45,294 nucleotides of DNA from an uncultured Lysobacteraceae bacterium (lineage in GTDB: Bacteria; Pseudomonadota; Gammaproteobacteria; Xanthomonadales; Xanthomonadaceae). Within the stretch, counting starts at the first letter, position 1. Each line of letters begins with the position of its first letter. Shown one piece after another: positions 1 through 45,294 of the stretch. The stretch covers positions 1 to 45,294 of the forward strand of contig CADECF010000019.1 of NCBI GenBank assembly GCA_902825775.1, in the 5' to 3' direction. The position numbers and the translations under genes are program-made. The notes under the pieces were generated by a model that did no database searches, was not told where the DNA came from, and worked only from the letters and a program-made list of their open reading frames with translations.

Positions 1-373
1 CATGCCGCCCAAGCTGCTCAGCGACGACGGCAAGCATGTGGTGATCCGGCCGCTGGCCTACGCGAGCGAGGCCGATATCGCCGAGTATGCCGACGCGAAG
101 GCGTTCCCGATCATTCCCTGCAACCTGTGCGGCTCGCAGGAGAATCTGCAACGCAAGCAGGTCAAGCGGATGCTGGAAGCTTGGGAGATGGAAACCCCGG
201 GGCGGATCGATCAGATCGCGCGGGCGCTGGGCGACATACGTCCGTCGCAGTTGAGCGATCCGAAGTTGTTCGATTTCCTGGCGCTGGGGCGGGATGGCGT
301 CGCGGCCCTGCCGGATGCGCATGCGTGGCTGGCGGGTGAGCCGCATAGCGGCGCCGATAACGACGAAGCCTGA
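1..373 (+). CDS. ttcA: tRNA 2-thiocytidine(32) synthetase TtcA, C-terminal part
   Basis: TtcA thiolates cytidine 32 of certain tRNAs in the cytosol, using ATP and an iron-sulfur cluster. Only the last ~123 residues are inside the window. The 5' part, with the PP-loop ATP site, lies upstream, and the in-frame ATG at position 2 is an internal Met of the conserved [12 protein letters not shown] stretch rather than the start. The visible part carries the family hallmark [17 protein letters not shown], including a CxxC pair (local residues 40 and 43), followed by the WE...PGRI helix. E. coli TtcA is 311 residues, so about 60% is missing. It stops with TGA at 371-373 and is followed by palindromic repeats. 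Identification is secure; only the gene's extent is unknown. Confidence 0.95.
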
Positions 374-388
374 TGATTGCTTTAGTAG

Positions 389-549
389 CCGTCATTCCCG
401 CGAAGGCGGGAACCCAGTGACTTTTACGTTCCACCAGATCGCTTCGAAGCCATCTGTAGTATCGCGCGCCCTCACCCAACCCTCTCCCGCAAGCGGGAGA
501 GGGCTAGAAAGCAACGTCGCTGGATCCCGGCTTTCGCCGGGATGACGGC
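389..549. repeat. Pair of inverted palindromic repeats flanking a CTCTCCC palindrome
   Basis: Two copies of a ~32-base palindromic unit face each other. The first (389-421) contains GTCATTCCCGCGAAGGCGGG and the second (519-549) contains the opposite orientation, ending CGCCGGGATGACGGC. Between them, at 470-506, lies a second palindrome, CTCTCCCGCAAGCGGGAGAG, preceded by CCCTCACCCAAC. The same family recurs at 28470-28503 and 38692-38795. It fills the ttcA-rdgC gap. Such paired units fold into long hairpins in RNA and may end transcription or protect mRNA ends. That role is inferred. Confidence 0.85.
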
Positions 550-578
550 CTACAACATTCACTCATAACGGACCTTCG

Positions 579-1484
579 ATGTTCTTCAGAAACCTGACCC
601 TGTTCCGCTTCCCTACTTCGCTCGACCTTTCCGAACTCGACACGCACCTGGCCGACGTGCAGCTGAAACCGGTCGGCCCCATGGACCTGTCCTCGCGCGG
701 CTTCGTGTCGCCGTTCGGCCGCGACGCGGAGGCGCTGTCGCACCGCATCGACGACGCCATCTGGCTGACCGTGGGCGGCGAGGACAAGCTGCTGCCGGCG
801 GCGGTGGTCAACGATCTGCTCGGCAAGAAGTTGGCCGACATCGAGGAGAAGGAAGGCCGCAAACTCGGCGGGCGCGCGCGCAAGCGGCTGAAGGAAGACC
901 TGGTCGCGGAACTGCTTCCGCGCGCCTTCGTCCGGCCTACGCGCACCGATGCGATGCTGGACCTCGAGCATGGCCTGTGCATCGTCGATACGTCTTCGCG
1001 CAAGAACGCCGAGACGGTGGTGTCGGAGATCCGCCACGCGCTGGGCAGCTTTCCGGCATTGCCGCTGAACGCGGAAGTAGCGCCGCGCAGCGTGCTGACC
1101 GGCTGGATCGCCGGCGAAAGGTTGCCGGATGGGCTGTCGCTGGGCGACGAGTGCGAACTGAAAGACGCCGCCGAGCACGGCGCGATCGTCAAATGCCAGC
1201 ATCAGGAACTGCAGGGCGACGAGATCGCCAAGCATCTGGAGGCCGGCAAGCAGGTCACGCGCCTCGCGCTGACGCTGGACGATCATGTGTCGTTCGTGCT
1301 CGGCGAGGATCTGGTGATCCGCAAGCTGAAATTCCTGGACGGCGCGGTCGACCAGCTCGAAAGCACCGAACGCGAGGACATCCGCGCCGAGCTCGATGCG
1401 CGTTTCGCGCTGATGGCAGGCGAACTGAAGCGGCTGTTCGCAGTACTGGAGCCGGCGTTGAAGCTGAGCCGCGCCGAAAACTGA
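579..1484 (+). CDS. rdgC: Recombination-associated protein RdgC
   Basis: RdgC is a nucleoid-associated, ring-forming DNA-binding protein that limits RecA-mediated recombination and is needed when replication restart is impaired. The product is 301 residues, against 303 in E. coli, and shows the typical start MFFRNLTLFRFP, the GFVSPFGRDAEALSHR block and the Lys/Arg/Glu-rich middle around residues 85-115. The ATG at 579 gives the canonical N-terminus. The gene stands alone between two repeat-filled gaps, so it is probably transcribed by itself. I see nothing unusual in the sequence. Confidence 0.95.
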   Translation: MFFRNLTLFRFPTSLDLSELDTHLADVQLKPVGPMDLSSRGFVSPFGRDAEALSHRIDDAIWLTVGGEDKLLPAAVVNDLLGKKLADIEEKEGRKLGGRARKRLKEDLVAELLPRAFVRPTRTDAMLDLEHGLCIVDTSSRKNAETVVSEIRHALGSFPALPLNAEVAPRSVLTGWIAGERLPDGLSLGDECELKDAAEHGAIVKCQHQELQGDEIAKHLEAGKQVTRLALTLDDHVSFVLGEDLVIRKLKFLDGAVDQLESTEREDIRAELDARFALMAGELKRLFAVLEPALKLSRAEN

Positions 1485-1497
1485 ATGCGCTACCGCC

Positions 1498-1529
1498 TTG
1501 TAGAGCGGGGCTTGCTCCGCTGCTTTTTT
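1498..1529. repeat. TAGAGCGG...CCGCTGCT palindromic repeat, single copy
   Basis: A short imperfect palindrome reads TGTAGAGCGGGGCTTGCTCC and continues to a T-run, right after the rdgC stop codon. The hairpin GAGCGGGGC/GCTCCGC followed by six T residues (1523-1529) could act as an intrinsic terminator for rdgC. The same unit occurs three more times at 28385-28417, 28565-28598 and 28719-28751, so it is a dispersed repeat that may have been co-opted. Confidence 0.75.
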
Positions 1530-1550
1530 CGGCTTGTGGGAGCGGCTTTT

Positions 1551-1630
1551 GTGGGAGCGGCTTCAGCCGCGAGCTTTTTTAGTGTGATCGCGTCGATATC
1601 GAAAAGCTCGCGGCTGAAGCCGCTCCCACA
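1551..1630. repeat. REP-type inverted repeat, copy 1 of 5
   Basis: GTGGGAGCGGCTTCAGCCGC at 1551 is mirrored by its reverse complement ending at 1630, around a ~25-base spacer. A partial extra copy (GTGGGAGCGGCTTTT) precedes it at 1536 and degenerate fragments trail to about 1690. The same element appears at 3291, 5237, 17291 and 42992, always between genes. It resembles REP/BIME units that are mobilised by REP-associated tyrosine transposases. No such transposase lies in this window. Confidence 0.9.
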
Positions 1631-1719
1631 AAAAGCCACTCCCATAAAGCCGCTGCGACGAAAGCCCTCCTACAAAGAAAGCCGGTGCTTCGTTCATCGG
1701 CTGCGGTTACGATATCCAC

Positions 1720-2496
1720 ATGCCTTCCCTGTTCCGCCTGATCGCGCCCAAGCCCCGGCCCACGCGCGACACGCTGTCGGTGCTACTGCCCGACGGCCGC
1801 AATGTCGACATCACGCGCGTGCGCGATCCGCGCGCGCGCCGGCTGCGCCTGTCGGTAGACGAGCGCGGGGCGCGGCTAAGCCTGCCGCTGCGCGCGAGCC
1901 TGGTCTCGGGCGACCGCTTCGTCGCCGAACACGGCGACTGGCTGGCGCGGCAGATCGACCATTTCGCGATGGATGCCGTACCGCGCCTGGCACGCGGCGA
2001 AACGGCGGCGCTGCCGCTGCGCGGCGCGCAGATCCCGCTGCGCTGGACCGAAGGCCGTTACGCGCGCCTGAGCGAAGACGAACACGGCCTGCTGTTCGCC
2101 CTGCCCGCGCGCGGCGGCGACACGGCGATGCGGCGCACGCTGCGCGATTTCTACGAGGCGCAGGGCCGGGCCGATCTGGGCCGGTGGCTACCCCAATACG
2201 TGCCGGGCTTGCCGCGCGCGCCGTCGCGCGTCACGTTCAAGGTGATGTCTTCGCAGTGGGGTTCGCTGAGTCCGGACGGCGTGATGGTGCTGGATCTGGC
2301 CTTGGTGCTGGGCCAGCCATCGGCCTTCGAATACGTGCTGGTGCACGAGCTTTGCCATTTGATCCACGCCGATCATTCGCGCGCGTTCTGGCGCGAGGTG
2401 GAGCGCCGCTTCCCGGCATGGCGCGAGCAACGCGGCTACTTCCATGACGAAGGCCGCCGCCTGAAGGCCGGCTTGCGCGGGCTGCTGTCCGCTTGA
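1720..2496 (+). CDS. YgjP/SprT-like zinc metallopeptidase (DUF45/M48-type)
   Basis: The product is a 258-residue cytosolic protein of the YgjP-like metallopeptidase family. Near the C-terminus it carries the zinc motif HELCHLIHADHSRAFW: H209-E210-x-x-H213 supplies two ligands and the catalytic Glu, and H219 in the family-typical H-S-x-x-F-W block is the probable third ligand. The segment SSQWGSLSPDG at 177-187 just before it is also conserved. There is no signal peptide. The physiological substrate of this family is not firmly known. Its relatives are implicated in protein turnover or DNA-protein crosslink proteolysis, but I would not assign that role here. It is preceded by REP-derived sequence and followed by an unrelated gene, with no clear operon. 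Confidence 0.85.
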   Translation: MPSLFRLIAPKPRPTRDTLSVLLPDGRNVDITRVRDPRARRLRLSVDERGARLSLPLRASLVSGDRFVAEHGDWLARQIDHFAMDAVPRLARGETAALPLRGAQIPLRWTEGRYARLSEDEHGLLFALPARGGDTAMRRTLRDFYEAQGRADLGRWLPQYVPGLPRAPSRVTFKVMSSQWGSLSPDGVMVLDLALVLGQPSAFEYVLVHELCHLIHADHSRAFWREVERRFPAWREQRGYFHDEGRRLKAGLRGLLSA

Positions 2497-2547
2497 GCGC
2501 GTTGCCCGCGTTGTCCTGAAATCTGCGGTCGATACGATAGGGATTGC

Positions 2548-3264
2548 ATGCGGATCACGATGCGGTCATCCACGACGATGAAGCGCAGTCTGCTGGGCGG
2601 TTGCCTGGGCGTTGCGCTGTTGGCGGCGCTGGGGTTCGGCCTGCTGATCGCGGCGATCGTCTATTACACGAGCACCAAGGTGGAGCAGACCGTGCCGCCG
2701 CCGGGCGATCCGCGCCGCTTCGATCCGGTGGCCAGTTATCCGGCCGTAGCCGCCTTCGCCGGTACCGACGTGCGCCTGTCCAAGATCACCGCCCGTTTCG
2801 TGCGCAGCGACGGCACCTTGGACCTGGAAGCCGATTATCGGCCTTCGCCGAACGCGCAATACCGCTTCGTGCGCGAGGTGCCCGCGCCCGCCGACGCGCC
2901 GCCGATCGGCGCGGGCAGCAGCGCGGACGGACGCTGGTACGAGCAAGTGCAAGTGGAAGTGTCGCGGCCCTGGGAATTCCGCTCGGTGCGCAGGATCGGC
3001 GGCGGGGGCGGCGCGTCGTACCAATATTTCAATCGCGGCATGCAGCGCAAGGCGGAAGCGCCGACCGGCCGCGCGCCGACCGCCGCCGCGCCGGCGCCGG
3101 CTTGCGCGTTCCAACGTTTGTGGGCCGATGCGATCGCGCGCGGCGCGCCTGCGGCGGCAGTGGCGGTGATCGAATACGACGTCGACGGTTACGAATTCCG
3201 GATCGACGCGCTTAGGTTCGTGATGCGCTTCGATCCGGACTGCAATCCCGCATCTGTGCGCTGA
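2548..3264 (+). CDS. Hypothetical membrane-anchored protein
   Basis: This is an unrecognised 238-residue protein. After a basic start (MRITMRSSTTMKRS) comes one long hydrophobic segment at about residues 14-40. The rest is polar, rich in Pro, Ala and Arg, and would lie outside the inner membrane. An AGGG box at 2539-2542 favours the ATG at 2548; the ATG at 2578 would give a more compact signal anchor (MKRSLLGG) and is a real alternative. A glycine run (GGGGGAS) and a Pro/Ala linker (EAPTGRAPTAAAPAPA) divide the outer part. Codon use matches the neighbours, which supports a real gene, but I assign no function. Confidence 0.7.
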   Translation: MRITMRSSTTMKRSLLGGCLGVALLAALGFGLLIAAIVYYTSTKVEQTVPPPGDPRRFDPVASYPAVAAFAGTDVRLSKITARFVRSDGTLDLEADYRPSPNAQYRFVREVPAPADAPPIGAGSSADGRWYEQVQVEVSRPWEFRSVRRIGGGGGASYQYFNRGMQRKAEAPTGRAPTAAAPAPACAFQRLWADAIARGAPAAAVAVIEYDVDGYEFRIDALRFVMRFDPDCNPASVR

Positions 3265-3290
3265 TCCGCTTTTTTTGTAGGAGCGGCTTT

Positions 3291-3372
3291 TGTGGGAGCG
3301 GCTTCAGCCGCGAGCTCTTTCCATCCATCGCTGCAACTGCATGAAAAGCTCGCGGCTGAAGCCGCTCCCACA
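3291..3372. repeat. REP-type inverted repeat, copy 2 of 5
   Basis: TGTGGGAGCGGCTTCAGCCG faces its reverse complement, which ends CCGCTCCCACA at 3372. A partial unit (GTAGGAGCGGCTTTT) lies just upstream. It sits between two convergent genes (the hypothetical membrane protein and the alpha/beta hydrolase), where its hairpin could serve as a bidirectional transcription barrier. Confidence 0.9.
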
Positions 3373-3381
3373 AGCGCAGCA

Positions 3382-4224
3382 TCAGGCTTGGAAGAAATCG
3401 CCGATCGCCGCCGCCACGTCCTGCGGCTGCTCCATATGCAGATGGTGCCCGCCGCGCAACACCACCAGTTCGCCGCGCGGCATCAACGCCACGCGCTCGC
3501 GGCGCAGGGCGTCCGGCAGATAGGGTTGCGCCGGGTCGGCGAAAATCGCCCGCGCCGGACATTCGATGCCCTGTACCAGATCGCGGATCTGCGGTTCGGT
3601 CATGCGCGTCATCGTCGGCAGGGTCAGCCGTGGATCGCTCGACCAGACATAACCGCCTTCGACGGCGACCACGCCGCGTTCCACCAATAGCCGCGCCACC
3701 GGCTCGCTGAGTTCGTTGGCTTGCATGCGCGCGCGGATCGCCGGTTCCACATCGGGAAAGATGCGCAGGCGTTTGCCGGGCAATGCGCGCGTGGCCGTCA
3801 CCGCTTCGCGCATGCGCACGACGGTGCGCTCGGGCACTTCGGCCAGCGCGCCCAGCGCTTCGATGAAAACGCCGCGTTCGATCCGCTGCGGACAGCCGGC
3901 CGCGACCAGGCTACCGATGCCGGCGCCCATCGAATGGCCGAGCAAAGCGAAACGATCCCAGCCTAACGCATCGGCGGCATCGAGCACCGAATGCAGCGCG
4001 TAGGCGAACGAATAATCGGCGCCTTGCGCCAGGTGCGCGGAGCGGCCATGGCCGGGCAGATCGATCGCGACCAGGTCCACATCGTCCAGATACGGCGCCA
4101 GCGGCACGAAACTGGCCGCATTGTCGAGCCAGCCATGCAGGGCCAGCACGCGCGGCGCGCCTTCGCGGCCGTTGCGCAGGCCGGCGAGCGTGCCCGCCGG
4201 CGTCTGCAGCGTGAAGTCATGCAT
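3382..4224 (-). CDS. Alpha/beta hydrolase (serine hydrolase-like)
   Basis: This is a 280-residue cytosolic alpha/beta-hydrolase. The nucleophile elbow is GHSMG with Ser98. The oxyanion region is HGWLDNAASF from residue 30. The catalytic His is in the C-terminal GGHHLHMEQP block (around 260-263), a block typical of SERHL-type hydrolases. The acid is probably in the strand near residue 230 (IFADPAQPYLP). The chosen ATG at 4222-4224 overlaps the end of hemH by 8 bases (ATGCATGA), so translation is probably coupled; an ATG 15 bases upstream is possible. Its substrate is unknown. Association with hemH does not by itself suggest a haem role. Confidence 0.88.
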   Translation of the reverse strand: MHDFTLQTPAGTLAGLRNGREGAPRVLALHGWLDNAASFVPLAPYLDDVDLVAIDLPGHGRSAHLAQGADYSFAYALHSVLDAADALGWDRFALLGHSMGAGIGSLVAAGCPQRIERGVFIEALGALAEVPERTVVRMREAVTATRALPGKRLRIFPDVEPAIRARMQANELSEPVARLLVERGVVAVEGGYVWSSDPRLTLPTMTRMTEPQIRDLVQGIECPARAIFADPAQPYLPDALRRERVALMPRGELVVLRGGHHLHMEQPQDVAAAIGDFFQA

Positions 4225-5182
4225 TGCCGGCACTCCCATGACGCAGCGCCAATGCAACGAGCGCATCGACATGCAATGGCGCATCGTTGAGGCAGGGGAT
4301 GTATTGCAGGCGGCCGCCGCGCTCGGCGAAACGCTCGGCGAGCATGATCGCGACTTCTTCCAGCGTCTCCAGGCAATCGACCGCGAAACCGGGGCAGACC
4401 ACGTCGACCGTATCGACGCCACGCGCCGCCAAGTCGTCCAGCGCATCGCGGGTGGCGGGCTGCAGCCAGCGTTCGCGGCCGAAGCGGGATTGGTAGCTCA
4501 AGCTCCATTCGTCCGCAGTCAGGTCCAGCGCCGCGGCGATGGCCTGCGCGCTGGCTTCGCATCGCTGCGGATACGGATCGCCCTGGTCGGCCAGGCGTTG
4601 CGGCAGGCCGTGGAACGAAAACAGCAGATGCTTGCCGAAGCCGTGCGCGGTGCGGTGCGCGCGGATCGATTCGGCGACGGCGGCGACCCAGGCCGGATCG
4701 GTGGCGTAGTCGTCGATTATGTTCAGCTGCAGCCCGGCTCCGGACTTGGCCAGCGCATCGGCGACCGATGCGGTGGTCGTGGTGGAGTATTGCGGGTACA
4801 GCGGCAATACCACGACGCGCTGCATGCCTTCGCGCCGGAACGCCTCCAGCGCAGCGGCGATCGACGGCTGCCCGTAACGCATCGCATGCGCCACGCGCCA
4901 TTGCGGCAGCCGCTGTTGCACGGCCACGGCCAGGCGTTGCGTGTGCACGGCCAGCGGAGAGCCGCCCTGCATCCAGATCTGCGCGTATTTGCGCGCCACT
5001 TTCGGCCCGCGCAACGGCAGGATCGCGAAATGCAGCAGCGGGCACCACAGCCATCGCGTCATCTGTACCACGCGGCGGTCGTGCAGGAACTCGGCCAGAT
5101 AGCGGCGCACGGCGCGCGCCGTCGGCGCATCGGGCGTGCCGAGGTTGACCAACAGCAGGGCGGTGGAGGAAGAGGCTGGCAT
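4217..5182 (-). CDS. hemH: Ferrochelatase HemH
   Basis: Ferrochelatase inserts Fe2+ into protoporphyrin IX, the last step of haem b synthesis, at the cytosolic face of the inner membrane. The 321-residue product matches E. coli HemH (320). It shows the N-terminal LLLVNLGTPDAPT, the PLYPQYS strand, the metal-site motif LLFSFHGLP with His191, and the C-terminal CPGFAVDCLETLEE with Glu272, which corresponds to the conserved catalytic glutamate. The ATG at 5180-5182 gives the usual short N-terminus, whereas an earlier in-frame ATG at 5218 would add 12 atypical residues. It is the first gene of a two-gene minus-strand operon with the overlapping hydrolase, and a REP element lies upstream. Confidence 0.96.
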   Translation of the reverse strand: MPASSSTALLLVNLGTPDAPTARAVRRYLAEFLHDRRVVQMTRWLWCPLLHFAILPLRGPKVARKYAQIWMQGGSPLAVHTQRLAVAVQQRLPQWRVAHAMRYGQPSIAAALEAFRREGMQRVVVLPLYPQYSTTTTASVADALAKSGAGLQLNIIDDYATDPAWVAAVAESIRAHRTAHGFGKHLLFSFHGLPQRLADQGDPYPQRCEASAQAIAAALDLTADEWSLSYQSRFGRERWLQPATRDALDDLAARGVDTVDVVCPGFAVDCLETLEEVAIMLAERFAERGGRLQYIPCLNDAPLHVDALVALALRHGSAGNA

Positions 5183-5236
5183 GCGGACGCTGGCTTCGGG
5201 GCGCGCGCACCTTAGCATGCGGGCTGTTTGGGCTCT

Positions 5237-5307
5237 TGTGGGAGCGGCTTTAGCCGCGAGCTTTTCCGCACGCGCTTGAAAAGTTCGCGGCTAAAGCCGC
5301 TCCCACA
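5237..5307. repeat. REP-type inverted repeat, copy 3 of 5
   Basis: TGTGGGAGCGGCTTTAGCCG (5237 on) is mirrored by CGGCTAAAGCCGCTCCCACA (to 5307). This copy differs from the others by a compensated change (CTTTAG/CTAAAG instead of CTTCAG/CTGAAG), which keeps the stem perfect. It lies between the divergent hemH and SYLF genes. Confidence 0.9.
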
Positions 5308-5410
5308 AATACGCGCCGGGCTCACTCGCGATTCATACCCACGCGACTAGGCTGAACTTCACCTGTATTTTGTTGTCCTTGAGACGACCGCCCGATCGCC
5401 GGAGTTCGAT

Positions 5411-6298
5411 ATGACCCGCTTGTCCCGCCTGCTTCTGCTGATCGCCGCCTGCTTGGCGCCCGCACTCGCCTTCGCCGGCAACGCCGAGGAAGAACGCGCC
5501 CGCAACGCCTTGCGCGTGCTCACCGACATCCAGGCGATCCCCGAATCGGCCATTCCCGACAAACTTCTCGACGAGGCGCGCGCGATCGCCGTCATCCCGG
5601 ACACGATCAAGGCCGGCTTGGTGATCGGCGGCCGTCGCGGCCACGGCGTGCTGGCGGTGAAGAATCCCGACGGGACCTGGTCCAACCCGACCTTCATCAC
5701 GCTCACCGGCGGCAGCATCGGCTTCCAGGCCGGCGTGCAGTCGGCCGACATCGTGCTGGTGTTCCGCAGCGACCGCGGCTTGGAATCGATCGTCAACGGC
5801 AAGTTCACCCTCGGCGCCGATGCCGGCGTCGCCGCCGGCCCGCTGGGCCGCAACGCCTCCACCGCCACCGATGGCGAACTGAAGGCCGAGATATGGTCCT
5901 GGTCGCGCGCGCGCGGCCTGTTCGCCGGCGTGGCCCTGGATGGCGCCGTGCTATCGATGGACGATGCCGCCAATCAGGCGGTGTACGGCAACGGCACCAC
6001 CCCTCGCATGATTTTCGAAGGCCGCGCCAACAATCCGACGGCGGCGAACGCCATCGTCGACTTCCGCGACGGCTTGGAAGAAGCCACCGCCACCGCCCGC
6101 GCACGCCGCGGCACGCAGGGCACGCAAACCGCCTCCGCTGCGGCCACGGCCGCACCCGCCGTCGCACCGGCTACCGATACCGCGCCGACGGCCCCGGCCG
6201 CCGGAGACCCGCAACCCACGCCGTTCGAGCCCGCGCAGGCCGGCGAAGTGCGTACCGAGGCCCTGCCAGAATCTACGCCGCCGCCGGCGAAGCCGTAA
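5411..6298 (+). CDS. Exported SYLF-domain (Ysc84-type) lipid-binding protein
   Basis: This is a 295-residue protein with a clear signal peptide (residues 1-22, cleavage around AFA-GN). A SYLF/DUF500 domain follows, about residues 40-205: GGRRGHGVLAVK, ITLTGGSIGFQAGVQSADIV, VFRSDRGLESIVNGKFTLGAD and AEIWSWSRARGLFAGVALDG are all family-typical. The remainder is an Ala/Pro/Thr-rich disordered tail. SYLF domains bind phosphoinositides in eukaryotes and lipids in bacteria, so a periplasmic or outer-membrane lipid role is plausible but unproven. A GGAG box at 5401-5404 sets the start. A GAACTT element at 5354-5359 resembles a sigma-E -35 box, but the matching -10 is poor. The gene is upstream of tatABC and probably separately expressed. 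Confidence 0.9.
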   Translation: MTRLSRLLLLIAACLAPALAFAGNAEEERARNALRVLTDIQAIPESAIPDKLLDEARAIAVIPDTIKAGLVIGGRRGHGVLAVKNPDGTWSNPTFITLTGGSIGFQAGVQSADIVLVFRSDRGLESIVNGKFTLGADAGVAAGPLGRNASTATDGELKAEIWSWSRARGLFAGVALDGAVLSMDDAANQAVYGNGTTPRMIFEGRANNPTAANAIVDFRDGLEEATATARARRGTQGTQTASAAATAAPAVAPATDTAPTAPAAGDPQPTPFEPAQAGEVRTEALPESTPPPAKP

Positions 6299-6368
6299 CG
6301 GTGAACGGCCGCGGCCGTAACACGAGTGCTGGTATCCTGATCGCCCGTAATCTTTTGGCGAGTTTCCG

Positions 6369-6596
6369 ATGGGTGGTTTAAGCATCTGGCACTGGGTGAT
6401 CGTGCTCGTGATCGTGGTGCTGGTGTTCGGCACCAAGCGCCTGAAGAACGTCGGTAAGGATGTGGGCGAAGCCGTCAAAGGCTTCAAACAAGGCATGAGC
6501 GACGACGACAAGACGCCCGGCCAACTCGGCGACGAATCCAAGCGCAACGAGCAGGCCTCCGAGTCGCAACGCAACGACGACAACGCACCGCGCTGA
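6369..6596 (+). CDS. tatA: Sec-independent translocase subunit TatA
   Basis: TatA oligomerises to form the passage for folded, twin-arginine-signalled proteins across the inner membrane. The 75-residue product has the classic layout: a short N-terminal membrane helix (about residues 5-20), the FGTKRLK hinge with Phe20-Gly21, an amphipathic helix ([16 protein letters not shown]), then an acidic disordered tail. A GGCGAG box at 6357-6362 supports the ATG. The tatB start follows the stop by 30 bases, so tatABC form one operon. Confidence 0.96.
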
Positions 6597-6626
6597 TCCG
6601 CGGCGCTCCGGCACACGTCTCCTACC

Positions 6627-6974
6627 ATGTTCGACATCGGTTTCAGCGAGCTGCTGATCATCGCCGTGGTCGCGCTGATCGTGCTCGGCCCCGAACGCTT
6701 GCCCAAAGCCGCGCGCTTCGCCGGCCTGTGGGTGCGCCGCGCGCGCGCGCAATGGCATTCGGTGAAGGACGAACTGGAACGCGACCTGGCCGCCGAAGAA
6801 CTCAAGCGCAACCTGCAGGATACGCAGTCGCTGATGCGCAAGGCCGACCAGGACCTGCGTACCGAAAGCGAACGGCTGCGGCGCGATTTCGAACGTATGC
6901 CGGACGCCGCCGCCGATCGCAGCGACGACGCCGCACCTCCCTCCCCGACCCGCGACGACGATGCAATCCGCTGA
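6627..6974 (+). CDS. tatB: Sec-independent translocase subunit TatB
   Basis: TatB pairs with TatC to form the receptor for twin-arginine signal peptides. The product has the TatB start MFDIGFSELL with the conserved Glu8, a membrane helix, GPERLPKAAR at the hinge, and a long charged amphipathic helix that looks coiled-coil-like to about residue 95. At 115 residues it is shorter than E. coli TatB (171), lacking only the variable tail. The final codons overlap the tatC start by 14 bases, suggesting coupled translation. Confidence 0.96.
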   Translation: MFDIGFSELLIIAVVALIVLGPERLPKAARFAGLWVRRARAQWHSVKDELERDLAAEELKRNLQDTQSLMRKADQDLRTESERLRRDFERMPDAAADRSDDAAPPSPTRDDDAIR

Positions 6975-7722
6975 CGACGACGTACAAGGCCGCCTGCTCG
7001 ATCACCTGATCGAACTGCGCGCGCGGCTGCTGCGCGCGGTGGTCGGCCTGCTGCTGGTGTTCGTCGCGCTGCTGCCGTTCGCCAACCGCCTGTACGGCTG
7101 GCTGGCGCAGCCGCTGCTGGAAAAACTGCCCAAAGGCGGCCAGCTGATCGCCATCGAAGTGGCCTCGCCGTTCTTCGCGCCCTTGAAGCTGGCGTTCTTC
7201 GTGGCCGTGGTCGGTGCGATGCCGTGGCTGCTGTACCAGGTATGGGCTTTCGTCGCCCCGGGCCTGTACCGGCGCGAGAAGAAACTGGCCATGCCGCTAT
7301 TGGCCTCGGCGCTGGTGCTGTTCTACGCCGGTTGCGCGTTCGCCTATTTCATCGTGCTGCCGGCGGTATTCACCTTCCTCAACAAGGTGACGCCCAGCGG
7401 CGTGGCGATGATGACCGACATCAACGCCTATCTGGATTTCGTGCTGGTGATCTTCCTGGCGTTCGGCGCGAGTTTCGAGTTGCCGGTGGCGCTGGTGATC
7501 CTGGTGCTGCTGGGCTGGGTGACGCCGGCGCAGCTGCGCGAGTGGCGCGGCTACGCGATCGTCGGCATCTTCGTGATCGCGGCGATCATCACCCCGCCGG
7601 ATGTGGTATCGCAGCTGCTGCTGGCGATCCCGATGATGCTGCTGTACGAAGCCGGCATCCTCGCCTCGCGCCTGGTCGGGCCGCGCGAAGGCACCGATCC
7701 GGCCGATGCGGGCGATGGCTGA
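6961..7722 (+). CDS. tatC: Sec-independent translocase subunit TatC
   Basis: TatC is the six-helix inner-membrane core of the twin-arginine receptor complex. The 253-residue product starts with the conserved cytosolic segment DDVQGRLLDHLIELRARLLRA, has SPFFAPLKLAFFVAVVGAMPWLLYQ in the first periplasmic region and helix 2, and FGASFELPVAL and ITPPDVVSQLLLAIPMMLLYE in the later helices, all TatC hallmarks. The ATG at 6961 lies inside the last codons of tatB. The downstream RDD gene overlaps its end by 8 bases, so it is probably co-transcribed. Confidence 0.97.
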   Translation: MQSADDDVQGRLLDHLIELRARLLRAVVGLLLVFVALLPFANRLYGWLAQPLLEKLPKGGQLIAIEVASPFFAPLKLAFFVAVVGAMPWLLYQVWAFVAPGLYRREKKLAMPLLASALVLFYAGCAFAYFIVLPAVFTFLNKVTPSGVAMMTDINAYLDFVLVIFLAFGASFELPVALVILVLLGWVTPAQLREWRGYAIVGIFVIAAIITPPDVVSQLLLAIPMMLLYEAGILASRLVGPREGTDPADAGDG

Positions 7723-8416
7723 GGCCGCGCGGCCGGCGGGCTTCTGGCGGCGCTACGCGGCTTGGTCGCTGGACGCGGCGCTCGTCGCGGTGCCGACCTA
7801 TCTGGCGAGTGCGGGCGCGTTTCCGGCGCGTCTGCTGGCATTGCGGTCGGCGGTCTCGCCGCTGGTGAACCTGATCGCGCAACGCCTGACCGATGCGCTG
7901 ATGCAAGGCGGCGATCCGTTGCGGCTGGCGCAGCAGTTGGCGCAGGAGCCACGGCTGCGGTTTGCGATCGACGATGTGATCGCGCGCGTCCATGCACTGC
8001 TTCTGCCGCCACTACTCTGGTTCGTGGTGTTCGCCGCGATCTACTGGATCGCTTTCGAAGCATCGCCGTGGCATGCGACGCCGGGCAAACGCGCGTTGCG
8101 CATCCGGGTCGCCGATCGCGACGGCGCGGCGCCAGGCTGGATTCGCACTGTGTCGCGCCACGCCGCAGGCGCGCTGTCGTGGCTCACCCTCAATCTCGGC
8201 CATGCGCTGGCGGCATGGACGCCGCAGAAGCGCGCGTTGCACGATTTCCTGGCCGGCACGCGCGTGCTGGCCAACGACGGCGCGGACACTGCGCTGCCGG
8301 CATGGGCGAAAGCCTGGATCGCGCTGCAGATCGCGGCGACGCTGTTATGCGCCGCCTGGCTTTACCTGCACCTGCTCGGCACGCTGCAGACCGCAGTCGA
8401 CAGCGCGCTGTATTGA
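7715..8416 (+). CDS. RDD-family membrane protein
   Basis: This is a 233-residue multi-pass membrane protein. It begins with the RDD-type GFWRRYAAWSLDAALV (Arg and Asp in the first helix) and contains ATPGKRALRIRVAD at about 125-140, the conserved loop that follows helix 2 or 3 in this family. Family members are poorly characterised; some act as ion (Na+/H+) antiporters. An ATG nine bases earlier (7706) is also possible. I chose 7715 because it starts nearest the conserved region and has a GCGGG box upstream. It overlaps tatC by 8 bases, placing it at the end of the tat operon. A functional link to Tat is not shown. Confidence 0.85.
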   Translation: MAEAARPAGFWRRYAAWSLDAALVAVPTYLASAGAFPARLLALRSAVSPLVNLIAQRLTDALMQGGDPLRLAQQLAQEPRLRFAIDDVIARVHALLLPPLLWFVVFAAIYWIAFEASPWHATPGKRALRIRVADRDGAAPGWIRTVSRHAAGALSWLTLNLGHALAAWTPQKRALHDFLAGTRVLANDGADTALPAWAKAWIALQIAATLLCAAWLYLHLLGTLQTAVDSALY

Positions 8417-8420
8417 GCGA

Positions 8421-8545
8421 CGTAGGGTGGGCCTCGGCCCACCGTCGCCATGCTGCAAGAAAGGAAAGGCTCCGGCGAAGCGCTTATTTCGCCATCGTTC
8501 GTCGCGCATGAGCGATGGCGATGGTGGGCCAAGGCCCACCCTACG
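8421..8545. repeat. Inverted GTAGGGTGGGCC repeat pair
   Basis: CGTAGGGTGGGC at 8421-8432 is mirrored by GCCCACCCTACG at 8534-8545. Each arm is itself a small palindrome (GTGGGCCTCGGCCCAC and GTGGGCCAAGGCCCAC), and the ~85-base spacer contains no obvious gene. It fills the whole gap between two convergent genes, and its right end abuts the stop codon of the downstream minus-strand gene. This is a dispersed-repeat architecture distinct from the GTGGGAGCGGCTTCAG family. Confidence 0.85.
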
Positions 8546-9466
8546 TCAGGCCGCAACGACGTTGTTGTTGCCGCCGTCGCCGCGTGCGGACTCGCCGCCT
8601 GCGACATCGCGCCACACGTGATACATGACGCCGAAAATGACCACGTACAGGATCAGGATGAAGGCCAGGTAGACCGGCGCGGCCAGAATCACCGCCATGG
8701 CCGGATGGATCAGCGCGCCGATGACGCCCAACAGCGCCACCAGCAGGCCCACCACCAGCACCAGCACCAGCGCGAACACCAGCCAGATCACCAGCAGCAC
8801 CAGCAACGGCAGCAGATTCTTGAGCGCGCCGACCAGACCATCCGACAACGCACCGCCGACGCCGCGATCGGTCAACGCGATCTGGCCGAAGGCGACCGCA
8901 TACGCGCCTTGCACGAACAGGCCGAACAGGATCGATAAACCCACCACCGTGCCGAACCCGGACGGCAATTCCGGCAGCGACGCCGGCGTCGCGCCGCCCG
9001 CCGCCTGCGCGGTCAGCACCTGCATGTACCAGGACACGATGCCGGGCCCGAACACGGCGAAGATCGCGCCGAACACCGCGATCGCGATCACCGTCAACAG
9101 GATCGCCAACGCGATCATGCGCGGCGCGCCCTGGCCGGCTTTGAACGTATCGAAGATCGCCGTCGCCTGGGTATCGCGGCCGTTCTCGCTGGCATCGATC
9201 ACGCGCAGGAAACCGCCGAGCACCGGCGGCATCACCAGCAGCGAGAACAGCAGGCTGAAGCCGGCCAGGCCGAGCATCGCGGTCACGCTGGTCATCTTCA
9301 ATCCCACCTGCGCGATCAACTGCACCACCGTGGGGATCAACGCCACCACCAACAGCAAAGCCGCACCGCCGAAGATCGCCTTCGGATTGTTACGCCCCAG
9401 ATTGATGCCCTGCATCATCCAGCGCCAGCCGGCTCCAGGCCCCATCGCACGCATCTGCATGTCCAA
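8546..9466 (-). CDS. Multi-pass inner-membrane protein, BPSS1780-like
   Basis: A 306-residue very hydrophobic protein with roughly six to seven membrane segments (about residues 33-55, 62-85, 115-145, 165-185, 210-245 and 255-285). The N-terminal GAGWRWMMQGINLGRNNPKAIFG matches the GWxW...G..LFxxxP start of BPSS1780-family membrane proteins, which are of unknown function. Gly/Ala- and Val/Leu-rich helices make homology hard to judge by eye. The gene stands alone, its promoter side facing the glutamine amidotransferase gene, which is on the same strand. No substrate or partner can be suggested. Confidence 0.8.
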   Translation of the reverse strand: MDMQMRAMGPGAGWRWMMQGINLGRNNPKAIFGGAALLLVVALIPTVVQLIAQVGLKMTSVTAMLGLAGFSLLFSLLVMPPVLGGFLRVIDASENGRDTQATAIFDTFKAGQGAPRMIALAILLTVIAIAVFGAIFAVFGPGIVSWYMQVLTAQAAGGATPASLPELPSGFGTVVGLSILFGLFVQGAYAVAFGQIALTDRGVGGALSDGLVGALKNLLPLLVLLVIWLVFALVLVLVVGLLVALLGVIGALIHPAMAVILAAPVYLAFILILYVVIFGVMYHVWRDVAGGESARGDGGNNNVVAA

Positions 9467-9524
9467 CCCCTTGGTTTGATCGATGGCCTTCCCAGGCCGT
9501 TCGGCGCCATCCTAACCGATCGTT

Positions 9525-10265
9525 TCAGCGCCCGCGCAGGCCGCTGCGCGCGTGTTTCACGAACCGGCGCAACACGCGCCGCGCCTGCGGCGCCGCGGTC
9601 ACCGACGCCGACACTTCGCGCCAGTCGCGGCCCTCGTGAGCCAAGGCTTCGCGGCGCGCGTGCACATACCCGCGCATGTGCGCCGCGCTGAATTCGGGAT
9701 GGAATTGCACGCCCCAGGCGTTGTCGCCCCAGCGGAACGCATGGCAGGCGTCGTGCACCGATTTGGCCAACACGGTCGCACCGTCGGGCGCGCGCAACAC
9801 GGTCTGCAGATGCGTGGCCTGCGCCGGGAATTGCGCGGGCAAGCCCGCGAACAGCGGGTCGTCGCCGGCATGCGGGTGCAATTCCAGGCCGATCGTGCCC
9901 ATCTCCCGCCCTTGCGGATGGTCGCCGACCTCGCCGCCGAGCGCGTGCGCGAGCAGCTGATGGCCGTAGCAGATGCCGAACAACGGCACGCCGGCATGCG
10001 CCGCTTCGCGCAGCCATTGCGCGCTGCGTTCGCTCCAGTCGCGGCGCTCGGTGACCATGGCGCCCGAGCCGGTGACGATGACGCCGGCGAAACCGTCGCG
10101 GCGCGGCAGCGCGTCGCCGCTTTCGACCCGGGCTACCACCGCCTCGTCGGCGCGCAGGCCGGCGGCGACGCGGATCCAGTGGGGAAAGCCGCCGTGGCGG
10201 CGCATCGAAGCCACCGGCTGGCCGGTTTCCACGATCAGGAAGGGCGAGTCGAAGGTGTCTTGCAC
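9525..10265 (-). CDS. Class I glutamine amidotransferase (GATase1)
   Basis: This is a 246-residue stand-alone class I glutamine amidotransferase. The nucleophile elbow is FGICYGHQLLAHALGG with Cys99, and the His/Glu pair of the triad is in WGVQFHPEFS (His189, Glu191). The oxyanion region is IVTGSGAMVTER (63-74). Proteins of this type are often annotated as GMP synthase-like. They hydrolyse glutamine or gamma-glutamyl compounds and may act in glutathione or gamma-glutamyl amine breakdown. No synthetase partner is adjacent, so the substrate is open. It is divergent from glyQ across 103 bases. Confidence 0.9.
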   Translation of the reverse strand: MQDTFDSPFLIVETGQPVASMRRHGGFPHWIRVAAGLRADEAVVARVESGDALPRRDGFAGVIVTGSGAMVTERRDWSERSAQWLREAAHAGVPLFGICYGHQLLAHALGGEVGDHPQGREMGTIGLELHPHAGDDPLFAGLPAQFPAQATHLQTVLRAPDGATVLAKSVHDACHAFRWGDNAWGVQFHPEFSAAHMRGYVHARREALAHEGRDWREVSASVTAAPQARRVLRRFVKHARSGLRGR

Positions 10266-10288
10266 GAGGCTGAAATCCTGTCGAAGCC

Positions 10289-10315
10289 GGCCCGCAGCGG
10301 GCCTCCCCGTATACT
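10289..10315 (+). promoter_or_regulatory. Putative glyQ promoter region with a palindrome
   Basis: TATACT at 10310-10315 is a good -10 hexamer, 53 bases upstream of the glyQ ATG. I find no convincing -35 at 16-18 bases. Immediately upstream lies a perfect 7-base palindrome, GGCCCGC-A-GCGGGCC (10289-10303), overlapping where the -35/-10 spacer would be. It could be an operator or a transcript structure of the divergent gene. This is inferred from sequence only. Confidence 0.4.
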
Positions 10316-10368
10316 AACCGGCCCTCATTGCCTGCCGGTCGCGACCCCGCTCCGCACCAAGGATTCCG

Positions 10369-11286
<918 letters not shown>

Positions 11287-11400
11287 GGGTTCGGCGAAGC
11301 GACGTCGTTCAATCTCGCGTCGTACTCCGAACCCTCATCCGCCCTTCGGGCACCTTCTCCCGGTGGGAGAAGGAAGAGCTGAAAATAATAGAGCCGCACC

Positions 11401-13431
11401 ATGACCGACATGAAACCGCTGTTGATCGAACTGGGCACAGAAGAGCTGCCGGTCAAGGCATTGCCCGGCCTGGCGCAGGCCTTTTTCGACGGCGTCATCG
11501 ACGGTTTGAACAAACGCGGCATCGCTTTCGACCGCGGCGAAGCCAAGCCGCTGTATACGCCGCGCCGTCTGGCGGTCTGTCTGCCGGGCGTGGCCGTCGA
11601 ACAACCCGAACAAGCTTCGGAAGTGCTCGGTCCGTATCTCAACATCGCGCTCGACGCCAACGGCGAGCCGACCAAGGCCCTGCAGGGCTTCGCCCAGAAA
11701 GCGGGCGTGGACTGGACCGCGCTCGAGAAAACCAGCGACGCCAAAGGCGAGCGTTTCGTGCACCGCGCGGTGAAGCCGGGCGCGCGCACGCGCGATCTGC
11801 TGCCGGAAATCGTGCGCGAAGCCATCGCCGCCATGCCGATCCCCAAGCCGATGCGCTGGGGAGATCATGACTACGCCTTCGCGCGGCCGGTGCACTGGCT
11901 GGTGCTGCTGATGGGCAAGGACGTGATCGACGGCGAAGTGCTCGGCGTCAAGGCCGACCGCATGAGCCGCGGCCACCGTTTCCTGCACGACAAACCGGTG
12001 TGGGTGAACGATCCGATCGAATATCTCGAAGCGATGCGCGGCGCCAAGGTGCTCGCCGATCCCGACGAACGCCGCGAACGCATCGTGCGCGAAGTCGAAC
12101 AGGCCGCCGCCAAAGCCGGCGGCGAGGCGCGCATCGACGACGACAACCTCGAGCAGGTGAACTGCCTGGTCGAATGGCCCAAAGCGATCCTGTGCTCGTT
12201 CGAGGAAGAATTCCTGGCCGTACCGCAGGAAGCGCTGATCGCGACGATGGAATCCAATCAGAAGTTCTTTCCGGTGTTGGGCGCGGACGGCAAACTCACC
12301 GAGAATTTCATCGGCATCGCCAACATCGATTCCAAAGACGAGTCCGAGATCCGCAAGGGCTACGAACGCGTGATCCGCCCGCGTTTCGCCGATGCCAAGT
12401 TCTTCTTCGTCGAAGACATGAAGCAGGGCCTGGCATCGATGAACGAAGGGCTGAAGACCGTCACTTACCAAGCCAAGCTCGGCACCGTCGCCGACAAAGT
12501 CGCGCGCGTGGCCGCGCTGGCCGAGACGATCGCCGGCGAAGCCGGCGTCGATCCGAAACTCGCGCGCCGCGCAGCGGAATTGTCCAAAGCCGATCTGCAG
12601 TCGCGGTTGGTGAACGAATTCCCGGAACTGCAGGGCATCGCCGGCCGTTACTACGCCGCGGTCGAACGCGAACCGCTGGAAGTCGCCAATGCGATCGACG
12701 AGGCTTATATGCCGCGGTTCGCTGGCGATGCGATCGCGCCGTCGCCGTTGGGCAAGGTCGTCGCGATCGCGGAACGGCTGGACACGTTGGCGGGCGGCTT
12801 TCAAGCGGGCCTGAAGCCGACCGGCAACAAGGATCCGTTCGCGCTGCGGCGCAACGCGCTGGGGCTGGCGCGCACGCTGATCGAGGGCGGCTTGGACATC
12901 GATCTGGCCGCGCGTGCCGGCGATGAGATCTACGATTTCACGCTCGAGCGCTTGCGTGGCTACTACGCCGATCAAAGCGTCCCGCCGCAGCAATTCGAGT
13001 CGGTCGCCGCCTTGCGCAAGGGCTCGCTTCCCGACTTCGACAAGCGCCTGAAGGCCATCGGTGAATTCGCAAAGCTGCCGGAAGCCGAAGCGCTGGCTGC
13101 GGCGAACAAGCGCATTCGCAATATCTTGAGGAAAGCCGAAGGCGAGATTCCTGACGCCGTAAACCCTGCGCTGTTGACGGAAACCGGCGAACGCGACCTG
13201 CACGGAGCCGTGGAACAAGCCATCGCCGATACCGACGAAGCTTTGAAGAAACGCGATTACGTCGCCGTGCTCGGCCGCCTGGCACGGTTACGTCCGCAAG
13301 TGGATGCGTTCTTCGACGGCGTGATGGTCAACGTCGACGACGCAGCCGTGCGCAGCAACCGCCTCGCCCTGCTGCAACGGCTGGCCGATCGTTTGGGCAG
13401 CGTCGCGGCGATCGAACATCTGTCGGCCTAG
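11401..13431 (+). CDS. glyS: Glycine-tRNA ligase beta subunit GlyS
   Basis: GlyS is the beta subunit of bacterial glycyl-tRNA synthetase, carrying the tRNA-binding parts. The 676-residue product (E. coli 689) has the characteristic N-terminus [27 protein letters not shown]-like and MRWG blocks ([20 protein letters not shown] near residue 150), [24 protein letters not shown], and the C-terminal DALR-like helical domain. The second in-frame ATG (11410) is an alternative start and would remove three residues. A GAAGGAAGAG stretch about 25 bases upstream belongs to the repeat that separates it from glyQ. Confidence 0.96.
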
Positions 13432-13499
13432 CGCGAAGTCTTCCCGGCAGCGGCTATGAACCGAGGGACGCCGCGAATCTTCGCGTGCCGCGCTTTCGG

Positions 13500-13929
13500 C
13501 TATGGCAGCTCGAAGTGTTGCCGGTGCCTGTAAATTTCGCACAGCCTCTGCTCGCAGAACGTGAGGCGCAGCGTGTTCCAGAATGTGGGCCCGACGTAGA
13601 AGTCCCACTGGTCCTGGGAGGCGAATGACGCGTAACCGATAGGTTCCAGCGGGGTTTCGATAAAAACCCCTGCCTGGACTCGCCGCAAGGATCCTGCCGC
13701 TGCACTCGTCGGCCTCCACGTATATGTATATCCGCTCGGCGCTTGGAGTCATCAGCCGAAAAGCATTAGGTATCTTTTCGTAGGCCTCACGCTTGGTATC
13801 TCCGATCGACAGTCCGTACAGTTGCCCCGCGGTCACCACGGCGCTCTCGTAGGTCACCCACATATAGAAAATGTAGGCTCCGCACACGGCGAACGGCAGA
13901 CAGAGTGCGTATATCAGTAATTTGCGCAT
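13500..13929 (-). pseudogene. Small membrane-anchored protein gene with a frameshift
   Basis: Two overlapping minus-strand frames together make one plausible protein. The first frame (from ATG 13929) encodes MRKLLIYALCLPFAVCGAYIF, with one membrane helix, then a soluble part up to DECSGRIL (about codon 80). Past about 13690 it runs on into sequence antisense to glyS and becomes meaningless. The second frame, shifted by one base, encodes RRVQAGVFIETPLEPIGY and the rest, ending in a TAG at 13500. One surplus base near 13686-13692 (reading CCTTGCGGCG) would explain this. It is either a recent frameshift or a sequencing error. I do not recognise the family. Confidence 0.65.
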
Positions 13930-13971
13930 GTCGTACTTCCGTGCTGTTGGAGGATGGATCGTTGTGCATCC

Positions 13972-15180
13972 TTACGCCAACCACCGCGCCTGCACGCTAG
14001 CCGGCACCATCGGGCACCACGTTTCCGGCTTCGGCGACAAGACACGACGGATGCGGCCGACGCCGCCGTAAGCGGCATCGCGCAACGGCCGCGGCACGAC
14101 GATCAGCGCGGCGCCGATCGCCGTCCAAAGTCCGCCCAATCTGAGCAGGATTTCGATCGCCGCGTCCGACCGCATGGCGACGCCGCCGTCCACGGCCAAC
14201 AGGACGATGCTGTCGCCGGCGCCGCCGGCCGGCAGCGCCAGCGATTTCCCGGCGGCATCGCGTCCTTGCAGCGGCGCGAAACGGATCCGTCCGCGCGCAT
14301 CCTCCAATGCGGCCAGCCGCACCAGCCTGTGGCAGAAACCGCATTCGCCGTCGTAATACAACGTCGCTTGCGTGGCGCTGCCGCGCACCCAGCGCGGATC
14401 GAAGGCCAGCAGATGGATCAGCAACATCGGGAAGGTCAGGTCGGCGAAGCGCAGGAACGTCAGGAAACCGAACTGCGCGCCGAGCATTCCCAGCCATAGC
14501 CACGGCCGCAGCCGCGACGACAATGCGAGCGGCGCGAACGCCAGTTCCAAATACAGCACGCCCCAGGTGAGCGCGCGCAACAGGCCTTCCTGATCGGCCA
14601 GCCACGCGCGCAGGACGTGATCGCGCGCGAGCGGGTTCTGCAGCACATAAGCGATCGCATCGCCGGACATCCAACTCGGACTCAGCAGCTTGGTATAGCC
14701 GCTGTAGGTATAGGCCACCGCCAGTAACACCCACGAGGCGACTGCCATCGGTTGCGGGACGCGCCAGGCGGCGCGTTCCTCCAACGTGCGCGGTCGCGGC
14801 AGGCAGGCATGGAACAGCAGCATCCAGCCGACCACCGGCAGGCTGGGATTGGCGATCAACGGATTGCGCGCGTACAGCCAGGCGAGCACGCAGGCGAGAA
14901 GCACGGCGGCGATGCGGCTGGCCCGCCCCACGATCAACGCGATCGCGCCGACGACGCCCGCCGACAGCAATAGCGTCACCATCCACGGCGCATCGCTCAG
15001 CGCCAATGGATTCGGCAATACGCCCATCAGCGGACTCAACCGCGCCTGCGCGATCGCGCCGCCGCGTGCGAACACTTCCGCGCCCCAGGGCAACAGATGC
15101 AGGAAATGCACGAGCAGATAGGCGCCCAGCAGGATCCTGACGATCCGGTACTGTCCGTAGGTACGCAGGGAATCATTCAC
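13972..15180 (-). CDS. HTTM domain - DCC (DUF393) thiol-disulfide oxidoreductase fusion
   Basis: This is a 402-residue fusion. Residues ~1-262 form an HTTM-type multi-pass membrane domain (relatives of vitamin K-dependent gamma-carboxylase), with RIVRILLGAYLLVHFLHLLPW and the diagnostic YSGYTKLLSPSWMSGDAI around 159-175. Residues ~272-395 form a DCC domain, with YYDGECGFCHR (Asp277, Cys280, Cys283), FAPLQGRDA and a late ETWCP. DCC proteins are thioredoxin-like redox proteins; HTTM proteins are mostly uncharacterised. The start overlaps the end of the upstream 168-residue gene by 8 bases, so they are coupled. It is the last gene of a three-gene unit. The substrate is unknown. Confidence 0.88.
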   Translation of the reverse strand: MNDSLRTYGQYRIVRILLGAYLLVHFLHLLPWGAEVFARGGAIAQARLSPLMGVLPNPLALSDAPWMVTLLLSAGVVGAIALIVGRASRIAAVLLACVLAWLYARNPLIANPSLPVVGWMLLFHACLPRPRTLEERAAWRVPQPMAVASWVLLAVAYTYSGYTKLLSPSWMSGDAIAYVLQNPLARDHVLRAWLADQEGLLRALTWGVLYLELAFAPLALSSRLRPWLWLGMLGAQFGFLTFLRFADLTFPMLLIHLLAFDPRWVRGSATQATLYYDGECGFCHRLVRLAALEDARGRIRFAPLQGRDAAGKSLALPAGGAGDSIVLLAVDGGVAMRSDAAIEILLRLGGLWTAIGAALIVVPRPLRDAAYGGVGRIRRVLSPKPETWCPMVPASVQARWLA

Positions 15181-15679
15181 AGGCCACGCTCCAGGAAAGC
15201 TCGTAGTCTTTGCGCGCCGGTTCGCGGCGCGGTACGAGTTCGATTTCGACGGCGCTCGGCTGCGCGTCGGTCAGCCGCATTTCGCGCAACAGGCCGCCCG
15301 GCTTGCAGAAGGCGTAGGCCGCAACGCTGCCGGCCATCGGCCGCGTCATCGGCGAGCTGCGCAGCACCGGGCCATAGGACAAGGCCGCGCCGTACACGTT
15401 GCGGCGGTTGTAGGGACCGCGCATGCGGCCGTAGAGCTGCGGCGTCAGTTCGATCCGTTGCGCGCGTCCGTCCGGCTCGCGCCAGGAGATGAAGTAGCGC
15501 GCCGCATAAGTCTCGAAGCCCTGTTGCGCGGTGAACACCTTCATCGCCGGCGCCGCCTGGGTCGCGGCGAGCACGGCCTTGAGTTCGGGCATTGCCGCGA
15601 TGTCGGCAATGGGTTGCGCGACGGCAAGCAGGGCCAATGCGGCGGCGGCGATCCTGATCCGGAGCGGGCTCGTGTTCAT
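15173..15679 (-). CDS. Exported hypothetical protein in the desaturase/HTTM-DCC unit
   Basis: This 168-residue protein has a signal peptide (MNTSPLRIRIAAAALALLAV, cleavage perhaps after residue 22-29). The mature part contains FETYAARYFISWREPDGRAQRIELTPQLYGRMRGPYNRRNVYGAALSYGP and ends in a hydrophilic Cys-containing tail. I do not recognise a characterised family. It starts 4 bases inside the desaturase gene's end and its own end overlaps the HTTM-DCC start by 8 bases, so it sits in an operon where all three products are probably made together. The conserved-looking YGRMRGPYNRRNVYGA block suggests a real protein partner of the membrane enzyme rather than a spurious frame. Confidence 0.8.
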   Translation of the reverse strand: MNTSPLRIRIAAAALALLAVAQPIADIAAMPELKAVLAATQAAPAMKVFTAQQGFETYAARYFISWREPDGRAQRIELTPQLYGRMRGPYNRRNVYGAALSYGPVLRSSPMTRPMAGSVAAYAFCKPGGLLREMRLTDAQPSAVEIELVPRREPARKDYELSWSVACE

Positions 15680-16389
15680 CGCGGCGTCCTCCCGAGCAGC
15701 ATCCGCACCAGCTGGCGTTCGCGATCGCCCGAAAAACCGCAGAGCTCAGGACTCTGCCGCGGATTGTGGAAGGTGCCGAACAGCATGTCCCACAGCGGCA
15801 AGTCGGAAAAGTTCATCCGATGACGGCCGCGCTGGTGATGCACGCGATGGCTTTCCGGCCGCTGGATCACGAAGCCGAGCCAGTACGGCGTACGTACGTT
15901 CCAGTGATAGAAGAGTTCGGCCAGGCCGGTCATCGTCACCGCCAGCGCGGCCGCGGCCGGATCCAGCCCCAGCACGACATACAGCAGCGTGCTGGACAAG
16001 ACGCCGTTGATCGCGATCTCCAGCGGATGCTTGTAGAAGCTGGTGGCCACCTCCAGCCGCGACGCGCTGTGGTGCACCTGATGCAGCCAGCGCCACAGCA
16101 ACGGCACTTCGTGGCGCGCGCGATGCCACCAGTAGTACACGAATGTGATCAGCACGTAGCCGAGCAGCGCGGCCGGCACGGTGGGCAGCGACAGCTGCCA
16201 TAAGCCGATGCCCGGCAGCCACTTGTCCCAGCTGACGGTCGCCAGCCACGCGATGGCCGCCTGGGTCAGGTTCAACGCCGCGGCCCGGGCATAGAACCCG
16301 GTCGCCTTCGGCAGGCGACTGCCGGGCCGGCGATATTCGATGGCGATCATCGCTATCGCGACTAACAACACCAACACGATCGTGGACAC
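15676..16389 (-). CDS. Sterol desaturase / fatty acid hydroxylase family protein
   Basis: The 237-residue inner-membrane protein carries the three histidine boxes of di-iron membrane hydroxylases: HRARH (89-93), HQVHH (103-107) and HRVHH (181-185), plus His121 and His162. It has three to four membrane helices. It starts at a GTG (16387-16389) preceded by AGGGGGTGGAAC, a good ribosome-binding site; no nearer ATG gives the right N-terminus. Family members hydroxylate or desaturate sterols, fatty acids or carotenoids; the substrate here is unknown. It is first in an operon with the exported 168-residue protein and the HTTM-DCC fusion, and is divergent from an HTH regulator. Confidence 0.88.
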   Translation of the reverse strand: MSTIVLVLLVAIAMIAIEYRRPGSRLPKATGFYARAAALNLTQAAIAWLATVSWDKWLPGIGLWQLSLPTVPAALLGYVLITFVYYWWHRARHEVPLLWRWLHQVHHSASRLEVATSFYKHPLEIAINGVLSSTLLYVVLGLDPAAAALAVTMTGLAELFYHWNVRTPYWLGFVIQRPESHRVHHQRGRHRMNFSDLPLWDMLFGTFHNPRQSPELCGFSGDRERQLVRMLLGRTPR

Positions 16390-16477
16390 GTTCCACCCCC
16401 TTGGTGGGAGCGAATGTGGAGTCAGGTAGCCTGCACGGCAACTTTTTTCGACGTTATGGGCGTCATCGGCCACTTTG

Positions 16478-16494
16478 GTATCGAATAGTGATAC
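16478..16494. promoter_or_regulatory. Candidate operator GTATC-N7-GATAC
   Basis: A 5-base inverted repeat, GTATC-GAATAGT-GATAC, lies nine bases before the HTH regulator's ATG, in the divergent region shared with the desaturase operon. Its position would suit autoregulation of the regulator and possibly control of the operon. No Shine-Dalgarno box separates it from the ATG, so the mRNA may have a very short leader. Binding by this regulator is a guess. Confidence 0.4.
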
Positions 16495-16503
16495 TTTTCG
16501 GCC

Positions 16504-17259
16504 ATGAGCCAGGCCAAATCGCTGCATACCGCACTCAAACGCGCGCTGCGCGAACGGGGCTTCACCTACGCCGATGCGGCACGCGTGCTGGGCATCAGCG
16601 AAGCCAGCGTCAAACGTCTGTTCTCGCGCGCGACGCTCAGCCTCGCGCGGATCGAACGCCTCTGCGATTGGCTGGGCATGGATCTGGCCGACCTGGTGTC
16701 GATGAGCGCGCAGAACCAGCCGCTGCTGACGCAGTTGAGCCAACCGCAGGAACGCGCGCTGCTCGCCGAGCCGGCGTTGTTGCTGCTCGCCTACCTCGTG
16801 CTCAATCGCTGGAGCCAGGCCGAGGTCATCGAAGTGTTCCGCTTCGATAAACCCGAGCTGTTCCGGCATCTGGTCAAGCTCGAAAAGCTCGGCCTGCTGG
16901 AATTGCATCCGTTCGACCGGATCAGGATCCGCGCCGCGCGCAATTTCGGTTGGCGCAAGGACGGCCCCATCCAACGCTTCTTCAGCGAACGCGTGCTGCG
17001 CGAGTTCCTGGATACGCGTTTCGATGCGCCGGGCGAAAGGATGCTCTTCGTCGGCGGCATGCTGTCGCGGCCGTCGCTGTTGCGGCTGCACGGGTTGATG
17101 GACCAACTTGCGAAGGATTTCGATCGCCTGGTCGCCGACGACCTGCATTTGCCGGCAGGCGAGCGTTACGGCGTGAGCCTGTTCGCCGGCGCCCGGCCCT
17201 GGGAGTTCAGCGAGTTCACCCGTTTGCGCCGGAGCAAGACCCGCAAAGTTTTTCTGTAA
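16504..17259 (+). CDS. Cro/C1-type helix-turn-helix regulator
   Basis: This is a 251-residue cytosolic protein whose first ~65 residues form a Cro/C1-type HTH: LKRALRERGFTYADAARVLGISEASVKRLFSRATLSLARIERLCDWLGM. The remaining ~185 residues form a helical domain of unknown function (LLLAYLVLNRWSQAEVIEVF, FRHLVKLEKLGLLELHPFDRIRIR, the last suggesting a second winged-helix-like element). The ligand or sensing function is unknown. It is divergent from the sterol-desaturase operon across ~114 bases containing the GTATC-N7-GATAC repeat, and is a likely regulator of it. Confidence 0.85.
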   Translation: MSQAKSLHTALKRALRERGFTYADAARVLGISEASVKRLFSRATLSLARIERLCDWLGMDLADLVSMSAQNQPLLTQLSQPQERALLAEPALLLLAYLVLNRWSQAEVIEVFRFDKPELFRHLVKLEKLGLLELHPFDRIRIRAARNFGWRKDGPIQRFFSERVLREFLDTRFDAPGERMLFVGGMLSRPSLLRLHGLMDQLAKDFDRLVADDLHLPAGERYGVSLFAGARPWEFSEFTRLRRSKTRKVFL

Positions 17260-17290
17260 CGGGTTGCGCATTCCGCACGCACGGCTTTTC

Positions 17291-17372
17291 GTGGGAGCGG
17301 CTTCAGCCGCGAGCTCTTGCCTCGGATCGCTGCGACGGGATGGACGAGCTCGCGGCTGAAGCCGCTCCCACA
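17291..17372. repeat. REP-type inverted repeat, copy 4 of 5
   Basis: GTGGGAGCGGCTTCAGCCGC faces its reverse complement (to 17372), with the inner CGAGCTC paired as well, around a ~30-base spacer. It lies between the HTH regulator and tamA, close upstream of the tamA start, so it may separate the two transcripts. Confidence 0.9.
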
Positions 17373-17418
17373 ACGAGCACGCCTTCATCGCGACATGCAA
17401 TCCCGGTATCCTGCCCTC

Positions 17419-19194
17419 ATGAGATCGTCCCCCGCCCTTCTCGCCGCCCTGCTGTTGCTCGTCGCCACGCAGGCGCAGGCCCGGGGCACCATCGACAAAG
17501 TCCAGATCCTCGGCCTGGACAAGAAGGCCGATGCGGCGATGATCGAGAACATCGAGGTCAAGCTTTCGCTGTACGAGACCATCGGCAAGCCGCAAGGCGA
17601 GTCGCGGCTGGAATATCTGCTCGAGCAGGCCGAGAAGCAGACCCGGCAGGCGCTGGAGCCGTTCGGCTACTACTCGCCCACCGTCACCGTGGATGCACCG
17701 CGCAACGGCGACCGGCTCACCGTCAACATCAATGTCGCCAAGGGCGAGCCGGTGCGCGTGCGCCGCTCCAACATCGCGATCAGCGGCGAAGGCGGCGACG
17801 ATCGTTATCTGAAAGAAGACCTGGCGGCGTTCAAGCCGCGGCCGGAAGAAGTGTTCGATCACACCATTTACGAAGCCAGCAAAATCGCGATCACCCGGCG
17901 CCTGTCGGACCGCGGCTATTTCGATGCCGATTTCGAGCAGCGCCAGGTCTCGATCACGCGCGCCGAGCATGCCGCCGATATCGACCTGACTTGGAACAGC
18001 GGCATCCGCTACGACATCGGCCACGTCACCTTCCACGACGATTACTTCAAGCCCGGCTTGTTCGAACCGCTGGTGTACTGGAAGGAAGGCAGCTACTGGC
18101 ACCAGGGCAAGCTGGACCGGCTGCGCGAATCGCTGACCAAGCTCGATTACTTCAGCTCGATCGACATCGAGCCGCATCCGGACCAGGCGGTGGACGGCAA
18201 GGTGCCGGTCGACGTCACCCTCAAACGCGCCAAGCGCAACATCTACACGGTCGGCCTGAGCTACGGCAGCGAAAGCGGCGCCGGTGTGCGCGGCGGGCTG
18301 GAGCGGCGCTACGTGAATTCGCGCGGCCACAAATTCAACACCCAGTTGGATTTCGCCGAGAACCGCAAGACTTTCACCACGCTGTACCGCATCCCGGCGT
18401 TCAAATGGCTGGACGGCTGGTACACCGCGTCGTTCACCGCGTACGACGAACAGACCGACTACATCGACCTGCGCAACATCAAACTCACCGCCAGCCGCAG
18501 CGGCGAGATCAACGAGAACCTGACCGCGATCGCATCGATCAACGCGCTGCGCGAGCGATGGAATTACGGCGATACCGACGCGGAAGGCAAGCGCATCTAC
18601 CAGTATTCGACGCTGTTCTATCCGGAGCTGCGCGCCGATTACGTGGATGTCGACGACAAACTGTTCCCGCGCCGCGGCTTCAGCGCCAGCGCGTCGTTGC
18701 GCGGCGGCCTGAAGAGCGTCGGCTCCGACGCGAACTTCGGCCAGCTGTACGGCAGCCTGCGCTGGTTCCTGGGCCTGGACCAGAACAGCCGCCTGCTGCT
18801 GCGCGGCGAGTTCGGCACCACGATGACCGACGACCTGGTCGCGATGCCGCCGAGCTTGCGCTTTTTCGCCGGCGGCGACCGCAGCATCCGCGGCTACGCC
18901 TATCGCGAGGTCGGGCCGCGCACGCCGCCGCCGGATAATTTCGCGCTCGGCGCCAAGCACATGTTCACCGGCACGGTGGAATACGAACGCTATCTCGACG
19001 GCAGCCCGTGGGGCGGCGCCGTGTTCGTCGATACCGGCAGCGCGTTCGACGACACGCCCGACCTGCATACCGGCGTCGGCATCGGCCTGCGTTGGCGCTC
19101 GCCGGTGGGGCCGGTGCGGATCGACATCGCACGCGGCTTGAACGATCCGGATTCTTCGTTCCAGGTCTATCTCAACATCGGAGCGGACTTGTGA
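17419..19194 (+). CDS. tamA: Translocation and assembly module outer-membrane protein TamA
   Basis: TamA is an Omp85-family outer-membrane protein that works with TamB, anchored in the inner membrane, in outer-membrane biogenesis. The 591-residue product (E. coli 577) has a signal peptide (MRSSPALLAALLLLVATQAQA), about three POTRA domains (residues ~23-270), then a 16-strand barrel with the conserved L6 motif GGDRSIRGY (485-493) and a C-terminal strand ending in VYLNIGADL. The chosen ATG at 17419 gives the cleanest signal peptide; ATG 17395 would add eight residues. Its stop overlaps the tamB start (GTGA), so the two are coupled. Confidence 0.95.
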   Translation: MRSSPALLAALLLLVATQAQARGTIDKVQILGLDKKADAAMIENIEVKLSLYETIGKPQGESRLEYLLEQAEKQTRQALEPFGYYSPTVTVDAPRNGDRLTVNINVAKGEPVRVRRSNIAISGEGGDDRYLKEDLAAFKPRPEEVFDHTIYEASKIAITRRLSDRGYFDADFEQRQVSITRAEHAADIDLTWNSGIRYDIGHVTFHDDYFKPGLFEPLVYWKEGSYWHQGKLDRLRESLTKLDYFSSIDIEPHPDQAVDGKVPVDVTLKRAKRNIYTVGLSYGSESGAGVRGGLERRYVNSRGHKFNTQLDFAENRKTFTTLYRIPAFKWLDGWYTASFTAYDEQTDYIDLRNIKLTASRSGEINENLTAIASINALRERWNYGDTDAEGKRIYQYSTLFYPELRADYVDVDDKLFPRRGFSASASLRGGLKSVGSDANFGQLYGSLRWFLGLDQNSRLLLRGEFGTTMTDDLVAMPPSLRFFAGGDRSIRGYAYREVGPRTPPPDNFALGAKHMFTGTVEYERYLDGSPWGGAVFVDTGSAFDDTPDLHTGVGIGLRWRSPVGPVRIDIARGLNDPDSSFQVYLNIGADL

Positions 19195-22100
19195 GCGCGC
19201 CGATGCCCGCTTCGGTTCCGCGCAAACGCTTTTATCGGCGCAAAAAATTCTGGGCGTGGTCGGGCCTGTCTGTCGCCGCGCTCGTAATCGGCGCGGTGGT
19301 GCTGCTGTACTGGCTGCTGCAAACCGTGGCCGGCCGCGATGTGCTGCTCGCGCAGATCATCGCGCGGCTGCCGGCGGGTTCATCGCTGACGTGGTCGAAA
19401 GTGGAAGGGCCGTTGGCCGGGCCGCTGGTGCTGCACGATCTGGATCTGCGCTACGACAAGATCCGGTTCACCGCCAAGCGCGCGTATCTGGATCCCGATA
19501 TCCGGCCGTTGCTGGGCCGTCGCCTGCGTCTGGACGCGATGCAGTTGAATGATGCCACGCTGGATGTTCCCAAGAGCGACGAACCGTTCAAGTTGCCCAG
19601 CTGGCCCGAGTCGCTGCCGAACATCGAGATGCCGCTGGCGATCCAGGCCGATACGCTGGTGATCGACGGTTTCGACATCAGCCAATCGGGCGAGCACATC
19701 ATCGACATCCGCAAGCTGCGCGGCGGCGTCGACGTGGCGACCGGGTTGGTGCACCTCGAGAAGCTGACCATCGAAAGCGACCGCGGCGATTTCTCGCTCA
19801 GCGGCGACTACATGCCGCAGCGCGACTACCGCACCAACATGATCGGCACCGCGACCTTCCCTGCGCCGCGCGGCCGCACGCCGGCCAAGCTCTCGCTCAA
19901 TGCGCAGGGCGACCTTTCCAAGATGGACGTGCTCATTTCCGGCAACGCGCCGGCGCCGCTGCGCGCGATGCTGACCTTCACCGGCAAGCAAGATCCGGTC
20001 TGGCATTTTTCGGCGAAGACCGAAGCGCTCGACCTGGCTTTGTTGTTGCCGCCGGAAGAAGGCGCTGCGGCCACCGAACCGCAACCGCTGTCCTTCGATT
20101 TGACCGCCGATGGCAAAGGCGGCTCGGCGCAGTTGCGCGGGACCGTCGCGCAAGGCGACATGGCCGTCACCCTGCAACCGTCGAACGTGAAGTTGGACGA
20201 TCAGGTGCTGACCGTCGCGCCGCTGGTCGTCGACGCTTACGACGGCCGTGCGACACTGCGCGGCACCGCCGACTTCACCGTGCCCGAAGAAGGCAAGTTC
20301 CGTTTTGCGGTGAACGCGCGCGGCCTGAAGTTCGGTGCGGCGCCGGATCCTGCGCAACCCAAGGGCGCGGCGTCGCCGGCGCCGATCGGCGTCGATGCCG
20401 ACCTGGGCATCGCCGGCAAGATCGAGGACTGGGCCGCGGTCGGCAACGCCCGCATCGCGCGCGGCGAACAGAAAGCCACGCTCGACCTCGACGTACGCGG
20501 CAACACCGAACGCGCGACGCTGAAAACATTGCGCGCCAAGATGCCGACCGGAACGCTGGACGCCACCGGCGCCGTCGGCTGGACGCCGGCGCTGGACTGG
20601 GACGTGAAGGCCAAGCTCGCCGGTTTCGATCCCGGCTATTTCGCGCCGGGCTGGAACGGCAATTTGTCCGGCCAGCTCGCCAGCAAGGGCAAACAGCGGC
20701 CCGCCACTGCCGATGGCGAAGCGGACGGCTTCGATGCCACGCTCGACGTGCCCGCGCTGAATGGCCAGTTGCGCGGCCGGCCGTTGAAGGGCCGCGGCAA
20801 GTTCGCGCTGCACGGCGAAGCAGGCGATGGCGAACTCGCGCTGTCGTTGGGCAACAGCCGCGTCGACGCCAAAGGCAAGATCGGCGAGCGCATGGATATC
20901 GCCGCCAATCTGCAGCCGCTGCAACTGGACGATCTGTTCCCGAAAGCGGCCGGCAGTCTGCGCGGCAGACTGCTGCTCAAGGGCAGCCGCAATACGCCCG
21001 ACATCTCCGCGGACCTGGTCGGCACCGGTTTGAAGTGGGACGACTACGCCGCGGAGAGCCTGAGCGCGAAAGGCCGCCTGCCCTGGCGCGGCACCGGCGG
21101 CGAGCTCGCGTTGCGCGGCAGCGGCATCAACGCCGGCATGGCTTTGGAATCGCTGCGCGTGGACGCGCGTGGCGCGGTCGAGAATCTGCAAGTGGACGGC
21201 GACGCGCGCAACGCGATGGGCGCCGTCGCGCTATCGGGCAATGCGCGCAGGAACGGCGCGCGCTGGCAAGGCACGCTGGCCACGCTGCAATTGACGCCGG
21301 CCAAAGGCGCGGCCTGGCGTTTGCGGCAACCGGCGCCGTTCATCGTCAATGCGCCGGCTTTCAGCCTCAGCGATGCCTGCCTCGGTGCGGAGGGCGGCGG
21401 CGAGCTTTGCATCGATGCGATCTGGCCGCAGCAGGGCGTGACAGTGAAGGCCGCGGCATTGCCGCTGACCCTGATCCAACCCTGGCTGCCGGACAACGAA
21501 GGCCGCGCCTTGCTGCTGCGCGGCGAACTGAGCATCGACGGCCACATCCGCCCGCGCGGCAATGCCTGGGAAGGCAAGCTGCATGTCGCATCGCTGGACG
21601 GCGGACTGCGCATCGGCGACCGCACGCGGCGCGAAATCGTGCGCTACGACAATTTCACTTTCGATGCGGACTTCGATCCGCTGCGCATCCAGGCCCGGCT
21701 CGGCACCGGCTTCAAGGGCGACGGCTTCATCGACGCGCGCGTCAGCACCGGCTGGGACGATTACGCGCCGTTGAACGGCGACATCTATCTCAACATGTCG
21801 CGGCTGTTCTGGATGGAATTGTTCTCGCCCGATCTGGTGCGTCCGGAAGGCTTGATCGAAGGCCATGTGAGCCTGAGCGGCACGCGCGCGAAACCGGCGC
21901 TCGGCGGCGAGGCCGATCTGACCAACTTCAAAGGCGAATTGCCGGCGCTGGGTTTGAACCTGAGCGAAGGCCGCATGCGCCTGGACGCTTTGCCCGATGG
22001 TTCGGCGCGTATCTCCGGCTCGATCAAGTCCGGCCAGGGCGCGCTGACCGTGGACGGCGGCCTGTCGTGGTACGGCCAGGCCACGCCGCTGCAGCTCAAC

Positions 22101-23021
22101 ATCCGCGGCGACAACGTGCTGATCGCCGATACCACCCAGCTGCGCGCAGTGGCCAATCCCAATCTGCAATTCAGCATCGTCGACAAGACGATGCAATTGC
22201 GCGGCGAGGTGGTGGTGCCGTCGGCCAACATCGATCTTGAAAAACTCGACCGCGGCGTTTCGGTTTCCGAGGACGTGGTCGTGCTGGACCCTGTGGATCC
22301 GGAAGAGCCCGCGAGTTCGCCGCTCGATATGGACCTCGCGATCGAACTGGGCAACGACGTGCACCTGAAAGGCTTCGGCCTGGAAGGCAAGCTGAGCGGC
22401 CGCATGCAGGTGCGCGCGCGCCCCGGTCGCGAGATGGTCGCCAGCGGCGGACTCAACGTCGACGGTAATTACAAGGCTTACGGCCAGAAACTGGACATCA
22501 CCCGCGGCGAACTGTCCTGGAACAACAGCATCGTTTCCGATCCGATCATCAATATCCGCGCCGAGCGCAACGTCGGCGACGTCACCGCGGGCATCGACGT
22601 CACCGGTCGCGCCGAAGCGCCGCGTGCGCAGGTGTGGTCGGATCCGGCGATGCAGCGCTCGGAGGCGATGTCGTACCTGGTGCTGGGCCGCAGCCTGGAG
22701 GGCGTGTCCGGCGGCGAAGCGCAGCAGGTCGATGCGGCTTCGGCCGCGCTCGCGGCCGGCAGCGGCGTGCTCGCCTCGCAGCTCGGCGCCAAACTCGGTT
22801 TCGACGATGCCGGCGTGACCCAGTCGCGCGCGCTCGGCGGCTCGGTGGTCGGCGTCGGCAAATACCTGTCGCCGCGCCTGTACGTGGGCTATGGCGTGTC
22901 GCTGGTCGGCTCCGGTCAGGTGCTTACGCTGAAATATCTATTGCGCAAGGGCTTCGACGTGCAAGTAGAGTCGAGCACGGTGGAGAACCGCGCTTCGATC
23001 AACTGGCGCAAAGAGAAATAG
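19191..23021 (+). CDS. tamB: Translocation and assembly module inner-membrane protein TamB
   Basis: TamB is an AsmA-like bridge protein, anchored in the inner membrane and reaching TamA in the outer membrane; current models see it as a conduit for phospholipids or as help for outer-membrane protein assembly. The product is 1276 residues (E. coli 1259). A basic start (VPRKRFYRRKKF) precedes one membrane helix (about 22-43). A very long repetitive beta-rich body follows, then the TamB/DUF490 C-terminal domain (GGLNVDGNYKAYGQKLDITRGELSW..., QRSEAMSYLVLGRSLEG, LSPRLYVGYGVSLVGSGQVLTLKYLL). The GTG at 19191 overlaps the tamA TGA by four bases; ATG 19203 is an alternative. Confidence 0.95.
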   Translation: MSAPMPASVPRKRFYRRKKFWAWSGLSVAALVIGAVVLLYWLLQTVAGRDVLLAQIIARLPAGSSLTWSKVEGPLAGPLVLHDLDLRYDKIRFTAKRAYLDPDIRPLLGRRLRLDAMQLNDATLDVPKSDEPFKLPSWPESLPNIEMPLAIQADTLVIDGFDISQSGEHIIDIRKLRGGVDVATGLVHLEKLTIESDRGDFSLSGDYMPQRDYRTNMIGTATFPAPRGRTPAKLSLNAQGDLSKMDVLISGNAPAPLRAMLTFTGKQDPVWHFSAKTEALDLALLLPPEEGAAATEPQPLSFDLTADGKGGSAQLRGTVAQGDMAVTLQPSNVKLDDQVLTVAPLVVDAYDGRATLRGTADFTVPEEGKFRFAVNARGLKFGAAPDPAQPKGAASPAPIGVDADLGIAGKIEDWAAVGNARIARGEQKATLDLDVRGNTERATLKTLRAKMPTGTLDATGAVGWTPALDWDVKAKLAGFDPGYFAPGWNGNLSGQLASKGKQRPATADGEADGFDATLDVPALNGQLRGRPLKGRGKFALHGEAGDGELALSLGNSRVDAKGKIGERMDIAANLQPLQLDDLFPKAAGSLRGRLLLKGSRNTPDISADLVGTGLKWDDYAAESLSAKGRLPWRGTGGELALRGSGINAGMALESLRVDARGAVENLQVDGDARNAMGAVALSGNARRNGARWQGTLATLQLTPAKGAAWRLRQPAPFIVNAPAFSLSDACLGAEGGGELCIDAIWPQQGVTVKAAALPLTLIQPWLPDNEGRALLLRGELSIDGHIRPRGNAWEGKLHVASLDGGLRIGDRTRREIVRYDNFTFDADFDPLRIQARLGTGFKGDGFIDARVSTGWDDYAPLNGDIYLNMSRLFWMELFSPDLVRPEGLIEGHVSLSGTRAKPALGGEADLTNFKGELPALGLNLSEGRMRLDALPDGSARISGSIKSGQGALTVDGGLSWYGQATPLQLNIRGDNVLIADTTQLRAVANPNLQFSIVDKTMQLRGEVVVPSANIDLEKLDRGVSVSEDVVVLDPVDPEEPASSPLDMDLAIELGNDVHLKGFGLEGKLSGRMQVRARPGREMVASGGLNVDGNYKAYGQKLDITRGELSWNNSIVSDPIINIRAERNVGDVTAGIDVTGRAEAPRAQVWSDPAMQRSEAMSYLVLGRSLEGVSGGEAQQVDAASAALAAGSGVLASQLGAKLGFDDAGVTQSRALGGSVVGVGKYLSPRLYVGYGVSLVGSGQVLTLKYLLRKGFDVQVESSTVENRASINWRKEK

Positions 23022-23049
23022 CCGCGCCGAACGCGGCGCCGAGGCTGCC

Positions 23050-24129
23050 ATGACCCATCACGCCCGCATCATCGCCTCCCGTTTGCAGCAGCAACGCATC
23101 GCGGGCTCCGCTTTGCGGACGCCGGCCGAGGTGGTGTCGTGGCTGCTCGCGGTGCAGGCTCAGGATTATCCGGGATCGCTGTGGGCGGTCGGCTTGCGCA
23201 TGCAGGATGCCAACGAAGCGACGATCGAACGCGCGATCGCCCGAGGCGAGCTGGTCCGCACCTGGCCGATGCGCGGCACCTTGCATCTGTTGGCCGCGGC
23301 CGATGTGCGTTGGATGCTCGAACTGCTGGCGACGCGCACGACGGCGCTCAATGCCGCCCGTCTCGAACGCGACCATGCGCTGGATGCGGCCGCACTGAAA
23401 CGTTGCCGCAAGATCGTCGAAAAGCATTTGCGCGACGGCCCGCAACGGCGTTCGTCCGTGTACGAAGCGCTGGAAGCCGCCGGCATCGCCACCGGGAACC
23501 AGCGCGGCACCAATCTGCTCGGCCGTTTGTCGCAGGAAGGCCTGATCTGCGGCGGCCCACGCGACGCCAAGCAACCCACCTTTGCCCTGCTCGACGCTTG
23601 GGTGCCGCAAACGACCGCGAAGCTCACGCGCGAAGAAGCCCTGGCCGAACTCGCCCGGCGTTATTTCGCCAGCCGCGGCCATGCCACCGTGCAGGATCTG
23701 GCCTGGTGGTCGGGATTGACCCAGAAAGACGTGCGCATCGCCGTCGAGTTGGCGAGGCCGCACCTGACCGAGGAGGCGATCGACAGCGCGCGTTACTGGC
23801 GCGCGCCGAAAGCGGTCGCCGCCGACGGCCCGGGGTACAAAGCGTATCTGTTGCCGCCGTTCGACGAATACATGGTCTCTTATCGCGACCGCAGCGTGCC
23901 GCTGGATCCGGCATACGGAAAACGGGTGATCGGCATCAACGGCTTGTTCAATCCGGCGATCGTGATCGACGGCCGGGTGGTCGGCACTTGGAAACGCACG
24001 TTGAAGAAGGATGGCGTGAGCATCGTTCTCGACCCATTCGAGCCGCTCGGCAAAACGAAACTGTCTGCGGTGCGCGCGGCGGCCAAGCGCTACGGCGCAT
24101 TTCTAGGCCTGACGGCCGCTGTCGCCTGA
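23050..24129 (+). CDS. Winged-helix AlkZ-like (HTH_42) DNA glycosylase-type protein
   Basis: This 359-residue cytosolic protein belongs to the winged-helix DUF1006/HTH_42 family that includes AlkZ and AlkX (YcaQ), bacterial DNA glycosylases that unhook interstrand crosslinks. It has the N-terminal QxQ-type motif (VQAQDY, Gln36 and Gln38) that in AlkZ holds catalytic residues, the LVRTWPMRGTLHLLAAADVRW block, the ATVQDLAWWSGLTQKD winged-helix segment and the AYLLPPFDEYMVSYRDR C-terminal block. Whether it acts on crosslinks, on other alkylated bases or not at all cannot be read from sequence. It starts 28 bases after tamB but is probably functionally unrelated to it. A hairpin with four T residues follows at 24175. 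Confidence 0.85.
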   Translation: MTHHARIIASRLQQQRIAGSALRTPAEVVSWLLAVQAQDYPGSLWAVGLRMQDANEATIERAIARGELVRTWPMRGTLHLLAAADVRWMLELLATRTTALNAARLERDHALDAAALKRCRKIVEKHLRDGPQRRSSVYEALEAAGIATGNQRGTNLLGRLSQEGLICGGPRDAKQPTFALLDAWVPQTTAKLTREEALAELARRYFASRGHATVQDLAWWSGLTQKDVRIAVELARPHLTEEAIDSARYWRAPKAVAADGPGYKAYLLPPFDEYMVSYRDRSVPLDPAYGKRVIGINGLFNPAIVIDGRVVGTWKRTLKKDGVSIVLDPFEPLGKTKLSAVRAAAKRYGAFLGLTAAVA

Positions 24130-24174
24130 ACGCGACCCGTCTCGCGTTGTGACGAGCTTCGCACTTCGCGATTT

Positions 24175-24196
24175 CCGCGGCCGGGGCCGCGTTTTC
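24175..24196 (+). terminator. Possible intrinsic terminator after the AlkZ-like gene
   Basis: CGCGGCC (24176-24182), two G residues, then GGCCGCG (24185-24191) form a 7-base perfect GC stem directly followed by TTTT. The T-run is short, so strength is uncertain. It lies 46 bases after the stop codon. Confidence 0.5.
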
Positions 24197-24259
24197 GGTG
24201 GCCATGAACGACCGCCTTATCCGTCTTGAGCAGTGGAGATGCGAACTCGAAGGAGGCAT

Positions 24260-24508
24260 ATGGCCAAGGAAGCTGACGAATACGGCCTGCGGATTCACAT
24301 CGAACTGGACGGAGCCGAACGTGCGCTACTGATCCGTGGATTGCGCACGATGTGGAGCTTGCACGTGGACTCGCAAATCGCGGCGGCTTCGCACATGTCC
24401 GACGACAGCGATGCGGTGCAGCGCGCGTCCTTGGATGCCGCGGACGAGCTGCTGCTGCAGATTCGGGCGCTGGCCGGCAAATTGGGCACGTCCGTTTTCG
24501 GCGGCTGA
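24260..24508 (+). CDS. Small hypothetical protein (82 residues)
   Basis: This is a short soluble protein, MAKEADEYGLRIHIELDGAE and on, which is acidic and Leu/Ala-rich with a helical C-terminal half (VQRASLDAADELLLQIRALAGKL). An AGGAGG box at 24251-24256 sits just three bases before the ATG, which favours this start despite tight spacing; an upstream in-frame GTG (24233) would add nine Arg-rich residues. It is followed by ~160 bases in which I see nothing before the convergent E1-like gene. I do not recognise the family. Confidence 0.6.
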   Translation: MAKEADEYGLRIHIELDGAERALLIRGLRTMWSLHVDSQIAAASHMSDDSDAVQRASLDAADELLLQIRALAGKLGTSVFGG

Positions 24509-24671
24509 TTCTTGTCACGCCGCAACTCCGAGCCTTCTGCCGCTTTTCATACACTGCCATCTGTGCGTTTATGAGACGTCGGGGGCATTGACGACGATGC
24601 GGCCCGTCGATTAGCAGCGTTCGCTTGCGCGGATCAATCGGCTTAGCGGCAAGACCGTTCGTTCGCTTAGG

Positions 24672-25745
24672 CTAGGTCGCGACGGAAAATGCGCCGATAT
24701 CGGAAAGATCGCAGTAGTAGCGGCCCGACTCGACCCGCTGCCCCAGCAATATCCGTCGCGTCGCATCACAAACGATGGCGCCGCCGAGCGTGACGTCGGA
24801 AGCCAGTTGCGGCCAGGTTTTAATGCTCTTCCCTATCTCCATCATCGACGTACGCAGCCGCTCCGAGGAAGTGGGCAGGCCGATGATATCCAGCACGATC
24901 GGTATTTTTTCCTCGGTACTCAAACCGGCCAAGGCTTCGGGACGCAGGTCTTTCACGCGCCCGTGGAATAGCGGACGGTCGGCATCCAGATCGAAGCGCT
25001 CGATATCGGTCATGCCGCGATCGGAGGTGTTCATCAGCACGGGGATGCCGCGCGCGCGCGCGGCTTCGCGCAGGCGCAGTTTCACGTCCAGGCTGTCGCA
25101 TTCGTCCACGACCGCGTCGAGGCCGTCGAGGAACGCGGCGCTATCGGCCTCGCCGTAACCTTGGTGGAAGCAGACCACCTTCAGAAAGGGATCCAGCTCG
25201 GCGATCTCGCGCGCCGCCACGACCGTCTTGGGCAGGCCGATGTTGTGGATCCCGCAGCGCAGCCGGTTGAGGTTGGACAGATCGATCGCGTCGAAATCGG
25301 CCAGCCGCAACTCGCCGCAGCTGCGTTCCAGCGCCAGGGTCAGCGCGACCGATTGGCCGACCGACAAGCCGACGATCCCGACCTTCTTGCCGCCGAGTCG
25401 CGCCTGTTCCTGCGCCGTAATCTTGTGTTGGTTGCGGTCTGTGCGCAGGGCGACGAATTCGGCTTCCTCCACGATCCGTACCAGGCGCCGCGACCAGGGG
25501 TAATGCGCCCAGGCGCCGTAGTGCGGTCCGCGTTCGTCGAGGAAGGCCGATACGGCTTCGCGGACCTGCGCCGGATCCATCTTGCGTTGTGGTTGCCGCG
25601 TCTGCACCAGATCGGACAGCTGACTGTGCAAGGTGTCGATCGATTCGTGTCCCTGATCCGTCAGCCAGCGCAGCCGTGCGAGGTCGTTTTCGCAGCGGGC
25701 ACGCAGGATTTCTGCGGAAAAAGCGTGGTCGATAGGTCGGTTCAT
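24672..25745 (-). CDS. E1/ThiF-like (HesA/MoeB family) adenylating protein
   Basis: This 357-residue cytosolic protein has an N-terminal ~115-residue helical extension, then an E1-like Rossmann domain. Visible are GIVGLSVGQSVA (123-134), LRLADFDAIDLSNLNRLRCG (147-165, with Asp152, Asn160 and Arg161), LPKTVVAAREIAELDP (Lys173) and AVVDECDSLDVKLRL (211-225, with Asp214 and Asp217). The ATP-adenylation residues of the family are thus present. I see neither the zinc CxxC pairs of MoeB/ThiF nor the usual catalytic cysteine after the crossover loop (IPVLMNTSDRG). It resembles the Rv1355c/MoeY-type E1 branch rather than sulfur-transfer E1s. It follows the acyltransferase-like gene by 28 bases, so the two are co-transcribed. 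The substrate is unknown. Confidence 0.8.
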   Translation of the reverse strand: MNRPIDHAFSAEILRARCENDLARLRWLTDQGHESIDTLHSQLSDLVQTRQPQRKMDPAQVREAVSAFLDERGPHYGAWAHYPWSRRLVRIVEEAEFVALRTDRNQHKITAQEQARLGGKKVGIVGLSVGQSVALTLALERSCGELRLADFDAIDLSNLNRLRCGIHNIGLPKTVVAAREIAELDPFLKVVCFHQGYGEADSAAFLDGLDAVVDECDSLDVKLRLREAARARGIPVLMNTSDRGMTDIERFDLDADRPLFHGRVKDLRPEALAGLSTEEKIPIVLDIIGLPTSSERLRTSMMEIGKSIKTWPQLASDVTLGGAIVCDATRRILLGQRVESGRYYCDLSDIGAFSVAT

Positions 25746-25773
25746 GGTCGGTCGCGGCGCGAGGTGACGGCGG

Positions 25774-26535
25774 TCACTCCAGCGCGAAGCGCTCCTTGAA
25801 ACTGCGCCACAGGATCGGTTCGCGGCCGGCGATGGCTCTGGCGAAACCGAGCACGGTGGGTCGCTTGTCGATCGGCACCGTCAGGAATCCATGCGGATCG
25901 GCCCACAGCACCGTCGATACGTAGCTGGGGTCGGGATAACGGAAACGCCCCAACCGCAGGTCCGGCAACAGGCCGACGGTTTCGTAGAAGTCCACCAGAT
26001 GCTGATGCCCGAACGCGACGATCTTGTCGACCTTCAACACATGGCAAGCGGCGATGGCGGCGTGCAGGAGTTGCTCGCTGAGCCCGGTCTTGCGCCAGAT
26101 GTCTTCTGCCCATAGACCGCTCATTTCGGCGACGCGGCGGCTGCGCCAAGTCGCGATCTCCTCGCGCATGGCGGGCTCATCGCCGATGGCGCGTTCGATC
26201 GGCAGGCGCATGCCGCCGTTGCGCCGGTAGATACTGACGCTGCCGACGATCGTGCCCGAATCGCAATCGGTCGCGGTCACCAGATGCAGGTCTTCTTCTT
26301 CGATCCGCTCGGAAAGCGGCACCGATGCCGCTGCTGCGCCGAATCTCGCGTAGCAGGCCAGCTTTTGCCGATAGCAGGCGGCGACGGTATCGGGTTCGCG
26401 CTGCGCCTGGACCAAATCCAGGCGCAGCGCCGGACCGCTCAATACGACGCTCGCCTGCCGCGCCGAGTACGGCTCGCGGTTCTCCGCTACCGGTATGGCG
26501 GCAAGCGCTGGCTTGATTCTCTCTTCGGTGGTCAT
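25774..26535 (-). CDS. FeeM/GNAT-like N-acyltransferase
   Basis: This 253-residue protein has the acyl-amino-acid / acylhomoserine-lactone synthase-like GNAT core: AACYRQKLACYARFG (53-66), DLHLVTATDCDSGTIVGSVSIYR (82-104), RRVAEMSGLWAEDIWRKTGLSEQLL (133-157), VLKVDKIVAFGHQHLVDFYETVGL (166-189). This order resembles N-acyl amino acid synthase FeeM. The start at 26533-26535 is set by GGGAGAGACGAC in front of the ATG. The E1-like gene follows after 28 bases. Its product could be an acylated amino compound that the E1-like protein activates or that it helps to make, but that is inference. Confidence 0.75.
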   Translation of the reverse strand: MTTEERIKPALAAIPVAENREPYSARQASVVLSGPALRLDLVQAQREPDTVAACYRQKLACYARFGAAAASVPLSERIEEEDLHLVTATDCDSGTIVGSVSIYRRNGGMRLPIERAIGDEPAMREEIATWRSRRVAEMSGLWAEDIWRKTGLSEQLLHAAIAACHVLKVDKIVAFGHQHLVDFYETVGLLPDLRLGRFRYPDPSYVSTVLWADPHGFLTVPIDKRPTVLGFARAIAGREPILWRSFKERFALE

Positions 26536-26705
26536 GTCGTCTCTCCCGTTCGATCCACGGCCGGGCTGCAAGAAATGCGGCCCGACCCGATGGCGGGTTT
26601 AACGACGAAAGAAGTCTAAGAAAGGGGACATCGCTTTGCGAAAAATTTAGCGGCCGACGCCAAAAGTCGCTAAGTACGGGCCTGGCGGCCCGGATTGGGA
26701 CGCAA

Positions 26706-27950
26706 CTATCTCAGCATGCGCGCACCGCGCAGGCGCGGCTGTCCGTCGACCGATTCGGTCCAGACCATATAAGCGCCGTCTGCGCGCAGGGCCAGTTTCG
26801 GGAAACCCGTCGCCGCGCCGCGGCCCTGCAGTACGGCGATCTGCGTTCTGCGCACTTCGCGTTTCAGGTCCGCCGAATAACGCGCCAGCCACAACGATTG
26901 CGCACCGGCTTCTTCGCGCAGCCACAGCACCCAGGCGCCGTCGCTGTCGTAGGCGGCATCGACGCGGCCCAACACGGCGGCGCCGCGATCGACCCGCACC
27001 GGCGCGCCGAAGCTGGCGCCGCCATCGCGGCTCAATGCGAGTTGCAGCGCCGGCTCGCCGCCCGCTGCGGTGCGCCACGCGACGAGCACGTCGTCGCCCT
27101 TCGCCGCAGCGGCCGGTCCGTTGACGGGACAGGCCGTCATCTTCCAACCGTCGGCATGCACGCGAACCGGTGCGCTCCAGGCCTTGCCGTCGTAGCGCAC
27201 GGCGGCGATGTCGCGGATGTCGTCGGCGTCGCGATCGCGATACACCAGCACCGGTCCGCGCGCGGCCATCGCCGCATCGGTCTGGCAGCATTCGCAGGTC
27301 ATGCCGTCGAGCGTCTGTTCGCCGATGCGCTGCAACGCGCCGTCGAAGCTCGCTGCGCGCAGCGACATGCCGCCGTGGTTTTCGTGCGGCGCATCGCCGC
27401 TCTTATCGGCCGGATTCAACCAAGCGACGCCCAGCGTAGCCTGCGATGCGGGCCACAACGATGCGAATCCATGCTCGCCACCCCCGCTATCGCTATTGAC
27501 CACGACCGGCGCGCTCCAGTTGAAGCCGCGATTGCCCGAATGGCTGAGCGCCAGGTCGTATTCGCCCGGCGATGCGCTCGTCTTCTGCAGCCAATGCACC
27601 CACAGCGCGCCGTCGGGCGTGGCGGCGATGTGGGGCGTGTCGGCCCAATTGGACAGTAAAGCTTCGCCGACCGCGATCGTCTTGGGCGTGCTCTGCCAGC
27701 GGCCTTGATTGTCGTAGGCGGCGAACATCAGCGCGTTGTCGCGGCCGCGCCGCACGCTGATCCAGCTCAGCAGCAAGCGGCCGTCGGCGGTGACCGCCAG
27801 ATCGGGCTGCGCTGCGCCTTGTTCGGCCAGCAGCGGCCAGACCTGCAACTGGCCGGACGCGGCGCCCTGTCCGACCGCCGGTTCGGGCTGGCGCTGGCAG
27901 GCGCCGAGCAGCGTGAGGGATGCGAGAACCAGAGACATGGCGGCTTTCAT
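26706..27950 (-). CDS. Sialidase-fold (BNR-repeat) lipoprotein
   Basis: This 414-residue protein has a lipoprotein signal peptide (lipobox LLGAC, Cys18) followed by a six-bladed beta-propeller of the sialidase/BNR type. Several bladed repeats end in aromatic or Asp-box-like motifs (SHSGNRGFNW, SRDGGASFG). A CECC motif at 219-222 (TLDGMTCECCQTD) is unusual for a sialidase and looks like a metal- or disulfide-forming site. Trp/Tyr clusters typical of an exo-sialidase active site are not evident, so enzymatic sialidase activity should not be assumed. The anchor suggests it faces the periplasm or the outside. The gene has no close operon partner. Confidence 0.78.
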   Translation of the reverse strand: MKAAMSLVLASLTLLGACQRQPEPAVGQGAASGQLQVWPLLAEQGAAQPDLAVTADGRLLLSWISVRRGRDNALMFAAYDNQGRWQSTPKTIAVGEALLSNWADTPHIAATPDGALWVHWLQKTSASPGEYDLALSHSGNRGFNWSAPVVVNSDSGGGEHGFASLWPASQATLGVAWLNPADKSGDAPHENHGGMSLRAASFDGALQRIGEQTLDGMTCECCQTDAAMAARGPVLVYRDRDADDIRDIAAVRYDGKAWSAPVRVHADGWKMTACPVNGPAAAAKGDDVLVAWRTAAGGEPALQLALSRDGGASFGAPVRVDRGAAVLGRVDAAYDSDGAWVLWLREEAGAQSLWLARYSADLKREVRRTQIAVLQGRGAATGFPKLALRADGAYMVWTESVDGQPRLRGARMLR

Positions 27951-27992
27951 GGGCTAAGCGTACTCTGACCTTGCCAAACAGGCATCGAACCG

Positions 27993-28376
27993 ATGTTCAC
28001 CACCGTCGCCCACTACCACGATCCGATCGAGGCGCATATCGCCCGCGGCCTGCTGGCCTCGCAGGGCATCGATGCGCATCTGGGCGACGAGCACTTGATG
28101 ATGGCCAACTGGGAATGGCGGCTAGCGGTGGGTGGTGTGAAGCTGCGGGTGCCCGCGGAGCAGGCGCAGCATGCGCGCAACATTCTGCACGCGGCCGAAG
28201 CGGGGGAGTACGTGCTCGAGGAAGAGGAAGCGCCGGCCGATGCGCGCGAGTTGATGCCGCCGGACCGCGAATCGTGGTCGAGCCGCATGGCGTGGGTCGC
28301 GTTGATGTTGTTCAGCATCCCGCTGCCCTGGCGGCGAAAGCCGGTATCGGATACGCAAGCGGTACGCGAACTCTGA
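27993..28376 (+). CDS. DUF2007-domain (putative signal transducing) protein
   Basis: This 127-residue protein begins with the DUF2007 pattern MFTTVAHYHDPIEAHIARGLLASQGIDAHLGDEHLMMANWEW...VGGVKLRVPAEQAQHARNIL (residues 1-65), a small domain often annotated as signal-transducing. An acidic stretch (EEEEAPADARE, 77-87) and a single hydrophobic C-terminal segment (MAWVALMLFSIPLPW) follow, so it may be tail-anchored in the inner membrane. It diverges from the BNR lipoprotein gene across 42 bases. The molecular role is unknown. Confidence 0.82.
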   Translation: MFTTVAHYHDPIEAHIARGLLASQGIDAHLGDEHLMMANWEWRLAVGGVKLRVPAEQAQHARNILHAAEAGEYVLEEEEAPADARELMPPDRESWSSRMAWVALMLFSIPLPWRRKPVSDTQAVREL

Positions 28377-28384
28377 CCTTCGAA

Positions 28385-28751
28385 CTTGTAGAGCGGAGCT
28401 TGCTCCGCTGCTCTTGCCTTTAAACCGTCATTCCAGCGAATGCTGGGCCCCATGTTGCTCTTGCCCTAAGCCGTCATCCCGGCGAAGGCCGGGATCCAGG
28501 CCGACATGGCAGTGAGGAAGCGGCGACTCCGAACGCAGCGAGGCGAGTCGCCGGACACCCACAAGCAAGAGCAGCGGAGCAAGCTCCGCTCTACAAAGAG
28601 CAGAGCAAAGTCGCTGGATTACTCGCTTCGCTCGCCCTCCGGGCCATCTGCTGACGCAGATGTTCGCTCCGGCCTACGGCCTATGCAGTCCCGCCTTCGC
28701 GGGGATGACGGCATAAGGGCAAGAGCAGCGGAGCAAGCCCCGCTCTACAAA
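28385..28751. repeat. Mosaic of short palindromic repeats (401-base gene-free gap)
   Basis: The whole stretch between the DUF2007 gene and mnmG (28377-28777) is a patchwork of dispersed repeats with no credible protein gene. In order: TGTAGAGCGGAGCTTGCTCC (28388), a GTCATTCCAGCGAATGCTGG unit (28430), a CCGTCATCCCGGCGAAGGCC unit (28470-28503), an inverted TAGAGCGG unit (28565-28598), a CGCTTCGCTCGCCC...GGCATAAGGGC stretch ending in a CCCGCCTTCGCGGGGATGAC unit (28688-28711), and another inverted TAGAGCGG unit (28719-28751). The flanking TAGAGCGG copies (first versus second and third) are inverted, giving long-range pairing. Confidence 0.8.
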
Positions 28752-28777
28752 AGAGCAGGCAAAGCCGCTGGGAGCAT

Positions 28778-30667
28778 TCATGCAACCCGCGCGCGGCGCT
28801 GGCGGGTCAGATGCACCAGCAGCAGCGAAATCGCTGCAGGCGTCATGCCGGGTATGCGTTGGGCCTGGCCGATGCTCTGCGGGCGGACGCGTTCGAGCTT
28901 CTGCTGCACTTCGGCGGACAGGCCGCGCACGGCGGCGTAGTCGAAGCCGTCGGGAATCGCGGTGTCTTCGTTGCGGCGCTGGCGTTCGATTTCGTCGCGC
29001 TGGCGATCCAGATAACCGGCGTACTTCACGCCGATCTCGACCTGTTCGGCGACCTTGGCGTCGGCGACCGCCGGACCGAGCGACGGCACCGACAGCAGCT
29101 TGGCGTAATCCATTTCCGGACGCTTGAGCAGATCCAATGCATTGGTTTCGCGGCTCACGCCGATGCCGGTGGCCTGCTCGAGCTCGCGGCCGAGCGCGTT
29201 GCCGGGCGTCGCCCACAGCGCGCGCAGGCGCTCGGTCTCGCGCGCGATCGCATCGCGTTTGGTGGTGAAGGCGTCCCAGCGCGCATCGTCGACGATGCCC
29301 AACCCGCGGCCGGTTTCGGTCAGGCGCAAATCGGCATTGTCTTCGCGCAGCTGCAGGCGGTATTCGGCGCGCGAGGTGAACATGCGATACGGCTCGAGCG
29401 TGCCGTGCGTGATCAGATCGTCGATCAGCACGCCGATGTAGGCCTGATCGCGGCGCGGCGACCAGGCTTCCAGCTGCCGCACCGAACGCGCGGCGTTCAG
29501 GCCCGCGATCAGGCCTTGCGCCGCGGCTTCTTCGTAACCGGTGGTGCCGTTGATCTGGCCGGCGAAGAACAGGCCGCTCACCGCCTTGGTTTCCAGCGAG
29601 GTCTTCAGGCCGCGCGGATCGAAGAAGTCGTATTCGATCGCATACCCCGGCCGGGTGATGTGCGCGTTCTCGAAGCCGCGGATGCTGCGCACCAGCGCCA
29701 GCTGCACATCGAAAGGCAGCGAGGTGGAGATGCCGTTCGGATAGATTTCGGCGACATCGAGGCCTTCGGGCTCGACGAAGATCTGGTGGCTCGCCTTTTC
29801 CGCGAAGCGCACCACCTTGTCTTCGATCGACGGGCAGTAGCGCGGGCCGATGCCTTCGATGGCGCCGGTGAACAACGGCGAACGGTCCAGCGCGCCGCGG
29901 ATGATCTCGTGGGTGCGCTCGGACGTGTGCGTGATCCAGCACGAGACCTGGCGCGGATGCTCGGCCGCGCCGCCGATGTAGGAGAACACCGGCAGCGGCG
30001 TATCGCCCGGTTGTTCTTCCATGACCGAATAGTCGAGCGTGCGGCCGTCGATGCGCGGCGGCGTGCCGGTCTTGAGGCGGTCGACCGCGAACGGGCCTTC
30101 GCGCAGCCGATGCGCCAACGCCGTCGCCGGCGGATCGCCGGCGCGGCCGGCCGCGTACTGGGTCTGGCCGACGTGGATTTTGCCGGCGAGGAAGGTGCCG
30201 GCGGTCAGCACCACCGCGGCCGCGTCGAAACGCAAACCGGTCTGGGTGACGGCGCCGCGCACCGTTTCGTTTTCGATGACGAGATCGTCGACCGCAGCCT
30301 GGAACACCGTCAGGTTCGGCTGCGACTCGACGATGCGCCGGATCGCGCTGCGATACAGCGAGCGATCGGCCTGGCAACGCGTCGCGCGCACCGCAGGGCC
30401 TTTCGACGCGTTGAGCGTGCGCCATTGGATGCCGGCCAGATCCGCGGCATGCGCCATCGCGCCGCCGAGCGCATCGATCTCTTTGACCAGATGGCCTTTG
30501 CCGATGCCGCCGATCGCCGGATTGCAGCTCATCGCGCCGACCGTTTCGATGTTGTGGGTCAACAGCAAGGTGCGCGCGCCGGCGCGCGCCGACGCGAGCG
30601 CTGCCTCGGTGCCGGCGTGGCCGCCGCCGATCACGATGACGTCGTAGCGATGGAAGGAAGCGGTCAT
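28778..30667 (-). CDS. mnmG: tRNA uridine-5-carboxymethylaminomethyl modification enzyme MnmG
   Basis: MnmG (GidA), with the GTPase MnmE, uses FAD and methylene-tetrahydrofolate to install cmnm5 at wobble uridine 34 of several tRNAs. The 629-residue product has the same length as E. coli MnmG. It shows the FAD loop [10 protein letters not shown] (from residue 14), the [23 protein letters not shown] block, the substrate-site [11 protein letters not shown] and the C-terminal MnmE/tRNA-binding helical domain. The start at 30665-30667 gives [19 protein letters not shown], the expected N-terminus. The promoter region carries a dispersed repeat (copy B) ~25 bases upstream of the start. Confidence 0.97.
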
Positions 30668-30691
30668 GGCGATCTGGCGATAAGCGACGGA

Positions 30692-30814
30692 TGCCCTCTC
30701 CCGGCGGGAGAAGGTGGCCCGAAGGGGCGAATGAGGATTCGTAGTACCACGTCAGCGGAACGGCTTAGCTTCGCCGAACCCTCACCCCAACCCCTCTCCC
30801 GAGGGGAGAGGGGC
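30692..30814. repeat. ~121-base dispersed repeat element, copy B (upstream of mnmG)
   Basis: Read on the minus strand, this is the same element as at 11254-11374: the outer arm GCCCCTCTCCC...GGGAGAGGGG with TTGGGGTGAGGGTTCGGCGA is identical over ~46 bases (30769-30814), and the inner end shares CTCATTCGCCCCTTCGGG and the CTCTCCCGxxGGGAGA palindrome. The middle ~40 bases are diverged. It occupies most of the leader between the mnmG start and the predicted RNA gene and may carry mnmG promoter or leader sequence. Confidence 0.8.
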
Positions 30815-30854
30815 TAACGGGCCGGCATTATCGCCGACCCCGTGCCGGGCAGGT

Positions 30855-30870
30855 TGGCACGCTTCCTGCT
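30855..30870 (+). promoter_or_regulatory. Sigma-54-type promoter (-24/-12)
   Basis: TGGCACGCTTCCTGCT matches the sigma-54 consensus TGGCACG-N4-TTGCW at all positions except one (C for the first T). The invariant GG (30856-30857) and GC (30868-30869) are ten bases apart, as required. The start of transcription would be near 30881. No protein gene lies downstream on this strand within 1.1 kb; a strong terminator ends at 30995. A sigma-54 activator binding site cannot be named from the upstream sequence, which is the repeat copy B. Confidence 0.6.
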
Positions 30871-30880
30871 TTATCCCTAC

Positions 30881-30995
30881 TTGCACCCAGCGTGGCAAGA
30901 CGCGGGGGCGTTGGCCGGGCAGGAACAGGGACGGCCATGCGCACACTGGGGTAGCGAGGGGCCGGATGTCGGGGGACGTCCGGCCCCGTTTTTTT
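30881..30995 (+). ncRNA. Predicted sigma-54-dependent small RNA (~115 nt)
   Basis: Between the sigma-54-type promoter and a strong intrinsic terminator lies a ~115-base stretch without a credible reading frame. It can fold a hairpin TGGCCG...CGGCCA (30912-30937) whose 14-base loop contains AGGAACAGGGA, then the terminator hairpin. Four GGA triplets are present, two of them in that loop, as in RNAs that bind CsrA/RsmA, but this link is only suggestive. I do not recognise a known RNA family. It is inter-genic between mnmG (minus) and the Gly/Tyr lipoprotein (minus), and reads away from mnmG. A weak ATG frame at 30842-31039 overlaps it but is probably chance. Confidence 0.5.
30958..30995 (+). 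terminator. Strong intrinsic terminator of the predicted sRNA
   Basis: GGGGCCGGATGTC (30958-30970) pairs with GACGTCCGGCCCC (30975-30987) around a G4 loop, 13 base pairs with a single G-U wobble, followed by G and seven T residues (30989-30995). This is a textbook rho-independent terminator on the plus strand with no plus-strand protein gene just upstream. Confidence 0.85.
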
Positions 30996-31002
30996 ATGGC
31001 GC

Positions 31003-31056
31003 CGACGCCCGGCGGAGGCGGAACAGGGGGGATCCGTGATTCCCCACCGGGCGTCG
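31003..31056 (+). other. Long hairpin just after the sRNA terminator
   Basis: CGACGCCCGG (31003-31012) pairs perfectly with CCGGGCGTCG (31047-31056). The 34-base interior holds two GCGGA motifs and a GGGGATC/GATTCCCC inner stem. There is no T-run after it, so it is not an obvious terminator; it may belong to a second transcript or to read-through from the first. Confidence 0.5.
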
Positions 31057-31080
31057 ACAGAGGTGGACCACTACACACAA

Positions 31081-31184
31081 CGTCGTAAAACGACGCGTTC
31101 GGTCATTAGTGGCTAGAGTGCGACCGCTGCGCGGTCAGTGCAAGCGATTTGCTTGCATCAGTTCGGGACAGCGGTCCCGTTTTT
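31081..31184 (+). ncRNA. Second predicted structured RNA with tandem hairpins
   Basis: Four perfect hairpins follow each other: CGTCGT-AAA-ACGACG (31081-31095), GACCGC-TGC-GCGGTC (31122-31136), TGCAAGC-N5-GCTTGCA (31139-31157) and CGGGAC-AGCG-GTCCCG (31164-31179), the last followed by five T residues (31180-31184). Close packing of stems and a terminal T-run are typical of a small RNA. No clear -35 box is visible; TAGAGT at 31114-31119 is a possible -10. It could also be the 3' part of a longer transcript. I know no matching family. Confidence 0.4.
31164..31184 (+). terminator. Intrinsic terminator of the second predicted RNA
   Basis: Six-base perfect stem CGGGAC/GTCCCG with an AGCG loop, followed by TTTTT. 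It reads on the plus strand; on the minus strand the run of A residues would precede the stem, so it is not the terminator of the downstream minus-strand lipoprotein gene. Confidence 0.7.
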
Positions 31185-31224
31185 GCCATTGGCCCCGCCA
31201 GTCGCGGGGCATCCCATAAAGGGT

Positions 31225-31866
31225 TCAGCGCGTGCCCGACTTCATTTCCGCACGCGCGCGGCGGGCCTCTTCACGCCGTCCGTTGCCGCCGACCGGGACC
31301 GACGTCCTGGGCGCCGCCGGCGCGCGCGGCGCCACGATAGGGGCGGGGCGGGAAGCCGGCGCGCGCGGCGTCACCGAAGGCGCGGGACGATAGCTCGGTA
31401 CGCGCGGGTTCGCCGATGGCGCCGGACGGTAGGCCGGCGTACGCGGCGCATTGCCTGAAACGGGATTCCGGCTGCGGGACGGGGGCAGCATCGGTTGCGC
31501 GCCCTCGGCCTGGCGCACCCGGTCCAGATCCCGCCACGGCGGCTTGCCGCTGTTGGGCGGGCGATGGTGTCCGCTGCCGCCGTGGCCGCGGTACGGCGGC
31601 CGGTAATAGTGATGGCGCGGATAGCTGTAATACGGATAGCCGTAGCGGTAACCGTAGGGATAGCCGTAGTCGTAATAGCTGCCGCCGTAATAGCCGCTGC
31701 CGTAATAACCGTCGTAGTAGCCATAGGGATAGCCGCCGTAACGGCGGTACACCACCTGCGGCTGGGTGCGGTAATAGCCGGCGCCATAACCGTAGTCGTC
31801 ATAGGTGACGCAGCCCGCCAGCGCGAACGCGGCGGCCAGGATCGGAATCAGCAGACGGATTTTCAT
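31225..31866 (-). CDS. Gly/Tyr-rich lipoprotein of unknown function
   Basis: This 213-residue protein has a lipoprotein signal (MKIRLLIPILAAAFALAGC, Cys19). A Tyr/Gly-rich low-complexity region follows (residues ~22-100, many GYY, YGY and GYPY repeats), then a His/Arg-rich patch and a Pro/Ala/Arg-rich tail with repeated PAPS-like units (APSANPRVPSYR, RPAPSVTPRAPASR). The ATG at 31864-31866 is preceded by a GGGGG box. It probably sits in the envelope facing the periplasm or the outside. The composition, not domains, defines it. I do not recognise a characterised family. Confidence 0.75.
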   Translation of the reverse strand: MKIRLLIPILAAAFALAGCVTYDDYGYGAGYYRTQPQVVYRRYGGYPYGYYDGYYGSGYYGGSYYDYGYPYGYRYGYPYYSYPRHHYYRPPYRGHGGSGHHRPPNSGKPPWRDLDRVRQAEGAQPMLPPSRSRNPVSGNAPRTPAYRPAPSANPRVPSYRPAPSVTPRAPASRPAPIVAPRAPAAPRTSVPVGGNGRREEARRARAEMKSGTR

Positions 31867-31994
31867 TACGGACCCCCAATAGGCAGAACCAGCATCGGCC
31901 GCAGGCTTTGAATCGCCGCTTAATTTTCCAGGCATATCCCGCGCGCGCCTGAACGCCTCAGCTCGGCGCCGGCCGCATCCGCTAAGCTGAACGG

Positions 31995-32963
31995 ATGAAG
32001 ACTCCCGCCGACTTGCCCGATTCCCAGGACATCCTGGCCGCTGCCGCGCGCATCGCGCCTTATGCGCACGTTACGCCGGTGCTGCGCTCGCGCGGCATCG
32101 ATGCGCTCGCCGGTTGCGAACTGCACTTCAAAGCCGAACACCTGCAACGCGCCGGAGCGTTCAAATTCCGCGGCGCCTGCAATGCGGTCATCAGCCTGGA
32201 CGAGGCCCAGGCGTCGGCAGGCGTGGTCACCCATTCGTCCGGCAACCATGGTGCGGCGCTCGCACTGGCCGCACGGCTGCGCGGCATTCCCTGCCACGTG
32301 ATCGTGCCCGAAGGCGCGGTGCGCTCCAAGGTAGCGGCGATCGAAGCGTACGGCGCAACGCTGCACAGCTGCGCACCGAACATAGCGGCGCGCGAAGCCG
32401 CATGCGCGCAAGTGCAGCGCGACACCGGTGCGGAGCTCGTGCATCCCTATACCGATCCGCGGGTGATCGCCGGACAAGGGACCGCCGCGATGGAATTGCT
32501 CAACGCCGTGCAGGATCTGGATCTGCTGGTGGCGCCGGTCGGCGGCGGCGGCCTGTCGTCGGGCACCGCTTTGGCCGCAGCCGCGTTCGCACCGCAGTGC
32601 CGGGTGATCGGCGCCGAACCCAGCGGCGCATCCGACACCTACGATTCGCTGCAGCGTGGCGAACGCATCGCGCGGTTCGTGCCCGACACGATCTGCGATG
32701 GCTTGCGGACCCTGGTCGGAGAACCGAATTTCGCATTGCTGCGCCGCTTGCGCGTGCAAGTGGTGACGGCCGACGACGACGCCACCGTGGCGGCCATGCG
32801 CCTGTTCTGGCAACGCGCCAAGCAACTGATCGAACCGTCCTCGGCGGTGGCTTTGGCGGCGGTGCTGGCCCATCGCGAGATCTTCGCCGGACGCCGGGTC
32901 GGCGTGATCCTGTCCGGCGGCAACGTCGATCTCGATGCTTTGCCGGCGCTCTTCGCGCGCTGA
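31995..32963 (+). CDS. PLP-dependent threonine/serine dehydratase or racemase family
   Basis: A 322-residue fold-type II PLP enzyme. It has the Schiff-base lysine in RAGAFKFRGACNAV (Lys57), the SSGNHGAALALAA substrate/phosphate segment (from about residue 80), the tetraglycine PLP-phosphate loop VGGGGLSSG (near 181-189) and a late SGGNVDLD. There is no C-terminal ACT domain, so it is a catabolic/serine-racemase-like enzyme (threonine or hydroxyaspartate ammonia-lyase, or serine racemase) rather than biosynthetic IlvA. The exact substrate cannot be read from sequence. It is divergent from the Gly/Tyr lipoprotein across ~130 bases. Confidence 0.88.
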   Translation: MKTPADLPDSQDILAAAARIAPYAHVTPVLRSRGIDALAGCELHFKAEHLQRAGAFKFRGACNAVISLDEAQASAGVVTHSSGNHGAALALAARLRGIPCHVIVPEGAVRSKVAAIEAYGATLHSCAPNIAAREAACAQVQRDTGAELVHPYTDPRVIAGQGTAAMELLNAVQDLDLLVAPVGGGGLSSGTALAAAAFAPQCRVIGAEPSGASDTYDSLQRGERIARFVPDTICDGLRTLVGEPNFALLRRLRVQVVTADDDATVAAMRLFWQRAKQLIEPSSAVALAAVLAHREIFAGRRVGVILSGGNVDLDALPALFAR

Positions 32964-33028
32964 GCTTTACGCGCGTCCGCGTCGCAGAATTTATCGGCCG
33001 CTACAGCCTGTTTAGTTTTGTGATGGCG

Positions 33029-33046
33029 TGTACGTTTTTTTGTACA
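33029..33046. promoter_or_regulatory. TGTAC-N8-GTACA inverted repeat around a T-run
   Basis: TGTAC (33029-33033) and GTACA (33042-33046) flank GTTTTTTT. The outer GCG/CGC extends it with one unpaired base. Because the T residues are in the loop, not after the stem, it is an unusual terminator and could instead be an operator. It lies between the PLP enzyme and V4R genes. Confidence 0.4.
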
Positions 33047-33076
33047 GCGCGCTGGCAGGCTGAGTGAGGGCAGCGT

Positions 33077-33119
33077 CCGCCTTACGTTCGTAACGGCGGT
33101 GCCGGGTGAAGGGACCCGG
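33077..33119 (+). promoter_or_regulatory. Candidate structured leader of the V4R-MHYT genes
   Basis: Two hairpins stand side by side: CCGCCTTACG...CGTAA(C)GGCGG (33077-33099, one bulged base) and CCGGGT-GAAGGG-ACCCGG (33102-33119). They end 64 bases before the V4R start. This could be a structured 5' leader; I match no known riboswitch, and it has no T-run. Confidence 0.4.
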
Positions 33120-33183
33120 CCCCTGCTTCATTCAACGATTTGACCATTCATTGATTTCGACCATGCATGCCGAGGGGGTGCGG

Positions 33184-33948
33184 ATGGCGGATGTCGAATT
33201 TCGCGTGGTCTCGGGCCAGCGCGACGGTCTGCTGCTGGCCCTGGGCCAGACCGTCATCGCCGCCGGGTTCACGCTGCTGCGCCAGCGCATGGTCAACAGC
33301 GACGAAGGCGTCGTGCTGACCATGATCGTGCGCGGCCCCGATAGCGGCCTGCTGATGCTCGAGGAGCGCTTGGGCACGCACCATCTGGTCAACAGTTTCG
33401 AAGCTTCTTCGCTAGACGGCGCGGCATCCAATGGCGCTTCGGCGTCGATCGCCAAGCCCGCGGCCGCGGCGAAGCCCGCCACGCAAGCCGACGCCGCCAC
33501 GGCGGTGGACATGCGCCGGGTGGAAAGCTTGCTGCCGCAATTGGCGCGCAACTATCCGAACATCTTCATCCAACTGATGGCGCTGGAACACGACCTGCCG
33601 CCGCCGCAACGCGAGGCGACCTTGCGCTACATCGGCCAGCGCGTCGGCGCCTGGGTCTACAAGCGCGACTACGCGCTCGGCGGGCATCTGCCTTTGCCGG
33701 ATGCCGTACGGCACATCGCGCTGCCGGCCTTGCGCCAATTGCTGCAGGCCGACATGCACGACGACGCGTTGCGGGTCAAGAACAGCCCCTTCTGCCATCG
33801 CGGCGAGCACGGCGCCTGCTGCCATTTCCTGCGCGGCATGCTCGGCGGCCTGCTGGCCGGACCGCAGGGCACCGACAGCGTGCGCATCGTCGAAAACCAA
33901 TGCCGCAACACCGGCGCCGAAGCCTGCAGTTTCGAGTTCAGCGCCTGA
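33184..33948 (+). CDS. V4R-domain protein with an N-terminal ACT-like region
   Basis: This 254-residue cytosolic protein begins with an ACT-like fold (EFRVVSGQRDGLLLALGQTVIAAGFTLL...GVVLTMIVRGP, residues 4-75), then an Ala/Pro linker, then a V4R (4-vinyl reductase) ligand-binding domain (~115-254). The C-terminal cysteine set SPFCHRGEHGACCHF and ENQCRNTGAEACSFEF (Cys204, 212, 213, 240, 248) is the V4R metal site. The ATG at 33184 has a GAGGGGG box five bases upstream; ATG 33163 would add seven residues. V4R domains bind small hydrophobic ligands. It is 29 bases upstream of the MHYT gene, so the two form an operon. Ligand and output are unknown. Confidence 0.82.
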   Translation: MADVEFRVVSGQRDGLLLALGQTVIAAGFTLLRQRMVNSDEGVVLTMIVRGPDSGLLMLEERLGTHHLVNSFEASSLDGAASNGASASIAKPAAAAKPATQADAATAVDMRRVESLLPQLARNYPNIFIQLMALEHDLPPPQREATLRYIGQRVGAWVYKRDYALGGHLPLPDAVRHIALPALRQLLQADMHDDALRVKNSPFCHRGEHGACCHFLRGMLGGLLAGPQGTDSVRIVENQCRNTGAEACSFEFSA

Positions 33949-33977
33949 CCGCCATTCCAACGCGAAGGGGAGTTCGC

Positions 33978-34730
33978 ATGCCGCACGATCACGCCATCCA
34001 ATGCATCCACGACCCGCTGCTGGTCGTCCTTTCCTACCTCGTTTCGGTGCTCGGTTCGTTCACCGCCCTGCAGCTGGCGATCGCGATTCCGGCCGCGCAA
34101 GGCGCAGCGCAACGCTGGCGCGCGGTCGTCGCCGCCGGCGCGGCGATGGGCGGCGGCGCGATCTGGGCGATGCATTTCATCGCCATGCTCGCTTGCAAGA
34201 TGGATATCGCGGTGTCCTACGACCTGACGCTGACGGCGCTGTCCGCGGTGATCGGCATCGTCTCGTGCATGGCCGGATTGGCGATCGCCGGCAGCGGCGT
34301 GTTCGGCTGGGGCAAGCTGATCGCGGCCGGCGTGTTCATGGGCCTGGGCGTGACCGGCATGCACTACACCGGCATGGCCGCGATGCTGATGCCGGCCGAT
34401 ACGCATTACGACACGACGCTGGTGGCCGCATCGGCGGCGATCGCGATCGTCGCTTCGATCGTGGCGCTATGGCTGGCCTTCAACCTGCGCGGCTGGCTGC
34501 AGATGCTGGGCAGCGCCTTGGTGATGGGCGTGGCGGTATGCGGCATGCACTACACCGGCATGCTTGCGGCCAGCTTCGTGCCCAACGGCGCCGGCGAGGC
34601 CGCACTGGCCGGCGGACTCAGCGGCGCCAATCTCGGCACGGGCATCTTCGCCGTCACCACCCTGCTGCTGGCGGGGATGCTGTCGCTGAGCCTGCTGCGC
34701 CAGCGCCAGCGCGCGATGGTGCAGATCTGA
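33978..34730 (+). CDS. Stand-alone MHYT-domain integral membrane sensor
   Basis: This 250-residue protein has seven membrane segments and the three MHYT-type repeats: AMHFIAML (His66), GMHYTGMAAML (His129) and GMHYTGMLAASF (His191). In the MHYT family these His and Met residues near the outer face are thought to bind a metal such as copper and to sense oxygen, CO or NO. Typical MHYT proteins carry a GGDEF, EAL or kinase output, but this one ends right after the sensor, so signalling must go through a partner, possibly the V4R/ACT protein encoded 29 bases upstream. The ATG is set by a GAAGGGGAG box. Confidence 0.88.
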   Translation: MPHDHAIQCIHDPLLVVLSYLVSVLGSFTALQLAIAIPAAQGAAQRWRAVVAAGAAMGGGAIWAMHFIAMLACKMDIAVSYDLTLTALSAVIGIVSCMAGLAIAGSGVFGWGKLIAAGVFMGLGVTGMHYTGMAAMLMPADTHYDTTLVAASAAIAIVASIVALWLAFNLRGWLQMLGSALVMGVAVCGMHYTGMLAASFVPNGAGEAALAGGLSGANLGTGIFAVTTLLLAGMLSLSLLRQRQRAMVQI

Positions 34731-34809
34731 GAGCAGGAACGAGGAGCAAGAAACGAGGAACGAGTACGCGCTTACCCGTTCCTCTTTCCTGTCGGTTCGT
34801 TCCTGCTTC
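34731..34809. repeat. GAGGAACG inverted-repeat element
   Basis: GAGCAGGAACGA (34731-34742) is mirrored by TCGTTCCTGCTT (34798-34809), and inside it GAGGAACG (34756-34763) by CGTTCCTC (34777-34784). The 3' part is A/G- versus T/C-biased, unlike the coding neighbours. It starts right after the MHYT stop codon and may end that transcript. I see no copy elsewhere in this window. Confidence 0.7.
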
Positions 34810-34870
34810 TCCATCTCCTCTCCGACGCAGTATCATCGCCCGCGGCCACGACGGCCGACCGAGGACGACG

Positions 34871-35296
34871 ATGAAGATCGATGGCACGCGCCGCAACGAC
34901 CGCGCGACCGAGCTGGTGCTGGCCTACTACTCGGCCTTCAACCGCGGCGACTGGAACGCGATGCTCGAATGCCTGGACGATCACGTGGTGCACGACCTCA
35001 ACCAAGGCCCGCGCGAAACCGGCCGCGCGCAGTTCGCGGCATTCCTGCAGCGGATGGCGGCCAGCTACCGCGAGAAGCTCAGCGACATCGTGGTGATGAG
35101 TTCGCCGGACGGCACGCGCGCCGCCGCCGAATACGTGGTCGACGGCGAGTACCTGGCCGACGACGCCGGCCTGCCCAAGGCGCGCGGCCAGAAGTACCAG
35201 CTGCCCGGCGGCGCGTTCTTCGAGGTCCGCAACGGCCGCATCGCCCGCGTCAGCAACTACTACAACCTGCAGGAATGGTTGGCGCAGGTTTCTTAG
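34871..35296 (+). CDS. SnoaL/NTF2-like (ketosteroid isomerase-related) protein
   Basis: This 141-residue protein belongs to the NTF2-like/SnoaL fold. It shows LVLAYYSAFNRGDWNAMLECLDDHVVHDLNQG near the N-terminus and GGAFFEVRNGRIARVSNYYNLQEWL at the end, the pattern of steroid delta-isomerase-related cytosolic proteins. There is no signal peptide. Members of the fold bind small hydrophobic compounds but their substrate is generally unknown. The ATG at 34871 gives the usual N-terminus. It lies alone on the plus strand. Confidence 0.88.
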   Translation: MKIDGTRRNDRATELVLAYYSAFNRGDWNAMLECLDDHVVHDLNQGPRETGRAQFAAFLQRMAASYREKLSDIVVMSSPDGTRAAAEYVVDGEYLADDAGLPKARGQKYQLPGGAFFEVRNGRIARVSNYYNLQEWLAQVS

Positions 35297-35432
35297 CCAA
35301 GGCTTGGATACGGATCGAATCCGAAAAAAGCGGATAGCGGATCCTTAATCGGGGCTGCATCCGCCGCCGCCGCATAACGAAATTCTGAGGGCGCACCGAC
35401 TAAGCTGCGCCGCCTCCACCCCGACCGCGACG

Positions 35433-36935
35433 ATGCGCGCACTGTTCCGATCCCCCGCGTTCTGCGTCGCGCTGCTCGCCGTGGTGCTGGCGCTGGGTTT
35501 TTTGGGCGTACGCGGCATCTGGGATCCGGACGAAGGCCGCTACACCAACGTCGCCCTCAACATGCTGCACAGCGGCGACTGGCTCAATCCGCACCGCAAC
35601 GACGAGGTCGGCCACTGGACCAAACCGCCGCTGACGTATTGGGCGATCGCATCGAGCGTGGCCGTGTTCGGCATCAATCCGTGGGCGGCGCGCCTGCCCG
35701 CGGCCTTGTCCTATCTGCTGTGCGTCTGGCTGGTCTGGCGCATCGGCAAGCGGCTCGCGCCGGGTTCTCAATCGATGGCCGCCGCCATCTACGCGACGAT
35801 GCTGTTCACCGTGGGCGCGTCGCAACTGATCACCACCGACTATCTGCTCGCGGCGTTCGAAACGCTGGCGCTTTCCGCTTTCGTCGAGACGCGTTTCGGC
35901 GAACGCGACCGGCCGCGACGCTGGATCGCATTGATGTGGATCGCGTTCGCGCTGGCGTTCCTGACCAAGGGCCCGCCGGGCCTGTTGCCGCTGCTGGTCG
36001 TGCTGGTGTTCGATGCGCTGATGCCGGGCATGCGCCGGCACCTCGTGCTGCAATGGTCTGGGATCGTGCTGTTCGCGTTGTTGGCCTTGCCTTGGTATAT
36101 CGCCGTTATCCACGGCAATCCCGGCCTGTTCGAGTATTTCATCGGCGACGAAGTGGTGAACCGCATCACCACCAACGAATTCGGCCGCCATGGCGAGTGG
36201 TACGGATGGATCACCATCTATGTACCCACATTGCTGTTGGGCACTTTGCCGTGGACGCCCGCGTTGCTGCGTTGGGCGCGCGGCCTGCCCGGCGCGGCGC
36301 GGCGCTGGCGGCGCGACCCGGCCGCACGCGAAGCCGACGCGCGCTGGTTGCTGCCGACGCTCTGGGTACTCCTGCCTTTGCTGGTGTTCTGCGTTTCCAA
36401 ATCGCGGATGCCGTTGTACGTACTTCCCTTGTTCGCGCCGCTGGCGCTGCTGGTGGCGTTGCAGCGGCGCAGCGAAAACCGCGGTCTGCCGAAGTGGCGC
36501 TGGCTGGCGCTATGGGCCCTCGTCCTGCTGGCGATCGAACTGGGTTCCGCCTACTGGCCTTCGCACAAGAACGCCGCGCAGTGGGCCGCCGCGATCCGCG
36601 AGCGCGCCCCGGGCCCGGTGCACGAGATCATTTTCGTCGAGGATATGGCGCGTTACGGCCTGCACCTGCACATGGGCGTCGGCACCGAGATCGAGAAGCT
36701 GTCGCAGGACGACATCCCCGAATCCCGTTTCGATCCGCAGTTCGACGAGCCGCTCGGCAGGGAGCTGGCCGACTTCGAGCCGAATATGGTCTGGGTTTGC
36801 AAACAGGACTATTGGGCGGAATTGCAGAAACGCATCGCCGAGAAAGGCTTCCGCGCGATCGCGCTCGGCACGCCTTACCAGCAGCGCGTCATCTTCCGCG
36901 TCGAACCGCTCAGCGCGACTGCGCCAGCAAAGTGA
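35433..36935 (+). CDS. GT39-type glycosyltransferase (ArnT/PMT-like) membrane protein
   Basis: This 500-residue inner-membrane protein has about ten to eleven membrane helices and the GT39/ArnT family motif in its first periplasmic loop: GIWDPDEGRYTNVALNMLHSGDW (29-50; Asp31 and Glu34 are the catalytic-type acidic pair), followed by HWTKPPLTYW (61-70) and LTKGPPGLLPLLVVL. Family members transfer sugars from polyprenyl-phosphate donors to lipids such as lipid A, or to proteins. The acceptor here is unknown. The last 26 bases overlap the convergent minus-strand gene at 36910. Confidence 0.9.
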   Translation: MRALFRSPAFCVALLAVVLALGFLGVRGIWDPDEGRYTNVALNMLHSGDWLNPHRNDEVGHWTKPPLTYWAIASSVAVFGINPWAARLPAALSYLLCVWLVWRIGKRLAPGSQSMAAAIYATMLFTVGASQLITTDYLLAAFETLALSAFVETRFGERDRPRRWIALMWIAFALAFLTKGPPGLLPLLVVLVFDALMPGMRRHLVLQWSGIVLFALLALPWYIAVIHGNPGLFEYFIGDEVVNRITTNEFGRHGEWYGWITIYVPTLLLGTLPWTPALLRWARGLPGAARRWRRDPAAREADARWLLPTLWVLLPLLVFCVSKSRMPLYVLPLFAPLALLVALQRRSENRGLPKWRWLALWALVLLAIELGSAYWPSHKNAAQWAAAIRERAPGPVHEIIFVEDMARYGLHLHMGVGTEIEKLSQDDIPESRFDPQFDEPLGRELADFEPNMVWVCKQDYWAELQKRIAEKGFRAIALGTPYQQRVIFRVEPLSATAPAK

Positions 36936-37533
36936 GCCCTTCGTTGAGCAGCAGCCGCGTCGCCGATGCGCGCTGCGCCAGCGGCACGTCCTGCAGCGCG
37001 TCCAGCATCCAGCGCATCGAACGGCAACGCGCGTCGCGGCTGGCGCGGTCGCTGCCGGCGCTGTTCAAGCCGAGCAGAAAGCCGTCGTGCAGCAGCATCG
37101 CGGTCACGCCGGCGGATTTGAGCACCTGCCGCGCGGCGACCTCGTCGTAAGGTTGCGGCGGATTCTGCAAGCCGGTGGTCGCGATTTCGGCCACCGCGGC
37201 GGTGAAGCGCTGGCGACTGTCGGGCCCGAGCCGCTGCGCGGCGCGGCCGATCGCTTCCAGGCTGCGATCGGCATCGGGTTCGAGCAGGCCGCACATGGTG
37301 TCGGCTTCCCGGGGCACCTGCGACGAGGCGTGCACGGCCTGGAACAGTCCGTCGATCGCGCTGTCCGGCGCACGCATCAGCACCCCGCCCGCTTCGCCGA
37401 TCAACGCGTCGATATCGATGCCGGACAAAGCCTGCTGGATATCGGCGGCGCTGTAGCGTTGCGTAGCCGCCGCCGGCGCTGTGCCGAGGACGATCAACGT
37501 CAACGATGCGATCAGGGCGCTGAACTTGGACAT
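36910..37533 (-). CDS. Exported hypothetical protein
   Basis: This 207-residue protein has a good signal peptide (MSKFSALIASLTLIVLGTAPAAA). The mature part is helical, with ADIQQALSGIDIDALIGEAG, two cysteines (TMCGLL, ARCRSM) and no recognised motif. It probably acts in the periplasm. Its 3' end overlaps the convergent glycosyltransferase gene by 26 bases. It is separate from the bio operon, across the repeat at 37679. I do not recognise its family. Confidence 0.75.
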   Translation of the reverse strand: MSKFSALIASLTLIVLGTAPAAATQRYSAADIQQALSGIDIDALIGEAGGVLMRAPDSAIDGLFQAVHASSQVPREADTMCGLLEPDADRSLEAIGRAAQRLGPDSRQRFTAAVAEIATTGLQNPPQPYDEVAARQVLKSAGVTAMLLHDGFLLGLNSAGSDRASRDARCRSMRWMLDALQDVPLAQRASATRLLLNEGLTLLAQSR

Positions 37534-37636
37534 CGAGGCCTTCCTCGTGCGGCGTGCGCGATCGGTGGAGACTAAACGGGGAATCGTGAACCGTCGGTCA
37601 TACGAACTTTTTACTCGTCTCCATTCTTACGCCTTT

Positions 37637-37743
37637 CATCCCGAACGATACCTTTGTCGTCCCGAACGCCATCTTTTGTCATCCCGAACGCAGTGAGGGA
37701 TCTGCTTCATGCGGAGCAGATCCCTCACTGCGTTCGGGATGAC
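37637..37743. repeat. 29-base perfect palindrome with two partial copies
   Basis: The arm starting GTCATCCCGAACGCAGTGAG (37679-37707) is mirrored perfectly by 37715-37743, giving 29 base pairs around an 8-base loop (TCATGCGG, which can pair further). Two degenerate half-units of the same arm (TTTCATCCCGAACGATA at 37636 and GTCGTCCCGAACGCCA at 37657) precede it in direct orientation. Together they fill the 259-base gap between the exported protein gene and bioC. The perfect stem suggests recent acquisition or selection on structure; it could end transcription of the bio operon. Confidence 0.85.
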
Positions 37744-37792
37744 AAGCGCAAATGGTCGGGGGTGACGGCAGGACGCGAGTGCGAAAGCATTC

Positions 37793-38674
37793 TTAACGCC
37801 GCCGTATCGGAATCCGGTCGATCGGCACTGCCGTCACGTCATAACCATCGCTGTCGCGAATCGGCGCGCCCGGCGGCGGCGCCCAGGCCTGCGCATAGAT
37901 CACTTCCCAGGTCGCCGGCAGCGAACCGTCGGCGCGGCGCTCGGTTTCGTAGGCGGCTGCGGCCGCGGCGAAACGCGCGCGGCCGGTCAGCGTGTGGCGG
38001 CGCGAGCGCAGCGCGTTGGTCGCGCCTAGCGTGCGCAGTTCGCGCATCAGCGCGGCCAGGTCCGGGTAACCGGGGACGAACAGATCGCGGTCGAGCACAG
38101 GATCCTTGAAACCGGCCCGCAGCATCGCATCGCCCAACTGGCCGATCGACGCGAACGGGCTCACGTGCGGCACCGCATCGGCGCGGGCGAAGGCATCGCG
38201 CAATTCGATCAGCGTTTCCGGCCCGAACGTCGACACCAACAGGCGCGCGCCGGGCTTGAGCACGCGGCGCAATTCGGCGAACAGCGCCGGCAGATCGTCG
38301 ATCCACTGCACGCACAGGTTGGAGAACAGCACATCGACGCTGGCATCGGCCAGCGGCAACGCGCGCGCATCGGCGCAGATGCGGTCGAACGGCCGCCACC
38401 ACCCGGCCTGCTTGCGCGCTTGGCGCAGCATCGGCAATGCGATGTCCAACGCCAGCGTGCGTGCGCGCGGCCAGCGCTTGCGCATGGCCGCGGCGGCGCG
38501 GCCGGGGCCGGAGCCGAGGTCGACCACGACTTGCGGTTGGTTGTCTTCGAGATATTCCAGCGATTCGAGCAGGCGCGCTTCGACTTCGCGCTGCAATGCG
38601 GCGGCGGCTTCGTAATGGCCGGCGGAGCGCGAGAAGGCGCGGCGGACTTGGCGGGTGTCGAAAACTTCGTTCAT
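37793..38674 (-). CDS. bioC: Malonyl-[ACP] O-methyltransferase BioC
   Basis: BioC methylates malonyl-ACP so that the fatty-acid synthase can build the pimeloyl chain of biotin. The 293-residue product has MNEVFDTRQVRRAFSRSAGHYEAAAALQREV at the start and the SAM-binding motif VVVDLGSGPGRAAAAM (motif I, DLGSGPG at 52-58), a later LPLADASVDVLFSNLCVQW and the C-terminal helical part of BioC. The start is at 38672-38674. The upstream region is a palindromic repeat with no clear Shine-Dalgarno box; translation may depend on the transcript from bioH. Confidence 0.92.
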   Translation of the reverse strand: MNEVFDTRQVRRAFSRSAGHYEAAAALQREVEARLLESLEYLEDNQPQVVVDLGSGPGRAAAAMRKRWPRARTLALDIALPMLRQARKQAGWWRPFDRICADARALPLADASVDVLFSNLCVQWIDDLPALFAELRRVLKPGARLLVSTFGPETLIELRDAFARADAVPHVSPFASIGQLGDAMLRAGFKDPVLDRDLFVPGYPDLAALMRELRTLGATNALRSRRHTLTGRARFAAAAAAYETERRADGSLPATWEVIYAQAWAPPPGAPIRDSDGYDVTAVPIDRIPIRRR

Positions 38675-38691
38675 TGCTTTTTGTTTTTCAG

Positions 38692-38795
38692 CCGTCATTC
38701 CCGCGAAGGCGGGAATCCAGTGACTTGCGCTCTTCCTTCTACGCCTGGGCCTGGATTCAAAGTCGCTGGATTCCCGCCTTCGCGGGAATGACGGC
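38692..38795. repeat. Inverted pair of GTCATTCCCGCG repeats at the bioH 3' end
   Basis: Two facing copies of the ttcA-rdgC type repeat (CCGTCATTCCCGCGAAGGCG at 38692-38724 and its inverse at 38763-38795) enclose ~38 bases. The bioH reading frame passes into the element at codon ~261 and uses a TGA within it (38695-38697). The pair would form a long hairpin in the bio operon mRNA just upstream of bioC. Confidence 0.85.
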
Positions 38796-39576
38796 TTAAA
38801 GGCGAAGCGAAATCGTCGAGCGCCTGCGCGACTTGATCCGCATGCCCCAAAAACGGCGCATGCCCGCCACCGGCGATGTCGAGATACGCGCTGCCCGCCG
38901 CCATCGCCGCCGCGTCGCGCATGCCCGATGGCGGCACCAGCCGATCGCGCCGTCCGGAAATCCATAGGCTCGGCACGCGCAGTTGCGGCAATTCGTCGCG
39001 CAAGTCGCTGCTCTCCAGCAACGCCAATCCTTGCTGCAGGATCCGCGGCGCCGGTTCGCAGCGCGCGAATAACTGCTGCCGCAACGTGCGCAATTCTTCG
39101 CGGCCGTGCTCGGCGCCGATCGTGTCGAGCACCAGGAATCGATCGAGCGTGCTGCGGTAGTCGGTCTCCAGATCGCGCGCGAATTGCGCGAACACGTCCG
39201 GCGACACCGCATGCGGCCAGGGCCGGCCATCGGCGCCGTCGTCGACGACGAACCTCGGCGTCGCGCAGATCATCGCCAAGCCGCGCACCTGCGGCAGCGT
39301 GGCCGCCGCGCGCAGGGCGAACAGGCCGCCCATCGACCAGCCGATCCAGACCGCCGGCGGCGTGCGCTCGGCGATCGCCGCGACGCAGGCCTCCAACGTC
39401 AGCGGCGTTTCGTCGCGATAGCTGTAACCGTGCCCGGGCAGGTCGATCAGATGCAGCGTGTAGCGGTCGCGCAGGCGCGCCAGCAACGGCGCGAAGATGC
39501 CGCCGTGCATCGCCCAGCCGTGGATCAGCACCAGCGCCGGGCCGTCGCCAATCGCTTCTATGTGCAAAGGGCTCAT
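38695..39576 (-). CDS. bioH: Pimeloyl-[ACP] methyl ester esterase BioH
   Basis: BioH removes the methyl group from pimeloyl-ACP methyl ester, ending pimeloyl synthesis. The product has the alpha/beta hydrolase triad: GWSMGG with Ser81, SGRRDRLVP with Asp211 and GGGHAPFLGHADQV with His239. BioH proteins are usually about 255 residues; here residues ~261-293 (SRHSREGGNP... to the end) come from a dispersed palindromic repeat, so the ancestral stop has been lost and ~33 extra residues added. Its ATG (39574-39576) overlaps the 122-residue gene's stop by ATGA. Whether the tail is tolerated is unknown. Confidence 0.92.
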   Translation of the reverse strand: MSPLHIEAIGDGPALVLIHGWAMHGGIFAPLLARLRDRYTLHLIDLPGHGYSYRDETPLTLEACVAAIAERTPPAVWIGWSMGGLFALRAAATLPQVRGLAMICATPRFVVDDGADGRPWPHAVSPDVFAQFARDLETDYRSTLDRFLVLDTIGAEHGREELRTLRQQLFARCEPAPRILQQGLALLESSDLRDELPQLRVPSLWISGRRDRLVPPSGMRDAAAMAAGSAYLDIAGGGHAPFLGHADQVAQALDDFASPLSRHSREGGNPATLNPGPGVEGRAQVTGFPPSRE

Positions 39577-39941
39577 GCCGACGATTCCAGGCGGCGCCGC
39601 GCATCGTCGATCAAGGACGCCAGGATCCGCCATTCCTGGCGCGGCTGTCCGCAAAAAACGCAGCCGAACGGCCGCCGCCAAGCCGGGCGCGAAAGACGCC
39701 TCTGGATCCTCGCGGCAAGCCATTCGGTGTCGAAGCCGTCCCACACGCCGGCGACATCCCGCATATTCGCGCTTACCGCCGGATGCACTTCGTGGCGCAG
39801 GATGCGCCAAATTTCGTCGGACGAATACGGCGATCGCGCCAATGCCTCCGCAATTTGCGGATAAAGCAAGCTCGTGTCGGTATCGAGATAGAGATCCGAG
39901 AGCGCCGACCAGACTTCCCGACGCCTTGTAATAGCATCCAT
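39573..39941 (-). CDS. 122-residue CxxC protein inside the biotin operon
   Basis: This is an uncharacterised 122-residue soluble protein (starts MDAITRRREVWSALSDLYLDTDTSLLYPQIAEAL; resembles DUF7079-type proteins, though I am not sure). It has a CVFCG motif (Cys94, Cys97), which could bind a metal or form a disulfide, and no signal peptide. Its ATG lies two bases after the bioF stop and its TGA overlaps the bioH start by four bases, so translation is coupled to both. The tight placement suggests a function with biotin synthesis or it may have been trapped there; this is unresolved. Confidence 0.75.
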   Translation of the reverse strand: MDAITRRREVWSALSDLYLDTDTSLLYPQIAEALARSPYSSDEIWRILRHEVHPAVSANMRDVAGVWDGFDTEWLAARIQRRLSRPAWRRPFGCVFCGQPRQEWRILASLIDDARRRLESSA

Positions 39942-39943
39942 GT

Positions 39944-41158
39944 TCACATCGCAGCCGGAGCCGCCGCTTTCGCCTTGTCGTCGCCGAACCGGTCGCGCAC
40001 GCGCGACAGCGTGTCGATCAGGCCGTCGATCTCGGCCGGGCCATGCAAAGCGGACAAGGTGATGCGCAGGCGCGCACCGCCTTCGGGGACCGTCGGCGGG
40101 CGGATCGCGGCGACCCAATAGCCGGCGTCTTCCAGCGCGGTGGCGTACGCCAGCGCGCGCGCCTCGCTGCCGCAGACGAAGGGCTGGATCGGCGTATCCG
40201 ACGGCAACAGTTCCAGACCATGCGCAGCGGCGGACGTGCGCAGCCGCACGATCGATTCGCGCAGCTTCACTCGGCGCCATTCCTCGCGCCGCGCGATCTT
40301 GACCGCGGCCAGCGACGCCGCGGCCTGCGCCGGCGGCAACGCGGTGCTGTAGATGTAAGGCCGTGCGGTTTCGGACAGATGTTGGATCAAGGCCTCGTCG
40401 CCGACCAGCACCGCACCGTAACCGCCGAGCGCCTTGCCCAGCGTCACCAATTGCAACGGCACGTCGGCCGGGCCGAGTCCGCAGGCGGAAACGCTGCCGC
40501 GCCCGATGTTGCCGAGCACGCCGACGCCGTGCGCATCGTCCACGTACACCAACGCCTGCTGCATGCGCGCGGCCAGCATCAATGCGCGCAGCGGCGCGAT
40601 GTCGCCGTCCATGCTGAACACGCCGTCGGTGGCCAGCATCGCCGCGCCTTCCGGAATGCTGCGCAACTGGCGCAGAGCGCCTTCGGCATCGGCGTGCGGA
40701 TAGCGGCGCAGGCGGCAATCGGCCAGGCGGGCGGCGTCGATCAGACTGGCGTGATTGAGGCGATCCTGCACGCAGACGTCGTCCGCGCCCAGGAACCCCT
40801 GCACTACCGCGAGATTGGCCAGGAAGCCGCTGCCGAGCAGCAGGCCGCGCGGATATTCGAGCCAGTCGGCGATTTCGCGCTCGAGCGCTTCGTGCGCCGC
40901 ATGATGGCCGCAGACCAGATGCGAAGCGGTGCTGCCGATGCCGTCGCGCGAGGCCGCGTCCTGCAGCGCCGCGACCACCGCGAACTGCTGCGCGAGACCG
41001 AGATAGTCGTTGCCGCAGAAGCCGGTCAGCCAGCGGCCGTCGACTTCGTAGCGCGCGCCGTCGCGGCGGGTGACGTTGCGGCGTACCCGCGCGCGCTGCT
41101 GCGTCTCGCGAAGCGCGCGCGCTTCGCGGATCCGGTCGTAGAGATCGGGGCGCGACAT
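39944..41158 (-). CDS. bioF: 8-amino-7-oxononanoate synthase BioF
   Basis: BioF condenses pimeloyl-ACP with alanine to 8-amino-7-oxononanoate, the first ring-assembly step of biotin. The 404-residue PLP enzyme has [10 protein letters not shown] (47-56), [18 protein letters not shown] (76-93), [14 protein letters not shown] (132-145), [13 protein letters not shown] (204-216) and the PLP-lysine segment [11 protein letters not shown] (Lys242). The start at 41158 is four bases downstream of the bioB stop; the 122-residue gene follows two bases after its own stop. Confidence 0.95.
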
Positions 41159-41162
41159 GGCG

Positions 41163-42203
41163 TCAGGCCGCGTAGGTCTGCGGCGATTGGACGATGTCGG
41201 CGTGCACGGTACCGGCCTCTTCGATCGCCTGCATCGGCCGCAGGCCCAGGCGCGCGAACAGCGCCATATCGCGTTCGGTGTCCGGATTGCCGGTGGTGAG
41301 CAGTTTTTCGCCGTAGAAGATCGAATTGGCGCCGGCGGTGAAGCACAAAGCCTGCAATTCGTCGCTCATCGATTCGCGCCCGGCCGACAACCGCACCATG
41401 GAGCGCGGCATGACGATGCGCGCCACCGCGATCGTGCGCACGAACTCGAACGGATCCAGCTCGGCGGTGCCGGCCAGCGGCGTGCCTTCGACCTGGACCA
41501 GGCGGTTGATCGGCACCGAATCCGGATGCGCCGGCAGGTTGGCCAACGCCTGCAGCAGTCCTGCGCGCTGCGCGCGCGATTCGCCCATGCCGACGATGCC
41601 GCCGCAACAGGTCTTCATGCCCGCGTCGCGCACGTGCGCGAGCGTGTCCAGACGGTCCTGGAATTCGCGGGTGTGGATGATCTCGCCGTAGAACTCCGGC
41701 GCGGTATCCAAATTGTGGTTGTAGTAATCCAGGCCCGCCGATTTCAGCGCCTGCGCCTGGCTGCCGCTGAGCATGCCGAGCGTGGCGCAGGTTTCCAGAC
41801 CCAGGGCTTTCACCTCGCGGATCATCGCCGCGACTTTGGGGATGTCGCGGTCTTTCGGCGAACGCCACGCCGCGCCCATGCAGAAACGCGAGGCGCCGGC
41901 GGCCTTGGCTTGCTTGGCTTTTTCCAGCACCGCCTCGGTGCTCATCAGCTTGGTCGCGTCGACGCCGGTGTGATAGCGCTGCGCCTGTGGGCAGTAGGCG
42001 CAATCTTCCGGGCAGCCGCCGGTCTTCACCGACAGCAGCGTGCTGACCTGCACTTCGGCCGGATCGAAATGCTGGCGATGCACCGTGCCGGCGCGATGCA
42101 GCAATTCGGTGAAGGGCAGCGCGAACAAGGTTTCGAGTTCGCGGCGGGACCAGTCGTGGCGCGTGGCCGGCAGGGTGGAAGGACGTTCGCTGACAGCAGG
42201 CAT
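41163..42203 (-). CDS. bioB: Biotin synthase BioB
   Basis: BioB inserts sulfur into dethiobiotin using radical SAM chemistry. The 346-residue product equals E. coli BioB in length. The radical SAM cluster motif is [12 protein letters not shown] with Cys64, Cys68 and Cys71. It also has [35 protein letters not shown], and [18 protein letters not shown] near the C-terminus. The ATG at 42201-42203 gives the usual start; a longer frame upstream covers the comF leader and is discarded. It is the first gene of the bio operon. I see no clear BirA site in the 49 bases before it. Confidence 0.96.
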
Positions 42204-42252
42204 GGGCGTTTTCCGACGTACAGAGCGAGGCAGGCCAGGCAGTCTGGAAACC

Positions 42253-42969
42253 ATGCCGGCCGCTGTCAACCGAACGATACTCGCCGCCGTTGACGGCCTC
42301 GGCGCGTGGCTATGGCCTCCGCGCTGCCTGTTATGCGGCGAAACCGGCGCCCAAGGCCGCGATTTGTGCCGCGGCTGTACCGCTGCGCTGCCGTGGAACC
42401 GCAACGCCTGCCTGCGTTGCGCCCTGCCCCTGCCGGCCGCCGCAGCGGCCTGCGGAGACTGCTTGCGGCGCCCGCCGCCGCTGTACGAGAGCCATGCCGC
42501 CCTGGTCTATGGTTTCCCGGTCGACCGGCTGCTGCCGCGGCTGAAGTTTCATGCCGATCTGGCCTGCGGCCGGCTGTTGTCGCAATTGATGATCGACGCC
42601 TTCGCCGCGCTGCCGCGGGCCGAAGCGCTGATCCCGCTGCCGCTGCACCGGGCGCGCCTGCGCAGCCGCGGCTACGACCAGGCCCTGGAACTGGCCCGCC
42701 CGCTGTCGCGCGCGTTCGGCATCCCGATGCTCGACGGCGTACTGACTCGCATGCGCGCCACCGCGCCGCAATCGCGGCTGGATGCGGACGCGCGCCGGCG
42801 CAACCTGCGCGGCGCTTTCGCGGTGGCGCGCGGCACGACGCTGCCTGCGCATGTGACTCTGATCGACGACGTCATGACCACCGGCGCCACCCTCAACGCC
42901 GCCGCCAAAGTGCTCCGGCGCGCGGGCACGCTGCGCGTCGATGCTTGGGTTTGCGCGCGCACGCCATGA
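42253..42969 (+). CDS. ComF family amidophosphoribosyltransferase-like protein
   Basis: This 238-residue protein has the ComF layout: an N-terminal zinc-finger region with four CxxC pairs (CLLC 25-28, CRGC 39-42, CLRC 53-56, CGDC 67-70), then a phosphoribosyltransferase-type domain with the PRPP loop [13 protein letters not shown] (203-215). The [11 protein letters not shown] segment (139-149) is conserved in ComF/GntX proteins. In naturally competent bacteria ComF acts in DNA uptake; its biochemical role is not settled. It is divergent from bioB across 49 bases, so both promoters overlap there. The start ATG at 42253 avoids the bioB-overlapping frame upstream. Confidence 0.93.
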
Positions 42970-42991
42970 CCGGCTTTGGAGGAGCGGCTTT

Positions 42992-43068
42992 TGTGGGAGC
43001 GGCTTCAGCCGCGAGCTCTTGCCAGATCGCAGCGACCGAAAAAGCTCGCGGCTGAAGCCGCTCCCACA
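42992..43068. repeat. REP-type inverted repeat, copy 5 of 5
   Basis: TGTGGGAGCGGCTTCAGCCG faces its reverse complement ending at 43068, one base before the stop codon of the next minus-strand gene. A partial copy (GGAGGAGCGGCTTTT) precedes it at 42978. It lies between two convergent genes, as do copies 2 and the GTAGGGTGGG element. Confidence 0.9.
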
Positions 43069-43689
43069 TTACTGCGTCGAAGGCTGCGGTTCCTGTTCAA
43101 GCAATTCCAGATACGCCCCGCTCAATTCCAGATTGCCGGCTTTTTGCATGCGCACCTGGTAGAACAAAGTCTTGATCAGGTCTTCCTCGCTGGGGCTGCC
43201 TTCCCTGCGTGTGGTGAAATCGACCAGCGCATCCATCGCCGCCTGTTGCTGGCGTTGGTACAGCTCCTGCAATTCGTAGGCCTTGGCGACCTTGATCCGC
43301 CACGCGGCAGGCAGCCGTTCGACCGCATTGTTCGACGTTTGCGTGGTCTGCCATGCGGCCGCGGTCAGCACGGCCGAGGTCACGACCAGACCCGAGGCCT
43401 GCTCGCGTTCGCCTTCGGATTTGACCGAGCGCTCGGCTTCGCTCAGGTTCTCGTCGATCTTCGGCAGTACCCGCCGCAGCTCTTCCAAGTTGCTGCGCAT
43501 CTCCGCCGCCACCGCTTGCCTCAGCGCGCCGGCCTGGCGGTTCAGCGTGCGCTCGTCGCGCCAGTTGTCCACCGCAAGCGCCAGCACCACCGCCAACGCC
43601 ACCGAGAACGCCTCGACGAAAATTTCGGGCAGCTTTTCGCGTATGTGATCGCGCAGACGCGGGCGCGGCGGGGCGGTGGCCTGATCCAT
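43069..43689 (-). CDS. Membrane-anchored hypothetical protein
   Basis: This 206-residue protein starts MDQATAPPRPRLRDHIREKLPEIFVEA, has one membrane helix at about residues 23-41 ending in DNW, then a long helical Gln/Glu/Arg-rich part, probably partly coiled coil (NLEELRRVLPKIDENLSEAERSV; YELQELYQRQQQAAMDALVDF) and a Leu-rich end. The N-terminus is cytosolic and the helical part periplasmic if the basic-inside rule holds. It shares a layout with other single-pass proteins of Lysobacteraceae but I do not recognise a function. It diverges from the next gene across ~96 bases. Confidence 0.78.
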   Translation of the reverse strand: MDQATAPPRPRLRDHIREKLPEIFVEAFSVALAVVLALAVDNWRDERTLNRQAGALRQAVAAEMRSNLEELRRVLPKIDENLSEAERSVKSEGEREQASGLVVTSAVLTAAAWQTTQTSNNAVERLPAAWRIKVAKAYELQELYQRQQQAAMDALVDFTTRREGSPSEEDLIKTLFYQVRMQKAGNLELSGAYLELLEQEPQPSTQ

Positions 43690-43785
43690 CGGCGCAAGCC
43701 TAACCCAAGCCGGCCCCCTACTTTCGGCAGATACTGCGGCGGCCCGGCCGCTGCATCGTCTGCATGCCCCATCAAAGGTATCCGC

Positions 43786-44268
43786 ATGAAACCCCTGTTC
43801 GCCGCCACTCTCGGCCTGGCCTTGGCGCTGGCATGCCAGTCCGCCCGCGCCGCCGATCCGCAAACCGAAAAAGAACTCGCCGCCGCCGCACAGGCGGTGG
43901 TGGATGCGCAGATCCGTTTCGACCTGAAGGCGCTGGAGGCGCTATTGGCGCCGGATTACGTGGAGGTGTCGCCGGTCGGCGACGTCGACGAACGCGCCGA
44001 GGTGCTGAGCTTCTACACGCCCGAAGCCAGGAACCAGATGCTGGCGGCCGGGATGGAGCCGCTGTCGAACAAGATCGACGAAACGCGGATCCGGGTTTAT
44101 GGCGATCAGGCCATCGTCATCGCCAAAGACACCGCCGAGCTGAAAGTGAACGGCGTCGCCGAGCAGCGTGCGATGCGCATGCTGTTCCACTTCCGCAAGC
44201 TCGGCGGCAAATGGCTGCTGCAGACCATGCAGGCCACCTGGCTCCGGCCGCAGCAGCCGGGCGGCTGA
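43786..44268 (+). CDS. Exported NTF2/DUF4440-like protein
   Basis: This 160-residue protein has a signal peptide (MKPLFAATLGLALALACQSARA) and an NTF2-like fold (residues ~30-155): VVDAQIRFDLKALEALLAPDYVEVSPVGDVDERAEVLSF and VNGVAEQRAMRMLFHFRKLGGKWLLQTMQATWL match DUF4440/SnoaL proteins. The LACQ near the end of the signal looks lipobox-like but the overall context favours ordinary cleavage after ARA. It probably binds a small ligand in the periplasm. No partner is adjacent. Confidence 0.85.
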   Translation: MKPLFAATLGLALALACQSARAADPQTEKELAAAAQAVVDAQIRFDLKALEALLAPDYVEVSPVGDVDERAEVLSFYTPEARNQMLAAGMEPLSNKIDETRIRVYGDQAIVIAKDTAELKVNGVAEQRAMRMLFHFRKLGGKWLLQTMQATWLRPQQPGG

Positions 44269-44300
44269 TCGCGCCCGGACACTCACGCGCCCGCCGGCCG

Positions 44301-44825
44301 TTATTCGGCTTTCGCGGGCGCCGGTTTCGGTATGTCGGCTTTGGGCGCTTTGCCCGAACCGATGATCGCTTCGGCGCGCATTTCGACCGGCGCGCCCTTG
44401 GAAAACAGCGCCGTGGTGCCGACCGCGGTCCACGCCGGGTAGTGATCGCGGAATACTTCGCGATGCACTTTGAGCATGGGCTCGACCTTCTTGCGGAAGT
44501 CGTCGTGGCCGGTGGCGACATGGAAGCTGGTGATCTCGACCACGTCATCGAGCGTCGCGCCGGCCTTCTCCAGATGCGCTTTGAGTTGGCCGAACATCCA
44601 GCGGATCTTTTCCTCATCCGTTTTGCCGGGACCGCCGGCGGGGATGCCGGACACGATCACGCGATCGCCGATCTTCACCACCGGCGAGTAATGGAAGTCG
44701 TAGTAGGAATCCTCCCAGCCCGACGGCGCCAGGTGCTCGCGGGTCGGCGCGGCGGCGGTCTGTGCGTTCGCGGCGGTGGCGGCGCAGACGCCGAGCAGGC
44801 CCAACATCGCTGAGTGGATACGCAT
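44301..44825 (-). CDS. Exported RidA/YjgF-family protein
   Basis: RidA-type proteins hydrolyse reactive enamine/imine intermediates of PLP enzymes. This 174-residue version is exported: a signal peptide (MRIHSAMLGLLGVCAATAANA) precedes the RidA fold (residues ~45-155; GDRVIVSGIPAGG, VVEITSFHV, AVGTTALFSKGAPVEMRAEAI). The catalytic arginine, which in canonical RidA sits in a PxR segment, is replaced by Trp (PAWTAVGTTAL, Trp132), so deaminase activity is unlikely. It belongs to the wider Rid family of unknown function. The start at 44823-44825 gives the signal peptide directly. Confidence 0.88.
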   Translation of the reverse strand: MRIHSAMLGLLGVCAATAANAQTAAAPTREHLAPSGWEDSYYDFHYSPVVKIGDRVIVSGIPAGGPGKTDEEKIRWMFGQLKAHLEKAGATLDDVVEITSFHVATGHDDFRKKVEPMLKVHREVFRDHYPAWTAVGTTALFSKGAPVEMRAEAIIGSGKAPKADIPKPAPAKAE

Positions 44826-44947
44826 CGCGGAACTCCTGCGGGTGGAGGTTCCGATTGCAACGCGCGCGCGGGCCGCGCGCAAGGCCCGAACGTCGACGGC
44901 CGATGCTCACGCACCGGCCGCCGGTTTGTCGCGGCAGCGATGGCCGA

Positions 44948-45154
44948 TCAGGTCGCCGCCGGAGCGGCCTTCTCGCGCTTGTTGCCGACGAACCAGAGCG
45001 CGGCGCCGACCACGATGAGCCCGATCCGGATGGCGGTGCCGACGGCCGGCCCCCAGTTGTCGACCCACATCAGCAGCTTGAACTCCATATTCATGTAGTG
45101 CAGCACGAACGAACCCAGGCCCAGCAGCAACATCAGTCCGCCGATCGATTTCAT
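44948..45154 (-). CDS. Small two-helix membrane protein
   Basis: This 68-residue protein has two hydrophobic segments (MKSIGGLMLLLGLGSFVLHYM and VGTAIRIGLIVVGAALWFVGN) with a Trp-Asp loop (FKLLMWVDNWGP) and a short basic/Ala tail. Size and layout are typical of small inner-membrane proteins of unknown function. The ATG at 45152-45154 is preceded on the minus strand by GGGGC; no longer frame fits. Confidence 0.65.
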   Translation of the reverse strand: MKSIGGLMLLLGLGSFVLHYMNMEFKLLMWVDNWGPAVGTAIRIGLIVVGAALWFVGNKREKAAPAAT

Positions 45155-45234
45155 CGTTTGCCCCTTTGATTTGGTTGGCCCGCTCCCCGCGGGCAGGGCG
45201 AGTCTGACAGTTGAAATGCCGGAGGGAAACTCGG

Positions 45235-45294
45235 GCTTTGGCTTTGGCTTTGGCTTTGGCTTTGGCTTTGGCTTTGGCTTTGGCTTTGGCTTTG
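45235..45294. repeat. (GCTTTG)10 hexanucleotide tandem repeat, truncated by the window end
   Basis: Ten perfect uninterrupted copies of GCTTTG run from 45235 to the last base, so the true length is unknown. Perfect repeats of this kind change copy number by slippage. In one reading (ATG at 45216) they would encode a Gly-Phe repeat (MPEGNSGFGFGF...), but no Shine-Dalgarno box or following domain is visible here; it may be non-coding. Confidence 0.95.

Follow-up and report, generated by a model that had tools for sequence, protein, structure and literature searches.

Organization of the asX1 locus

The stretch of DNA analyzed here (45,294 nucleotides, hereafter the window) carries a small RNA gene between mnmG (gidA), which is transcribed divergently, and a convergent gene for a small Tyr/Gly-rich lipoprotein-like protein. 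The features of this region are collected in Table 1. An earlier note, made from the sequence, had read here a sigma-54-type promoter, about 115 bases without a protein gene and a terminator, and had known of no described RNA at this place next to mnmG. The last point did not hold. A covariance model search matched positions 30884-30993 (plus strand) to the Rfam family asX1 (RF02235) over the full length of the model (1-115) with 73.4 bits, above the gathering threshold of 70 and with the consensus structure of the family. No second match was found in the window's own genome. By this match the small RNA beside mnmG is a copy of asX1, already catalogued in Rfam, and would be transcribed in the window species. 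The remaining parts of that description agree with our analysis. The only open reading frames over asX1, of 65 and 98 amino acids, were judged spurious, and the GC-rich 13-bp terminator stem followed by a run of seven T is present. The RNA from 30881 to 30995 has a predicted folding energy of -65.4 kcal/mol, a stability that none of 200 shuffled sequences equalled. A hairpin loop presenting AGGAACAGGGA had also been described; GGA does lie in the apical loop, but the apical loop of the minimum free energy structure is AGGAACAG, so that AGGAACAGGGA is partly stem.

Table 1. Position of the features of the asX1 region in the window
Feature	Position	Strand	Basis
mnmG (gidA), divergent neighbour	28778..30667	-	PF01134, 3.6e-169
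Sigma-54-type -24/-12 promoter TTGGCACGCTTCCTGC of asX1	30854..30869	+	Motif and conservation across loci; GG 30856-57, GC 30868-69, exactly 10 nt between
asX1 small RNA (RF02235)	30884..30993	+	Start predicted at about 30881; 73.4 bits; fold z -4.98
Conserved apical loop core GGAACAGGG of asX1	30922..30930	+	ACAGGG in 70/73 and GGA[AG]C in 66/73 loci
Intrinsic terminator of asX1	30958..30995	+	13-bp stem (30958-30987), GGGG loop, then G and seven T
Element 2, "C-loop hairpin"	30995..31060	- (probably), convergent to asX1	Match to model R1, 5.7e-14
Loop region GGAUCCCCCCUGUUCC of element 2 (plus strand GGAACAGGGGGGATCC)	31020..31035	-	Complementary to asX1 loop
Dyad CGACGCGTTCGGTCA ([CT]GAC-N7-GTCA), candidate PilR enhancer	31091..31105	.	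67/72 element-2 loci
Candidate sigma-70-type promoter of element 2	31115..31143	-	TTGCAC 31143-31138, 17 nt, CACTCT 31120-31115
Small Tyr/Gly-rich lipoprotein-like gene, convergent	31225..31866	-	No Pfam match

Matches to asX1 were found in 172 of 198 genomes of the family, 144 of them above the cut-off, and in 46 of 54 genera; genomes without a match are not proof of absence, because the search filters lose weak matches. An order-level search of 200 genomes returned asX1 in 35, all within the family of the window. Comparisons between loci were made on 73 loci, which comprise one to four per genus drawn from the 172 genomes with a match (not all of these) plus 12 weak-scoring loci; 57 of the 73 make up alignment A1. 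Divergent mnmG lies upstream of asX1 in 68 of 72 loci, so the synteny proposed as a check in the earlier note is conserved along with the RNA, and a convergent gene similar to the lipoprotein-like one was present in 9 of the 12 loci examined. CAGGGG is carried by asX1 in 59 of the 73 loci.

Named records with both promoter and asX1, among the 80 of 119 stretches listed, belong mostly to Xanthomonas, Stenotrophomonas, Luteimonas and Pseudoxanthomonas. A contig labelled Bacillus subtilis SK7B5 (L141) carries the pair as well, possibly by contamination with a Xanthomonadaceae strain, and a short contig of genome G077 (C97) has asX1 matches at both 503-619 (minus strand) and 1-96 (plus strand), possibly an assembly duplicate. 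In the window itself, two inverted repeats of the CCTCTCCCG..GGGAGA type (30694-30811, plus strand) that look like REP-type repeats lie between mnmG and the asX1 promoter, and a second terminator-like hairpin with five T (31164-31179, plus strand) lies between the promoter region of element 2 and the lipoprotein-like gene.

A literature search whose reach excluded Schmidtke 2012, reportedly the discovery study of asX1, found no function or promoter for this RNA. RNA-seq reads have been described for asX1 homologues of Xylella and X. campestris (PMC12189769; PMC4652430), and the parts of these two papers that deal with asX1 mention neither a sigma-54 promoter nor PilR control nor a neighbouring hairpin. 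These three features are what the present analysis adds to the known asX1.

A near-invariant sigma-54 promoter

Exact TTGGCAYR-N5-TGC sites number seven in the genome of the window versus four in the reversed control, and a sigma-54 motif alone is weak evidence; it is conservation that makes the predicted promoter convincing. TGGCA-N7-TGC occurs at the identical place before asX1 in all 61 loci chosen first (the window plus one to four per genus), where the TGGCA and TGC columns reach 2.0 bits, as against 0.01-0.33 bits for the columns 10-40 nt upstream. When the 12 weak-scoring loci are added, the motif is found in 72 of 73, the lone exception (L273) having TGGAA, and the GG-N10-GC spacing noted earlier is borne out in 73 of 73. 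The promoter is retained in three loci without an mnmG match in the stretch examined (L041, L053 and L089) and in locus L036, where asX1 is flipped. The predicted RNA start at 30881 lies 12 nt past the C of the -12 element and three bases ahead of the start of the Rfam match.

RNA polymerase containing RpoN (sigma-54) would transcribe asX1 from this site. RpoN (PF04552) was detected in 195 of the 198 family genomes. The asX1-positive genome without a match is G080, with a completeness of 86%; rpoN is present in its congener G050. The sole near-complete genome without an RpoN match, G034 (99% complete), is also one in which neither asX1 nor element 2 was found, a single case. Its only strong PF00158 match, an NtrC-like protein encoded at L322:10038-11372 (minus strand) and adjoining ABC-transporter-like genes, has neither a Walker-A nor a GAFTGA motif and shares 34-38% identity with the PilR candidates described below.

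A search for an upstream activating site by footprints in three groups turned up no more than a Clp/CRP-like palindrome, which is present in some rows. This palindrome, TGTGA-N6-TCACA, lies about 20 nt upstream of the -24 element in seven of eight rows of one genus group (L002-L007, L009 and L049; L006 has a TGTGG half) and also at L017/L040 in a second group. Where it is present, the sigma-54 promoter may be modulated by a CRP-type protein.

PilR as the candidate activator

A control by nitrogen or by an activator had been suggested for this RNA. The notion of an activator stands, with the sequence pointing to PilR, and control by nitrogen has become less likely. A scan of 15 genomes for sigma-54 activators (PF00158) found several in most of them, which leaves room for NtrC or another enhancer-binding protein and for a nitrogen- or carbon-responsive RNA of the NrsZ or CrcZ kind. 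Xylella, which has asX1 (PMC12189769), possesses only NtrC and PilR as sigma-54 activators according to the account in PMC3224663. As described in that paper, sigma-54 sites were sought before annotated genes and on the coding strand, and for this reason it is not expected to report asX1.

Two genomes, G050 (99% complete, a draft of 90 contigs) and G080 (86% complete), the only two of their genus in the set, have one full-length sigma-54 activator each. G050 combines an asX1 match of 61.2 bits (below gathering) and rpoN with a PilR-like protein as the only full-length activator found, which speaks against NtrC. Each of seven other genomes compared, G080 included, has one activator that shares 65-75% identity with this protein; identity is 71% to the PilR candidate of the window genome, versus 36-41% for the other activators compared. 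Five activators failing the Walker-A pattern are excluded from the comparison. The candidate of the window genome adjoins a gene for a kinase with a PilS transmembrane domain (PF25323, 34.0 bits versus a threshold of 27). Two pilins (PF00114), pilB (TIGR02538, over cut-off) and pilC- and pilD-like genes (PF00482 and PF01478) lie about 5 kb away. Two PilR candidates had 62 and 59 NCBIfam matches; the 25 listed for each were all below the cut-off and included no PilR model. The activator is named PilR because of its gene neighbours, the GSFTGA motif and mutual identity. Exact TTGGCAYR-N5-TGC sites in G050 number eight versus three in the reversed control. Six of the eight lie inside open reading frames called by a simple caller, and the remaining two precede a pilin gene (PF00114) and asX1.

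A second line of evidence comes from a dyad at pilin promoters that has a relaxed counterpart near asX1. Twenty pilin-like starts were found: 12 first pilins with a sigma-54 site, four more with a site and four without; G107 yielded none. In each of the 12 genomes with a first pilin of this type a dyad lies 88-134 nt further upstream, reading TGAC-N7-GTCA in 11 of 12 and having an N8 spacer in G050, against a background of 0.016 strict dyads per 260 nt. The four further pilin starts with sigma-54-like sites showed no dyad. One second pilin (PF00114), located after pilA in the window genome (contig C4, L306:3907-4419), has its own CTGGCATGGAGGTTGC site without a dyad.

At asX1 the corresponding sequence lies downstream of the gene. 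In the window it is found about 210 bp past the asX1 start, and across loci its centre lies 193-687 nt (median 299) after the RNA start. The form [CT]GAC-N7-GTCA occurs to the right of element 2 in most loci (Table 1), and the relaxed dyad with spacer 7 was found within 600 nt downstream of asX1 in 68 of 73, the match of L036 lying inside mnmG. Spacers of 2-6 and 8-14 gave 0-10 loci downstream, and the relaxed dyad occurs upstream of asX1 in 13. The strict form is present downstream of asX1 in only 11 of 73 loci, so the likeness to pilA is one between a relaxed motif at asX1 (67/72) and a strict one before pilA (11/12). A search for 8-mers common to the asX1 upstream region and pilA was uninformative. 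Locus L036 constitutes a natural test of enhancer orientation: asX1 and its promoter are inverted in place, element 2 and the dyad stay put, and a TGAC-N7-GTCG dyad lies 207 nt before the asX1 promoter, as expected of an enhancer acting from either side. Alternatively, the half-sites could belong to the RNA of element 2, as features of its 5' part.

Combined, gene content and motifs make PilR the most likely activator of asX1, which would then be made together with a pilin gene. PilR, the partner of PilS and activator of pilA, would switch on asX1 along with pilA by binding to the downstream [CT]GAC-N7-GTCA dyad and contacting the asX1 promoter through DNA looping. The resemblance of this dyad to that of pilA in half-sites and spacer weighs, like the gene content of G050, against NtrC or another enhancer-binding protein as the activator, a reading that we regard as unlikely.

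A second conserved hairpin, probably convergent to asX1

Past the asX1 terminator, within 900 nt, GAACAGGGGG was found in 72 of 73 loci, 25-467 nt (median 106) after asX1; in L036 it lies on the other side of asX1. This sequence marks a hairpin, element 2, in which GGAACAGGGGG is present in 71 of the 72 loci and the 16-mer GGAACAGGGGGGATCC in 60. Alignment A2 was built from 49 of the 69 distinct element-2 sequences, the 20 left out being mostly divergent. Scored on a structure derived from the minus-strand fold, A2 has 95.4% standard pair cells and double changes at 14 of 22 pairs, and none of 500 shuffles reached either value. A covariance model made from the A2 rows found element 2 in 174 of the 198 genomes, with one match each. 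Relative orientation was counted in 145 of the 150 genomes for which a place of element 2 was reported: in 143 the match is convergent to asX1 within 1.2 kb, whereas G002 (the genome of L036) and G131 have both next to each other on the same strand. No Rfam match was obtained for element 2 at E values up to 1. We propose it as a candidate new RNA family, uncatalogued in Rfam.

Variant cores, in which GGAACAGGGGG is followed by A or T, were seen in divergent genera (L050, L065, L088, L266-L269 and L271-L274); in contrast to most of the family, several of these loci give the better fold on the plus strand. On the minus strand, element 2 is followed by a simple U-tailed hairpin in 25 of 72 loci.

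The strand of element 2 determines how its loop relates to that of asX1. Read from the plus strand, it copies the asX1 loop and no pairing follows; one protein, or a third RNA, might then recognize both hairpins through the common GGAACAGGGG. The core is indeed near-identical in both hairpins, without compensatory change, and the plus strand folds better in 15 of 72 loci, 11 of these 15 being among the rows outside A2. The minus strand folds better in the other 57, by a median of 5.9 kcal/mol over the loci; as a control, fold energy picks the known strand of asX1 in 71 of 73 loci. G-U cells in the 49 A2 rows number 158 on the minus versus 16 on the plus strand, with a structure that was itself taken from the minus fold. 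A strand-neutral count over all 69 distinct sequences is nearly even, at 94 minus versus 70 plus (29 rows favour minus, 23 plus and 17 are equal), and an earlier count on the union of pairs gave 166 versus 121 for 72 loci. To the right of element 2, TTGNNN-N16..18-CANNCT, a pattern chosen after the sequences were seen, was found in 53 of 72 loci when the minus strand was read and in no locus on the plus strand. Its spacer is 17 in 41 loci and 18 in 11, other lengths from 8 to 26 giving 0-10 loci, and 9 of the 15 plus-favoured loci are among those with the minus-strand pattern. Strand folding, the G-U cells of A2 and the promoter-like pattern point to element 2 as a probable minus-strand RNA, opposite to asX1, and recognition of a shared motif by a common partner is accordingly given a low probability.

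Proposed loop pairing between asX1 and element 2

Read from the minus strand, the loop of element 2 is complementary to the asX1 loop over at least nine bases in 69 of 72 loci, versus 9% of shuffles. Accessible-duplex energies, computed for 24 of the 72 loci, averaged -9.6 kcal/mol versus -7.3 for shuffled asX1, and 46 of 192 shuffled asX1 sequences paired equally well with element 2 in the energy model. In g42, g50 and g51 the asX1 loop changes, losing GG, and element 2 keeps its full core, so that compensatory change gives the pairing no support. Loop pairing between asX1 and element 2 is the leading idea, an unproven one. Element 2 would be a second small RNA, transcribed convergently from just beyond the asX1 terminator behind its own promoter-like sequence, and the conserved apical loop GGAACAGGGG of asX1 would make loop-loop contact with the C-rich loop UCCCCCCUGU of this RNA, asX1 thereby acting as a pilus-linked antagonist, or target, of a C-loop RNA.

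Another C-loop RNA, sX13, offers a different partner. Its loops carry CCCC/CCCCC, 14 genes that are up in an sX13 deletion strain are type IV pilus genes, and sX13-repressed targets in Xanthomonas are enriched in G-rich motifs, as described in PMC3771888. A link among asX1, C-loop RNAs and pili is plausible on this basis, and asX1 could be a sponge of sX13 through which PilR relieves the repression of pilus genes. The CAGGGG of most asX1 loci and the GGGG loop of the terminator would suit such a role, as would the finding that 58 of 60 genomes have an sX13 match, which exceeds the cut-off in 43. The loops look complementary; however, the accessible-duplex energies in 26 genomes averaged -6.3 kcal/mol versus -7.5 for shuffled asX1, and 206 of 312 shuffles were as good. 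Direct titration of sX13 is unsupported by these values and appears improbable.

The earlier note had also raised the possibility of a CsrA sponge. Window asX1 contains GGA in its apical loop and ACAGGGA, which is close to the CsrA consensus, and its genome has two CsrA matches. Seven of 73 loci, however, lack the apical GGA; they come from four genera, in each of which CsrA was detected (G080, 86% complete, gave no match). Titration of RsmA/CsrA is therefore not supported as a conserved function and is very improbable as the role of asX1. The RsmA-binding RNA reported for Xanthomonas in PMC7694677, RsmU, is distinct from asX1. Contact with CsrA is possible in single genera, including the window's own with its ACAGGGA.

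We somewhat favour the reading in which asX1 is driven by sigma-54 and PilR and acts by loop contact with the convergent C-loop RNA as its antagonist or target. A further extension, a type IV pilus RNA switch common to the family, is put forward tentatively and with considerable doubt: PilS-PilR and sigma-54 would turn on asX1 through the enhancer past the gene, the same dyad would also lie at the start of the C-loop RNA, and loop pairing over 9-10 bases would neutralize the C-loop RNA and so free G-rich pilus messages from its repression. If true, one activator would read the locus as an on/off module made of two RNAs. A search for targets in six genomes, with CCCTGTTCC as the seed, returned 47-114 sites in each, a number too large for interpretation. 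These proposals would turn asX1 from an "unknown sRNA" into a pilus-control circuit that is directly testable, in the family to which Xanthomonas, Stenotrophomonas, Xylella and Lysobacter belong.

Comparison with known systems

Small RNAs dependent on sigma-54 include CrcZ/CrcY, NrsZ, Qrr and GlmY, with CbrB, NtrC, LuxO and GlrR as activators. They share with asX1 a -24/-12 promoter that drives a short terminated RNA. By contrast, the candidate activator of asX1 is PilR rather than CbrB, NtrC, LuxO or GlrR, and its candidate enhancer lies downstream of the gene. RNAs of the CrcZ type carry repeated CA-rich Crc/Hfq motifs, and direct reading of 30881-30995 found no AANAANAA-like stretch.

Among C-loop RNAs, sX13 (RF02232) has a UCCCCCUG loop that resembles the minus-strand UCCCCCCUG loop of element 2. 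The two differ in architecture: sX13 has three C-loops, whereas element 2 is one large hairpin with a single one and adjoins asX1. The pair CJnc190/CJnc180 of Campylobacter, as described in PMC8687705, likewise combines a trans-acting small RNA with an antagonist RNA at the same locus; there the antagonist is cis-encoded, whereas asX1 and element 2 would be convergent neighbours whose complementarity is only of the size of a loop.
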